Origin: Thioalkalivibrio sp.
Lineage (GTDB): Bacteria; Pseudomonadota; Gammaproteobacteria; Ectothiorhodospirales; Ectothiorhodospiraceae
NCBI GenBank assembly: GCA_007116035.1
Contig: SKJG01000087.1
Coordinates: forward strand, 1 to 52,038
Length of the DNA stretch: 52,038 nt
Direction: 5' to 3'
The notes beneath the pieces were generated by a model. It was not told the origin of the DNA. It searched no databases and saw only the letters and a program-made list of their open reading frames with translations. Positions 1 to 52,038 of the stretch are shown here, one piece after another. A program made the position numbers and the translations under genes. How positions within the stretch are numbered: position 1 is the first letter of the stretch; every line of letters begins with the position of its first letter.

Positions 1-77
1 GACGCGCCGGCGCTGCGTTGGGCAAGTTTGAAATAGAGTGGCTATTCCTGCACTTGCCCGCCTTGCTCCGGCGCGTC
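1..77. repeat. Long nested inverted repeat (hairpin) at the window edge
   Basis: Positions 1-10 are perfectly complementary to 68-77. Inside them 20-27 pairs with 52-59, and 32-36 pairs with 42-46 around a five-base loop. The three stems nest into one extended hairpin of about 77 bases. It begins exactly at the window edge, so the outer stem may continue leftward. It could be the end of an upstream transcription unit, a structured leader, or the terminus of a small mobile repeat; the sequence does not decide. Confidence 0.6.
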
Positions 78-310
78 TGGCTGTGCTCCATAGTCACCGA
101 ACTTCCCGCATGGCCCACTAGCTTGCCATGTTTCGTCTCCAATTGGGGGGCTTTTCCTGCAGGGAAAGCGCCTCTGTACGGTGAAGGTCTGTGCGAGTCC
201 GTTCTTTCCTCGGTCGTTCGGAAAGTCCCGGGTGAAGGGACACCAATGTCCCCGTCGGCGGTGCCTGGCGCTTGCCAACAGGTCAACGAATCCCGCACGC
301 TCGAGCATCC
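78..310. other. Non-coding region upstream of the CobW-family gene
   Basis: No convincing gene lies here. Open frames on both strands lack family features and a good ribosome binding site. The stretch holds a 17-base sequence at 106-122 that recurs at 16445-16461. I compared 150-310 by eye with cobalamin and FMN riboswitch consensus elements and found only scattered short matches, so I do not call a riboswitch. No clear Zur-type palindrome was seen. Confidence 0.5.
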
Positions 311-1348
311 ATGTCTGACCCTCATGCCCCGTTCAGCAGGCCCCGGCCGATACCAACCCACCTCATCACGGGTTTCCTCGGGGTGGGCAAGACCACCGCC
401 ATTCGCCGGTTGCTCGAGCGGCGACCCAAAGAAGAGCGCTGGGCGGTCCTGATCAACGAATTCGGGGAAGTCGGCGTCGATGCGGCACTGCTGGCCGACG
501 GTGAGGTTGCCGTCCGCCAGGTGGCCGGAGGCTGCCTCTGCTGCGTCGCCAGCCAAGCCTTCACGGTCGGTCTGAACCACATCATTCGCCGGGAGCGCCC
601 CCAGCGCATCCTGGTCGAACCGACGGGCCTTGGACACCCGGCGCAAGTCATCGAGACACTGTCGGGACCGCTATACACAGCGGTGCTGGAGCTTCACGCG
701 ACCGTCACCCTGATGGACGCCCGGCACCTGGCCTCCGCCCGGCACCGTGCGCACGAGACCTGGCGTGACCAGATCCATCTGGCCGATGTGCTGGTGGCCA
801 CTAAGGCGGATCTCTACACCGAGCAGGATCGCGAGGCGTTCTTCGAGTTTGCACGCGCCCTGGACCCCCCGAAACTGCGCTCTGCGCTGGTGGCACACGG
901 CGACCTGGATCCGGCATGGCTGGAGCTGCCCCTGAGCGCGGCGCGCCGTGCCCTCTTCCCCGAAGCACATGCCTTCCTGACAGCGCATCGGTTGCAAGTT
1001 CCGGAGTCCAGTGACCCGCCACCCCCCGAAACAGGCCGCCCTGAGTGGTGGACCGCGGAATCGCGGGGCGAGGGGCATTTCGGACGTAGCTGGCGGTTTG
1101 GCCCGACGGTACAATTCGAACGCGGACGCCTCGATGAGGCCCTCCGCTGGCACGCTTGGGATCGGGTCAAGGGCGTCCTCGCTACCACCACCGGCTGGGT
1201 GAGCATCAACCGCGTCGCCGGGGTCGGTGACGTCGAGCCCCATCCGGGCACTGCGGAAGGGCGCCTGGAAATCATCGATCACAGGCCGCTGGATGGAGAG
1301 ACCCTCGATCAGAGGCTTCTGGCGGCGCGACGGCCGGTTCAACCCTGA
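311..1348 (+). CDS. CobW/P47K family GTP-binding protein (COG0523)
   Basis: A 345-residue G3E-family P-loop GTPase, a family of metal chaperones and insertases linked to zinc, cobalt/cobalamin or nitrile hydratase iron. The Walker A motif GFLGVGKTT is at 21-29. The family metal-binding signature GCLCC is at 74-78, a conserved EPTG at 103-106, and TKAD at 164-167 serves as the guanine-specificity motif. A CobW_C domain fills roughly the last 100 residues. There is no His-rich metal-storage stretch. The ATG at 311 was preferred to an in-frame start at 272 because homology begins after it. The gene stands alone, with a stem-loop directly after its stop. The metal cannot be read from sequence. 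Confidence 0.9.
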   Translation: MSDPHAPFSRPRPIPTHLITGFLGVGKTTAIRRLLERRPKEERWAVLINEFGEVGVDAALLADGEVAVRQVAGGCLCCVASQAFTVGLNHIIRRERPQRILVEPTGLGHPAQVIETLSGPLYTAVLELHATVTLMDARHLASARHRAHETWRDQIHLADVLVATKADLYTEQDREAFFEFARALDPPKLRSALVAHGDLDPAWLELPLSAARRALFPEAHAFLTAHRLQVPESSDPPPPETGRPEWWTAESRGEGHFGRSWRFGPTVQFERGRLDEALRWHAWDRVKGVLATTTGWVSINRVAGVGDVEPHPGTAEGRLEIIDHRPLDGETLDQRLLAARRPVQP

Positions 1349-1349
1349 A

Positions 1350-1376
1350 AGGGGTGCCGGCATTGCCGGAACCCCT
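1350..1376 (+). terminator. Stem-loop after the CobW-family gene
   Basis: An inverted repeat starts 2 nt after the stop codon: a six-base outer arm, one mismatch, a five-base inner arm and a three-base loop. It has no T-run, so it may be a weak terminator or only an RNA 3' end stabiliser. Confidence 0.45.
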
Positions 1377-1575
1377 GAGGCGGGTTACCTTCGTCGGACA
1401 CGATGATGGAAGCGTGTTTTGGATCGGGAGTGGCGTTGCAGCAACTGAGGAAGAAAATCGAATCGCGCGCGGGTGGCCCGGAGATCTTGGCGATGATGGT
1501 GTGGACGGCAGTCGTTGGTTCCGTGGTCCGCGAGCCGTGCAGAAGACGCTGGCATGAGGGTCTGGAGAGTCTGCT

Positions 1576-3054
1576 TTGACGTCGCGTCAGCCACATCCAG
1601 CCGTCGTTGCACAGGACCAACGTCTCTCAAGAGAGCCTGCGGATGCAGGCATTCCACGAGGTAACGGTGCCGTCCCCATACCCGGACCACGAATCCGAGC
1701 TCCGTCCGCGTATGCCCCCTTTGAGGCAGCGGTGTCGCGGCTGCTCGGGCAGGTCAAGAACTGGCGTTTTCGCGAAGGCGCGTTGCTGCGTCTGCGCGAA
1801 ACCGTCCCCGGCATCAATCTGCTGAACTGGCTGCAGGTCAACCCCCACGGTGCACGGAGCTTCTGGCAGGACCGTGAGCAAGCGACGAGCGTCGCCGGCA
1901 TCGGTGCGGCGGTCGAACTCGTGGCGAATTCCGCTCACGATCACGCGCGGCTGCTGGCAAGGATCAATGCGATCCTGGAGGGCCGCGATGCGTTCTTCCT
2001 GGGTGGCCTCGCCTTTGCCGGGGAAAACGGCAGGGACGAATGGTCCGCCTTCCCCGCTGCCCGCTTCGTGCTGCCCGCGATCGAGCTTCGCCAGCGGGGC
2101 CGGGATCGCCACCTTGCGGTGAACCTGCTGGCGGAGTCCCCCGGCGAGTTCGTGCGCATGAAGACGCACCTGATCGAACTGCTGTGCAAGCTGGAATTCC
2201 AGCCTCAGACGTTGGAAGACGCGGTTTCGCCCAGCGTGGCCCATCGCATCGACGACATGGACTTCTCGGTGTGCCGGGAGCGTGTCGGCGACATCCTAAG
2301 CAATATCGCCGAAGGCCGCCTGCACAAGGCCGTGCTGGCGCGCCGGGTCGAGCTCCGCCTGACGGCGCCTGTGGCACCCTTCAGGGTGCTGCAGCGCTGG
2401 TGCGACTCGAATCCCGGAAGCTTCGGTTTTGCCATGGAGCAGGCGAATGACCTGTTCATGGGCTGCTCGCCAGAGCGGCTCTACCGGCGGTGGGACCGCG
2501 AGATCCGGACTGAATCCCTGGCAGGAACCGTTCGCCGCGGCCTTACCCGGGAGGAAGACGCGGACATGGAACGCAGGCTGCGCGACGATCCCAAGCTGGT
2601 GCATGAACACGACCTCGTGACGCGCTTCGTGCGCAGCCAGATCGAACCCTGGGTGACGGACACCGACAGCCCAAGCGAAGCCGGTGTCTTCAAGCTGGAC
2701 CGCATCCAGCACCGCCATCTCCCGATCAGTGCCACCCTGAAGCACGGGGTGCTGGACGCTCAACTCCTGCACGCCCTGCACCCGACCCCAGCCGTCTGCG
2801 GCTTCCCACGCGGCGCCGCGCAGGCCCTGATCCGGCGGCAGGAAACGGTGCAGCGGGGCTGGTACAGCGGTGCGGTGGGCATCGTTTCGCCACACCAATC
2901 GGAGTTCGCAGTGGCCATCCGCTCGGCCTTGGTGAACCAGGATCGGATTCTTTGCTACTCGGGCGTGGGCATCGTCGACGGCTCGGATCCCGAGGCGGAA
3001 TGGAATGAGCTGGAAGCCAAGATCGAATCCTTCCTCTCCGTGCTGGGATGCTGA
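1576..3054 (+). CDS. menF: Isochorismate synthase (menaquinone pathway entry)
   Basis: Converts chorismate to isochorismate, the first menaquinone step, in the cytoplasm. 492 residues of the chorismate-binding family (MenF/EntC/DhbC). The catalytic Lys is K251 in HKAVLAR. GCSPERL is at 296-302 and ESLAGTVRRG at 313-322. HPTPAVCG lies at 402-409, and the Mg-binding C-terminal region SGVGIVDGSDPEAEWNE begins at 462. The TTG start is supported by GGAG at 1564-1567, eight bases upstream. A later GTG near 1729 is possible because the first 45 residues are poorly conserved. The stop overlaps the menD start by 7 nt. Position in a men operon separates it from entC or salicylate synthases. Confidence 0.92.
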   Translation: MTSRQPHPAVVAQDQRLSREPADAGIPRGNGAVPIPGPRIRAPSAYAPFEAAVSRLLGQVKNWRFREGALLRLRETVPGINLLNWLQVNPHGARSFWQDREQATSVAGIGAAVELVANSAHDHARLLARINAILEGRDAFFLGGLAFAGENGRDEWSAFPAARFVLPAIELRQRGRDRHLAVNLLAESPGEFVRMKTHLIELLCKLEFQPQTLEDAVSPSVAHRIDDMDFSVCRERVGDILSNIAEGRLHKAVLARRVELRLTAPVAPFRVLQRWCDSNPGSFGFAMEQANDLFMGCSPERLYRRWDREIRTESLAGTVRRGLTREEDADMERRLRDDPKLVHEHDLVTRFVRSQIEPWVTDTDSPSEAGVFKLDRIQHRHLPISATLKHGVLDAQLLHALHPTPAVCGFPRGAAQALIRRQETVQRGWYSGAVGIVSPHQSEFAVAIRSALVNQDRILCYSGVGIVDGSDPEAEWNELEAKIESFLSVLGC

Positions 3055-4748
3055 AACATACGGGTTTCAGCGATATCAATGAGGCTTGGGCATATGTGCT
3101 GATCGATCGGCTGCATCGCCTGCACGGGATCCAGGACCTCTGCATCGCCCCCGGCAGCCGCAGCGCGCCCCTCGTTCTGGCCGCAGCGCGTTACCGCCGG
3201 GATCACCCCGGTCTCGCGCTGCATACCCACTTCGACGAGCGCGCCCTCGCCTTTTATGCGCTGGGGTTGGCCAAATCGGCTCGAAAGCCCGTCGCCATCG
3301 TCACCACCTCCGGAACGGCGGTGGCCAATCTGCACCCCGCCATGGTGGAGGCCTTCGAGGATCACCTGCCCCTCGTCGCGGTCAGCGCCGACCGCCCCGC
3401 GGAGCTGCACGGCTGTGGCGCGAACCAGACCATCAACCAACAGGGGATCTTCGCGACCCACCTCCGCGGCGAGCTCCGGCTGCCCACTCCCGACCCGTCC
3501 TGGTCGGCAGGCCGCCTGGGCCGGGAACTCGACGATGTTCTCCGCCGGCTGCACGGCATGGACGCAGGTCCCGTGCACATCAACGCGCCCTTCCGTGAAC
3601 CCCTGTACGGAGCACCGGGCCAGCAGGACTTCAGCGCCTGGCTGGCGGAACTCGAGGACCGCAGCCACGGGAACCCGGAGCTCCTGGAACCGGAGAGCAC
3701 GCCCCGCCTAACCGGCCCTCTGCTGCTCGTGGCCGGGCGGCTCGAATCCGAAGAGGCCGATGCCGTACTCGCGCTCGGGCAACGCTTCGGGATCCCCATC
3801 GTGGCCGACATCGCCAGCCAGCTGCGCCTGCTGCGCGACCCCGCCGTGCTGGAAGGACCGGACCTCCTGTTTGCCAGCCCGCGCGGCCGGGCTGCACTGG
3901 AAGGCGTGGAACAGGTGCTCCAATTTGGCGGGCGCCTGACGGGGAAGCGTCTCAACCAGTGGCTTTCGGCGTTTGCGGGCCCACGTTGGCTGGTCAGCCG
4001 CCACTCCACCCATCTGGACCCGGAACACAGGGCCGTTGCGATTCAGGCGGATATCCCCGCCTTTTGCCGGAAACTCGTCGTGCCCCGGCAGCTGGACCTC
4101 GGACTGACGCCTATCGCCCGGCAGCTGAGCGCCCGCGTGGACAGTTTTCTCGCAGAGAGCTTCTCGGAACTCGCGGCCGCCCGCATCGTCAGCGAGGAGA
4201 TTCCGCCGTCCATGGCACTACTGCCGGGCAACAGCCTCAGCATCCGCCTCATGGACATGTTCGCTCGCTCCCGGTTTGGCAACGCCTGCGTGACCAACCG
4301 GGGTGCCAGCGGCATCGACGGCCTGCTCGCCACCGCCTGCGGTTTCGTCCGAAGGTATCCAACTGGGATGACGCTGTTGCTTGGCGATCTTTCCCTATTG
4401 CACGACCTGAACAGCCTGGCCCTGGCCGCGCGCAGTCCGGGACCCCTGGTGATCGTGGTGCTCAACAACGACGGCGGTGGGATCTTCAACCTGCTGCCCG
4501 CGAAGGAACAGGGCGAGTGGTTCAAGACCCTGTTTCAGCTTCCCCACGGCCTGAATTTCCAACAGGCCGCTGCGCAGTTCGGCGTGCGCTACGCGTGCCC
4601 CTGCTCGGCCCCGGCGCTGCGCACGGAGTATGTCGAAGCCTGCGCACGACAGGGCTGCACGCTGATCGAGCTGCGGTTTGCACCGGGCCACAGCGCGGAA
4701 CTGCTGCAGCAACTGACCCGTCGGCTCGAGGCAGACCAAGCGTGCTGA
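3048..4748 (+). CDS. menD: SEPHCHC synthase (2-succinyl-5-enolpyruvyl-6-hydroxy-3-cyclohexene-1-carboxylate synthase)
   Basis: ThDP- and Mg-dependent enzyme that joins 2-oxoglutarate-derived succinic semialdehyde to isochorismate. 566 residues, the usual length. PGSRSAP at 35-41 and HFDERALAFYALG at 61-73 form the conserved N-terminal PYR-domain core carrying the catalytic Glu. SADRP is at 113-117. The ThDP metal-binding motif runs from GDLS (446) to NNDGGGIFN (473 onward). Start and stop both overlap neighbours by 7 nt (menF before, menH after), which suggests translational coupling along the operon. No unusual substitutions were seen in the motifs checked. Confidence 0.95.
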   Translation: MLKHTGFSDINEAWAYVLIDRLHRLHGIQDLCIAPGSRSAPLVLAAARYRRDHPGLALHTHFDERALAFYALGLAKSARKPVAIVTTSGTAVANLHPAMVEAFEDHLPLVAVSADRPAELHGCGANQTINQQGIFATHLRGELRLPTPDPSWSAGRLGRELDDVLRRLHGMDAGPVHINAPFREPLYGAPGQQDFSAWLAELEDRSHGNPELLEPESTPRLTGPLLLVAGRLESEEADAVLALGQRFGIPIVADIASQLRLLRDPAVLEGPDLLFASPRGRAALEGVEQVLQFGGRLTGKRLNQWLSAFAGPRWLVSRHSTHLDPEHRAVAIQADIPAFCRKLVVPRQLDLGLTPIARQLSARVDSFLAESFSELAAARIVSEEIPPSMALLPGNSLSIRLMDMFARSRFGNACVTNRGASGIDGLLATACGFVRRYPTGMTLLLGDLSLLHDLNSLALAARSPGPLVIVVLNNDGGGIFNLLPAKEQGEWFKTLFQLPHGLNFQQAAAQFGVRYACPCSAPALRTEYVEACARQGCTLIELRFAPGHSAELLQQLTRRLEADQAC

Positions 4749-5527
4749 AGGCCGGAGCTGCCGAGCATCCGACGGTCGTGATGCTGCACGGCTTCCTGGG
4801 TACGGGACGAGACTGGGGCGATGTGGCGCGCTTTCTGCAGCCCGGGTTCCGCTGTCTGTTGCCGGATCTGCCCGGGCACGATGGCAGACCCCTGGATCCG
4901 GTGGTTGGAGAGGACGCCTTCGCAGCCTATTCGGGATTGCTGTGGCGGAACCTGGAACCGCTGTTGCCGCCCCGGTTTGCCCTGGTCGGCTATTCGCTGG
5001 GTGGACGGCTGGCATTGGATCTCGCCTGCCGGCATCCGCATCGGATCAGTGCCCTCGTGCTCGAAGCGGCCCACCCCGGCCTCCCGCTGGCCGGGGAGCG
5101 CGCGGAACGTGCCGTCATCGACGCCGACTGGGCGCGCCGGTTCGAGGCGGAACCCTGGCCGCGGGTGCTGGAGGACTGGTATCGGCAGCCGGTGTTCGCA
5201 TCGCTCTCCGACGAGCAACGCCGCGCCTTCATCGTGCGCCGCTCCGCGCAGTCGCCGGGAATCCTCTCGGAAGTGCTGCGTTCCACCAGCCTGGCCCGGC
5301 AGCCCAACCGCTGGGATGACCTGCCACGGCTCGCCATGCCCATCGGATTCCTGGTGGGGCGGCTGGACGGGAAATTCTGCGCGATCGGCGAACGGATCGC
5401 CGGGTTGATCCCCAACCTGACCCTTGTCAAACTCGATGGCCTCGGGCATAACTGCCATGCCCTGGTGCCCGAAGCGGTGGCGGGGTTCATTCGTCGCATG
5501 TGCACTGCCGAGCACGCCTCTTCATGA
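4742..5527 (+). CDS. menH: SHCHC synthase (2-succinyl-6-hydroxy-2,4-cyclohexadiene-1-carboxylate synthase)
   Basis: Alpha/beta-hydrolase that eliminates pyruvate from SEPHCHC. 261 residues from a GTG start lying in a 7-nt overlap with the menD stop. The frame stays open far upstream, but that part is a shadow of menD. The catalytic triad is visible: S85 in GYSLGG, D209 in GRLDG, H236 in [15 protein letters not shown] at 15-22 forms the oxyanion-hole region. The spacing agrees closely with Escherichia coli MenH (S86, D210, H232). Position between menD and menB matches the E. coli gene order. Confidence 0.92.
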
Positions 5528-6381
5528 AACCATCCGCTGCCGATTTCACCTCCATCGTCCCTGCCCTCGACTGGCAGGATTGTTCCGGTGATTACCGCGA
5601 CATCCGTTATCACAAGGCGGAGGGGATCGCGAAGATCACCATCAACCGCCCCGAGGTCCGCAATGCCTTCCGGCCGATCACGGTCAAGGAGATGCAGCAG
5701 GCGCTGGCCGATGCCCGCCTCGACGACAAGATCGGGGTGGTCATCCTGACGGGCCAGGGTGACCTGGCGTTCTGCTCCGGTGGGGATCAGCGGGTCCGGG
5801 GCGACTCGGGCTACCGGGACGAGGCAGGCGTCCATCACCTGAACGTGCTGGACCTGCAGCGGGACATCCGCAGCTGTCCCAAACCCGTGATTGCCATGGT
5901 CGCGGGCTATGCCATCGGCGGTGGACATGTCCTGCACGTCATCTGCGATCTGACCATTGCTGCGGAGAACGCCCGTTTTGGCCAGACCGGCCCGAAGGTC
6001 GGGTCCTTCGACGGCGGCTTCGGCGCCAGTTACCTCGCCAGCGTCGTGGGCCAAAAGAAGGCTCGGGAGATCTGGTTCCTGTGCCGCCAGTACGATGCCC
6101 GTGAAGCCCTGGACATGGGGCTTGTGAACACGGTCGTTCCGCTGGCGGAACTGGAAAGGGAAACGGTGGCGTGGTGTCGGAAGATCCTGGAGCATTCCCC
6201 GATCGCCCTGCGGATGCTCAAGTCCGCGTTCAATGCCGGGACCGACGGCCAGGCGGGTATCCAGGAACTCGCGGGGAACGCCACCATGCTGTTTTACATG
6301 ACCGAGGAAGGGCAGGAAGGGCGCAACGCCTACCTGGAAAAACGCAGGCCGGACTTCGGCAAGTTCAAGCGGCAGCCATGA
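5524..6381 (+). CDS. menB: 1,4-dihydroxy-2-naphthoyl-CoA synthase
   Basis: Crotonase-fold enzyme that closes the second naphthoquinone ring from o-succinylbenzoyl-CoA. 285 residues starting at the ATG in an ATGA overlap with menH. Oxyanion-hole segments are SGGDQ at 85-89 and [11 protein letters not shown] at 128-138. [12 protein letters not shown] at 154-165 carries G156 and D163; a Gly at 156 is the hallmark of the bicarbonate-dependent type I enzymes. The C-terminal region from about residue 165 is nearly identical to what I recall of E. coli MenB, including the ending FGKFKRQP. Confidence 0.96.
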
Positions 6382-7388
6382 TCGCGGCGCCCCTCGGGGC
6401 GGTGACGCGCCTGGACCTGTGGGGCTACCGGGTGCCGCTGAACGCTCCCCTGCGACTGGGCCGCCGGACCATCGACGAGCGCGCCGGCCTGTTACTGGAA
6501 TGGCAGCAGGCCGAGGGCCGGGTCGTCTGGTCCGAGATTGCGCCGCTGCCGGAATTCAGTCGGGAATCCTTGCAGGACTGCATCCGCCAGTGCCGGGCGT
6601 TTTTTGCGAACCTCGGCTTCGAAGATGTGGATGGGCTGCTGGCTGCAGTGTCCGACGCGCTCGCGCCTGCGGTGCGTTTCGGTCTGGAGAGCGGTTGCCT
6701 GCAGCTGACCCAGCCCCTGCCCTCGCCTCCCCGCATCCGTAGTTGCAGGCTTCTCGACACGGACGCGGTGATCCACGCCGAGGCGCTGACGCCGACCTGC
6801 GTCAAGCTCAAGGTCGGACACGCGGACTTGGAGACCGATCTCGACCGCATCCGACGGGTCCTCGATGCGATGGCACCGAGCATACGGCTACGTCTGGACG
6901 CGAATCAGAGCTGGTCGCTGGAACAGGCGGGGGAGCTCTGCGCCGCGGTCGACGCTCGGCGGATCGACTACCTGGAGGAGCCGCTCAGGCCCGGTCTTTC
7001 CTACGCCGGCTGGGCCGATCGAACCGAAATTCCCTTCGCCTGGGATGAGTCCCTGCGTCAGGACTCCCTGCCGGATCTCGATACGCCCGGCCTCGGCGCG
7101 CTGGTGTTGAAACCGATGCTCGCGGGCCTTGCCAAAACGCGTGACCTGGTCGATCAAGCCCGCGTCCGCGGCATCAAGGCCGTGCTCAGCGCCGCGTACG
7201 AGTCCAATCTCAGCCTCGACTTTTATGCCCGCCTGGCGGCCTTCTGGGGCATGGAGGGGCCGCACGGGCTCGATACCTTCCGTCCGTTTTCCACGGCACT
7301 GCTGCAGCCGCCGCGGTACCTGGAGGATCCGATCGTGCGCCCTGTCCTGGGCAGGAACGGGCTGGAACACCTGGATCGGCTTCTGTGA
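6378..7388 (+). CDS. menC: o-Succinylbenzoate synthase
   Basis: Enolase-superfamily dehydratase that converts SHCHC to o-succinylbenzoate. 336 residues from the ATG in an ATGA overlap with menB; the open frame upstream is a menB shadow. The active-site set is complete: K143/K145 in KLKVG, metal ligands D174 (DANQSW), E200 (LEEPL) and D223 (WDES), and K245 in LKPML. The N-terminal capping domain fills roughly residues 1-110. Gene order menB-menC-menE is the E. coli order. Confidence 0.94.
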
Positions 7389-8740
7389 ACGTCGCGACGC
7401 AGCCCTGCCTCCTGCGCGTCGGGGCGCGGCGCTTCGGGGATGCCCCGGCCCTGCTCGGCCCGGGCGATCGGCTGACGTTCCGCGAACTGGATCATCGCGT
7501 CAGCGAACGCGCCCGGACGCTAACGACGATCGCGAGCCCGGGGGTCTGGATGGCACTGAAGGCCGCGCACAGCATCGATGGCCTGATCGAGTTCCTGGCC
7601 CTGTTACGTGCCGGCTTCCGTGTGCTGCTGGTGAATCCCACCCAGCCGGAGGCGCCACTCCGACTGCTGATGACCCGCAATCGGATCGGGCGACTGCTCG
7701 ACCCTGATGGCGATCCGCTGCCGGACAGGGGAGGCGCCGGTCGAAGCCTCCCTGGAGCGGAGACGCTCGCGTTTGTTAACGAGGCGCCCTGCACGGGAAT
7801 TTTGACTTCCGGGTCCACCGGTGTACCGAAGGTCGCGGTGCACAGTTACCGGAACCATGTCCTAAGCGCGGCGGGGTCTGCCACCGTCATGCCCCTGGAG
7901 CCCGGAGACCGATACCTGCTCTCGCTTCCCTGGTTCCACGTCGCCGGGGTTGCGGTCCTGTTTCGGTGCCTGCTGGGCGGCGCGGCCCTGGTCATCGGCG
8001 GGCGTCCCGAGGATCCCGAATTCCTGCGGGACCTGCGGATCTCCCACGTCTCGATGGTCGAGGCGCAGTTCCGGCGGCTGCTCGGCCGGCAGGCTCCGCT
8101 CCCGCGTCTTCGCGGTGTGTTACTCGGCGGTGGTCCGGTGCAGCCGACCTTGCTGCGCTCGGCCCGCGACCGCGGTCTGCCGGCGTGGATGACCTACGGA
8201 CTCACCGAGATGAGCTCCCAGGTGATCGCCCACGGGCCGGACGGCAGAGCCCGGCTACTGCCACACCGCGAGTGCCGCATTGCCGGCGATGGGGAGATCC
8301 TGGTGCGTGGGGACACCCTGTTCCTCGGGTATCTGGAAGACGGCAGGGTGGTCCCGGCCACCGATGCCGATGGCTGGTTCCATACACGCGATCTGGGATA
8401 CTGGGACGAGGGAATGTTTCAGGTGCTGGGGCGCCGGGACCATCAGTTCATCAGCGGCGGCGAGAACGTCCAGCCCGAGCGTATCGAGGACGTGTTGCAC
8501 CGGCATCCGGCGATTGCCCAGGCCGTCGTGGTGCCGCGCGCCGATGCGGAATTCGGCCAGCGGCCGGTGGCCTTCCTCGACGCCACCGGGGAGATCGAGC
8601 ACGATGCCCTTCGAACCTGGCTGCGGCAGTACCTGAACGCCTGGGAACTGCCCGTGGCCTTCCATCCCCTGCCTCGCAGCGAAGACATGAAGATCCGGCG
8701 CGCGGATCTCGTGGCACTCGCGGCGCGCGGCACCCCTTGA
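7385..8740 (+). CDS. menE: o-Succinylbenzoate-CoA ligase
   Basis: ANL-superfamily acyl-CoA synthetase that activates o-succinylbenzoate with ATP and CoA. 451 residues from a GTG start overlapping the menC stop as GTGA. The P-loop TSGSTGVPK is at 141-149, YGLTEMSS is the A5 motif, and TRDLGYWDEG carries the ribose-binding Asp. The small C-terminal domain ends with SEDMKIRR, with a Lys where family members place the adenylation Lys. Length is typical for MenE. Confidence 0.93.
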   Translation: MNVATQPCLLRVGARRFGDAPALLGPGDRLTFRELDHRVSERARTLTTIASPGVWMALKAAHSIDGLIEFLALLRAGFRVLLVNPTQPEAPLRLLMTRNRIGRLLDPDGDPLPDRGGAGRSLPGAETLAFVNEAPCTGILTSGSTGVPKVAVHSYRNHVLSAAGSATVMPLEPGDRYLLSLPWFHVAGVAVLFRCLLGGAALVIGGRPEDPEFLRDLRISHVSMVEAQFRRLLGRQAPLPRLRGVLLGGGPVQPTLLRSARDRGLPAWMTYGLTEMSSQVIAHGPDGRARLLPHRECRIAGDGEILVRGDTLFLGYLEDGRVVPATDADGWFHTRDLGYWDEGMFQVLGRRDHQFISGGENVQPERIEDVLHRHPAIAQAVVVPRADAEFGQRPVAFLDATGEIEHDALRTWLRQYLNAWELPVAFHPLPRSEDMKIRRADLVALAARGTP

Positions 8741-8750
8741 CGGAGCTCCT

Positions 8751-9173
8751 ATGGCGATCTGGAAGAAACCCGTGGACCTCGAAGCCCTGAACGAGGCCAA
8801 CCGCAACACCCTGATGGATGTCTTGGGTATCCGTATCACGGCCGTGGAGGACGACGCCCTCTACGGGACCCTGCCGGTGGATGAACGCACCCGCCAGCCC
8901 TTCGGCTTCCTGCACGGCGGCGCGTCTGTGGCCCTGGCGGAGACCCTGGGCAGCATCGCCGCCAATCTGGCGTCGGAGCCGGGTTTCGTATCCATGGGCC
9001 TCGAGATCAGCGCCAATCACGTAAAGGCGGTGCGCGCGGGCCTGATTACCGGATGTGCCCGCTCGGTGAGCATCGGCCGGACGATTCAGGTCTGGGACGT
9101 GAACATCGTCACCGAGCAGCGGGAACTGGTCTGCGCGTCCCGGCTCACGGTGTTGGTGCGCGAAACCCGATGA
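8751..9173 (+). CDS. menI: 1,4-Dihydroxy-2-naphthoyl-CoA thioesterase (hotdog fold)
   Basis: 140-residue PaaI/YdiI-type hotdog thioesterase. LHGGASVALAETLGS at 54-68 contains the catalytic Glu (E64) and the conserved H55. DERTRQPFG just before it is also as in E. coli YdiI, the characterised DHNA-CoA thioesterase. Ten bases separate it from menE, with CGGAG ahead of the ATG. Location as the last gene of the men operon strongly supports hydrolysis of DHNA-CoA to DHNA, the substrate of MenA. MenA and the final methyltransferase (MenG/UbiE) are not in the window. Confidence 0.9.
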   Translation: MAIWKKPVDLEALNEANRNTLMDVLGIRITAVEDDALYGTLPVDERTRQPFGFLHGGASVALAETLGSIAANLASEPGFVSMGLEISANHVKAVRAGLITGCARSVSIGRTIQVWDVNIVTEQRELVCASRLTVLVRETR

Positions 9174-9214
9174 CGAAACGGGTTTACGAGGTCAACGCTC
9201 ACGGCTGACGCCGA

Positions 9215-9234
9215 GACCCCGACGAAACGGGGTC
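9215..9234. terminator. Stem-loop between convergent menI and a small membrane gene
   Basis: Positions 9215-9221 pair with 9228-9234 (7 bp, six-base loop) in the gap between the two convergent genes. GC-rich, no T-run on either side; it could serve both directions. Confidence 0.45.
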
Positions 9235-9256
9235 CCGGTTCAACGCATGGGAAACC

Positions 9257-9445
9257 CTAGATGGTTGCAGCCGCCAGACCCATCGCGGCCCCGGCAAATG
9301 CGCCGACGGTGCCGCAGACGGACGGATGGTAGGCCAGCCATCCGGCGCGGATACCGACCGCGCAGGAGGAATAGAAGGCAACGAAACCGATGATGGCAAG
9401 AATGAGAATCTGGGGATAAAGCGCTGCAGTCGCTAAGGCTTCCAT
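9257..9445 (-). CDS. Small hydrophobic membrane protein, unknown
   Basis: 62 residues, almost entirely hydrophobic. Two membrane segments are visible, about residues 10-32 and 43-61, joined by a short loop AGWLAYHPS. A strong ribosome binding site (GGAGGAAAG) directly precedes the ATG at 9445, which is the main reason to accept this short gene. The frame stays open to 9613, but the extension lacks such a site and is polar. It is convergent with menI and divergent from the NYN-domain gene. I recognise no family. It could be a subunit or regulator of a membrane complex; no function is assigned. Confidence 0.65.
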   Translation of the reverse strand: MEALATAALYPQILILAIIGFVAFYSSCAVGIRAGWLAYHPSVCGTVGAFAGAAMGLAAATI

Positions 9446-9638
9446 CTTTCCTCCGGAGCTTTTTGGGTGAAACCGTTCTGCGGGCTCTTGCCGGCAGACA
9501 CGGAACTGAAATCTCCAAAAATTGCCCGGGACGTTACTCCTGGAGCGCAGAATGGTCAACTCTCTCCGCCACCCGTCCCGGAGATTCATGTACCCTACAG
9601 GGGCATCCTTCACGCTGCCCTCGGATGGTCCTCAGTCG

Positions 9639-10460
9639 ATGCCAGATCTACCGGAAATCAGAAACATGGCGCTGTTCTGCGACTTCGAGAACATCGCCTT
9701 GGGGGTCCGCGAGGCCAAATATCCGCAATTCGACATCCGAAGGGTCCTGGAGCGACTCCTGCTCAAGGGCAATATCGTGGTGCGCAAGGCCTACTGCGAC
9801 TGGGACCGTTACAAGGAATTCAAGGCGCCGATGCACGAAGCCGCCTTCGAACTCATCGAGATCCCCCACGTGCGCCAGTCGGGCAAGAACTCGGCGGATA
9901 TCCGCATGGTGGTGGATGCCCTGGACCTTTGCTACACCAAGGGACACGTGGATGCCTTTGTGGTGATCAGCGGCGATTCCGATTTCTCGCCGTTGGTGGC
10001 CAAGCTGCGCGAGAACAACAAGTTGGTGATTGGGGTCGGCGTCAAGAAATCCACCTCCGACTTGCTCACCGCAGCCTGCGACGAATTCATCTATTACGAC
10101 GACCTGGTCCGCGAGGAGGCCCGCAAGACGCACAAGCCGCGCAAGGCGGCCAAGGTTGCCGGCAAGGAGGGGGCGGCCCCCAAGCCTTCGGAGCAGGAAG
10201 CCGACGACAAGAAACAGCAGGCCATGGAACTGGTCGTCGAGACCGCGGAGGCGCTGCAGGCGGAACGCGGCGAAGGCGAACCCGTATGGGCCTCGATGGT
10301 CAAGCAGGCCATCAAGCGGCGCAAACCCGGATTCAACGAGAGCTACTACGGGTTCCGGTCCTTCAGTGCGTTGCTGGAGGAGGCCGCTCGTTCCGGCCTG
10401 CTCCAGCTGGAACGCGACCAACGGTCAGGGGGCTACATCATCCTTCTCGAGGACTCGTAG
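9639..10460 (+). CDS. NYN domain (LabA/PIN-like) and OST-HTH/LOTUS domain protein
   Basis: 273 residues. The N-terminal half is a NYN/DUF88 nuclease-like domain with acidic residues at expected places: DFENI near residue 15, an SADIRM segment and SGDSDFSPL. A charged Lys/Ala-rich linker follows at about 160-190, then a C-terminal LOTUS (OST-HTH) RNA-binding domain. The pairing is typical of bacterial proteins thought to bind or cleave RNA. The start at 9639 was chosen because homology begins soon after; ATGs at 9552 and 9588 are also in frame. It is divergent from the small membrane gene, so a promoter should lie in 9446-9638. Confidence 0.8.
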   Translation: MPDLPEIRNMALFCDFENIALGVREAKYPQFDIRRVLERLLLKGNIVVRKAYCDWDRYKEFKAPMHEAAFELIEIPHVRQSGKNSADIRMVVDALDLCYTKGHVDAFVVISGDSDFSPLVAKLRENNKLVIGVGVKKSTSDLLTAACDEFIYYDDLVREEARKTHKPRKAAKVAGKEGAAPKPSEQEADDKKQQAMELVVETAEALQAERGEGEPVWASMVKQAIKRRKPGFNESYYGFRSFSALLEEAARSGLLQLERDQRSGGYIILLEDS

Positions 10461-10540
10461 GCCGCGCGGCCCACTGCAGCGTCACCCCCTGTCCCATGGC
10501 CTCCTGCATCGTGCAACGGCCCCCATCTGGAGATTCCCGC

Positions 10541-12145
10541 ATGGTCCCGCAGTACCGTTTCCGCCCCATCGTCACCCTGGCCCTCGGGCTTGCCGCGATG
10601 TTGCCGTTGGTGCCGGCCCTGGGGAACGGCATCACCCAGGTGACCGTGTACCCGGACCGGGCGAGTGTCGTGCGCGAACATACGGTCGAACTCGACGCAG
10701 GCGAGGGGGTGGCCCGGATCGATGCCCTGCCTGCCCTGCTCAATCCGGCGAGCCTGCGCGTTCGCGCCGAGGGGGCCGGGGGCGTGCGCCTGCAGCACGT
10801 CGAGACGCGCACGGTACACGGCAGGGACCTGGCCCACCCGGCAGAACGCGCCCTGACCGAGGCGTTACAGACCGCGCAGGATGAACGCCGCGATCTGAGT
10901 GACGGCAGGCAGGCCCAGACCCTGAAGCTCGGCTTCATCGAGCGTCTTGCGGAGAACGCCGGGGCCGTGGAACCGGCACTGTCCCCCGAGCAATGGCACC
11001 GGGCCTGGGGCCTGATTGGCGACGGAGCCCTCGACACGCTGGAGCAGATCGCGCGGATCGATACCGCCCTGCGGGACGTGGATGGCGAAATCGCGCGCAT
11101 CGAGCGGGAACTCAGTGTCCTGCGCACGGATCGTCGCGACAGCGTCGAAGCGGGAATCCATTACCATGCGGACACCGCGGGGCCGGCTGTGCTCACCCTC
11201 GAGTACGAGGTACCCGGGGCGAGTTGGGCGCCCCTGTACGAGGCGCGCCTCGATACCGAAGGAGCGACCATGGAGTGGGTACAGCGCGCCGAGGTGCGCC
11301 AGAACACCGGCGAGGAATGGCGCGACGTAGTGCTGTATCTCTCCACGTCCCGCCCGGTCCTGGGTGGAAGGCTGCCGGAAATGCAGAGCTGGTTCATCGA
11401 CATCGCACCACCGCGCCGGGCGCTGCAGCGGCACGAGGCAGACACGCTGGGCATGATGGCGGCGCCCGCGAAGGTCATGGAGCAGGCCGCGCTGGAAACC
11501 ACGGGCTTCACCAGCCAATATCGCGTTCCCGGCCGGGTTAGCCTGCCCGCCGACAACCGGCAGCAACGCTTCCTGCTCGCCACCCAGTCCCACCCGGTCG
11601 ACCTCTCGGCCCGCGCGGTCCCTGCCCTCTCGAGCAACGCCTACCTGTTTGCGGAAACCGTTTTCGATGGGGCGACACCGATGCTGCCCGGCACGGTCAA
11701 TTTGTTCCAGGATGGGCAGCTGGCGGGACAAACCCGCGTGGGTACCGTGGCGCCGGGTGCGGTCCTGCGCCTGGCCTTCGGTGTCGATGACCGGATCGAG
11801 ATCCGTCACGAGCTGGATCGGGACGTCACCGGGCGCGAAGGCTTGCTGCGCCGGCAGCAGAAGCTGGAGCGCGGCTATCGCATCACGCTGAATAATCGCC
11901 ATGACCGGACGCTCAGCGTGACCGTTCTCGACCGTCTGCCCGTGCCACGGGACGAACGCATCAAGGTGGAACTGAGTCCGGCCAGCACCGTGCCTGCCGA
12001 GCGCGACGTCGATGGCCGCCTCGGGGTTCTCGCGTGGACCACCGAGCTGAAGGCAGGGGGCGAAGAGGAGATCCGCTTCGGGTACGTCGTCTCCTGGCCC
12101 GAGGATGTCGAAACCATCCATGGCCTGGAACCTTCCTGGCGTTGA
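10541..12145 (+). CDS. DUF4139 / mucoidy-inhibitor MuiA-like exported protein
   Basis: 534 residues. A signal peptide is visible at about 1-28 (hydrophobic run VTLALGLAAMLPLVPALG). The mature protein begins GITQVTVYPDRASVVRE, which matches the N-terminal DUF4140 segment of MuiA-like proteins. A charged helical region follows (about 100-190), then the DUF4139 beta-rich part from YEVPGASWAPLYEARL to the end. Role unknown; likely periplasmic. The ATG at 10541 was chosen because the frame upstream is a shadow of the NYN gene. An 80-nt gap separates it from that gene, so co-transcription is possible. Confidence 0.8.
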   Translation: MVPQYRFRPIVTLALGLAAMLPLVPALGNGITQVTVYPDRASVVREHTVELDAGEGVARIDALPALLNPASLRVRAEGAGGVRLQHVETRTVHGRDLAHPAERALTEALQTAQDERRDLSDGRQAQTLKLGFIERLAENAGAVEPALSPEQWHRAWGLIGDGALDTLEQIARIDTALRDVDGEIARIERELSVLRTDRRDSVEAGIHYHADTAGPAVLTLEYEVPGASWAPLYEARLDTEGATMEWVQRAEVRQNTGEEWRDVVLYLSTSRPVLGGRLPEMQSWFIDIAPPRRALQRHEADTLGMMAAPAKVMEQAALETTGFTSQYRVPGRVSLPADNRQQRFLLATQSHPVDLSARAVPALSSNAYLFAETVFDGATPMLPGTVNLFQDGQLAGQTRVGTVAPGAVLRLAFGVDDRIEIRHELDRDVTGREGLLRRQQKLERGYRITLNNRHDRTLSVTVLDRLPVPRDERIKVELSPASTVPAERDVDGRLGVLAWTTELKAGGEEEIRFGYVVSWPEDVETIHGLEPSWR

Positions 12146-12216
12146 CCCGGAATGGGTCGGCGGCAGGGCCGCGTTGTCGGGATCGGGATCGCGCCAAATG
12201 GCGGAAACGCTTTCGC

Positions 12217-12222
12217 TATAAT
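12217..12222 (+). promoter_or_regulatory. Consensus -10 element upstream of the 94-residue gene
   Basis: A perfect TATAAT lies 81 bases before the ATG at 12303, in an otherwise GC-rich intergenic stretch. No good -35 element is found 16-18 bases upstream. It supports separate transcription of the small gene that follows. Confidence 0.5.
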
Positions 12223-12302
12223 TCAGTCGAAGGGTTGGTTGTTCCAGCGGCCTTCACCGCGCTCTCCAGGTGACGGCCCTCTCCCGGACGGAGGAAGCAC
12301 AA

Positions 12303-12587
12303 ATGACGTTCAAGGTCGGCGAACTGGTCATTATGCAGAATGCCAGTTACTACACGGAGTGGAACGGTGCGCTCGGCGTGGTCGTGAGCCCGCTGGCGCC
12401 CAGAACCTCGATGGATCTGCTCAGCATGCAATACCGGACCAATGCGAGTTACCGTGTCAAGGTTCTGACTCGGGACGGGATCGTGGTCGATGCCCGTCCG
12501 CATCAGATCCGCCGCCTTCAAGGTCCCGATGAGGCGACATCGCAGAGCCGTCAGCGTGACCGCTCGACTCCGGCCGGGGTCTCCTGA
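12303..12587 (+). CDS. Conserved-looking hypothetical protein, SH3/KOW-like
   Basis: 94 residues starting at an ATG preceded by GGAGGAA. The core (about 1-72) alternates hydrophobic and polar residues, with Gly at turns (VGELVIMQNASYY, NGALGVVVSPL, YRVKVLTRDG), as expected for a small beta-barrel. The last 20 residues are polar and low in complexity. I cannot name a family with certainty. It stands alone behind its own -10 element. The calibrated statement is a small soluble cytoplasmic protein of unknown role. Confidence 0.65.
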   Translation: MTFKVGELVIMQNASYYTEWNGALGVVVSPLAPRTSMDLLSMQYRTNASYRVKVLTRDGIVVDARPHQIRRLQGPDEATSQSRQRDRSTPAGVS

Positions 12588-12700
12588 ACGGCGGCTTTCG
12601 GATCGCTCCAGTTGCGGCGCCGGCCCGCGGACGCTGATACAGTGGCGCCTCCGGGCCGCTCCCCTGCCCGCAAGAACACGATAACCGGGCGCTATTCACC

Positions 12701-13297
12701 GTGCAGCGACAAAAAGACTTCCGATGGACCCGTGTGCGTCCCCTGTCCCTCGTTCTCGTCCTGGGCGGAGTGGTGCTGCTGGCAGCCTGTACGCGTTTCA
12801 TCGCCGGCGACTGGGCGTACACCTGCGAACCCTCCCCACTGGTTCCCGACAGCGATCGTTGCCACGCCGCCCTGGAACTCGATGGTACCGCGCTGGCATT
12901 CATCCCGGAGGGCGATCGCTGGCTGTTCGCGGGTGCCTGGCTCGGTGAGGATTACCGCCTGATTCAGGCGACCGTGGATCTTCCTGGTCTCCGCAGGTCG
13001 GTGCGGCTGGAAGACGGCTACTGTTCGGGGCCGGTGTGCTGGATCGAGTTCACGGATGCCGAGGTGGCGCGGATCGTCGCACGCGGCTCCTTTCGCGTGG
13101 AACTGACCCGGGTCTTCCACTCCGAGGAGACGGGACGAATGCGTCGGGGCACCACGGGCTTCTACGCCCCGAGCCGCAGCCTGGAAGAAGCCGTCGAACG
13201 CCTGCGCGCGGAAGGTGATTCCGCTGCGAAGGGAACCACGCCGCGTTTTGCGACCGTCGGGCCGGGAGGTATGATGCTCATCGAGCCGGCAGCGTAG
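12701..13297 (+). CDS. Predicted lipoprotein, unknown
   Basis: 198 residues from a GTG start. A lipobox LLAAC with C30 follows a positively charged N-terminus and a hydrophobic run at 15-29, so lipid attachment at C30 and export are expected. The mature part contains four further Cys (CEP, RCH, GYCSGPVC) that could form two disulfides in the periplasm. No known domain is recognised. The neighbours do not suggest a role. Confidence 0.7.
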   Translation: MQRQKDFRWTRVRPLSLVLVLGGVVLLAACTRFIAGDWAYTCEPSPLVPDSDRCHAALELDGTALAFIPEGDRWLFAGAWLGEDYRLIQATVDLPGLRRSVRLEDGYCSGPVCWIEFTDAEVARIVARGSFRVELTRVFHSEETGRMRRGTTGFYAPSRSLEEAVERLRAEGDSAAKGTTPRFATVGPGGMMLIEPAA

Positions 13298-13347
13298 GCC
13301 GGTGAAGCACACGGCATGGCGCGCCCAGACATTCCGGAGAGTTGAGC

Positions 13348-14364
13348 ATGGTCGAACCCACCCAGTACGAAGAACACCCCTTCGCGCCGTACGTGCGCAT
13401 CCTCGGCAAGGGCAAGAACGGCACGCGGCCGTTCACCGAGCAGGAGGCCTTCGACTCGTTCAGCATGATCCTGGCGGGACAGGTGGAACCGGTCCAGTTG
13501 GGCGCCTACATGATGCTGATGCGTGTGAAGGAGGAGACCCGGGAAGAGCTGGTCGGGTTCGTGCGCGCGGTGCGCAACGCCATCCACATTCCCAAGGGTG
13601 CACCCAAGGTCGACCTCGACTGGTCCTCCTATGCCGGAAAGCGGCGCGTCCTGCCCTGGTACCTGCTGTCGACACTGCTGCTGGCCCAGAACGGTGTCCG
13701 GACCTTCATGCATGGGGCGAGCGGCCATACCGTCGGACGCATCTACACGCGCGACGTGCTGGGTGCCCTCGGTATCGCGCCCTGCACCTCCATCGACGAG
13801 GCCTGCGAGCGCATGGCTACCGAGAACTTTGCCTACCTCGATCTGCAGTATCTCTGCCCCAGGCTGTACGAGATCATCGAGTTGCGGCCACTGATGGGCC
13901 TGCGCTCGCCGGTGCATACGGTGGCCCGCAGCACCAACCCCTTCAATGCGCCCTACGTGATGCAGGGCATCTTCCACCCCGGTTACCGCCCCGTGCACCA
14001 GGAAGCCGCGATGCTCCTCGGGGAAGCCAACGTCGCGGTGATCAAGGGTGAGGGTGGCGAGATCGAGCGCAACCCCGACAGCCCCTGTCTGGTGCAGCGG
14101 GTCCGTAACGGCGTATTAGAGGAAGAGGAGTGGCCGGCGATGTTCTCGCGCCGCCATACCCGGGAGGATCACCTCGACGTCGGCCGACTGGGCCGTTTCT
14201 GGCGTGGTGAGAGCGAGGAAGAATACGGCGAGGCCGCGGTCATCGGGACCGCCGCGATCGCACTGCATCTGATGAAAAAGGCGCCGACGCCTGAGGCGGC
14301 AACAGCGCTTGCGCGGGAGATGTGGCAGTCGCGGAATCGGGATCGCATGCAGGTGGCTGCCTGA
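13348..14364 (+). CDS. TrpD2/YbiB-like glycosyl transferase family protein
   Basis: 338 residues with the fold of anthranilate phosphoribosyltransferase: an N-terminal helical domain (about 15-80) and a C-terminal alpha/beta domain. The phosphate-binding loop expected of true TrpD is changed to MHGASGHTVGRIYT, and the anthranilate-binding residues are not recognisable. This fits the YbiB/TrpD2 group, which binds nucleic acid rather than making tryptophan. The ATG at 13348 has GGAG about nine bases upstream; a TTG at 13342 is too close to that site. Confidence 0.78.
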   Translation: MVEPTQYEEHPFAPYVRILGKGKNGTRPFTEQEAFDSFSMILAGQVEPVQLGAYMMLMRVKEETREELVGFVRAVRNAIHIPKGAPKVDLDWSSYAGKRRVLPWYLLSTLLLAQNGVRTFMHGASGHTVGRIYTRDVLGALGIAPCTSIDEACERMATENFAYLDLQYLCPRLYEIIELRPLMGLRSPVHTVARSTNPFNAPYVMQGIFHPGYRPVHQEAAMLLGEANVAVIKGEGGEIERNPDSPCLVQRVRNGVLEEEEWPAMFSRRHTREDHLDVGRLGRFWRGESEEEYGEAAVIGTAAIALHLMKKAPTPEAATALAREMWQSRNRDRMQVAA

Positions 14365-14383
14365 CCGTCGCGGCGGCGTCACG

Positions 14384-14749
14384 ATGGAATGGCCAGAACT
14401 CGACGCCCTGAAGATCCGCATGCGCGACTTTGCCCGGCGCCGGGACTGGGAACAGTTCCACGCCCCGAAAAACCTGGTGATGGCGCTGGCGGGTGAGGCC
14501 GGTGAACTGATCGAGCACTTCCAGTGGCTCAGCGAGCGCGAAAGCGAGGCGTTGGATGCGCAGACCCTGGAACAGGTGGCCTCCGAGATCGCCGACATCC
14601 AGATCTACCTGACCCGGCTGGCCGACAGGCTGGGGATCAGCATCGCGGATGCGGTAGAGGCAAAGGTCCTAGAAAACGAACGGAAGTACCCGGTCGAACG
14701 CGTGTACGGCAGCTCCCGCAAATACACGGAGTACGGACCGCAGGAGTGA
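14384..14749 (+). CDS. MazG-like nucleotide pyrophosphohydrolase
   Basis: 121 residues of the all-alpha NTP pyrophosphatase superfamily (DCTPP1/RS21-C6 group). Metal-binding acidic residues are visible in AGEAGELIEHFQW and in SEIADIQIYLTRLAD, the EExxE...ExxD pattern. Likely hydrolyses non-canonical or excess dNTPs such as dCTP. The gene starts 19 nt after the TrpD2-like gene, suggesting one transcript, and converges with rdgC. Confidence 0.85.
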   Translation: MEWPELDALKIRMRDFARRRDWEQFHAPKNLVMALAGEAGELIEHFQWLSERESEALDAQTLEQVASEIADIQIYLTRLADRLGISIADAVEAKVLENERKYPVERVYGSSRKYTEYGPQE

Positions 14750-14776
14750 CCCCCTGCAGGCGCTCCCTCCGCCGCT

Positions 14777-14791
14777 TGCCTGCTACAGGCA
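14777..14791. terminator. Small stem-loop between convergent mazG-like gene and rdgC
   Basis: Positions 14777-14782 pair with 14786-14791 around a three-base loop. No T-run. Its position in a 70-base convergent gap makes a terminator role plausible but weakly supported. Confidence 0.3.
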
Positions 14792-14819
14792 GGCAGCACC
14801 CGGACGGCCGGAGAGGCTT

Positions 14820-15743
14820 CTACGCAGCAGCGCTCTCCGTGTCTTGCTCGCCGCCGAACCAATCCAGGACCCTCGGCAGCATGGCTTCCAACTCCAGGCT
14901 CACGAGCGCGAACTGGGCATCCATGCGCGCCAGATCATCATCGCCGTCGACGTCCTGCAGCGGCTCCAGCACCACGTCCTCAAAGGCAAGGCGCTTCACA
15001 CCCATCTCCTCGTCGAGCACGAATCGCATGCGTTCGTCGAGGGCGAGCGCGAGTTTCATCACCCGCCTCCCTGCCCCGAGATGGGTCCGGATTTCATCGG
15101 AAAGCAGTTCGATGCGCTTGACCCGGATCGTGCCGGCGTCCTCGCCCGACTCCTGTAACTCGCACTCGTCACCGAGTTCGAGACCTGACGGCAGGCTCTC
15201 ACCCCCCACCCAGGAGGTCATCACCGCCGACGGATCCGCAACCGGCCGGGGCATGACGACCGGCAACGAGCCCAGGCCCTCGCGCAGCAGGCTCAGCAAT
15301 TCCTCTGCACGGGCCTTGCTCGAGGTATCGATCACGATCCAGCCGCTACGCGGAAGGATCATGGCGCAGACGTGGCTCGAGCGGGTGAAGGCCCGGGGCA
15401 GCAGTTCGTGAACGATCTGGTCCTTGATCTCCAGCCGTTCCTTGCGCCCGACGCGCCGGCTCTCGCTGTCCTCGATGGCCGCAACCTTGTCGGCCAGTTC
15501 CTCGTTGATCACCGACGGGGGGAGCATGCGGGACGCCTTCCGGGCGCAGACCAGAATCGCAGGACCGGCCGCATGGGTGAGCAGCGTGGCGCGTCGGCCC
15601 AGGGGTGGCACCCAGCCGAGGGTCTCGTGCTCCAGCGTGCCGCAGGGACGGAAGGCCGCAGTCTGCAGGTGCTCATGGAGACCCTCCGGGCTGTGCGCGA
15701 AGGGCTTGACAAGACGATACAGACGAAGGTTCTTGAACATCAT
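14820..15743 (-). CDS. rdgC: Recombination-associated protein RdgC
   Basis: 307 residues, the family's usual length. RdgC forms a ring-shaped dimer around DNA and restrains RecA. The start MMFKNLRLYRL, the segment FRPCGTLEHETLGWVPPLG and the central LPPSVINEEL region are typical of the family. Either of two adjacent Met codons could be the start. It is separated from the upstream sulfur globule gene by a strong terminator, so it needs its own promoter within 15744-15808. Confidence 0.92.
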   Translation of the reverse strand: MMFKNLRLYRLVKPFAHSPEGLHEHLQTAAFRPCGTLEHETLGWVPPLGRRATLLTHAAGPAILVCARKASRMLPPSVINEELADKVAAIEDSESRRVGRKERLEIKDQIVHELLPRAFTRSSHVCAMILPRSGWIVIDTSSKARAEELLSLLREGLGSLPVVMPRPVADPSAVMTSWVGGESLPSGLELGDECELQESGEDAGTIRVKRIELLSDEIRTHLGAGRRVMKLALALDERMRFVLDEEMGVKRLAFEDVVLEPLQDVDGDDDLARMDAQFALVSLELEAMLPRVLDWFGGEQDTESAAA

Positions 15744-15808
15744 CGGCGGCCATCCTGGGCAGTCTTCGGGATGGCGAAGCCTATCACATCCGTCGCCAAA
15801 TCCCAGAC

Positions 15809-15838
15809 GAAAAAAAGCCCGGTCCGAGGGACCGGGCT
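15809..15838 (-). terminator. Rho-independent terminator of the sulfur globule protein gene
   Basis: A 10-bp GC-rich stem (15816-15825 with 15829-15838, three-base loop) is followed, on the minus strand, by a run of seven T. It lies 27 bases past the stop of the gene at 15865. This is the clearest intrinsic terminator in the window. Confidence 0.9.
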
Positions 15839-15864
15839 CGCGCTTGCAGGCTCAGTTGGAAGGC

Positions 15865-16221
15865 TTATTCGGACTCGGGTTGCTGCTGCGCAGCCGGGGC
15901 TCCCCAGGGCCCACCGTAGTAAGGCGCATGGCCGTAGCCGCGATAGTAGTAGGGGTTGTAGTAGCCCCAGCCGTCGCCACGGCCGTATCCACGTCCCCAG
16001 CCTCGGCCGCTGCCGCGCATCGAGAAGCCGACGTCACCGAACATGTCACCGAAACCGAACCAGTCACCCCAACCGCGGCCCCAACCGGGTCCGTAGTAAC
16101 CGGGGCCATAATACGGCCCATAGCCATAACCGGGACCGTACCACTGGGCGCTGGACTGCATCGGAGCGGCAAAGGCGAGAACGAGAGCAGAAGCCGCAAT
16201 AACTTTCAATGATTTGCGCAT
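15865..16221 (-). CDS. Sulfur globule protein-like, Gly/Tyr-rich exported protein
   Basis: 118 residues: a signal peptide (about 1-25, ending MQSSA before QWYGP) and a mature part rich in Gly, Tyr, Pro, Trp and Arg with repeated GYGPYYGPGYYGP-like units. This composition matches the structural proteins that coat intracellular or periplasmic sulfur globules in purple sulfur bacteria and other sulfur oxidisers. The ATG at 16221 has AGGAGAAAAG just upstream; an in-frame ATG at 16281 would add a charged stretch before the signal peptide and was rejected. Single gene, own long leader and strong terminator, which suggests high, regulated expression. Silk-like low complexity makes family assignment less certain than for an enzyme. 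Confidence 0.75.
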   Translation of the reverse strand: MRKSLKVIAASALVLAFAAPMQSSAQWYGPGYGYGPYYGPGYYGPGWGRGWGDWFGFGDMFGDVGFSMRGSGRGWGRGYGRGDGWGYYNPYYYRGYGHAPYYGGPWGAPAAQQQPESE

Positions 16222-16266
16222 GACTTTTCTCCTATATTCACGGAAAAACCGTTGCTGTCTTTTTTT

Positions 16267-16300
16267 TGCCTGCTTTGCCAAGGGCCACGCCTGGCAGGCA
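16267..16300. promoter_or_regulatory. Hairpin in the leader of the sulfur globule protein gene
   Basis: Positions 16267-16273 pair exactly with 16294-16300. On the minus (coding) strand the hairpin is followed by an A-run and then the gene's ribosome binding site. It could stabilise the mRNA or affect translation. The rest of 16301-16456 is AT-rich for this genome and should contain the promoter, but I could not fix a -35/-10 pair. Confidence 0.4.
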
Positions 16301-16456
16301 TTTTCAGTTTGATTCCACCTTCGAACCGGTTGCTGCCGACTCTCCGGAGGCCGTTACATAAGCATATCACCAAGTACGGATATAGATTACTCAAACCCGC
16401 CACCGGAGATCAAGCCCACGTGCGAAAATTTCGTAAGATGCCGGCCGCATGGCCCA

Positions 16457-16807
16457 CTAGCCAGATTCGGTGGCCGCCCCGGTCTTCCACCACGCTCGCA
16501 TGCCGCCCTTCAGTTGCCTGGCGTCGTAGCCGCGTTCAGCCAGCTTCCGGACTGCGGGAATACTCCGATGCGCCGTCAGGCAGATCGCGACCACCGGTCG
16601 TTCCCGGTCCAGGCCGAGTTCCTCCAGATGCGCGTTGCTGAAGCGCGTGATCGAAAGGTGTCGCGCCCCGGGAATGCGACTGCGGCGGAACTCCGCGTGG
16701 GTACGCACATCGAGCACCTGGACTGACCCGTCCGCAACCGCGGTGGCGAGATCTCCTGCGTCCATTTCAGGTACCCGTCCGAACGGCCACCAATTTCCTA
16801 TTCTCAT
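16457..16807 (-). CDS. Single-domain rhodanese (sulfurtransferase)
   Basis: 116 residues, one rhodanese domain. The active-site loop CLTAHRS at 76-82 has the catalytic C76. DVRTHAEFRRSRIPGARH at 33-50 and GYDARQLKGGMRAW near the end are family landmarks. No signal peptide, so cytoplasmic. The start at 16807 has GGAGAA upstream; the frame is open to 16912 but without homology. It may carry persulfide sulfur, in keeping with the neighbouring sulfur globule gene, or serve the biosynthetic locus to its right; sequence does not decide. Confidence 0.88.
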   Translation of the reverse strand: MRIGNWWPFGRVPEMDAGDLATAVADGSVQVLDVRTHAEFRRSRIPGARHLSITRFSNAHLEELGLDRERPVVAICLTAHRSIPAVRKLAERGYDARQLKGGMRAWWKTGAATESG

Positions 16808-16862
16808 GCCGTGTTCTCCAAAGCTTGGCGTCACCACTCCAGTGGGTACCGGAACCGTGCCG

Positions 16863-17045
16863 CTGCTGGCGCTGGGCCTTGAATGCGAAGATGAGCCCGA
16901 TCTCATCGCCAACCAGGCCGCGTGAAAGGCCGTAGGTCATGCCCCATTCGCTTCTGTGGATGGTGCCCCCCAGCGACGCACTCAGAACCCGAGGCCGCGA
17001 GCACAGGCCACCCAGCGGAAACGGGTACGGCAGGGTCACCGGCAT
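16863..17045 (-). pseudogene. C-terminal remnant of a YceI-family gene
   Basis: Translation of the minus strand from 17045 gives 61 residues with the C-terminal signature of YceI lipocalin-like proteins (GGTIHRSEWGMTYG, then LVGDEIGLIFAF). The first 120 or so residues of a normal YceI protein are absent: upstream the same frame is only a shadow of the phosphatidyltransferase gene. The frame stays open to 16767, into the rhodanese. I read this as a truncated gene fused end to end with its neighbour. An alternative is a 92-residue gene whose ATG overlaps the upstream stop by 10 nt, but no ribosome binding site at useful spacing is seen. Confidence 0.6.
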
Positions 17046-17818
17046 TCCTCTAAAAGGTTGCGGTCCTGGCGGTAGAGCCAGAGCACGTCCACCATGAAGG
17101 AATAGGTGAGCAGCATCAACGCCGCGAGGGCAATCGCGCTCGCGAGTTCGGGGGAAACCACGGGTGCCAGTGCCACCAGGAGCGCGACCGACTGCACGAC
17201 ACAGACCGTTTGCCGGCGCCGGCTCGGCGGCAGTGCGCCCTGCAGCCAGGTCCAGCGCCATCCCGCAGCAACGAACAGGTAACGCATCAATCCGATCAGC
17301 AATACCCAGAGGCCCGCCTGTCCCGTCTGCCAGACCAGGATCGCCATGACGAGGATCAGGAGGGCGTCGAGTTCCATATCGAAGCGTGCGCCAAAGGCGG
17401 TGACACGGCCGGTGCGCCGTGCCACCGCCCCGTCCAGTCCGTCGAGCGCCAGGGCGAAGCCCGCCAGGCCAAGCAGCCAGTACGTTGCGCTGGCATCGAG
17501 ATGGGCAGGGAGCAGCGCCATGCCGGCGACCGGCATGACCAGCGCGGCGCGCAGGAAGGTCACCCGGTTGGCGAGCCCCGGTCCGTCGCGGTGAAAGACC
17601 GCCGGGGAGGTATGCAGGACCATGCACACCAGGAGCCCGTAGGACAACAGCGATACTGCGAACACCGCGGCGGGCACCCCGGCCGCGAGGTGAAGCAGCG
17701 AGGCCCCGGCCAGGACGGTGAGAAGTCCGACGGTGAGCTCCGTCCTCCAGATACCCGCGTGCGCTGCGAATTGCCGGGCCTTGTGTCGTACGCCTTTGTT
17801 TCCAATCCTGGTTTTCAT
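17036..17818 (-). CDS. CDP-alcohol phosphatidyltransferase family membrane protein
   Basis: 260 residues, integral membrane. The full CDP-OH-P signature is present: D126, D129, G130, A133, R134, G143, D147, D151 with exact family spacing. Several hydrophobic segments flank it (about 28-70, 90-125, 153-190, 205-250). Such enzymes move a phospho-alcohol or phosphatidyl group between CDP-linked donor and an alcohol; the substrate is not readable. Residues before the motif (SPAVFHRDGPGLANRVTFLR) resemble the lead-in of PgsA-like enzymes. It is divergent from the MDR dehydrogenase gene with 155 bp between, so it may belong to that locus. Confidence 0.85.
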   Translation of the reverse strand: MKTRIGNKGVRHKARQFAAHAGIWRTELTVGLLTVLAGASLLHLAAGVPAAVFAVSLLSYGLLVCMVLHTSPAVFHRDGPGLANRVTFLRAALVMPVAGMALLPAHLDASATYWLLGLAGFALALDGLDGAVARRTGRVTAFGARFDMELDALLILVMAILVWQTGQAGLWVLLIGLMRYLFVAAGWRWTWLQGALPPSRRRQTVCVVQSVALLVALAPVVSPELASAIALAALMLLTYSFMVDVLWLYRQDRNLLEECR

Positions 17819-17877
17819 GGTTTTCTTTCCTGAATCCTATCAGTCCGCAGGGGCGGCACACTCCGGTTGCACCCGGC

Positions 17878-17908
17878 AATGCCGCTTTCGACCGTGTTCA
17901 GCGGCATT
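17878..17908. promoter_or_regulatory. Inverted repeat in the divergent intergenic region
   Basis: A 9-bp perfect inverted repeat (17878-17886 with 17900-17908) lies midway between the divergent CDP-alcohol phosphatidyltransferase and MDR dehydrogenase genes. It could be an operator serving both, or a hairpin at the 5' end of either message. Confidence 0.4.
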
Positions 17909-17973
17909 TGTTGTGGCGGTTGGGTGGTGACGATGAGTACCATGCAGCGACGCCCGCACCACACCGGAGACCG

Positions 17974-18957
17974 ATGAACGCATCCGCGGAGACCGCCCGC
18001 GCCTTCTGGATCAGGCGACCCGGCATAGGACGCATTCAGGAGGAGACCCTGCCGCCGGCACTCGGCGACGACGTGCTGGTCCGCAGCCTGTATTCGGGTA
18101 TCAGCCGCGGCACCGAAACGCTGGTCTTCACCGGCAGGGTCCCGAAGACCCAGTATGAGGCCATGCGGGCCCCGTTTCAGTCCGGCGACTTCCCTGGCCC
18201 AGTGAAATACGGCTACATGAATGTCGGGCGCATCGAGGAGGGTCCGGCCGGCCGCATCGGGGAGACGGTCTTCTGTCTGCATCCGCACCAGGACTGGTAC
18301 CGGGTTCCCGGGTCTGCTGCGGTTCCGTTGCCCGCAGGGGTGCCACCGGAACGGGCGGTCCTCGCAGCGAACATGGAGACCGCCATCAACGCCTTCTGGG
18401 ACGCAGGCCCCCTTGCGGGCGATCGGATCTTGATCCTTGGCGCCGGCGTACTCGGGCTACTGACCGCCTGGCTCTGTCGGCAGGTGCCCGGCGCGCAGGT
18501 CACGCTGATCGACATCAACCCGGCACGCCGGGCCGCGTGCGCGGCGTTGGGGATCGAATTCTCGCTGGAGGTTGCAGAGCCCGCCGACGCGGACCTGGTC
18601 ATTCATGCCAGCGGGCAGTCGGAAGGCCTGACCGAGGCCTTGCGGCACGCTGGTCTCGAGGCCACTGTGCTCGAACTGAGCTGGTACGGCGACCGCCCGG
18701 TGACTCTCCCCCTCGGCGAGGGCTTCCACTCACGCCGACTGTTGCTGAAGAGCAGCCAGGTGGGCCGCATTCCCGCGCACCGGCAGGCCCGCTGGAACTA
18801 CCGCCGCCGCCTGGGGCTCGCCCTGGACCTGCTGCGGGCGCCAGAACTCGATCACCTGATCACCGGGGAGAGTGTCTTCGAGACATTGCCGGCGGTGATG
18901 ACCGAACTGGCCCGCGGAGACGGTAACACCCTCTGCCATCGAATCCGGTATCCCTGA
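17974..18957 (+). CDS. MDR-superfamily dehydrogenase (BchC-like, lacking obvious zinc ligands)
   Basis: 327 residues. An N-terminal GroES-like domain is followed by a Rossmann domain with GAGVLG at 156-161 for NAD(P). [12 protein letters not shown] at 39-50 occupies the place where zinc alcohol dehydrogenases have a catalytic Cys, so zinc catalysis is doubtful. This resembles the group that includes bacteriochlorophyllide dehydrogenase BchC. GGAGACCG precedes the ATG. First gene of the plus-strand arm of the putative pterin/pyrimidine locus. Likely oxidises or reduces an alcohol on a ring or sugar; substrate unknown. Confidence 0.8.
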
Positions 18958-19067
18958 GCAGATTCAACCGCAGTCAGACCCAGGGAACCGTAGGAACGAA
19001 TCCGCTGGCCCACGGTCATCGAAAAACGATCAACCCTTGTTTCCATTGCCCTTGCAAAGGAGTCCGC

Positions 19068-19466
19068 ATGTACAGCCTCAATGTCCGCGACCACTTCATG
19101 ATCGCTCACAGCTTCACCGGAGAGGTGTTCGGCCCGGCCCAGCGCCTTCACGGCGCCACGTACGTGGTCGATGCCACGTTCCGCCGCGAGGAACTGGATT
19201 CGGACGGACTGGTGGTGGACATCGGCCTCGCCAGCCAGCATCTGTCCTCCATTCTGGCCGCCTTGAACTATCAGAATCTTGACGACCATCCGGATTTCGA
19301 CGACCAGAACACCACGACGGAGTTTCTCGCCCATCAGATCTACCTGCGCCTGGCGGACGCGATCCAACGCGGCAAGCTGGGATCCTCCGCAAAGGGCCTG
19401 ACCGCACTCTGCGTGACCCTGCACGAATCCCACGTTGCCTGGGCCAGTTACGAAGGGACGCTTTGA
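19068..19466 (+). CDS. Divergent 6-pyruvoyl-tetrahydropterin synthase/QueD-fold protein
   Basis: 132 residues, the length and fold pattern of PTPS/QueD. H14 (IAHSF) and H28 (LHGA) match two zinc-binding His, and E120 (LHESH) matches the catalytic Glu. Three features differ from the classical enzymes: the third zinc His (second H of HGH) is A30, no Cys precedes it (FGPAQRLHG), and the LDH segment holding the Asp/His pair reads LNYQNLD at 66-72. NTTTEFLA at 81-88 aligns with the usual NPTxEN. So it keeps the fold but should not make 6-pyruvoyl- or 6-carboxy-tetrahydropterin by the known mechanism. AAAGGAG precedes the ATG; the next gene overlaps by 4 nt. Confidence 0.8.
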
Positions 19467-20524
19467 GCCTGGCCCCGTTGCATCTCGTGGTTCCAGGGGC
19501 CCTGGAGCAGCGCACCGGAGGCTACATCTATGACCGTCGGATCTGCGCCGGCCTGCGCCGAATGGGCTGGTCCGTTCGGGTGCACGAGCTGCCCGGCCGT
19601 TTTCCCGGACCCGACCGCGAGGCGGAGCAGGCCCTGGACCATACCCTGCGCCAGCTGCCGGATGGGTCGACCGCGCTGATCGACGGGCTCGCCCTGGGCG
19701 GCTTGCCCCTGCCTGCCGAAGCGCATGGCGGGCGGCTTGTGCTGATCGGCCTGGTGCACCACCCCCTGTCGGAAGAGACCGCCCTGCCCCCAGCCCGTGC
19801 CGCCGAACTGTGCGAGCTGGAACAGCGCGCTCTGGCGGCTTGCCAGATGGTGATCGTGACCAGCCCGTTCACTGCCGCTCTGCTGCGGCCCTGGCTGCAG
19901 GCATCGACTCCGGTCCGCGTGGTGGTCCCGGGTACCGAGCCCGCGCCGCGGGCGCGCGCGCCGCAATCCGCTGTGCCCCCGCTGCTGCTGTGTGTGGGTT
20001 CGGTGGTGCCGCGCAAGGGCCAGGACCTGCTGGTGCAGGCCCTGGGACGGCTCCCTGATCGTGCCTGGGAGTGCGTGCTGGCCGGGAGTACCGAGCGCGA
20101 TCCAGCGTTCGTACAGGCGGTGCGGGCCGACGCAGGCCACCTGGGAATCACCGACCGGGTCTGCTTTGCCGGCGAGAGCAGCGACGAGGAACTGGAAGCG
20201 CTGTATCAGTCTGCCAGTCTCTTCGTACTGCCCTCGTGGTACGAGGGTTATGGCATGGCCTTCACCGAGGCGATGGCGCACGGGCTGCCAATCCTCGCGA
20301 CGACCGGCGGCGCGATCCCGCACACCGTACCAAGCCAGGCGGCATGGTTGATCCCTCCCGGGGATGTCGACGCCCTGGCCGCGGCCCTCGGTCGTCTGCT
20401 GGACGAGCCCGGGCTGCGGCAGGATCTGGCGCAGGCTGCCTTGGCCCATACACGGACCCTACCCGATTGGCATCAGGCGTCTGCGGCCTTCGCAGCGGCC
20501 GTGAACGAGTTGGCCGCCCGATGA
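19463..20524 (+). CDS. Family 4 glycosyltransferase (GT-B)
   Basis: 353 residues. [11 protein letters not shown] at 17-27 is the N-terminal Gly-rich loop, VGSVVPRKG at 178-186 opens the donor domain, and the retaining-GT EX7E motif is E261/E269 in EGYGMAFTE. Likely transfers a sugar from a nucleotide-sugar donor. The TTG start overlaps the stop of the PTPS-like gene (TTGA), and the stop overlaps the methyltransferase start (ATGA). This tight coupling argues that the sugar is placed on the product of the same locus. The acceptor is not readable. Confidence 0.88.
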
Positions 20525-21327
20525 GCGGGCATTTCCAGGCCGACTGGCTGGCGCTGCGCGAACCGGTGGATCACCAGGCACGCTCCCGGTCGCTGGGGCA
20601 ACGGCTGCAGGCCTGGTGCGCGCCTCGCCAGCGCCTGTGTGTCCTCGATCTGGGGACCGGTACCGGCTCCAACCGGCGTTTTCTCGCGCCGCTGCTGCCG
20701 GCCGACCAGCACTGGACACTGGTGGATCACGACCCAGCCCTGCTGGCCCTCGCCACCGCAAAGGCCAGTGGACAGGAAGCGCGCAGCATGCAGGCCGATC
20801 TCTCGGAATGGCATCGGTTTGCCCGCGATCCGTCGCCGGACCTCGTGACCGCATCCGCCCTGCTGGACCTCGTCTCGGCGGACTGGCTGGACGCGCTGGT
20901 CGCGGCCTGCCGCGAGCGGGGGGCCGCAGCCCTGATGGTGCTGAGCTATGACGGGCAGGTCGAATGGTCCTCTCCTGACCCGGTGGACGCCGCCGTGCTC
21001 GCCGCCGTCAACGCACACCAGCAGCGGAATAAGGGTCTCGGCGCCGCTTTGGGCCCCGCCGCGCCCGGCGAGCTGGCCGCCCGGTTCCGCACTGCCGGCT
21101 ATCACGTCTGGGTGGAATCCAGCCCCTGGGATCTCGGACGTGAGAACGCCGTACTCGCCCAGGCGCTGGTCGAAGGGTGGGTGGCGGCCGCCTGTGAACA
21201 GTCTCCCGAGGACCGCTCAGCATTCCGTGCCTGGGGCGAGCGCCGCTGTGCAGACCTCGCCGCCGATCGTACCCGCGTTCGGGTCGGACATCAGGACCTG
21301 CTGGCGTTGCCGGGACCGGGAGGATGA
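20521..21327 (+). CDS. Class I SAM-dependent methyltransferase
   Basis: 268 residues. VLDLGTGTGSNRRFL from residue 41 is motif I, and LVDHDPALLALA holds the acidic end of strand 2. Cytoplasmic. Starts in an ATGA overlap with the glycosyltransferase and ends in an ATGA overlap with the flippase-like gene. Substrate unknown; position suggests methylation of a small-molecule intermediate. The long open frame upstream of 20521 is a shadow of the glycosyltransferase. Confidence 0.85.
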   Translation: MSGHFQADWLALREPVDHQARSRSLGQRLQAWCAPRQRLCVLDLGTGTGSNRRFLAPLLPADQHWTLVDHDPALLALATAKASGQEARSMQADLSEWHRFARDPSPDLVTASALLDLVSADWLDALVAACRERGAAALMVLSYDGQVEWSSPDPVDAAVLAAVNAHQQRNKGLGAALGPAAPGELAARFRTAGYHVWVESSPWDLGRENAVLAQALVEGWVAAACEQSPEDRSAFRAWGERRCADLAADRTRVRVGHQDLLALPGPGG

Positions 21328-22439
21328 ACGACAGGCTGAAAGGCCTGTTGCGCCTCGCCGTCAGTGTTACCCTGCTGCTGTTCCTGTTCCAGATCTTCGA
21401 TGCCGCCGAGATCGCCGCACATCTCGTGCAACTCGACCTACGCTGGCTGCTGCCGGCCCTGCTCCTTTCCGTTTTGCAGATCATGCTCTTGGCCTGGCGC
21501 TGGCGCTTCACCGCGGCGCGGCTCGGGGTTGGCATGCCCTACCGGCATGCGCTGGGTGAATACTATCTCGGGGTCTTTCTCAACCAGATCCTCCCCGGTG
21601 GCATCCTGGGCGATGTCTCGCGCGCCTGGCGTCACGCCATCGTTGCGGCGCGCAGGCGCTCTGCCATTCACGCGGTCGTGCTGGAACGGGTGGTGGTCCA
21701 GTCGGTGATGCTGGCCGTCGCCATTGCCTCTCTGCTGGCGATCCCAGGGCTGCGGACGGACTCGCTCGGATGGGGTTGGGCAGTGCCGCTCACGTTCGCG
21801 GCCCTCGTGATCGGCGGGGTGGGCCTCCGGCAACGGCTTCCGGCACTGCGGGCCGCCATCCAGGAGTTCGGGGCGGATGCGCGCCGGGCCTTCCTCCCCG
21901 CACGGGTATTGCTGATACAGGTCGGGACCGCCACCCTGGTCATGGCAGCGAACCTGATCGTCTACGTGGCCGCGGCCCGCGCACTCGGCTCGGAGATTCC
22001 GCTGACGACCCTGCTACCCCTGATCGCTCCGGTGCTGCTGGTGATGATGCTGCCGATCAGCGTCGCGGGCTGGGGCGTGCGCGAAGGCGCGGCGGCGCTT
22101 CTGTGGGGGCTCAGTGGCCTCAGTGTCGCTGAGGGCGTAGCCATTGCCGTGGCTTACGGACTGCTATTTCTGCTGGCCGCCCTGCCGGGCCTGCTGCCGT
22201 TGCTTTGGGTCAGCCTCGCCAGAGGCGGAGCCGATTCCAGGCGCCTCAGGGGCGAAAGCAGAGATCGAACAGGATGTCCGAACCCAGGGCAAAGTGACGA
22301 CACTGCGGACGTAATGCCTCGTGTAACGTATGCACCGGATCCAGGGTCACCGAAGCACGCCCCGAGCCCAGCAGCAGGGGCGCGACCGTCAGGTGCAGCC
22401 GGTCCAGCACCCCGGCCGCCAGAAAACGGGACACGGTGA
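21324..22439 (+). CDS. Lysylphosphatidylglycerol synthase TM-domain/UPF0104 flippase-like protein
   Basis: 371 residues. Seven or eight hydrophobic segments fill residues 8-305. FLNQILPGGILGDVSRAWR near 90 and LPISVAGWGVREGAAALLWG near 245 are the hallmark loops of this family (MprF flippase half, AglD-like). Proteins of this family move or present lipid-linked molecules across the membrane. The last 65 or so residues are Pro/Gly/Arg-rich, with no membrane segment, and lie antisense to the 3' end of the RibD-type gene. They look like read-through beyond the ancestral stop. Last gene of the plus arm. Confidence 0.82.
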   Translation: MNDRLKGLLRLAVSVTLLLFLFQIFDAAEIAAHLVQLDLRWLLPALLLSVLQIMLLAWRWRFTAARLGVGMPYRHALGEYYLGVFLNQILPGGILGDVSRAWRHAIVAARRRSAIHAVVLERVVVQSVMLAVAIASLLAIPGLRTDSLGWGWAVPLTFAALVIGGVGLRQRLPALRAAIQEFGADARRAFLPARVLLIQVGTATLVMAANLIVYVAAARALGSEIPLTTLLPLIAPVLLVMMLPISVAGWGVREGAAALLWGLSGLSVAEGVAIAVAYGLLFLLAALPGLLPLLWVSLARGGADSRRLRGESRDRTGCPNPGQSDDTADVMPRVTYAPDPGSPKHAPSPAAGARPSGAAGPAPRPPENGTR

Positions 22440-23052
22440 GGCCCCCGCCTTCGACCAGCACCCGGCTCAGGCCGAGGGTGGCCAATCGCTGCAGCACCGC
22501 CACGGGATGGAAGCCTTCGCCCGGCGCGGCCTCGTCCAACTGCAGGACCTCCACCGTCCCGCTGGCAACAGGAGGCTTTGCGCGCCGGCTTTGCAGCCAC
22601 AGGGTCGGGGCGGCGCCATCCTGAAACATCTTCCGTTCCGATGGAACCCGGCCGGATGGATCGAGAACCACGCGCACCGGATTGTCTCCACGCACATGAC
22701 GCACCGTCAGCTGCGGGTCGTCGGCGAGCACGGTCCCGGCTCCCACGACCACCGCATCCACCAGGGCCCGGAGACGGTGCAGATGCTCGATGTCCTCGGG
22801 TCCGGTCACGAAATACGAGTGGCCGCTGTGGGTGGCGATACGCCCGTCCAGCGTCTGTCCGAGCTGTGCGACCACCAGTTCCCGGGTCTGGACGAGCGGC
22901 AGGTAGATGGCCTCGATCTGGGAGCCGCCACCCGCGAGGCCGTTGGTCCCTGGCTCTGGGGCAACCGGCTGGCCTTGCTCGCTTCTCCGGAGTGTGGCGA
23001 GGCGCTCGAGGATCGCGTCCCACTCCCGTGCATCCGCGCGTTTTTCGTTCAT
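22246..23052 (-). CDS. RibD C-terminal (reductase) domain protein
   Basis: 268 residues. An N-terminal stretch of about 55 residues without known domain precedes a RibD_C/dihydrofolate-reductase-like domain. AQLGQTLDGRIA at 62-73, LRALVDAVVVGAGTV at 94-108, DDPQLTVR at 111-118 and VEGGG at 200-204 are its landmarks. The deaminase domain of bifunctional RibD is absent. The family reduces the ribose of a diaminopyrimidine ribotide to ribitol with NADPH. Context argues for a side pathway rather than riboflavin synthesis. Its 3' end overlaps the convergent flippase-like gene by 194 bp. Confidence 0.85.
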   Translation of the reverse strand: MNEKRADAREWDAILERLATLRRSEQGQPVAPEPGTNGLAGGGSQIEAIYLPLVQTRELVVAQLGQTLDGRIATHSGHSYFVTGPEDIEHLHRLRALVDAVVVGAGTVLADDPQLTVRHVRGDNPVRVVLDPSGRVPSERKMFQDGAAPTLWLQSRRAKPPVASGTVEVLQLDEAAPGEGFHPVAVLQRLATLGLSRVLVEGGGLTVSRFLAAGVLDRLHLTVAPLLLGSGRASVTLDPVHTLHEALRPQCRHFALGSDILFDLCFRP

Positions 23053-23143
23053 GGCAGGGAACTTCGCCGCGCCGATACCGCGAGGCCCGGGACGGGCCGC
23101 ATGGGCGCCGGGCGTTCACGACAACGGAGGGAATGGACCCGTC

Positions 23144-23956
23144 TCACCGCTGCGGCGCCCGCAGCAGGTCGAGCGGAAATGTGGCGGTATCGCGGATGAC
23201 CTGGGCAACGGCCTCGCCGTAATGAGCCACCAGGCGCGCGCCCAGATCCGGGTCGGCCAGGAGCGCGTTTCCCACCGCGCCCTCGGCATGGAGATCCTGG
23301 GTCATCCAGGCGAAGGAGGCCTCTTCTTCCGGCCCCAGCCGCGCCATCTCCCGCTCGAGACGATAGCCGACGGATACGTTGTCCGCACACTGTTCGATGC
23401 GCACCGATCCGGGTTTCAGGTGCAGCATCATCGCGGTCTCGACCGCACCCCCGTGGAGCCCGTGCCGAAGTTCGCCCGCCGGCAAATCGAGGTCGGCTGG
23501 GGGCGGGAGCCGGAAATAGCTGCACTTGGCCACGAGAAGCCCGTGATCCCGGCGCAGACGCAGTCCGGCGAGATCCATCACCTGGGTGTTGCCGCCATGG
23601 CTGTTGCAGAGGAGAAGGCGCCGGGCTCCGGCGCGGGCCACGTCGGCGCCGTAGTGTCCGATCACTGCCAGCGCGGTTTCGGGATCCAGACTCAGGGTGC
23701 CCGGGAAGCCTTCGTGCTCCATGCTGGTCCCTACCGCCATCGGGGGGAGAACCACCACTGCGCAGGAATCACCGAGTGTGGCTGCCGCGGTCTCAAGCAG
23801 TCCCATGCCAATGTCCAGATCCGTGGACAAGGGCAGATGCGGACCATGCTGTTCGATCGCCGCAAGCGGCAGAATCACCACCGGATCACGGCCCGAGAAA
23901 GCCCGGATCTCGGGCGCCGTCATGTCCTGCCAACGAGGAAACCCGGATCGGTTCAT
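23144..23956 (-). CDS. Creatininase-family amidohydrolase (ArfB-like)
   Basis: 270 residues. Metal ligands of the family are visible: E35, H37 and D46 in EQHGPHLPLSTD, and H120 in NSHGGN; E173 (GGAVETAMML) is a further candidate. The creatininase Glu after the second His is Gly here, as in the wider family. One characterised member, archaeal ArfB, removes formyl from a GTP-derived formamidopyrimidine, the step before a RibD-type reductase. Co-location with such a reductase makes that chemistry the best guess. The ATG at 23956 overlaps the FkbM gene stop as ATGA. The frame extends to 24139, but this is a shadow. Confidence 0.85.
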   Translation of the reverse strand: MNRSGFPRWQDMTAPEIRAFSGRDPVVILPLAAIEQHGPHLPLSTDLDIGMGLLETAAATLGDSCAVVVLPPMAVGTSMEHEGFPGTLSLDPETALAVIGHYGADVARAGARRLLLCNSHGGNTQVMDLAGLRLRRDHGLLVAKCSYFRLPPPADLDLPAGELRHGLHGGAVETAMMLHLKPGSVRIEQCADNVSVGYRLEREMARLGPEEEASFAWMTQDLHAEGAVGNALLADPDLGARLVAHYGEAVAQVIRDTATFPLDLLRAPQR

Positions 23957-24792
23957 CGCTTCGGGCTCCCCGCTGCACGCGTGCCTGCCAGCACGCCCCC
24001 CGGCGCGGCCTGCTGTTCCGTGTGACCCTGATGTGCTCGGTGCCCCTCGGGATCCGGCAAGCGCGCATAGATGTCTCCGGAAGGGAGTGCATCGGCCCCT
24101 TCCTGCAGCCACTGCAGCAAGGTGGAGGCCGACAGCCACTCGGCGAACATATACTCGCGTTGCTCACCGCGGATGGCGTTGAATTCGTAGGGTCCGAGTG
24201 CGGCGAGCCCTCGTACCGCGTCCTCGGCGATCTCCAGGGCGCCGGCGACGAACTCCAGCGACAGCGCCGGAACCGGTTGACTGAGCCCCGCCAGGACCTC
24301 GGCCTCGAAGCCCTCGACATCGATCTTGCAGAAATCCGGAAGACCGTACTCCTCGATCAGTTGGTCCAGGGTGACCACCGTAATCCGGACGGATTCCTCC
24401 CAGGCCACCGCCCCGAAGGACGGATTGTTGCGGCCGAGGTCGGTCTGCCAGTGGCGGGAAAGTGTGGACACCGTCGGTGTGCGCCGGCTCACGGCGAGCG
24501 TTGCCTCGCCGGGATGCCGGCCAACCCCTTCGGGGCGCAGGATGACTCCGGGCCGGGAACCGACGAGCCGACGCAGCCATTGGAACAGATGCGGTTGTGG
24601 CTCCAATGCCACCACCCTGGCTCCCAGGCTCGTGAAGGCACGCGTACGATCACCCAGGTGCGCGCCAACGTCGAACACCAGCGACTGGTCGCGCAGGAAG
24701 GGGCGATAGAGGCGGCGCAAACCGCGCTGCCGCCCCGGTCGCCAGTAGATCACCAGCGAGCGAAGGATGCCGAGCGTACGTTGCCAGTGCAT
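23953..24792 (-). CDS. FkbM-family methyltransferase
   Basis: 279 residues. FDVGAHLGDRT at 40-50 is the SAM-binding motif I, and KIDVEGFEAEVLAGL in the middle is the FkbM hallmark. Family members O-methylate sugars or polyketides. It is the first gene of the minus arm, translationally coupled to the creatininase-family gene. The last 30 or so residues are low in complexity and overlap that gene's start region. Together with the glycosyltransferase it suggests a methylated sugar. Confidence 0.85.
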   Translation of the reverse strand: MHWQRTLGILRSLVIYWRPGRQRGLRRLYRPFLRDQSLVFDVGAHLGDRTRAFTSLGARVVALEPQPHLFQWLRRLVGSRPGVILRPEGVGRHPGEATLAVSRRTPTVSTLSRHWQTDLGRNNPSFGAVAWEESVRITVVTLDQLIEEYGLPDFCKIDVEGFEAEVLAGLSQPVPALSLEFVAGALEIAEDAVRGLAALGPYEFNAIRGEQREYMFAEWLSASTLLQWLQEGADALPSGDIYARLPDPEGHRAHQGHTEQQAAPGGVLAGTRAAGSPKR

Positions 24793-24873
24793 CGGAATGA
24801 CGGGCCTCCAGGGTCTGGCCAGCCCAGAATACGGCCTCTTCTCGCCTGCCTGGCGAAAGTGGCCGTCTGTAGC

Positions 24874-25764
24874 TCAACCGAAACGGGACTCCAGATAGGC
24901 CTTGAAGTCGTCCTGAAGTTCCGGGTGCTGCAGGGCGAATTCCACGGTGGCCTTGAGGTAGCCCAGCTTGCTACCGCAGTCGAAGCGCTCGCCCTTGAAC
25001 TCGAAAGCGGTGACGCGCTCCTCTTTCAGCAGTCGCGCGATGGCATCGGTCAGCTGGATCTCGCCACCTGCGCCCGCTTCCTGCCGTTCGAGTAATTCGA
25101 AGATGCGCGGGGTCAGGATGTAACGGCCGACCACGGCCATATTCGAGGGCGCGTCTTCCGGGCGCGGCTTCTCGACGATGTCGCGGACGTCCCAAAGCCC
25201 CGGTGTGTCCGTGGCGCCGGGGTCGATGACCCCGTACTTTCCGGTTTCCTCGGCCGGGACCTCCTCCACGCCGAGCACGCTGCACTGCAACTCGTTGAAC
25301 TGTTCCACCATCTGCGCCAGCGCGCCGCCATCATGGCTAACGATCAGATCGTCCGCCAGGATCACCGCGAAAGGCTCGTGTTGCACGATCGGGCGAGCGC
25401 AGGCGACCGCGTGGCCAAGACCCAGGGCATCGGTCTGGCGCACATAGACGCAGGTGACGTTTGGCGGGACGATATTGCGCACCAGTTCCAGCAGCGCGGT
25501 CTTGCCGCGCTCGGCCAGTTCGGTCTCGAGTTCGTACGCCTTGTCGAAGTGGTCCGGGATGGACCGCTTGTTGCGGCCGGTGACGAAGACCAGGGTCTCG
25601 ATACCGGCGGCGACGGCTTCCTCCGCGGCGTACTGAATCAGTGGCTTGTCGACCACCGGCAGCATCTCCTTCGGATTGGCCTTCGTGGCCGGAAGGAAAC
25701 GTGTGCCCATGCCGGCTACGGGGAAGACGGCCATTCGAATGCGTTGCTGCGGGTTTTTGGTCAT
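24874..25764 (-). CDS. galU: UTP-glucose-1-phosphate uridylyltransferase
   Basis: 296 residues. Makes UDP-glucose from UTP and glucose-1-phosphate for surface polysaccharides and glycosyltransferases. The nucleotide-binding signature [19 protein letters not shown] begins at residue 16; KYGVIDP and [13 protein letters not shown] are conserved internal segments. Length is normal. It is 81 bp upstream of the FkbM gene on the same strand, so it could feed UDP-sugar to the locus, but it is also a general housekeeping gene. Confidence 0.95.
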
Positions 25765-25792
25765 GCTCTCTCTATGCGTTTGTCTGGGGTGC

Positions 25793-25821
25793 GAAGCGGG
25801 CCACAGCAGGTGGCCCGCTTC
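25793..25821 (-). terminator. Strong stem-loop between comEA-like gene and galU
   Basis: A 12-bp perfect stem (25793-25804 with 25810-25821) with a five-base loop lies 11 bases beyond the comEA-like stop. No T-run follows on the minus strand. Probably ends or protects the upstream transcript. Confidence 0.55.
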
Positions 25822-25831
25822 GGGTCAGGCC

Positions 25832-26092
25832 TTATTCAAAAGCGATTCGATCGAGGTTCATCTCAACGGTGCGTTCACCGATGCCGGTGACCCGTGTGAG
25901 TTCCTGTATCGAGCGGAAAGGGCCATTCTCCTCGCGGTATGCAACGATTGCGGCCGCCTTGGCCGGTCCGACATTGCCGAGTTGGGCCAACTCCTCGACT
26001 GACGCAGTGTTGACATTCACGGGGCCAGTGGCCCACGCAGCCGGCACGGCGACCAGCATCAGGAAAAGTACGGCAAGAATCCACTGCTTCAT
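25832..26092 (-). CDS. ComEA-like helix-hairpin-helix exported protein
   Basis: 86 residues: a signal peptide (about 1-22, ending AWA) and one ComEA-type double HhH domain. VNVNTASVEELAQL and VGPAKAAAIVAYREENG carry the two DNA-backbone-binding hairpins, followed by VTGIGERTVE. Such proteins bind incoming double-stranded DNA in the periplasm during transformation, although short versions occur in many non-competent species. GGAGG precedes the ATG at 26092. comEC lies 16 kb away in the same window. Confidence 0.88.
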   Translation of the reverse strand: MKQWILAVLFLMLVAVPAAWATGPVNVNTASVEELAQLGNVGPAKAAAIVAYREENGPFRSIQELTRVTGIGERTVEMNLDRIAFE

Positions 26093-26240
26093 GTTGACAA
26101 CCTCCATGTTTTGCGTTGGTAGCACGGTGCCAATCCCGGCACCGACGGTATCCTAACCCCGATTCCGCCTGCGGGCAAAGGGGTCGCAGGCGTACTTCGG
26201 CTGCTTGACCACCACCTCCCGACCCTGTCGACTTCGGGAA

Positions 26241-26966
26241 TCAGACCTCTTCGGGAATCTCTGCCAGGATCGCAGCGACGGCGGCCGCGGGATCGGAGGC
26301 CTGCGTAATGGGCCTGCCGACGACGATATGACTCGCGCCGGCCCGGAATGCGGCGCTCGCGGTCATGACGCGCTTCTGGTCATCGCCAGCGCCGTCACCG
26401 GGGCGTATCCCCGGCGTCACCAGCCAGGGCTTGCTGCCGAGGCGCTGGCGCAGCACTGACGCCTCCAGCGGGGAACACACCAGCCCGTCCAGGCCGGCTT
26501 CGCTCACGGCCAGATCGGCAAGGCGCAGCACCTGCTGCTCAGGACTGCGGTCGATGCCGATCCCACGTAGGGTTTCCGCATCGCTGGACGTCAACACGGT
26601 CACTGCGATGAGCCGCGTCTCGGGCCGGATCTCCCGCACCGCGTCATGGGCCGCCCGCATCATTTCCAGCCCGCCCGTGGCATGCACGTTCACGATCCAG
26701 ACGCCCAGGCGCGCAGCGGCGCGGCAGGCGCCAGCTACCGTGTTGGGGATGTCGTGAAACTTGAGATCGAGGAAAACTCGAAATCCCAGCGTCTGGAGGT
26801 CCTCCACGAGCCTCGGTCCCGCGGCAACGAACAGCTCGAAGCCCACCTTCACCGCGCACTGACGCGGGTCCAGCTGGCCGGCCATTCTCTCGGCTGCGAT
26901 TCGGTCCGGAAAATCCAGTGCGACAATCAGTTGTGGATCATTATTCATGTCAGTTGTACTTGTCAT
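26241..26966 (-). CDS. pyrF: Orotidine 5'-phosphate decarboxylase
   Basis: 241 residues. Last step of UMP synthesis. The catalytic charged set is D67-K69-D72 in DLKFHDIPNT with K40 in CAVKVG. VTPGIRP and IVVGRPIT near the end bind phosphate. The ATG at 26966 overlaps the lapB stop (ATGA); ATG 26948 is an alternative. lapB-pyrF is a common gammaproteobacterial pair. Confidence 0.95.
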   Translation of the reverse strand: MTSTTDMNNDPQLIVALDFPDRIAAERMAGQLDPRQCAVKVGFELFVAAGPRLVEDLQTLGFRVFLDLKFHDIPNTVAGACRAAARLGVWIVNVHATGGLEMMRAAHDAVREIRPETRLIAVTVLTSSDAETLRGIGIDRSPEQQVLRLADLAVSEAGLDGLVCSPLEASVLRQRLGSKPWLVTPGIRPGDGAGDDQKRVMTASAAFRAGASHIVVGRPITQASDPAAAVAAILAEIPEEV

Positions 26967-28165
26967 TGGAAGGTCTGGTTCGGCGGCTGGTCCAGGTCCA
27001 GGTCCATGCCCCGCAGGGTATCCCAGCGCCGACAGCTGGGGCATTGCCAGACATGTGCCCGGCCCTGGTAGCCGCAGTTGCTGCACTGGTACAGGGGTTG
27101 GCTCCGCACCTGGTCCATCAGCGCCTTCTCGAAGGCCGCGAACTCATGGCTGTAGGTGTGCACCGCCGGCAGGATTTTCATCCAGCGAACGGCCTCCAGA
27201 AGCCCTGAGGTGGGCACGGGACGCTGCGCCAGGATCCCGTGCAATTGCGTCAGTGCGTCGTCCCGCCGATTGGAGCGGCGGTACAGGCGCATCAGCGCAA
27301 TGCTGGCCACGGTGATGTTCTTCTCGTTAGCCAGCGCGCGCAGGGTGGCCTCCAGGCTGCCGCTGGCCTCGGGCATGTCCGAATTCAGGTAGAGACGTTC
27401 CAGCTTGGGAACGACCAGCGTGGCCAGCGCCGGCGTGCGTTCGACCGCTTCGCGCTCCAGGTGAATCGACAGCGGGATGTCACCGTTGCGCTCCGCCACC
27501 GTCGCTCGCAACAGTAACGCCCGGGAGAGGCCCGGGCACAGATCAATGGCCCGGTCCGCGTGTTCCAGGGCCAGGTCCGTCTGGTCCTCGTCCAGTCTTT
27601 CGAGAGCGAGTTCGCACTCATAGTGAGCGATGCGCAACGCTCCCGATGAACCCTCCTGATCCTTGAGTCGCAGGCCGATCTCGATCGCACGCGCCCAGTC
27701 CCTCTGGGTTTCGTAGACGTTGCGCAGATCCTCCAGAGCGCGTTTGCCGACCGTAGGCGAGTCCATCAATTCACGGAAGACGACTTCGGCACGGTCCAGC
27801 ACTCCGGCGAGGAGGAAGTCCCGCCCCATTTCGTAGGTCGCCTGCGCACGCTGCGCATCGGTCAGGGCCGGTCGTGCGGCAAGATTCTGGTGAATGCGGA
27901 TCGCACGGTCCACCTCGCCTCGCCGCCGGAAAAGACGACCGATGATCAGGTGGGTTTCGAAGGTCTCGTGGTCGACTTCGACCACTTCGATGAAAGCCTG
28001 CAGCGCGCGGTCGGTCTGATCATCCAGCAGATAGCGCACACCCTCGAGGTAACGGTCCAGGGGGGGCTCGCGTGACACGCGGCGACGCGCATGGACATAG
28101 AGCGCCGCGAGCCAACCGCTTGCAGCCGCAACGGGCAGCAGCAGCATGAGCCATGGCCCGCTCAT
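26963..28165 (-). CDS. lapB: Lipopolysaccharide assembly protein LapB (YciM)
   Basis: 400 residues. An N-terminal membrane anchor (about 3-25) is followed by many TPR repeats and a C-terminal rubredoxin-like zinc or iron knuckle made of CSNCGYQ and CPSCRRW. LapB works with FtsH to control LpxC and so LPS amount. The ATG at 28165 (MSGPWLML) was preferred to 28192, giving the anchor at the extreme N-terminus. Starts 7 nt after ihfB ends. Confidence 0.92.
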   Translation of the reverse strand: MSGPWLMLLLPVAAASGWLAALYVHARRRVSREPPLDRYLEGVRYLLDDQTDRALQAFIEVVEVDHETFETHLIIGRLFRRRGEVDRAIRIHQNLAARPALTDAQRAQATYEMGRDFLLAGVLDRAEVVFRELMDSPTVGKRALEDLRNVYETQRDWARAIEIGLRLKDQEGSSGALRIAHYECELALERLDEDQTDLALEHADRAIDLCPGLSRALLLRATVAERNGDIPLSIHLEREAVERTPALATLVVPKLERLYLNSDMPEASGSLEATLRALANEKNITVASIALMRLYRRSNRRDDALTQLHGILAQRPVPTSGLLEAVRWMKILPAVHTYSHEFAAFEKALMDQVRSQPLYQCSNCGYQGRAHVWQCPSCRRWDTLRGMDLDLDQPPNQTFQ

Positions 28166-28172
28166 ACAGGAT

Positions 28173-28472
28173 TCAGATTCCGGTATCGGCAAACGCCTGG
28201 TTCACGCGCTCGCGCAACTCCTTCCCGGGCTTGAAATGAGGCACGTGCTTGCCTGGCAGGGCAACGCCCTTGCCGGTCTTGGGATTGCGCCCGATACGCG
28301 GCGGCCGGAAATGCAGTGCGAAGCTGCCAAAGCCACGAATTTCGACCCGGTCCCCATGGGCCAGCGCCTGACTCATACGCTCGAGCACCGCCTTCACGCA
28401 CAATTCGACATCCTTGGCTGGCAGATGGGGGGTCTTCTCCGCCAGTTTTTCGATCAGCTCAGACTTCGTCAT
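28173..28472 (-). CDS. ihfB: Integration host factor subunit beta
   Basis: 99 residues, HU/IHF family. [11 protein letters not shown] at the start, [19 protein letters not shown] in the centre and [12 protein letters not shown] on the DNA-inserting arm, with the intercalating Pro, are diagnostic of IHF-beta. Position next to rpsA and lapB is the usual one. AGGGGA lies ahead of the ATG. Confidence 0.96.
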
Positions 28473-28687
28473 GGCAACGCATCCCCTGTCTATTTTTATT
28501 CATCCAGCTGGGACCGGTGACGCCACACCACCGTCCTCCCCTCATCTGGGACGCCACGCCCGTTCCCCACCCGCAGCAAGGCATCCGCATACGGCCACCG
28601 GCTCCCCCCGGACACAGAGGCACCCGGTCTCGGGCAGCGTACTGCTGTCCGGCCGAAGGCCAGGGAAGCTTGTACCGTACCGGGACA

Positions 28688-28717
28688 CCGGGCGCCGCAG
28701 GAATGCGCGGCGCCCGG
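28688..28717 (-). terminator. GC-rich stem-loop downstream of rpsA
   Basis: An 11-bp stem (28688-28698 with 28707-28717) begins 25 bases past the rpsA stop. No T-run. The remainder of the rpsA-ihfB gap (28473-28687) shows no gene and should hold the ihfB promoter. Confidence 0.5.
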
Positions 28718-28741
28718 GTCCGTTGGCGACGGGTATTCGAC

Positions 28742-30418
28742 TCAGTCGTTCTTACCGCGCATCTTTTCCTTCAGCAGCGCACCAAGCGAGGTGGTGGCCG
28801 TGGAACCCGCGCTGGCGTAGTCGCTGACCATCTCGGCCTCTTCCTGGTAGTCCTTGGCCTTGATCGAAAGGCTGATGGCGCGGGTCTTCTTGTCCACGCC
28901 CATGAACTTGGCCTCGACCTTGTCGCCAACGTTCAGCACACTGCGTGCATCCTCGACACGGTCACGCGAGATGTCGCCCGCGCGCAGGATGCCGTCGATG
29001 CCATCGGCCAGTTCGATCACGGCGGCCTTTGCATCGACCTCCTTGACCACCCCGGACACGATGCTGCCCTTGGTGTGTTCGGCCACGAAGCTGGAGAACG
29101 GATCGCGGTCCAACTGCTTCAGGCCCAGCGAAATCCGCTCACGCTCGGGATCCACCGACAGCACCACCGCTTCCACCTCATCCCCCTTCTTGAAGTTGCG
29201 GATCGCCTCCTCGCCAGGCACCTGCCAGGAGAGATCGGACAGGTGGATCAGGCCGTCGATGCCGCCGTCAAGGCCGACAAAGACCCCGAAGTCGGTGATC
29301 GACTTGATCACGCCGCTCACCTTCTCGCCCCGGTTGTGGTTGGAGGCGAAGTCTTCCCAGGGATTCTGCAGGCACTGCTTCATGCCCAGGGAAATACGCC
29401 GGCGTTCCTCGTCCAGGTCAAGGATCATGACCTCGACCTCGTCACCGATGGCCACGGCCTTGCCGGGGTTCACGTTCTTGTTGGTCCAGTCCATCTCGGA
29501 GACGTGTACCAGACCCTCGACACCGTCTTCGATCTCCACGAAGCAGCCGTAGTCGGTGATATTGGTGACACGGCCGAAGATACGGGTGCCGGTCGGGTAG
29601 CGGCGGGTGATGTTCTCCCACGGATCCTCGCCCAACTGCTTCAGGCCGAGGGAAACACGCATGCGCTCGCGGTCGAACTTGAGCACCTTGACGTCGACCT
29701 CGTCACCGATATTGACCACGTCGGAGGGATGCTTCACCCGCTTCCACGCCATGTCGGTGATGTGCAGCAGGCCGTCGATCCCGCCCAGATCCAGGAACGC
29801 GCCGTAGTCGGTGAGATTCTTCACGATCCCCTTCACAACCACGCCTTCCTGCAGATTCTTCAGCAGTTCCTCGCGCTCGGCGCTGTATTCCTGCTCGACG
29901 ACCGCGCGGCGCGAGACCACCACGTTGTTGCGCCGGCGATCCAGCTTGATCAGCTTGAATTCCAGTTCCTTGCCTTCCAGATACGCGGTGTCGCGCACCG
30001 GACGCACATCCACGAGTGAGCCCGGCAGGAACGCCCGGATATCGCCGAGCTCGACGGTATACCCGCCCTTCACCTTGCCGGAGATCAGGCCGACGACATA
30101 TTTCTCGTCTTCCATGGCGCTTTCCAGGCGATCCCACGCCTTGGCGCGTTTAGCCTTTTCACGCGACATACGGGTTTCGCCGAAGCCGTCTTCCGCGGCT
30201 TCAAGCGCGACTTCGACCACGTCGCCCACCTGTACTTCCAACTCCCCACGTTCGTTCATGAACTGTTCGGTGGGGATTACGCCCTCGGATTTGAGTCCGG
30301 CGTTGACCAGGACGACATCGGGGCCGACGTGGATGACCGTGGCACTGAGAATGGCACCCGGCTGCATCTGGGTGTAGGCCATGCTCTCTTCGAGCATTTG
30401 CGCAAAACTTTCACTCAT
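28742..30418 (-). CDS. rpsA: 30S ribosomal protein S1
   Basis: 558 residues with six S1 RNA-binding repeats, the proteobacterial standard. Repeats are marked by [44 protein letters not shown] and [15 protein letters not shown] type cores. Needed for translation initiation on most mRNAs. The ATG at 30418 was chosen because [12 protein letters not shown] matches family starts; upstream frame to 30487 is leader. Its leader 30419-30559 may hold the autoregulatory site known for S1. Confidence 0.97.
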
Positions 30419-30486
30419 GGATTTGTTAAACCTGTGATTGGGACGGTCTGCGACACAACGCCGCATCCGGGCTTGGGTTGAACACA

Positions 30487-30502
30487 TCCCGCATCAGCGG
30501 GA
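30487..30502 (-). promoter_or_regulatory. Hairpin in the rpsA leader
   Basis: Positions 30487-30492 pair with 30497-30502 around a four-base loop, about 70 bases ahead of the rpsA start. S1 represses its own translation through a structured leader in E. coli; this may be part of the equivalent structure. A TCTACTGC-like short tandem repeat lies just upstream (30516-30545). Confidence 0.35.
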
Positions 30503-30559
30503 ACGATTGGTTTCACTTCTACTGCTGCTCTACTGCTCTACTGCGTGCTGCATGACGGC

Positions 30560-31249
30560 CTATTGCCGCTCCCGGGCAGATAGGGCGACCCGCAATCGCT
30601 CGCGGATCATCGCCACCACCGCCTCGATGCCGATCCCGGTGCAATCCAGGATCCAGGCGTCCTCCGCCGGCTTCAGCGGAGCGCTCGCACGTTCGCGATC
30701 GCGGCGGTCCCGCGCCTCCATTTCTTCCCGGAGGGCGCGCAGATTAGCACTAAGTCCTTGTTCCATCAACTGCTTAAAGCGCCTTTTCGCTCGTTCCTCC
30801 GCGGTTGCGGTCAAAAAGACCTTTAGCGCGGCGTCGGGAAAGACCACCGTACCCATGTCACGGCCGTCTGCGACCAGGCCGGGCGGCTGTGCGAAGGCCC
30901 GCTGGCGTTCCAGCAGCGCGGCCCGCACCGCGGGGAGAGCCGCGACCACAGAGGCATCGGAGCCCGCGGTCTCGGCGCGCAACAGATGATCTACGCGGGT
31001 TCCATCCAGCCAGGTCTGCACCAGTTCTTCCTCGGCGGAGACCCTGAATTCCACATCAAGGTTTCTCGCAATATCCGCGAGTTCCGTGACATTTGAAAAA
31101 TCGGTATCACGTTTTCGCGCGGCCACGCCCACGAGACGGTACAGGGCTCCGCTATCCAGCAGATGCCAGTCGAATTCCCTGGCCAGGCGCTTGCTCACCG
31201 TACCCTTGCCAGCCCCCCCGGGACCGTCGATGGTGAGTACGGGGGTCAT
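30560..31249 (-). CDS. cmk: Cytidylate kinase
   Basis: 229 residues. Phosphorylates CMP and dCMP. The P-loop DGPGGAGKGT is at 8-17, LLDSGALYR binds substrate, and DGRDMGTVVFPDA is the family motif. Starts in an ATGA overlap with aroA and lies upstream of rpsA as in most gammaproteobacteria. Confidence 0.96.
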   Translation of the reverse strand: MTPVLTIDGPGGAGKGTVSKRLAREFDWHLLDSGALYRLVGVAARKRDTDFSNVTELADIARNLDVEFRVSAEEELVQTWLDGTRVDHLLRAETAGSDASVVAALPAVRAALLERQRAFAQPPGLVADGRDMGTVVFPDAALKVFLTATAEERAKRRFKQLMEQGLSANLRALREEMEARDRRDRERASAPLKPAEDAWILDCTGIGIEAVVAMIRERLRVALSARERQ

Positions 31250-32562
31250 GACGCGGTGATGCCGAGGCCGGCGCCGCGCGCCAGTGCGCGGAAGCCGGGA
31301 AAGGACGTTGCGACATTGTCACAGTCGTGAATGGTGACCGCCCCGTCCGCGCGCAGCGCGGCGATCGCAAAAGACATCGCAATACGGTGATCGCCATGAC
31401 TGTGGATCACGCCCCCGCGCAGCCGGCTGCGCCCCTGTATGCGCAGTCCGTCTGGCAGCACCTCGCAGTCGACGCCGAGCGCGACCAACCCGTCCGCCAT
31501 CACCTGGATGCGATCGCTCTCCTTCACCCGCAGTTCCTCGGCACCGGTCAAGACCGTCTCCCCCTCTGCGCAGGCGGCTGCGATGAACAGCGCCGGGAAC
31601 TCGTCGATGGCCAGCGGCACGAGCTCCCTGGGAATCGCGATGCCCCGCAGCGGTGACCAGCGAACTTGCAGATCGGCCACCGGCTCTCCGCCGATCTCGC
31701 GCCGGTCGAGAACTTCGATCGACGCGCCCATGAGCCGCAGAATATCGATGACGCCGGTCCGGGTCGGGTTCACGCCGACATGCTCTAGCAACAGGTCGGA
31801 ACCCTTGGCAATGCTCGCACCCACAAGGAAGAAGGCGGCAGAAGAGATATCCGCAGGCACCTCCACGGGGCCGGCCCTGAGCGGCGTGTCGCCGGTGACG
31901 CAGGCGGTACGCCGCTCGCGGCGCACAGGGCATCCGAAACCCTCCAGCATCCGCTCGGTGTGATCACGGGTCGGTGCCGGCTCGGTCACACAGGTCTCCC
32001 CTTCGCTCCAGAGACCGGCCAGCAGCAGCGCCGACTTGACCTGGGCGCTGGCGACCGCGAGCGTGTGCTTGTGCCCGCGCAGCGATTGTCCTCCATGGAT
32101 TCGCAACGGCGGCGTGCCATCGCCGTCGGTATCGATCCTGGCCCCCATTCGGCCCAGGGGCTCGGTCACGCGGCGCATGGGCCGTCGATTCAGCGAGGCA
32201 TCGCCAACCAGCGTACTGTCGAAGTCCTGCCCGGCGAGCACTCCGCACATCAGGCGCATGGCGGTGCCCGAGTTCCCCATGTCCAGGGATGCGGCCGACG
32301 CTTTCAGGCCGTGCAGGCCCACGCCATCGATGATCACCGTATTGGGTTCGGGGCGCTCGATCGAAACACCCATCGCCTGAAAGGCCGCCAGCGTCGCAAG
32401 ACAGTCCTCGCCGTCGAGAAACCCGGTAATCTTCGTGCGACCCTCGGCCAACGCCCCAAGCATGATGGCGCGATGGGAGATGGATTTGTCGCCCGGAACC
32501 CGGAGTCTCCCGCGCAGGGATCCGCCGGCCTCCACCGTGAAGGTCGTTGTCATCTTGGTCAC
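31246..32562 (-). CDS. aroA: 3-Phosphoshikimate 1-carboxyvinyltransferase (EPSP synthase)
   Basis: 438 residues. Sixth shikimate-pathway step. PGDKSISHR at 23-31 carries the catalytic Lys and PEP-binding residues. LDMGNSGTAMRL and LRVKESDR are the other two signatures. The GTG at 32562 overlaps the tyrA stop as GTGA; the ATG at 32553 three codons on is an alternative. GNSGTAMRLMCG has Ala at the position where class I enzymes usually carry Gly96 or Ala, which by itself does not define herbicide response. Confidence 0.95.
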   Translation of the reverse strand: MTKMTTTFTVEAGGSLRGRLRVPGDKSISHRAIMLGALAEGRTKITGFLDGEDCLATLAAFQAMGVSIERPEPNTVIIDGVGLHGLKASAASLDMGNSGTAMRLMCGVLAGQDFDSTLVGDASLNRRPMRRVTEPLGRMGARIDTDGDGTPPLRIHGGQSLRGHKHTLAVASAQVKSALLLAGLWSEGETCVTEPAPTRDHTERMLEGFGCPVRRERRTACVTGDTPLRAGPVEVPADISSAAFFLVGASIAKGSDLLLEHVGVNPTRTGVIDILRLMGASIEVLDRREIGGEPVADLQVRWSPLRGIAIPRELVPLAIDEFPALFIAAACAEGETVLTGAEELRVKESDRIQVMADGLVALGVDCEVLPDGLRIQGRSRLRGGVIHSHGDHRIAMSFAIAALRADGAVTIHDCDNVATSFPGFRALARGAGLGITAS

Positions 32563-33440
32563 TGATCCAGTTGCACTTGCATGTTCTCACTGAAGCGGTC
32601 GCGCGCCCGCTTCGCGAACTCGAAACGCGCCTCCAGGGCGTCGCCGTCGCCACGTGCGATCGCTTCGCGCAGACCGTCCAGGTCGGCCTGAAACCGCTCC
32701 AGCACCGCGAGAATCGCGGCCCGATTGGCGACGCAGATGTCGCGCCAGACCACCGGATCGCTGGATGCGATGCGGGTGAAGTCGCGAAACCCGCCAGCGG
32801 CGTAATGAAAGATCTCGTCGCTCTCGCTCATACGGGCCAGCGACTCGACCAGAGCGAACGCCAGCACGTGCGGCAGGTGACTGGTGGCGGCCAGCACGTG
32901 ATCGTGATGCACCGGGGTCATGAATTCGACGCGCGCGCCCGTCGCCCTCCACATCGCGGCGACGCGCTCGGAGGCCATGGGACTGGTCTCGTCGGCCGGG
33001 GTCAGGATCACCAGGCGCTCTCGGAACAGGGTCGCGTAGGCTGCCGAGACCCCGCTGCGTTCGGTGCCCGCGATCGGGTGGCCCGCGACGAAATGGCGGG
33101 GCAAATGTCCGAAACCGGCACGGACCGCCTCGATGACGGCCTGCTTGCTGCTGCCGACATCGGTCAAGGTCGCCTGGGCCGGCCAATGCGTAGCAATGGC
33201 TGCAGCCAACCCCTGCATCGATCCCATCGGCACTGCCAGCACGCCGACGTCGGCATCTTGACAGGCCTCGACCGGATTCGTCGTCCAGCGGTCGATCACG
33301 CCCAGGCGGACCGCCTCTTCGAGGTTCGCGGGGTTGCGCGAACAGCCAACCACCTCGCCAACGGCGCCCGCCTCGCGCAGCGCCAGGGCCAGCGAACCAC
33401 CGATCAGGCCGACCCCGAAGATGACAAGCCGCTGAATCAT
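32559..33440 (-). CDS. tyrA: Prephenate dehydrogenase
   Basis: 293 residues, monofunctional, no fused chorismate mutase. The NAD-binding GVGLIG is at 9-14. GHPIAGTERSG and HHDHVLAATSHLPHVLAFAL carry substrate- and catalytic-His segments. Gives 4-hydroxyphenylpyruvate (or acts on arogenate) for tyrosine. Overlaps hisC (ATGA) and aroA (GTGA). Confidence 0.93.
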   Translation of the reverse strand: MIQRLVIFGVGLIGGSLALALREAGAVGEVVGCSRNPANLEEAVRLGVIDRWTTNPVEACQDADVGVLAVPMGSMQGLAAAIATHWPAQATLTDVGSSKQAVIEAVRAGFGHLPRHFVAGHPIAGTERSGVSAAYATLFRERLVILTPADETSPMASERVAAMWRATGARVEFMTPVHHDHVLAATSHLPHVLAFALVESLARMSESDEIFHYAAGGFRDFTRIASSDPVVWRDICVANRAAILAVLERFQADLDGLREAIARGDGDALEARFEFAKRARDRFSENMQVQLDQ

Positions 33441-34555
33441 GCCTTCAGCGCATGGTCGAGGGCGGCAAGGAAGCGATCGTTCTCGCCCCTGGTTCCAATG
33501 GTCACCCGCAGATGCGTCGGCAGGCCGTAGTTGGCCACGGGTCGAACGATCACACCCTGGTGCAACAGCCGTTCGTAGACGGGCCCCGGGGGCTGTCGGA
33601 CGTCGAAGGTGATGAAGTTTCCGACCGAGGGGATGAATTCAAGGCTCCGCTCACCGAGTGCGGCCGCCACCTGGGCCAGCCCCTCGCGGTTGACCCGGAC
33701 ACTCTCCGCAACATGCTCGGCATCGGCCAGCGCAGCCAACCCGGCCGTCTGGGCCAGGGAGTTCACGTTGAACGGTTGCCGCACCCGGTTGAGCAGCTCG
33801 GCCACCCCGCTCGAGGACACGGCGTAACCGAGACGCAGCCCGGCAAGACCGTGGATCTTCGAAAAGGTCCGGGTGACGAGCAGATTGGGAAAGCGCTGTA
33901 CCCACTGTGTCGTGTCGGGATAGTCCGTTGCCTCCACGTACTCTGCGTAAGCTTCGTCGACCACAACCAGCGTTTCCGCCGGGACCTGGGCCAGGAATCG
34001 CTCCAGGGCTCCTGCGGATACCCAGGTGCCGGTGGGATTGTTCGGGTTGGCGACAAAGACCACGCGGGTATCCGCGTCCACCCGCGCGAACATCGCGTCG
34101 AGGTCGTGCCCGAACGGCTGGGCGGCATCTGCGGGGAGGGCGTCGGCCGCCCGTCCCTCCGCGGAGACGGCTTGAACCACCAGTGGATAGACCGCGAAGG
34201 CGTGCTGCGAGAATACCGCATTGCGGCCCTGGCCCAGCCATGTCCGCGCAACCAGCTCCAGGACCTCATTCGACCCGTTGCCCAGGATCACCTGTTCGGG
34301 GGCCAGCCCATGCCGATTCGCGAGAGCCTCCTTCAGTGCGAAGCTGTTACCGTCCGGATAGATGTGCAGATCGTCCAGTGCGGCCTGGATCGCCGCGACC
34401 GCACGCGGGCTCGGACCCAGCGGGTTCTCGTTCGACGCCAGTTTCACCACATCGCGGATGCCCAACTCCCGTTCCAGAGTGGCCACCGGCTTCCCGGGTT
34501 CATAGGGCCTGAGCGCCTGAACACCAGGCATGGCCAGGACACTGAAATCAACCAT
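33437..34555 (-). CDS. hisC: Histidinol-phosphate/aromatic aminotransferase (HisC2 type)
   Basis: 372 residues, PLP class I/II. ASNENPLGPS at 40-49 is the family start motif, ANPNNPTGTW binds cofactor, and the Schiff-base Lys is in TRTFSKIHGLAGLRLGYA. Position between pheA and tyrA suggests that it also transaminates aromatic keto acids. Confidence 0.93.
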   Translation of the reverse strand: MVDFSVLAMPGVQALRPYEPGKPVATLERELGIRDVVKLASNENPLGPSPRAVAAIQAALDDLHIYPDGNSFALKEALANRHGLAPEQVILGNGSNEVLELVARTWLGQGRNAVFSQHAFAVYPLVVQAVSAEGRAADALPADAAQPFGHDLDAMFARVDADTRVVFVANPNNPTGTWVSAGALERFLAQVPAETLVVVDEAYAEYVEATDYPDTTQWVQRFPNLLVTRTFSKIHGLAGLRLGYAVSSSGVAELLNRVRQPFNVNSLAQTAGLAALADAEHVAESVRVNREGLAQVAAALGERSLEFIPSVGNFITFDVRQPPGPVYERLLHQGVIVRPVANYGLPTHLRVTIGTRGENDRFLAALDHALKA

Positions 34556-34630
34556 GGGCTTGGGATCCTGTGAGACGAGAGCACGCGAACAGGGACTTCC
34601 TGCGGTCGGGCTGGATGGGGAAACGGCCCA

Positions 34631-35713
34631 CTAGGTGGCCGCCTGGGGATAACTGCCGAGAATCTTGAGCATGTCGGCACTCTTGCGCAGCTCGCCGAGA
34701 CAGGCCGCGACCGACGGGTCGGCCTGGTGGCCGACGAGGTCGAGGAAGAACACGTATTCCCAGTTCACACAGCGCGATGGCCGCGATTCGATGCGCGTCA
34801 GGCTGATCCCGGCATCGGCGATGGGCTCGAGCAGACCAAACAGGGAGCCGGGTCGATTTGTGGTGCTGAGCATGATCGAGGTGCGATCGCGCCCGGTGCT
34901 GGCGGTCTCCAGACGCCCGATCACGAGAAAGCGGGTCGTGTTGTCGCCGCGGTCCTCGATGTTTCTGACGAGGACCTTCAGTCCATAGAGGTCCGCCGCA
35001 ACCGCGCTGGCGATCGCGGCGGCATGGGGCAGCGCGGCCGCATCCTGCGCCGCGCGCGCATTGCTGGCGGCGTGGCGCCGTTCCGCGCCGCGCAGTTCCC
35101 GGTCCAGCCATTGCCTGCACTGGGCCAGGGCCTGAGGATGGGCCATCACCACCTGCACGTCCTCCAGGCGCTCGCTGCGCGACAACAAATGGTGCTGTAC
35201 CGGCAGGATTACCTCTCCACAGATGAGCAGCGGCGATTCCAGAAAACAGTCGACGGTGTGAGTCACCACTCCTTCGGTGCTGTTTTCGATCGGCACCACC
35301 CCGAAGTGGGCTCGGCCCGATTCCACTTCACGGAAAACCGTGTCGATGGCGGTCAACGGCTGCAGGGCCGCAGCCTGTCCGAAGTGCTTGCGGGTAGCCA
35401 GGTGCGTAAAGGTTCCCTCTGGCCCCAGGTAGGCAACCTTCAGAGGTTCTTCCAGGGCCAGGCATTCCGACATGATCTCGCGGAAGATGCGCACCAACGC
35501 AGCATCGGGCAGGGGCCCGGGGTTCCGTTCGCGCACCTGCCGCAGGATCACGGCCTCCCGCTCCGGACGGTAGAAGCGCGGATCGCCCTCGCTGCGCTTG
35601 ACCGACGCGACCTCCTCCGCACAACTCGCCCGCTCGTTCAGCAGCCGCAGCAATTCCGCATCGACCCGGTCGATGCGCTTGCGCAGGCGCTCGAGATCCG
35701 CGGAATCCGACAC
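34631..35713 (-). CDS. pheA: Chorismate mutase / prephenate dehydratase (P-protein)
   Basis: 360 residues, three parts: chorismate mutase (about 1-90, LRKRIDRVDAELLRLLNERA), prephenate dehydratase (about 92-270, with the NTTRFLVIG catalytic motif), and an ACT regulatory domain (NRPGSLFGLLEPIADAGISL, ESRPSR) that binds phenylalanine. GTG start overlapping the serA stop by one base. Its TAG stop is followed by TGGGCC, which recurs elsewhere (see findings). Confidence 0.95.
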   Translation of the reverse strand: MSDSADLERLRKRIDRVDAELLRLLNERASCAEEVASVKRSEGDPRFYRPEREAVILRQVRERNPGPLPDAALVRIFREIMSECLALEEPLKVAYLGPEGTFTHLATRKHFGQAAALQPLTAIDTVFREVESGRAHFGVVPIENSTEGVVTHTVDCFLESPLLICGEVILPVQHHLLSRSERLEDVQVVMAHPQALAQCRQWLDRELRGAERRHAASNARAAQDAAALPHAAAIASAVAADLYGLKVLVRNIEDRGDNTTRFLVIGRLETASTGRDRTSIMLSTTNRPGSLFGLLEPIADAGISLTRIESRPSRCVNWEYVFFLDLVGHQADPSVAACLGELRKSADMLKILGSYPQAAT

Positions 35714-36876
35714 TACAGGACCCGGGAACGAAGAACCCCGTCGATTCCGGCGATGGCCTCGGCGGTCGCAGCGTCGATCGGAGTCTCGACGTCCAGCAGC
35801 GTGTAAGCCAGATCGCCCCGCGATTCGTTGACCATGTGCACGATGTTGACGCCCTTCTGCCCCAGGACATGCGAAATCTGGCCCACCCGATCGGGCAGGT
35901 TGCGGTTGACGATGGACAGCCGGGCGGCGCCCTTGCGCTCCAGCGACAAATTGGGAAGGTTGACGGCATTGCGCACGTTGCCGTTTTCCAGATAATCGCG
36001 CAGCTGGTCCGCCACCATGACCGCACAGTTCTCCTCGGACTCGACCGTCGACGCGCCCAAATGGGGAAGCATGACGACCCGAGGATTCCCGAGCAGTGCC
36101 GGCGATGGAAAGTCCGTCACGTAGGCGTGGATCTGACCGGCGTCCAATGCAGCGCCGAGCGCCGCATCGTCGACCACGCCTTCGCGTGCGAGGTTGATCA
36201 CGATCGCGCCGGGCTTCAGCGAGCGGACCCGCACGGCATCCAGGATGTTGCGGGTCTGGTCGTTCAGGGGCACGTGGAAAGTGATCACGTCGGCCAGGCT
36301 GATCACCGCGTCCACGGTGCGGGCCCGATCCACGGCGGCCTCCAGTCGCCAGGCGCTCTCCACGGTGATCTTGGGATCGTACCCGATCACGTCCATGCCC
36401 AGGCCGCGTGCCGCGTTGGCGATCTTCACGCCGATCGCTCCGAGACCGATCACCCCCATGGTCCGCCCCGGGAGTTCGAAGCCGACGAATCGCTTCTTGC
36501 CGTCTTCGACGCGCTTCTGGAAGTCGGGATCGCTGGGGTCCAGTCCGCGCAGATACTCGTTCGCGGGAATCAGATTCCTAGCCGCCAGCAGCAACCCGCC
36601 AATGACGAGCTCCTTCACCGCGTTGGCATTTGCGCCCGGTGCGTTGAACACCGCCACGCCCCGCGCCGACAAGGCCTCGACCGGAATGTTGTTCACCCCG
36701 CTGCCGGCTCGTCCCACGGCGTTCACGGACTCGGGAATCGGGGTCTCATGCAGGTTGTGGGAACGCAGCATGATCGCGTCCGGTCCCTGCAGAGAAGAGG
36801 CCACCTCGTACTGCTCGCGCGGAAACCGGTTCAGGCCGCGAACGGCGATGTTGTTGAAGGTCTGTATGCGAAACAT
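35713..36876 (-). CDS. serA: D-3-phosphoglycerate dehydrogenase
   Basis: 387 residues. First step of serine synthesis. GVIGLGAIG is the NAD-binding loop; the Arg/Glu/His catalytic set sits in INLAREGVVDDAAL and LPHLGAST. A C-terminal ACT domain (NLPDRVGQISHVLGQKGVNI) could bind serine. The short form without the extra intervening domain. Lies between serC and pheA in one colinear run. Confidence 0.94.
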   Translation of the reverse strand: MFRIQTFNNIAVRGLNRFPREQYEVASSLQGPDAIMLRSHNLHETPIPESVNAVGRAGSGVNNIPVEALSARGVAVFNAPGANANAVKELVIGGLLLAARNLIPANEYLRGLDPSDPDFQKRVEDGKKRFVGFELPGRTMGVIGLGAIGVKIANAARGLGMDVIGYDPKITVESAWRLEAAVDRARTVDAVISLADVITFHVPLNDQTRNILDAVRVRSLKPGAIVINLAREGVVDDAALGAALDAGQIHAYVTDFPSPALLGNPRVVMLPHLGASTVESEENCAVMVADQLRDYLENGNVRNAVNLPNLSLERKGAARLSIVNRNLPDRVGQISHVLGQKGVNIVHMVNESRGDLAYTLLDVETPIDAATAEAIAGIDGVLRSRVL

Positions 36877-36889
36877 GCTGTGTCCCTGA

Positions 36890-37972
36890 TCAGGCGTGCC
36901 GTTGCTCGAAGTCGGCCATGAATTCGACGAGGGCGTCCACAGCGCCCTCGGGTACCGCGTTATAGAGGCTCGCCCGCATGCCGCCCACCGACCGGTGTCC
37001 CTTCAGACCGGACAGACCGGCATCCGTCGCCTGTTTCAGGAAACTGCCGTCGAGGGCATCGTCGGCCAGAATGAACGGCACGTTCATCCAGGAACGGGCC
37101 GAGGGTTCCACCGGGTTCCGATAGAACTCGGAGTTGTCCACAAAGCGATACAGCTTGTCCGCCTTGCGCCGGTTCGCCTCGCCCATCGCAGCAAGACCGC
37201 CCTGCTCCAGCAGCCAATCGAAGACCAGGCCGGACAGATACCAGGCCAGCGTCGGGGGCGTGTTGTACATGGAGTCGTTCTTCGCCTGCACGGCGTAGTC
37301 GAAGACGGCTGGTACCGTCGGTGACTTGCGGTCGAGAAGATCCCTGCGCACGATGACCAGGGTCAGACCCGCTGGGCCGATGTTCTTCTGGGCACCGGCA
37401 TAGATCACGCCGTAGCGCGAGACATCCAGGGGTCGCGAAAGGATGGTCGAGGACATGTCCGCGACCAGCGGAACCGTTCCGGTATCCGGCACGAAGTGGA
37501 ACTCCACGCCGCCAATCGTCTCGTTGGGTGTGTAGTGTACGTAGGCCGCGTCCGGGTCCAGCTTCCAGGTCGCGGGGTCGGGGATCGACGCATAGCCGTG
37601 ACTCTGGCTACTGGCCACGATATTCACCGGCCCGTACTTCTGGGCCTCTTTGATCGCCTTGCCCGACCAGGCCCCGGTGTCGATGTAGTCCATGCCCTGG
37701 CTGCCGCTGCGCAGATTCAGGGGTACCGCGGCAAACTGGCCGGTCGCCCCACCCTGCAGGAACAGCACTGCATACTCTTCGGGAACCGCGAGCAGGGTGC
37801 GCAGATCCCGCTCCGCCTTCGCCGCGACCTCCATGAAGATCTTGCCGCGATGACTCATTTCCATCACCGCCATGCCGGCGCCGCGGAAATCCATCCACTC
37901 CGCCTGCGCACGCTGCAGCACCGACTCCGGAAGAGCGGCCGGCCCTGCGCTGAAGTTGAACACTCGACTCAT
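36890..37972 (-). CDS. serC: Phosphoserine aminotransferase
   Basis: 360 residues. Second step of serine synthesis, also used in pyridoxal synthesis. [15 protein letters not shown] at the start and the PLP Lys in [16 protein letters not shown] are diagnostic. ATG overlaps the gyrA stop (ATGA). serA follows after 13 nt. Confidence 0.96.
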
Positions 37973-40611
37973 TCTTGGTCTCCGTTGTCCGCCCCGGAGG
38001 CATTCGCCCCGGCGTCGTCCCCGTTTGGTGCGTCGGCTTCGGATTCGCCGGGGAGCCCGTCGCCATTTTCTGGGTCGTCTTCTCCCTGCAGCTTCTCCAC
38101 GCGCGCCAGCTCCACCAGCCGCTCGCCTTCGCCAAGGCGGATCAGCCTTACGCCCTGGGTATTGCGTCCGATCAGCGGAATCTGCTCCACCGGCGTGCGC
38201 ACCAGCGTGCCACCGTCGGTGATCAACATGACCTCGTGATCATCCAGCACCCTGGCCGCGCCGACCAGGGTCCCGTTGCGCCCGGCACACTGCATCGCGA
38301 TCACGCCTTGCCCACCCCGGCGGTGCACCGGGAATTCGTCGAAGCGGGTGCGCTTGCCGAAGCCGAACTCGCTGGCGAACAGGGCCGAACCCTCGTCCAC
38401 GATGATCAGGGCGATGACCTGTTGCGAATCCTCCATGCGCACGCCGCGCACACCACAGGCGGTCCGTCCCATCGCGCGCACATCCGTTTCGGGGAAGCGC
38501 ACGGCCTTCCCTCCCGAGGTGACCAGCATCACGTCGCGGCTTCCGTCGGTCAGCGCCACATCCACCAGCCGATCACCCTCGCGCAGGTCCACCGCGATGA
38601 TGCCGGTACTGCGGGGCCGCGAGAAGTCGGTCAGCGGGGTCTTCTTGACTGTGCCCGACGTCGTCACCATGAAGACGAACTGATCCTCGCCGTAGCTGCG
38701 CACCGGCAGGATCGCGTTGATGCGTTCGTTCGCCTCCAGCGGCAGCAGATTCACGATCGGTTTGCCACGCGCGGCACGGCTGCCCTGGGGCAGTTCGTAG
38801 ACCTTGATCCAGTAGACCCGGCCCCGGCTGGAGAAGCACAGGATGGTGTCATGGGTATTGGCCACCACCAGGCGGTCGATGAAGTCCTCCTCGCGGAAGC
38901 TGGTCGCGGCCTTGCCGCGCCCACCGCGGCGCTGCGCCCGGTAGGCCGTCACCGGCTGGTACTTGACATACCCGGCGTGGGACAGCGTGACCACCACGTC
39001 CTCTTCCCCGATCAGGTCTTCCAGCGTCAGGTTGGTGTGGGCCGCCCGGATCTCGGTGCGGCGGGCATCGTTGTACTGCTCGCGCACCGCGAGGAGTTCG
39101 TTGCGGATCTCTTCCTGCAGGCGCTCGCCGGATCCCAGGATGTCGAGCAGGTCCTCGATCTGGTCCAGCAACTGCCGGTACTCGTCGAGGATCTTGTCCT
39201 GCTCGAGCCCGGTCAGTCGGTGCAGCCGGAGATCCAGGATCGCCTGCGCCTGGCTCTCAGAAAGCCGGTAACCCTCACCGGAGAGTCCGAACTCCGCAGG
39301 CAACTCCTCCGGCCGCGAGGCGCGGGCCCCGGCGCGATCCAGCATCGCGGTGACGCCCCCCGGACCCCAGGTCCTGGCCAGCAGCCCGGCCTTCGCCTCG
39401 GCCGGGCTCGATGCGCCACGGATCAGTGCGATGATCTCGTCGATGTTCGCCAGCGCGATCGCCAGGCCTTCGAGGATGTGCGCCCGTTCCCGCGCCTTGC
39501 GCAGGTCGAAGATCGTGCGCCGGGTCACCACCTCACGGCGGTGGCGGAGGAAGGCCTCGAGGATCTGGCGCAGGTCCAGCAGTTTCGGCTGCCCCTCGAC
39601 CAACGCAACCATATTGATGCCAAAAACGTTCTGCATCTGCGTGTGCATGAACAGGTGGTTCAGGACCACCTCCGGCATCTCGCCGCGCTTCAGTTCGATC
39701 ACGATGCGCATGCCGTCCTTGTCGGACTCGTCGCGCAGTTCGCTGATGCCCTCGAGCTTGCGCTCCTTCACCAGTTCGGCGATTTTCTCGATCAGCCGAG
39801 CCTTGTTCACCTGATACGGCAGCTCGGTGACGATGATCGCCTCGCGCTGCCCACCTTCCAGCGGTTCCATGTGTGTACGCGACCGGATGTACACCCGCCC
39901 GCGGCCGGTGCGATAGGCATCGCGGATGCCATCGGCGCCGTTGATGATGGCCGCGGTCGGGAAATCCGGACCGGGGAGATAGTCCATCAGGCCATCGACC
40001 CCGATCTCGGGATCGTCGATCAGGGCAACGCAGGCGTCGATGACTTCGCCCAGGTTGTGCGGGGGCACGTTCGTCGCCATGCCCACCGCGATACCCGCGG
40101 AGCCGTTGACCAGCAGGTTCGGAAACCTGCTCGGCATCACCGAGGGTTCGCGCTCGGAGCCGTCGTAGTTCTCGACGAAGTCGACCGTCTCCTTGTCGAT
40201 GTCCGCCAGCAGTTCCTGCGCGATGCGGGCCATGCGCACTTCGGTGTACCGCATGGCCGCGGGTGCGTCACCGTCGACCGAACCGAAGTTGCCCTGCCCG
40301 TCGACGAGCATGTAGCGCATCGAGAAGGGTTGGGCCATGCGGACGATGGCGTCGTAGACGGCGCTGTCGCCGTGCGGGTGGTATTTACCGATCACGTCAC
40401 CAACCACGCGGGCCGATTTCTTGTACGGCTTGTTGAACTCGTTTCCGAGCTCCCGCATCGCGTGCAGCACCCGCCGATGGACGGGCTTCAGGCCGTCGCG
40501 GACGTCAGGAAGCGCCCGGCCGACGATCACGCTCATCGCGTAATCGAGGTAGGACTGCTGCATCTCGTCTTCGAGATTGACCGGGAATACTTCCTTGGCG
40601 AATTCGGCCAT
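37969..40611 (-). CDS. gyrA: DNA gyrase subunit A
   Basis: 880 residues. The catalytic Tyr is in AMRYTEVRM. The quinolone-determining segment [19 protein letters not shown] has Ser and Asp at the two classic positions, the susceptible type. The GyrA box QRRGGRGK opens the C-terminal DNA-wrapping domain. The C-terminal 40 residues are acidic and Asn/Gly-rich, as in many gammaproteobacteria. No clear ribosome binding site ahead of the ATG. First gene of the gyrA-serC-serA-pheA run. Confidence 0.97.
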
Positions 40612-40658
40612 AGGTTTGCGGCGTTTTCCGGGGAGGATAAACCCGTAATCTTACCATA

Positions 40659-40683
40659 GCAGGGCCCGCACGGCGCGCCCTGC
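40659..40683 (-). terminator. Stem-loop between mtnA and gyrA
   Basis: Positions 40659-40665 pair with 40677-40683, eight bases past the mtnA stop. AT-richer sequence follows on the minus strand and may also contain the gyrA -10 element (TAAGAT within 40645-40655). Confidence 0.5.
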
Positions 40684-40691
40684 TTGCCCCC

Positions 40692-41753
40692 TCAGCCTGG
40701 AGGCCCCTTCCCGAGTGCTGCCAGGCCCTGTCGGTCCGGGCGCCGCACCACGCCTTGCTCAGTCACGATGGCATCGATCAACCGGGCAGGGGTCACGTCG
40801 AAGGCCGGATTCCAGGCCCGAGCGCCATGGGCGGCAACCTGCTGCCCGGCGAGTTCCAGCACCTCGGACTCCGGGCGCGTCTCGATCGGGATTTCCGAAC
40901 CGTCATCCATGTCGAAGTCGATGGTGCTTACCGGCGCCGCGACCATGAAGCCCACACCGTGTTCTCGTGCCAGCACCGCCAACCCGTAGGTGCCGATCTT
41001 ATTGGCGGTATCGCCGTTGGCGGCGATGCGGTCGGCCCCGACGATCACCCAACCCACCGCACCGGAGCGTAACAGGCTGGCCGCTGCGCCCTCGCAGAGC
41101 AGGCGCACGGGGATGCCATCCTGCACCAACTCCCAGGCCGTGAGCCGGGCGCCCTGGAGCCAGGGACGGGTCTCGTCGGCAAAGACCTCGGTGACGCGCC
41201 CGCCTGCCCAGGCGGAACGGATCACCCCCAGCGCAGTACCGAACCCGCCGGTAGCCAGGGATCCGGTGTTGCAATGGGTCAGGACCGCGCGGCCGGGCGT
41301 GATCAGTGCCGCACCCAACTCGCCCATGCGTCGGTTGGCGGCAATGTCGTCTTCGAGCATCGTCTGCGCCGTCGCCAGCGAAGCCGCACAGGCGTCCTCT
41401 GCCGACGCACAGCTGTCCAGCACCCGCCGCATCCGGTCCAGCGCCCAAAACAGGTTCACCGCAGTCGGGCGCGACGCCGCCAGTTGTTCCATCGCGGTGT
41501 CGACCTCTGCGCGCCAGGGATGCCCCCCTCGTTTGCGCGCCGCCTCGCAGGCGAGCACGACGCCGAAACCGGCGGCGATGCCGATGGCAGGCGCCCCGCG
41601 CACCACCATGTCGCGGATCGCCGTCGCGACGGCTTGCAGTTCCGTGTAGGCGTTCTCCCGGGTCTCAACCGGCAGTCGGCGCTGGTCCAACAGGTAAAGC
41701 ACCCCGTCTGCGAAGCGGATGGGGCGGATGGTATCTGGCAGGGGCGGGTTCAT
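40692..41753 (-). CDS. mtnA: S-methyl-5-thioribose-1-phosphate isomerase
   Basis: 353 residues of the eIF2B-like sugar-phosphate isomerase family. The catalytic Cys is in [11 protein letters not shown] and the Asp in [26 protein letters not shown] near residue 52 binds phosphate. Converts MTR-1-P to the ribulose form in methionine salvage. No other salvage gene is nearby; in some bacteria MtnA feeds alternative 5'-deoxyadenosine or MTA-isoprenoid shunts. Confidence 0.94.
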
Positions 41754-41762
41754 GCCTGCATT

Positions 41763-44120
41763 CTACATGGCCCCACCGCTTCCCGGCCCCAGCAGCGTGT
41801 TGGATCCCTCGTCGCGGCAATGCCCGGGAAGGGGCGGCGTCGGCGAAACGGGCGGGTGCCAGAAACGTCGGTGCTCGACCCGGCTCCCGGGTCCGAGGCG
41901 GATGCCACCCGGGCCGGTTTCCAACCAGATCATGCCTCGTTCCGCCGTGTCGAACAGGGGAACGCAGCGCGCATCCAGCCGTCTTCGTACATCGGGGGCC
42001 GGATGGGCGAAGCGATTGTCGAACCCGCTGCTCACCCAAACCACTTCGGGTGCGGCGGCCTCGAGCAGACCACGGCTCAGCACCCCCGCGGCACCGTGAT
42101 GCGGTACCAGCAGCACATCGGTACGCAAGCGGTCGCCCTTGGCGCGTACCAGCACGCTCTCCCCGAGGCCCTCCAGATCACCGGTCAGCAGGAGACGACC
42201 GTGCCGACCCTGCACTGCAAGCACGCAAGAGGCGGCATTGCCGCTGTCCCAAAAAGGGGGCGGATGGAGGGTCGCGAAACGGACTCCGTCCCACTCCCAG
42301 GCGATGCCGGCCTCGCAGGCCCCCTCGTCTGCCACGGCATCGCCACGGCGGCTTAGAATCTCCCGCACCGGCAGGCCGGAGACAACGGCGGCGACCCCGC
42401 CCCGGTGATCCATGTGCTCGTGGCTGACCAGGATCCGATCGATGCTGCGTACACCACGCCGGCGCAGGGCAGGCAGGACCACTGCCGCCCCGGAGTCAAA
42501 GCCTTGCTCCCAGGCCGGTCCCGCGTCGTACACTAGGACGTGGCTTCGTGTCTGGACGACGACCGCAAGCCCCTGCCCGACGTCCAGCATCTCGGCCCGG
42601 AAGTCGCCCTCGGCGATCGGTGACGATAGAGGCAATACGAGCGGCAGGCAGGCGAGTCCCGCCCAGGGCAGAAGGTTCCGGGCGCGCGGAAACAGGAGCA
42701 GGACGACCCCCACCCCCGCCAGAACGGCCCCGGGCCAGGGCACGGCCATCTCCGCAACGGCGCCCGGCACGACCAGGAGAAGCTCCAGCGCCTGCAGCAG
42801 CAGCGCAAGCCAAACGTCCGCCCACCAGAGCAAAGGCGTACCCAGGGGAACCCAGAGCAGTGCGAGGGCCGCCCCGGCGAGCAAGACCGGCAACACCAGG
42901 AAGCTGACGACCGGGACTGCCACCAGGTTGGCCATCGGCGCGATCCAGGAACCCAACTGAAACCAGGCGACACTGAGCGGCAACAGCGCGACGGCGAGGA
43001 TCACCTGGATCCGCAGCCATCCCCTGGGACCCGGCGGGTGCACCCGTCCCTGAAGCAGCACGAGAATGACTGCCACGGCCCCGAAGGAAAACCAGAAGCC
43101 GGGGGCGAGGACGCTGGCTGGTGCGACCGCGACCACGAGGACCAACGCGCCCGCATAAACGCGCCAGGAAAGCGGGTCGCGTCGCGCCAGGACCGCTACA
43201 CTCACGAGTATCAGCATGACCAGCGCCCGCTGCGTCGGAATGCTGAAACCCGCGAGTGCGGCGTAGGCTGCAGCCGCAGACATCGCAACCAGGGCACCGA
43301 ACCAGTGCAGCGGAAGAGCCCGGCGCAACCAGGGCAGTCTTCGCCACGCGCCGCGTCCCAGCAACAGGGCGAAACCCGCCACCAATCCCACGTGCAGCCC
43401 GGAGATGGCCATCAGATGATTCGTTCCGGTATGCAGAAAGCGCCGCCAATCGTCGGGGTCCATCGCGCCCCTGTCGCCGATGACGAGCGCCTGCATGACA
43501 CCAGGGTGCCGGGCATCGGGATGGGCCGCGAGCATCGCATCCCGAACCGCCGCGCGCAGCCGATGCAAATCCAGTGTTGCGCACCCGGCGGGCGCGCCCT
43601 CGAGATGCTCCACATTGCCCCGAACGCTCGCCAGCCCATGAATGCCAGCGCGGTACAGCCATGCCCCGTAATCGAACCCACCGGGATTGTGCAAACCCCG
43701 GGGCGGTCGCAGGCGAAGGGTGACGCGGACACGGTCGCCGGGCGCGAGGCGCGGATCCGCGGGGAAAAGGGTCACGCGCAGGCGTTCTGCCCGGAACGAC
43801 GCCGGTGCGATGATGGTCTCATCGACGCTAAGGACAAATCGGGAGCGACGCGCTCCGTGGTCCGGAATACCCTGGACGGTGCCGATCACCGTGACCTCGG
43901 TGCCCGACAGGGCCGCGGGTACGGCACGGTCCGTCCAGGCCTGACCGTGCATTCCCGCGAGTGCGCATCCGAGCAGGAACCCGCTGACAGGGCGTGTGAG
44001 CCGGTGCCCGGCGAGCGCCAGGGCCGGCAGTGCCAGGGCTGCCCAGGGCCATTCGGGCAGGGTGGGCAACAGGTGCAGGGCCAGCACCCCGGTCACCAAA
44101 GCGCCGGCGAACAGAATCAC
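41763..44120 (-). CDS. comEC: ComEC/Rec2 DNA uptake channel protein
   Basis: 785 residues. An N-terminal membrane and OB-fold part (to about 210), then the Competence membrane domain with GTNHLMAISGLHVGLVAG, then a C-terminal metallo-beta-lactamase-like domain with SHEHMDHRGG. Carries single-stranded DNA across the inner membrane in transformation. Ends 9 bp before mtnA begins. The presence of comEA in the same window makes uptake plausible; pilus genes are not seen here. Confidence 0.93.
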   Translation of the reverse strand: MILFAGALVTGVLALHLLPTLPEWPWAALALPALALAGHRLTRPVSGFLLGCALAGMHGQAWTDRAVPAALSGTEVTVIGTVQGIPDHGARRSRFVLSVDETIIAPASFRAERLRVTLFPADPRLAPGDRVRVTLRLRPPRGLHNPGGFDYGAWLYRAGIHGLASVRGNVEHLEGAPAGCATLDLHRLRAAVRDAMLAAHPDARHPGVMQALVIGDRGAMDPDDWRRFLHTGTNHLMAISGLHVGLVAGFALLLGRGAWRRLPWLRRALPLHWFGALVAMSAAAAYAALAGFSIPTQRALVMLILVSVAVLARRDPLSWRVYAGALVLVVAVAPASVLAPGFWFSFGAVAVILVLLQGRVHPPGPRGWLRIQVILAVALLPLSVAWFQLGSWIAPMANLVAVPVVSFLVLPVLLAGAALALLWVPLGTPLLWWADVWLALLLQALELLLVVPGAVAEMAVPWPGAVLAGVGVVLLLFPRARNLLPWAGLACLPLVLPLSSPIAEGDFRAEMLDVGQGLAVVVQTRSHVLVYDAGPAWEQGFDSGAAVVLPALRRRGVRSIDRILVSHEHMDHRGGVAAVVSGLPVREILSRRGDAVADEGACEAGIAWEWDGVRFATLHPPPFWDSGNAASCVLAVQGRHGRLLLTGDLEGLGESVLVRAKGDRLRTDVLLVPHHGAAGVLSRGLLEAAAPEVVWVSSGFDNRFAHPAPDVRRRLDARCVPLFDTAERGMIWLETGPGGIRLGPGSRVEHRRFWHPPVSPTPPLPGHCRDEGSNTLLGPGSGGAM

Positions 44121-44239
44121 GGTTCCATCCCGGCAGGAACGGAAATATGATGCGGCCAGCCCTCACCTGGGGGGCCGACCAGGGGTTGGCGGCCGCTCTT
44201 GACGCATCTCCCCGCGCGCGGCAGCGTGCCCACTGATCC

Positions 44240-44815
44240 ATGGCGAAAAAATTCATCAAGCGTTGGTTCCCGGCCTATGAATCGGTGCGGGGCCACCGTG
44301 CGCTGGATGTGCTGGGTCCGCGCCTGCGCGCGCCTGATCTGTGGCATTTGAACCGGCGCTCCGTCGCTGGTGCGTTTGCCGTGGGGCTCTTCGTGACCTT
44401 CCTGCCGATACCGATGCAGATGCTGCTCGCGGCCGCGATTGCAATCTGGGTGCGCGTCAATCTGCCCATATCGGTCCTGCTGGTCTGGGTATCCAATCCC
44501 CTGACCATGCCGCCCATATTCTACACTGCGTACACGATCGGACGCTGGATCCTGAACGAACCGCGGCGCTCATTCCGCGTGGAGATGACCATGGAATGGT
44601 TCACCGGCGATCTACTGACGATCTGGAAGCCGCTGGTCACCGGCAGCCTGGTGCTGGCCGTGGTCGCCTCTGCCGCCGGGTATCTGGTGGTCCGCGTGCT
44701 CTGGTGGTTCAGCGTCATGGAGCGCCTGAAAATCAGGCGCGCACGCCTGCGCCGCCGCCTGATCCGGAGTCAGCACAACCCCTATGATTCGAAGCCGGGT
44801 CCCGAAAACCGCTGA
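44240..44815 (+). CDS. DUF2062 membrane protein
   Basis: 191 residues. Two or three hydrophobic segments (about 48-78, 83-105, 130-155). RSVAGAFAVGLFVTFLPIPMQM and VSNPLTMPPIFYTAYTIGRWIL are the DUF2062 signature. The C-terminus is basic and cytoplasmic. Often near lolD and comEC in gammaproteobacteria. Function unknown. Its TGA and the lolD stop lie back to back as a shared TGATCA. Confidence 0.88.
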   Translation: MAKKFIKRWFPAYESVRGHRALDVLGPRLRAPDLWHLNRRSVAGAFAVGLFVTFLPIPMQMLLAAAIAIWVRVNLPISVLLVWVSNPLTMPPIFYTAYTIGRWILNEPRRSFRVEMTMEWFTGDLLTIWKPLVTGSLVLAVVASAAGYLVVRVLWWFSVMERLKIRRARLRRRLIRSQHNPYDSKPGPENR

Positions 44816-45502
44816 TCAGTCCTCCGTCATCAAACCATCCACCAGTCGAACTGTCCGATCCATGCGCTCGGCCAGCGTCGGGTCGTGGGTGACCAGTGCC
44901 AATGCGCTGCCGCTCGCCTGATTCATCTCCTGCAGCAAGGCGAAGACCCGCTGCGCTCGATCACGGTCAAGATTGCCCGTTGGCTCGTCCGCCAGGATAA
45001 CCGCCGGACGCGTCACCATGGCCCGCGCGATCGCGACCCGCTGTCGTTCGCCACCCGACAGCTCGGAGGGCTTGTGCGCACCCCGGTCCGCGAGATCGAC
45101 ACGGGCCAGCCACTCGGCGGCCTCCGTCTTTGCCTTTCGCGTCGCTTCTCCCCGGATCATCAAGGGAATCGCCACGTTTTCCAGCGCGGTGAATTCCGGC
45201 AGCAGATGATGGAACTGGTAGACGAAGCCGATGTGCAGGTTACGCAGGGTGCCGCGACGGGCATCGCTGATCCGCGACCAGTCCTGGCCGAATAGCGTCA
45301 CGTTCCCCGCGGTCGGCAGGTCGAGTCCGCCCAACAGCTGCAGCAAGGTGCTCTTGCCCGAGCCCGAGACGCCCACGATCGCCAGCTGATCGCCACGCCG
45401 GATCTGCAGATCGATCCCATTGAGCACGCTGACGTCGAGGCTGCCCTCGCGGAAGCGCCGTTCCAGACCCCGGGCCTCGAGTACGATCTCTGCCTCACTC
45501 AT
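44816..45502 (-). CDS. lolD: Lipoprotein-releasing system ATPase LolD
   Basis: 228 residues, ABC ATPase. Walker [10 protein letters not shown], signature [14 protein letters not shown] and Walker [13 protein letters not shown] are complete. Powers release of outer-membrane lipoproteins to LolA. Start overlaps the lolC stop by 8 nt. Confidence 0.95.
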
Positions 45503-46745
45503 AGCGCAGGGCCTCGGCCGGTCGGGTGCGGGCCGCCCGCCACGCGGGAAACAGCGTGGCCAGAAGGGTCAGCACGAACGCCAGGCCGCTGATGCGGAGC
45601 ACGTCCTGGAGGCGCAGATCACTGGGCAGTTCGTCGATGTAGTACACGTCAGCGGCAAGGAATTGCGTTCCCGTCACGCGTTCGATGAACGGGACCACCA
45701 CGTCGATGTTCAGGGCCAGAGTGACGCCGCCGACCACACCGAGCATCACGCCGACGGCGCCGATGATGACTCCCTGCACGATGAACACGAGCATGACCGC
45801 GGAGGGCTTCAGCCCGAGGGTCCGCAGGATGGCGATATCCGACTGTTTGTCGGTCACCAGCATCACCAGCGTCGACACGATGTTGAATGCCGCCACCGCA
45901 ACGATCAGCGACAGAATGATGAACATCACCACCTTCTCCATCTGAATCGCGCGAAAGAGGTTGGCATGCTGCTGAGTCCAGTCGGAAACCCGGAACATCC
46001 CATCCAGCGAACGGGCCACGTCGCGGCTGATGATTCCAGCCTGCATCATGTCACTCAGTCGCAGTCGCAGTCCGGTCACGCCCTCGCCTGTCTGGAATAC
46101 CGCTCGCGCATCGTCGAGGTGAATGAACGCCGTGCCGCGATCGAACTCGTACATGCCCACCTCGAACAGGCCGGTGACCTCGAAGCGACGCATCCTCGGC
46201 AGCACGCCGGCCGGGGTCACGCTGGCCTGAGGCGCCATCAGCACGATGCTGTCGCCGACGCGGATTCCGAGTTGCACCGCGAGCTCGTACCCCAGAACCG
46301 CGCGAAAAGCGCCCGCCTCCAGGTCCTCGAGGTTGCCCCGGATCATGTGTTCCCCGATCAGAGCCACGCGCTGCTCCGATGCCGGGTCAATCCCGCGCAC
46401 CAAGGCTCCGGAGATGTTGCCGAAGGCGCTGAGCATCGCCTCGCCGGCGACGTAAGGCGCAACCGCAAGAACCCTGGGATCCTCATCCTCGACTTGCCGC
46501 GAGAGCTCTTGCCAGTTTCGAAGGGAGCCGTCGAAGGCCTGGATGGTGGCATGCGAAGCCATACCCAGGATGCGCTCACGCAACTCGCGCTCGAATCCGT
46601 TCATGACCGAGAGAACGGTGATCAGGGCCGTGACCCCCAGGATCAGCCCGATCATCGACACGACGGAGATGAAGGAAATGAAATGGTTGCGGCGCTTGGC
46701 CCGCGTATAACGCAGACCGATGGCAATCGGGAGTGGCTTGAACAT
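45495..46745 (-). CDS. lolC: Lipoprotein-releasing system permease (LolC/LolE family)
   Basis: 416 residues: one N-terminal membrane segment (about 25-50), a large periplasmic domain, and three C-terminal segments. [34 protein letters not shown] and the ending [17 protein letters not shown] are typical. Only one permease gene lies with lolD; no lolE follows on this strand, so it may act as a homodimer (LolF-like) or pair with a distant lolE. ATG 46745 chosen over 46784 by homology. Confidence 0.9.
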
Positions 46746-46915
46746 GGCGGAATCATGCCAGAGGGGAGGCTGCGCGCCTACCATTCCTTACGCGTCCGCC
46801 AAGACCTGGCATTCCAGCCCACCCAGGGCCCGAAGCGGCGCGTGTGCACGCGATTTCCCTCTGCACCCGGCCCCAGTGCTATGATTCCGAAAGACGATTG
46901 ACGAGGAGAGCGCGC

Positions 46916-47245
46916 ATGCCCGGGAGAATGGTCCCCCGCTGGACACTGGTCGCCCCGCTGGCCCTGATGCTGGCCGCCCCGCTGGCCCAGGCCGAAGTGC
47001 TGAAGATTGGGCCGGGAACCTATTCCGTGATGACGGAACCCGGGTTGCCCACCCGGGGACAGCACCAGAGCCACGTGGTCGCACGGCACGGGCAGCCCAT
47101 GGAACGCTTCGCCACCGTTGGCGGCGGCGCGCCGCGACAGCCGCCGATCACACGCTGGGACTATGATGGATTCTCCGTGGTGTTCGAGGGCGCGTTCGTC
47201 CTGCATAGCGTGGTGCACGGCTCCCACACACCTCAGCCTCGGTGA
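46916..47245 (+). CDS. Small periplasmic protein, BamE/SmpA-like pattern
   Basis: 109 residues. Signal peptide to about residue 26 (ending AQA). The mature region has GQHQSHVVARHGQPMERFATVG, then PPITRWDYDGFSVVFEGAFVLHSVV. This Val-xx-xx-Gly-x-Pro then beta-strand pattern resembles small BamE-like modules. GAGGAGAG precedes the ATG. Its TGA overlaps the GTG of the agmatine deiminase gene (GTGA), so the two are coupled, though a functional link is not obvious. Confidence 0.75.
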   Translation: MPGRMVPRWTLVAPLALMLAAPLAQAEVLKIGPGTYSVMTEPGLPTRGQHQSHVVARHGQPMERFATVGGGAPRQPPITRWDYDGFSVVFEGAFVLHSVVHGSHTPQPR

Positions 47246-48291
47246 TCCGGGAAGCATCCGAACGCAGGCTGCCCGCGGAATGGGAGCCCCAGAGCGGGGT
47301 TCAACTGACCTGGCCGCACGCAGGCACGGACTGGTCGTCGCGGCTGGATGCCGTGGAACCGGTCTTTGCCGCAATCGGGGCAATGATCGCGCGACATGAA
47401 TCCCTGCTGGTGGTCTGCCAGGATACCGATCACCGCGTCCACGTGCTCTCCCTCCTCGCACAGGCCGGGGCAGACCTCGACCGTGTGCAACTGGGCATCG
47501 CCAAGGCCGATGACACCTGGGCTCGTGACCACGGACCGCTCACCATCGTCGAGCACGGCCAACCCGTCCTGCTCGATTTTTCCTTCAATGGGTGGGGCGG
47601 GAAGTTCCCGGCGGAGCACGACAACCTGTTGACGCGGAACCTGGCCGCTCAGGGACGCTTCGGCGCGGTCCCCGTTGAGGCGATTGATCTGGTACTGGAG
47701 GGTGGCAGCATCGAATCGGATGGCGCGGGCACGATCATGACCACCAGCCAATGCCTGCTGACGCCGACGCGCAACCCGGAACTGTCCCGGGATGGCATCG
47801 AGGAACGGCTGTTACAGCATCTCGGTGCGCAGCGGCTCCTTTGGGTCGATCATGGACATCTGGAGGGCGATGACACCGATGGTCATATCGACACCCTCGC
47901 CCGTTTCTGTGACGGCGAGACCATCGCGCACGTGGAATGCAATGACAGCGGTGATCCCCAGTGCGACGGGTTGCAGCGGATGGCCGAACAGCTCGCGCAG
48001 TTCCGACAGCCCTCGGGTGAGCCGTACACCCTCATTCCCCTGCCCCTCCCCGCACCCATCCTCGACGAAGGCAGGCGCCTGCCTGCGACCCATGCGAACT
48101 TTCTGGTCATCAACGAAGCCGTACTGGTACCCGTCTACGATGACCCTGCCGACGAGGTGGCACTGGAACGCCTCGGCGCGGCCTTCCCGGGGCGCAGTGT
48201 GGTCGGCATCGACTGTCGTGAGCTGATCCGACAGGGCGGCAGCCTGCATTGCCTGACCATGCAGTTCCCCGTAGGCGTCCTCCCACACTGA
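47242..48291 (+). CDS. aguA: Agmatine deiminase family protein
   Basis: 349 residues, pentein fold. WARDHGPL holds the Asp/His region, EGGSIESDG the Glu, GHLEGDDTDGHIDTLARF the second catalytic His/Asp, and C in GGSLHCLTMQFP the nucleophile. Converts agmatine to N-carbamoylputrescine and ammonia. Followed after 29 nt by aguB, which confirms the substrate. GTG start. Confidence 0.92.
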   Translation: MIREASERRLPAEWEPQSGVQLTWPHAGTDWSSRLDAVEPVFAAIGAMIARHESLLVVCQDTDHRVHVLSLLAQAGADLDRVQLGIAKADDTWARDHGPLTIVEHGQPVLLDFSFNGWGGKFPAEHDNLLTRNLAAQGRFGAVPVEAIDLVLEGGSIESDGAGTIMTTSQCLLTPTRNPELSRDGIEERLLQHLGAQRLLWVDHGHLEGDDTDGHIDTLARFCDGETIAHVECNDSGDPQCDGLQRMAEQLAQFRQPSGEPYTLIPLPLPAPILDEGRRLPATHANFLVINEAVLVPVYDDPADEVALERLGAAFPGRSVVGIDCRELIRQGGSLHCLTMQFPVGVLPH

Positions 48292-48320
48292 ACCCCGGCA
48301 ATGACCCGTACGGTGATCCG

Positions 48321-49196
48321 ATGCACGTCGCCCTGATCCAGCACCGCAACGCCAGCGACCGCGAGAGCAACCTGAGGGCGACTGCGGCCGCCGTATCCGA
48401 AGCTGCGGCGGCCGGGGCCGATCTCGTGGTCCTTGCCGAGCTGCACACCGGCCCCTATTTTTGCCAGGTGGAGACGCCGGCGGAGTTCGACCGGGCCGAA
48501 CCGGTGCCCGGTCCCTCCACCGCAGCGTTGGGGGCGATGGCGCGGGAACACGGAGTGGTGCTGGTTGGTTCCCTCTTCGAACGGCGCACTGCGGGGATCT
48601 ATCACAACACCGCAGTGGTCTTCGAACGTGACGGCCGGCTCGCGGGGCGTTATCGGAAGATGCACATCCCCGACGATCCCGGGTATTACGAGAAGTACTA
48701 CTTCACCCCGGGGGATCTCGGGTTTCAACCGATCGATACCTCCGTGGGGCGCCTGGGGGTGCTCGTCTGCTGGGACCAGTGGTATCCCGAGGCGGCACGC
48801 CTGATGGCCCTTGCCGGAGCCGAACTCCTGATCTACCCGACCGCCATTGGCTGGGATCCCGGCGATACCCCGGAGGAGCGGACACGGCAACGCGAGGCCT
48901 GGATCACGGTCCAGCGCGGACATGCCGTCGCGAACAATCTTCCGGTGCTGGCGTGCAACCGCGTAGGCTTCGAGCCCGATCCAGGTGGAACCACGGCCGG
49001 CGCGGACTTCTGGGGCTCCAGCTTCATTGCCGGACCTCAGGGGGAATTCCTGGCCCAGGCGGGCACGGACGCCCCCCAGATGCTCACGGCGGCGATCGAC
49101 CCGGCGCGCACCGAAGAGGTCCGGCGGCAGTGGCCCTTCCTTCGGGACCGCCGCATCGATGCCTATGCTGACCTGTTGCGCCGCTTCATCGATTGA
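48321..49196 (+). CDS. aguB: N-carbamoylputrescine amidase
   Basis: 291 residues, nitrilase superfamily. The catalytic triad is Glu in VLAELHTGPYF, Lys in YRKMHIPDD and Cys in VLVCWDQWYPEAAR. Converts N-carbamoylputrescine to putrescine, CO2 and ammonia. With aguA it forms the plant/bacterial arginine-decarboxylase route to putrescine; the decarboxylase gene is not in the window. Confidence 0.94.
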   Translation: MHVALIQHRNASDRESNLRATAAAVSEAAAAGADLVVLAELHTGPYFCQVETPAEFDRAEPVPGPSTAALGAMAREHGVVLVGSLFERRTAGIYHNTAVVFERDGRLAGRYRKMHIPDDPGYYEKYYFTPGDLGFQPIDTSVGRLGVLVCWDQWYPEAARLMALAGAELLIYPTAIGWDPGDTPEERTRQREAWITVQRGHAVANNLPVLACNRVGFEPDPGGTTAGADFWGSSFIAGPQGEFLAQAGTDAPQMLTAAIDPARTEEVRRQWPFLRDRRIDAYADLLRRFID

Positions 49197-49252
49197 ACCG
49201 AAGGGCGCTCGGGTGATCGAAGCAGTTCCCTACAACTCGGAGAGCGTGCCCA

Positions 49253-49462
49253 GTGAATCTGAAACCTACCCTGAACGTCGGTACCATCGACCGCGGTCTG
49301 CGCATCGCCGTCGGTGTCGTCCTTCTGGCCCTGGTCTTCATCGGGCCGCAAACCCTGTGGGGTCTGCTCGGCATCATCCCCCTGGCCACCGGCCTCATGC
49401 GCTGGTGCCCCGCATACAGCCTGCTGGGAATGAACTCCTGCGGGACGGCGGAAACCCGTTGA
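49253..49462 (+). CDS. DUF2892 (YgaP-like) small inner-membrane protein
   Basis: 69 residues with two membrane segments (about 15-31 and 33-49). The pattern NVGTIDRGLRIAVGVVLLALV then GLLGIIPLATGLMRWCPAYSLLGMNSC is the DUF2892 signature, including the conserved WCP and the last Cys. In some proteins this domain is fused to a rhodanese. GTG start with GGAGAG upstream. Function unknown. Confidence 0.88.
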   Translation: MNLKPTLNVGTIDRGLRIAVGVVLLALVFIGPQTLWGLLGIIPLATGLMRWCPAYSLLGMNSCGTAETR

Positions 49463-49591
49463 TTCATGACCCGGCGACCGTCCTGGACGGCACAGCAGCC
49501 GGGGTAGCTGAAACGGCCGTGTGAAGGCCGCGCGACTGTCAGGCACGGACCGGCGCCTCGGCGTGCGGTCCGCGCGCTGGTACCTTGCCCG

Positions 49592-49597
49592 TATAAT
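49592..49597 (+). promoter_or_regulatory. Consensus -10 element upstream of mfd
   Basis: A perfect TATAAT lies 34 bases before the mfd ATG. No good -35 match was found at normal spacing. Confidence 0.5.
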
Positions 49598-49630
49598 ACC
49601 CGGCACCTTGCTCAAACCAGTGAATGCCAC

Positions 49631-52038
49631 ATGCCTGACGCCGCCCGAGACCCCCTGAAACCCGGGCGTCTACCCGTTTCCGGATTCGAAACCTGGGCGG
49701 AGTTGGGTTTCACCCCCGCTGTCCTGGCCCTTGCCCAGGCCGCCGAGGGCTTCCCGCATCCGCTGCTGGTCGTCACCGAAAGCACCGAAGCCGCCGACCA
49801 ATGGATTGCCGAATGGCGGTTCTTTGCCGCGGACAGCGATCTCCCGGTGCTGCGCCTTCCGGATTGGGAGACCCTCCCCTTCGATGTCTTCTCCCCCCAC
49901 GAAGACATCGTTTCCGAGCGCCTGCGCACATTGCACCGGTTGCCGGGGCTCCGTCGTGGGCTCGTGGTGGTTCCGGTCGCGACCCTGATGCAGCGCCTGC
50001 CGCCACGGCAGTGGCTCCAGGGCGAGTGCCTGGCTCTGACCGTGCGGCAGAAGCTCGACCGCCTCGATCTGCGCGACAGCCTGACCGATGCCGGCTACCA
50101 GGCCGTGCACCAGGTCCTGACGCACGGCGAGTTCGCGGTGCGCGGAGAGATCCTGGACGTCTTTCCCATGGGCGCGGCGCTGCCCGTGCGGGTGGAGTTC
50201 CTGGACGATGAGATCGACTCGCTGCGCCACTTCGATCCGGAGACCCAGCGTTCGACCGAGCGCATCGAGCGTTTGGATGTGCTGCCCAGCCACGAATTTC
50301 CGATGAACCCAGAGGCCATCAAGGCCTTTCGCGGCCGCTACCGGGCACGCTTCTCGGGCGACCCGTCCCGGCATCCCATCTACCGGGACGTGAGCGAGGG
50401 ACTGGCACCGGCCGGTGTGGAGTCCTACCTGCCGCTCTTCTTCGAACAGTTGGATACGCTGTTCGACTACTGCCTCGACGCACGCGTGGTGCAGTTCGGC
50501 GACATCGCCGGTGCCGCCAGCCGGTTTGCAACGGAGGTACTGTCGCGGTACGACCAGCTGGGTCATCAGGCGGAACGGCCGTTACTGCCGCCGGCTGAGC
50601 TGTACCTGGATGAGGAAGCCCTGGCTGGGGCACTCGGTCGGTGCTCTGGCATTGCGTTGGGTCCGGCCGCCTCGCCACTGCCCCCGGGCCGCGGACGCCA
50701 GCTGGTGTTCCGGCGGGAAACCCTGCCCGAACTCAGCATCCAGCAGGGTCGTCCGGAACCCGCAGAACGGCTGCGCGCCTTTCTCGAGAGTCCCCAGCGC
50801 GTGCTGCTGACCGCGGAATCCACGGGCCGGCGCGAAGCCCTCCTGACGCTCCTGCGCGAGCACGACGTCGTGGCCGAGCCTGTCGATGACTGGTCGTCGT
50901 TCCGCGCGGCCGAAGCTCCGGCCATGCTCACCGTGGCGACGCTATCCGAAGGTTTTCTGCTCCCCGACAACCTCGCCGTAGTGCCCGAGGCGGCCCTGTT
51001 CGGCGAGCGCGCCATGCAGTCGCGGCGCCGGGCGAAGCCCACCCGCGATGCCGATGCCATCATCCAGAACCTCAACGATCTGCACATCGGCGCGCCGGTC
51101 GTGCACGAGGAGAACGGTGTCGGACGCTATCTGGGTCTACAGACCCTGGACGTCGGTGGCCGGCCCGGCGAATTCCTGGCACTGGAATACGCGGATGGCG
51201 CCAAGCTCTACGTGCCGGTGTCTTCGCTGCATCTGATCAGCCGCTACACCGGCGCCGACAGCGAGCACGCGCCATTGCACCGCCTCGGCAGTGAACAGTG
51301 GTCGCGCGCGCGGCGCAAGGCGGCGGAGAAGGCGCGCGACGTCGCCGCCGAACTGCTCGAGATCTACGCGCGGCGCGCCGCACGCGAAGGGACGGCCTTC
51401 GCCGTTGAGACCCCCGAATATCACGCATTTGCCGCCGCCTTCCCGTTCGAAGAGACCGCGGATCAGGCGCAGGCGATCGACGCCGTGCTCGCGGACATGG
51501 CTGCCAGCCAGCCCATGGACCGCGTCGTTTGCGGCGACGTCGGCTTCGGGAAGACCGAGGTGGCCATGCGCGCCGCCTTCGTCGCAGTACAGAACCACCG
51601 GCAGGTGGTGGTGCTGGTGCCCACCACGCTGCTGGCCCAGCAGCACCATCAGAATTTCTCCGACCGCTTCGCGGACTGGCCGGTACGCGTCGAGTCGCTG
51701 TCCCGCTTCCGTAGTGCGAAGGATCAGGCATCGGTGCTGCAGGGCATGGCGGACGGCAAGGTCGATATCGTGATCGGCACGCACAAGCTGCTTCAGAGCG
51801 GCCTCGCGTTCCACAATCTGGGACTGGTGATCGTCGACGAGGAACAGCGCTTTGGCGTACGCCACAAGGAGTCGCTGAAAAAACTCCGGGCCGAGGTCGA
51901 CATGCTCACCCTCACCGCGACTCCCATCCCGCGCACCCTGAACATGGCGCTTGCAGGTCTCCGCGATCTATCGATCATCGCTTCGCCGCCGCGCGCCCGG
52001 CTGGCCATCAAGACCTTCGTCAACGAGTGGAACGACGC
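49631..52038 (+). CDS. mfd: Transcription-repair coupling factor Mfd (5' part, cut by window end)
   Basis: 802 codons are visible of a protein usually near 1150 residues; the rest lies beyond the window. The N-terminal UvrB-homology domain (to about 300) includes DWETLPFDVFSPHEDIVSERL. The RNA-polymerase-interacting domain has HEENGVGRYLGLQTL. The translocase begins with Walker A GDVGFGKTE and the DEEQ box VIVDEEQRFG, then LTATPIPRTLNMAL. Mfd removes stalled RNA polymerase and recruits UvrA. No frameshift is seen. An ATG at 49624 is out of frame. Confidence 0.95.
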   Translation, partial: MPDAARDPLKPGRLPVSGFETWAELGFTPAVLALAQAAEGFPHPLLVVTESTEAADQWIAEWRFFAADSDLPVLRLPDWETLPFDVFSPHEDIVSERLRTLHRLPGLRRGLVVVPVATLMQRLPPRQWLQGECLALTVRQKLDRLDLRDSLTDAGYQAVHQVLTHGEFAVRGEILDVFPMGAALPVRVEFLDDEIDSLRHFDPETQRSTERIERLDVLPSHEFPMNPEAIKAFRGRYRARFSGDPSRHPIYRDVSEGLAPAGVESYLPLFFEQLDTLFDYCLDARVVQFGDIAGAASRFATEVLSRYDQLGHQAERPLLPPAELYLDEEALAGALGRCSGIALGPAASPLPPGRGRQLVFRRETLPELSIQQGRPEPAERLRAFLESPQRVLLTAESTGRREALLTLLREHDVVAEPVDDWSSFRAAEAPAMLTVATLSEGFLLPDNLAVVPEAALFGERAMQSRRRAKPTRDADAIIQNLNDLHIGAPVVHEENGVGRYLGLQTLDVGGRPGEFLALEYADGAKLYVPVSSLHLISRYTGADSEHAPLHRLGSEQWSRARRKAAEKARDVAAELLEIYARRAAREGTAFAVETPEYHAFAAAFPFEETADQAQAIDAVLADMAASQPMDRVVCGDVGFGKTEVAMRAAFVAVQNHRQVVVLVPTTLLAQQHHQNFSDRFADWPVRVESLSRFRSAKDQASVLQGMADGKVDIVIGTHKLLQSGLAFHNLGLVIVDEEQRFGVRHKESLKKLRAEVDMLTLTATPIPRTLNMALAGLRDLSIIASPPRARLAIKTFVNEWND

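Follow-up and report, generated by a model that had tools for sequence, protein, structure and literature searches.

Riboflavin and F420 synthesis in archaea starts with ArfA, ArfB and ArfC, and in toxoflavin-type pathways GTP cyclohydrolase II (GCH II) and RibD-type enzymes are diverted from riboflavin to another product, as we propose for the cluster described here; we know of no lipid step or PTPS-IV protein in the toxoflavin-type pathways. Of two related proteins from Streptomyces coelicolor, SCO6650 is reportedly Zn-free and without PTPS activity, and SCO6655 is said to be a GCH II that has Met in place of Tyr and does not remove the formyl group. The PTPS-IV subfamily is known from an AGeNNT analysis that gives it the signature FGPAQ and members of PF00925 and PF01872 as neighbours (PMC5445326), and a passage of PMC5041015 carries the prior statement of function, an unpublished remark that PTPS-IV serves archaeal F420. 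The gene set examined here, whose probable product is a GTP-derived, glycosylated and methylated molecule resembling a pterin or a pyrimidine, gives this subfamily a pathway context.

The window, that is, the whole stretch of DNA analysed, is 52,038 nt of contig SKJG01000087.1 from the sulfur bacterium Thioalkalivibrio sp. (GCA_007116035.1). The locus occupies positions 16457-24792 and consists of nine genes; its plus arm contains three 4-nt overlaps and its minus arm one (Table 1). Pfam searches found at the locus all the genes and folds named in a preliminary description of this DNA, and the 4-nt overlaps claimed there are real (19463-19466, 20521-20524, 21324-21327 and 23953-23956). We placed the start of the MDR gene at the first ATG within its ORF. 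Homology to the flippase-like family stops near position 22209, the family HMM spanning residues 2-295 of 371, and the ORF overshoots the end of the family by about 75 codons, antisense to the 3' end of the RibD gene. The YceI remnant is 65% identical to the YceI protein of the relative G223 (tblastn, E 5e-21), which itself matches the YceI Pfam model. The rhodanese, whose membership had been left undecided, recurs at only 2/99 loci, both from Thioalkalivibrio, and is thus probably not a member. GalU, found at 5/99 loci, was rejected as a cluster member.

Table 1. Features of the Thioalkalivibrio sp. locus, in window coordinates.
Feature	Position	Strand	Evidence
Rhodanese	16457-16912	-	Pfam
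YceI-like periplasmic protein gene, C-terminal remnant (54 residues)	16866..17027	-	tblastn with relatives' YceI proteins
CDP-alcohol phosphatidyltransferase, divergent	17036..17818	-	PF01066 5.6e-18
MDR dehydrogenase, BchC-like	17974..18957; ORF 17908-18957	+	GISRGTE motif, AF2 model
PTPS-IV (FGPAQ..HGAT) T-fold protein	19068..19466	+	PF01242 5.2e-26
GT4 glycosyltransferase	19463..20524	+	PF00534 5.5e-33; 4-nt overlaps
Class I SAM methyltransferase	20521..21327	+	PF13649 6.8e-10
UPF0104/LPG_synthase_TM flippase-like membrane protein	21324..22439	+	PF03706 1.2e-38
RibD C-terminal-type reductase without deaminase domain	22246..23052	-	PF01872 4.2e-41
Creatininase-family amidohydrolase	23144..23956	-	PF02633 1.1e-61; 4-nt overlap
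FkbM methyltransferase	23953..24792	-	PF05050 7.5e-14

The locus is a conserved unit. In a survey of one phylum (398 Pseudomonadota genomes) that did not start from the MDR gene, 27 genomes contained a PTPS-IV-type protein; an MDR gene lay within 1.5 kb of it at all 27 loci, and GT4 and SAM methyltransferase (MT) genes at 25/27. By comparison, 0/12 control loci, with PTPS-family genes outside the cluster (nine show CxxxHGH and three lack any family match), had MDR, GT4 or methyltransferase neighbours. The proposal that the genes would be kept together in related genomes is thus borne out. We also examined 95 loci (not species) carrying the MDR gene, where gene counts are lower bounds, many loci stopping at contig borders, and are biased towards window-like clusters. 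Neighbours here were PTPS at at least 89 loci, GT4 at at least 85, RibD at at least 79, MT at at least 78, the CDP-alcohol transferase at at least 75, the flippase at at least 46, creatininase at at least 42, GCH II at at least 39, FkbM at at least 33 and YceI at at least 29; named loci come from the best 80 of 586 confirmed matches to one MDR pattern. Six of the 95 (L024, L032, L049, L056, L087 and L091) gave no PTPS match; L032 and L056 end close to the MDR gene, and the genome of L024 has PTPS-GT4-MT on a different contig. L035 and L036, the contigs with GCH II from the window's own genome, were among 97 loci scanned, hold no MDR gene and fall outside the 95. No CDP-alcohol transferase or flippase gene was seen at the clade-B loci L031-L033.

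Cluster members come from at least four phyla, with laboratory genera including Streptomyces, Marinobacter and Halomonas; relatives also occur in Gemmatimonadota and Acidobacteriota and, on plasmids, in Streptomyces and Microbacterium. In three of six Streptomyces plasmid matches (H4, H5 and H6) a PTPS-IV-like gene has other neighbours, indicating that not every PTPS-IV homologue belongs to the cluster, and the phage collection searched contained no PTPS-IV. Distance matrices for ten gene pairs agree at r 0.78-0.89, with 0/300 permutations as high, an agreement that also reflects common host ancestry. Phyla are intermixed in the MDR tree (FastTree), where L084, a MAG assigned to Bacteroidota, falls beside a betaproteobacterium and may be a binning error. 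The cluster has probably moved as a block from phylum to phylum.

The preliminary description had read the locus as making a reduced pyrimidine or pterin that is glycosylated, methylated and possibly linked to a lipid. Gene context supports this in that genes for GTP-derived pyrimidine, sugar, methyl and membrane functions are kept together across phyla; the classical PTPS role, the ArfB-type creatininase and membership of the rhodanese found no support. Our preferred reading, held tentatively and at slightly less than an even chance, is that the locus encodes a pathway in which a GTP-derived 2-amino-4-oxo pyrimidine or pterin polyol is decorated with sugar and methyl groups and joined to a membrane lipid. 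We infer all the chemistry of this model. GCH II, whose gene in many relatives belongs to the cluster or is fused to RibD, and which is presumably supplied from elsewhere in the present genome, would open GTP to 2,5-diamino-6-ribosylamino-pyrimidinone phosphate, a reaction predicted from its family, and the deaminase-free RibD reductase would convert this to the ribityl compound with the 2-amino group retained. In the least certain step, the MDR protein, without a catalytic Zn Cys, may oxidise the side chain, and PTPS-IV may bind the ring and help to remodel it or close it to a pterin. Glycosylation and methylation would fall to GT4, the SAM methyltransferase and, where present, FkbM; the CDP-alcohol phosphatidyltransferase, whose motif is intact, would make the product a phospholipid head group, and the UPF0104 protein would flip the lipid. 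The YceI, cytochrome b561, sulfatase-superfamily and OpgGH proteins of some relatives would act in the envelope.

The absence of a GTP-opening enzyme from the cluster was correctly noted at the outset, the GCH II of this genome lying elsewhere, and the suggestion that a GCH II paralogue might join the cluster in relatives holds for the MDR loci counted above, in 30 of which it lies between RibD and creatininase; L031 and L033 have GCH II-RibD fusions. No PF00925 protein with the Zn-Cys motif was found in 14/28 cluster genomes (8/16 and 6/12), where the matches were confined to RibBA-like proteins whose domain is degenerate or, for G255, were absent altogether; this limits the generality of GCH II entry across the cluster family. 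FolE2 is present in all eight such genomes of the first 16, and 15/16 cluster genomes have GCH I (FolE or FolE2). The FolE2 pattern would suit an alternative that we consider unlikely, in which the substrate of the cluster is a pterin made by GCH I (dihydroneopterin or tetrahydromonapterin) that becomes a membrane or periplasmic signal or cofactor, with GCH II and RibD as side branches or replaceable. This alternative would also accommodate FolE near the cluster in G223, FolE2 next to a part of the cluster in G068 and FolE2 in its vicinity in L081, as well as the existence of bacterial pterin signalling (review PMC13259868); the text of that review gave no match to six words covering glycosylation, lipids, export, GCH II, methylation and gene clusters. 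However, these are three genomes among the 99 loci searched, whereas the recurrent partners are GCH II and RibD. Furthermore, G258 keeps MDR, PTPS, GT4, MT, RibD, GCH II, CDP, flippase and YceI genes together, with no match to FolE, FolE2, HPPK or a second PTPS, a result from a single genome that rests on its assembly; entry by GCH II without GCH I is thus possible. A link to light response, considered for the FolE and cyclopropane-synthase-like neighbourhood of G223 (gene identities assigned by eye from translations), was rejected because these genes do not recur at other loci.

Among solved structures, the RibD protein matches best 6p8c (5e-30), which is named as a 2,5-diamino-6-ribosylamino-pyrimidinone phosphate reductase, followed by 2azn (2.5e-23). 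The bacterial riboflavin RibD, with its N-terminal deaminase domain, was rejected, as 0/87 cluster RibD proteins contain the deaminase motif pair. NCBIfam models for the eubacterial RibD and the archaeal reductase scored 115.8 and 112.1 bits with the window protein, both below cut-off, and the archaeal enzyme is not singled out. The window creatininase did not match the ArfB model NF033501, and a Streptomyces creatininase reached 37 bits against a cut-off of 180. Among 44 cluster GCH II proteins, 39 keep the Tyr that is expected to accompany deformylation, two (in L185 and L194 only) have Met and three could not be read. On these grounds we rejected ArfB-type deformylation, the role first supposed, for creatininases outside Streptomyces. 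The mycofactocin protein MftE was also rejected (TIGR03964, 115.6 bits against a cut-off of 172). Our preferred explanation gives the creatininase no step.

In the alignment, Ser replaces the catalytic Zn Cys of the window MDR (GISRGTE), unlike zinc MDR alcohol dehydrogenases, which carry it in GxCGxD; G[IV]SxG[TS]E is present in 78/105 MDR proteins, the other 27 being unmatched by this pattern. No Pfam ADH model matched the protein, which gave only a sub-cut-off Rossmann match. Its AF2 model (mean pLDDT 93) has medium-chain dehydrogenases as nearest solved structures (14-20% identity), with polyol and sugar dehydrogenases as well as threonine and simple alcohol dehydrogenases among the best matches.

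The window PTPS protein has FGPAQ and neighbours RibD, which together with the recurrence of RibD and GCH II beside its relatives places it in PTPS-IV; the window itself has no GCH II. QueD (PTPS-I), whose motif is CxxxHGH (PMC5445326), was rejected on finding AQRLHGAT at this site, and the motifs of PTPS-II and PTPS-III (CxxxxxHGH and ExxHGH) are absent. The pattern GPA[QRK]..HG[AT]T occurs in 97/103 proteins; clade-A sequences, apart from L073, which was unaligned, carry A where the Cys would be, together with HG[AT]T, and distant clade-B proteins (L031, L033 and L034) show HxH and, close to the site of the Cys, E. The catalytic Cys, the third Zn His and the Asp/His are gone, which leaves the classical reaction with a pterin triphosphate, as first proposed, without support, and without the catalytic Cys or a complete Zn site the protein is not QueD. 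Nevertheless, Glu120, the pterin-anchoring Glu, and a second Glu (E85) are invariant. Together with strong conservation of the protein as far as Streptomyces, this hints that it has a catalytic function at the ring. This conservation speaks against a somewhat unlikely alternative in which the endpoint is a glycosylated, methylated ribityl-diaminopyrimidine with no pterin ring, PTPS-IV only binding and the MDR protein acting on the sugar part. GCH II and RibD by themselves yield a ribityl-pyrimidine, and the loss of classical catalytic residues and the lack of a detected GCH I in G258 would both agree with that endpoint. Quite doubtful, in turn, is a GCH I-independent pterin route to a pterin glycoside as head group of an undescribed phospholipid: GCH II would open GTP, RibD would reduce C1' and the MDR protein oxidise C2', two redox steps replacing the Amadori shift of GCH I, before PTPS-IV closed the ring.

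In automatic annotation, the PTPS protein is labelled '6-carboxytetrahydropterin synthase' and given a queuosine GO term; judged from sequence, the evidence suggests that this commonly transferred label is wrong for the PTPS-IV family. The label, the archaeal F420 remark and the placement of SCO6655 under riboflavin in a metabolic model (PMC2853524) would be expected if queuosine, folate, riboflavin or F420 genes stood together by chance. We regard this as extremely improbable, since 14/16 cluster genomes have a second PTPS-family gene (of the CxxxHGH type in the window's genome), a canonical riboflavin RibD and RibBA lie elsewhere in this genome, on C19, and the QueD motif is absent; the established pathways named in the preliminary description as possible better explanations (queuosine, folate and riboflavin) do not fit better. 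An F420/FO pathway was rejected, CofH being above cut-off in 1/16 cluster genomes, a different one from the window's.

By its sequence, the window CDP protein is a CDP-alcohol phosphatidyltransferase, and the motif DxxDGxxARx(7-9)GxxxDxxxD is present in 81/82 homologues at the loci. The flippase-like protein is well above the cut-off of PF03706 and scores 37.4 bits with TIGR00374 (cut-off 43.2). GT4 and MT are fused as one ORF in some Halomonadaceae (L059 and L061); an MT motif pattern, which we judged too strict, matched 58/88 proteins. Genes for YceI, cytochrome b561, sulfatase-superfamily and OpgGH proteins stand beside the cluster in some relatives. OpgH occurs at at least 27, OpgG at at least 22 and a sulfatase-like protein at at least 24 of the 95 MDR loci, and OpgH lies within 1.5 kb of PTPS-IV at 7/27 Pseudomonadota loci, in several different arrangements. 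OpgB transfers phosphoglycerol from lipid to osmoregulated periplasmic glucans, and these neighbours would fit a product that is a substituent of such glucans, moved from lipid by the sulfatase-superfamily protein in an OpgB-like manner. This we consider very unlikely, as OpgG is found in only 6/16 cluster genomes, on which count an obligate tie to periplasmic glucans was rejected, and the cluster is also present in Streptomyces and Microbacterium; a literature search for pterin together with osmoregulated glucans found no pertinent paper.

In our preferred reading the product may be destined for the cell membrane and, if the lipid step is true, would be a membrane lipid headed by a pterin or a pyrimidine. 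Literature searches on the gene combination of the cluster, and on pterin together with osmoregulated glucans, found no report of such a lipid and no pathway; a further search with lipid words returned mostly general lipid papers and says little. Part of the neighbourhood, namely PTPS-IV, PF00925 and RibD, is already in print: FGPAQ, PF00925 and PF01872 are common to our cluster (the PF00925 gene in relatives) and to the published neighbourhood, where PF00925 is termed GTP cyclohydrolase I/FolE2, as opposed to GTP_cyclohydro2 in Pfam, and whose passages on PTPS-IV name no GT4, CDP-alcohol transferase, flippase, creatininase or product (PMC5445326). The cluster resembles the archaeal riboflavin/F420 start in combining a creatininase-family protein with a deaminase-free RibD-type reductase, but differs from it in using GCH II instead of ArfA, in the ArfB model results and in the rarity of CofH. 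The window PTPS protein is a close homologue of 3d7j, the structure of SCO6650 (E 8e-56). Finally, whereas the cluster GCH II proteins that could be read elsewhere are of the Tyr type, the Streptomyces plasmid clusters L185 and L194 combine the same kinds of genes with a Met-type GCH II like SCO6655.

The cluster genes form a conserved unit. A protein search detected the MDR protein in 16 of the 274 genomes of the class, and at all 16 loci at least one of the PTPS, GT4, RibD and CDP-alcohol transferase genes lay beside it. Profile searches of genome contigs yielded 586 MDR matches, the best 80 of which constitute the named loci and belong to Pseudomonadota (63), Gemmatimonadota (8), Acidobacteriota (8) and a single Bacteroidota MAG. 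Across 95 MDR loci, the neighbours were PTPS (89), GT4 (85), RibD (79), a methyltransferase (78), the CDP-alcohol transferase (75), the flippase (46), creatininase (42), FkbM (33), YceI (29), OpgH (27), a sulfatase-like gene (24) and OpgG (22). We also evaluated linkage independently of MDR, using PTPS-IV as the starting point in 398 Pseudomonadota genomes: PTPS-IV occurred in 27 of them, with MDR at no more than 1.5 kb in all 27 and GT4 plus methyltransferase in 25, and the same neighbours were found at none of 12 non-cluster PTPS-family loci, used as a control.

In the window, whose contig (C36) belongs to a 3.03-Mb genome (G000), Pfam searches recovered every gene named in the preliminary description with its stated fold, and each of the 4-nt overlaps was confirmed in the sequence. 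A scan of 10 neighbouring proteins showed ordinary flanking genes (RdgC, MazG-like, S1-domain, EPSP synthase, aminotransferase, gyrase A, among others), and the nearest relative of the MDR among the matches listed, 92–93% identical, is from a Thioalkalivibrio MAG (locus L037). YceI has decayed to a remnant in the window's lineage; a longer match was seen at locus L038, from a Thioalkalivibrio paradoxus MAG, and in genome G223, and a family scan of the L037 locus detected none. The additional length of the flippase ORF may reflect loss of a stop codon or be an extension that the protein naturally has.

Coordinates of individual features in the window, its genome (G000) and genome G068
Feature	Location	Strand	Basis or remarks
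YceI gene remnant, C-terminal, 54 residues	window, 16866-17027	-	homology
Flippase ORF, stretch of ~75 codons past where the family ends	window, 22209-22439	+	antisense to RibD 3' end
Stand-alone GTP cyclohydrolase II	G000:C158:19719-20141		Cys motif and Tyr; GHEGRGIGLW variant
Locus L181	G068:C1:36000-55500		PTPS-IV, GT4 and methyltransferase adjoin folE2 and an ExxHGH-type PTPS homologue

Gene distance matrices were correlated across loci (r 0.78–0.89, with 0 of 300 permutations as high), and phyla were interleaved in a FastTree tree, with seven phylum changes versus a minimum of three, a count that excludes 25 rows without group. These comparisons are consistent with transfer of the cluster as a block, although common ancestry of the hosts also contributes to the agreement. 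A PTPS-IV-like protein was present in 20 plasmid records; among the 12 examined, nine contained the cluster in whole or in part (Streptomyces fungicidicus, S. globisporus, Rhizobium, Agrobacterium, Methylosinus, Thiodictyon, Microbacterium, Palleronia and Arthrobacter), which was absent around the PTPS-IV-like gene in three Streptomyces records. Two genomes of ~1.0–1.1 Mb (G142 and G255, loci L029 and L030) contain YceI, the CDP-alcohol transferase, MDR, PTPS, GT4, methyltransferase, flippase and RibD, and their retention in such small genomes suggests that the cluster matters to the cell. In G068 the cluster is split, with the MDR, CDP-alcohol transferase and sulfatase-like genes on a different contig from L181.

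The window PTPS carries the FGPAQ signature of PTPS-IV. In motif alignments, it has Ala at the catalytic Cys and HGA at the HxH Zn pair, most of the aligned PTPS-IV proteins have the Asp-His pair replaced by Asn-Tyr/Phe, and the pterin-anchoring Glu is invariant. The window protein is a close homologue (E 8e-56) of SCO6650 (structure 3d7j), reportedly Zn-free and inactive as a PTPS. The cluster RibD proteins are devoid of a deaminase domain, the best solved relatives of the window's RibD are 6p8c (named 2,5-diamino reductase) and 2azn, and a canonical RibD is encoded elsewhere in the window's genome (contig C19), so the RibD step likely retains the 2-amino group; NCBIfam gave similar scores for the eubacterial (115.8 bits) and archaeal (112.1 bits) models. 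The MDR is BchC-like by profile, with a score far below cut-off, its catalytic Zn Cys is replaced, and its structure neighbours are butanediol, sorbitol, xylitol and galactitol-1-P dehydrogenases, as well as threonine and alcohol dehydrogenases. The motif of the CDP-alcohol transferase was intact in 81 of 82 proteins.

The preliminary description considered the GTP-opening enzyme to be missing. This holds for the window cluster itself, but GTP cyclohydrolase II (GCH II) is encoded in cis at 39 of the 95 MDR loci, in 30 of these between RibD and creatininase, and is fused to RibD at loci L031 and L033. PMC5445326 likewise lists PF00925 and RibD as neighbours of PTPS-IV, with FGPAQ as its published signature. 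Two PF00925 proteins are encoded in the window's genome, both outside the window: a RibBA adjoining the riboflavin RibD on C19, with the Cys motif lost from its GCH II part, and the stand-alone GCH II on C158. The latter is the likely supplier for the window's cluster, and the near relatives that carry L037 and L038 each encode a protein whose motif resembles its own. The cluster GCH II, partner of the creatininase, has retained its Tyr in 39 of 44 cases (three unread), and Met occurs only in the two Streptomyces clusters, where an ArfB-like role for the creatininase would make sense.

A GCH II with the Zn-Cys motif was found in 14 of the 28 cluster genomes checked, including G000, G223, G171, G174, G182, G249, G258 and G272 among the first 16, and six of 12 further genomes. 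It was not found in the other 14 (e.g. G142, G155, G266 and G138), where the search detected RibBA-like proteins whose GCH II part is degenerate or, in G255, no PF00925 protein at all; the same gap affects GTP opening for riboflavin. Alternatively, the cluster could modify a pterin derived from GCH I (FolE or FolE2), as FolE2 is present in all eight of the first 16 genomes without a Cys-motif GCH II. FolE or FolE2 adjoins the cluster, or part of it, at three places among 99 loci. Nevertheless, genome G258, estimated to be 100% complete, showed no match to FolE, FolE2, HPPK or a second PTPS, although its locus (L025) has open frames for MDR, PTPS, GT4, methyltransferase, RibD, GCH II, CDP-alcohol transferase, flippase and YceI. 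If the assembly is right, dihydroneopterin triphosphate is not needed by the pathway there; the other 15 of the first 16 cluster genomes contain FolE (5) or FolE2 (11), with both in one.

From the observed presence and linkage of the genes, GCH II in cis, the loss of catalytic residues and G258, with no detected GCH I, we infer each chemical step of a pathway starting with GCH II. This enzyme would act first on GTP, RibD would then carry out a reduction, MDR and PTPS-IV would come next, and GT4 and the methyltransferases after them, with lipid linkage and then flipping as the putative last steps. In the Palleronia plasmid locus (L191), the cluster is adjoined by inositol-monophosphatase-family and PfkB genes, which could supply a missing phosphatase and a kinase, respectively. 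Nine of the scanned loci (including L188, L189 and L195) have a gene for cytochrome b561 close to the cluster, which hints at membrane redox chemistry and, together with YceI, OpgGH and the sulfatase-like neighbour (Pfam score at or slightly under cut-off), points to the membrane or periplasm. OpgG was found in six of 16 cluster genomes, indicating that any involvement in glucans would be no more than accessory.

We found no report of this gene combination in open-access PMC, and an earlier account may exist in the 2012 subfamily-defining paper or the SCO6650 papers. PMC5041015 connects PTPS-IV with F420 in an unpublished remark; as to the F420 pathway itself, CofH scored over cut-off in one of 16 cluster genomes.
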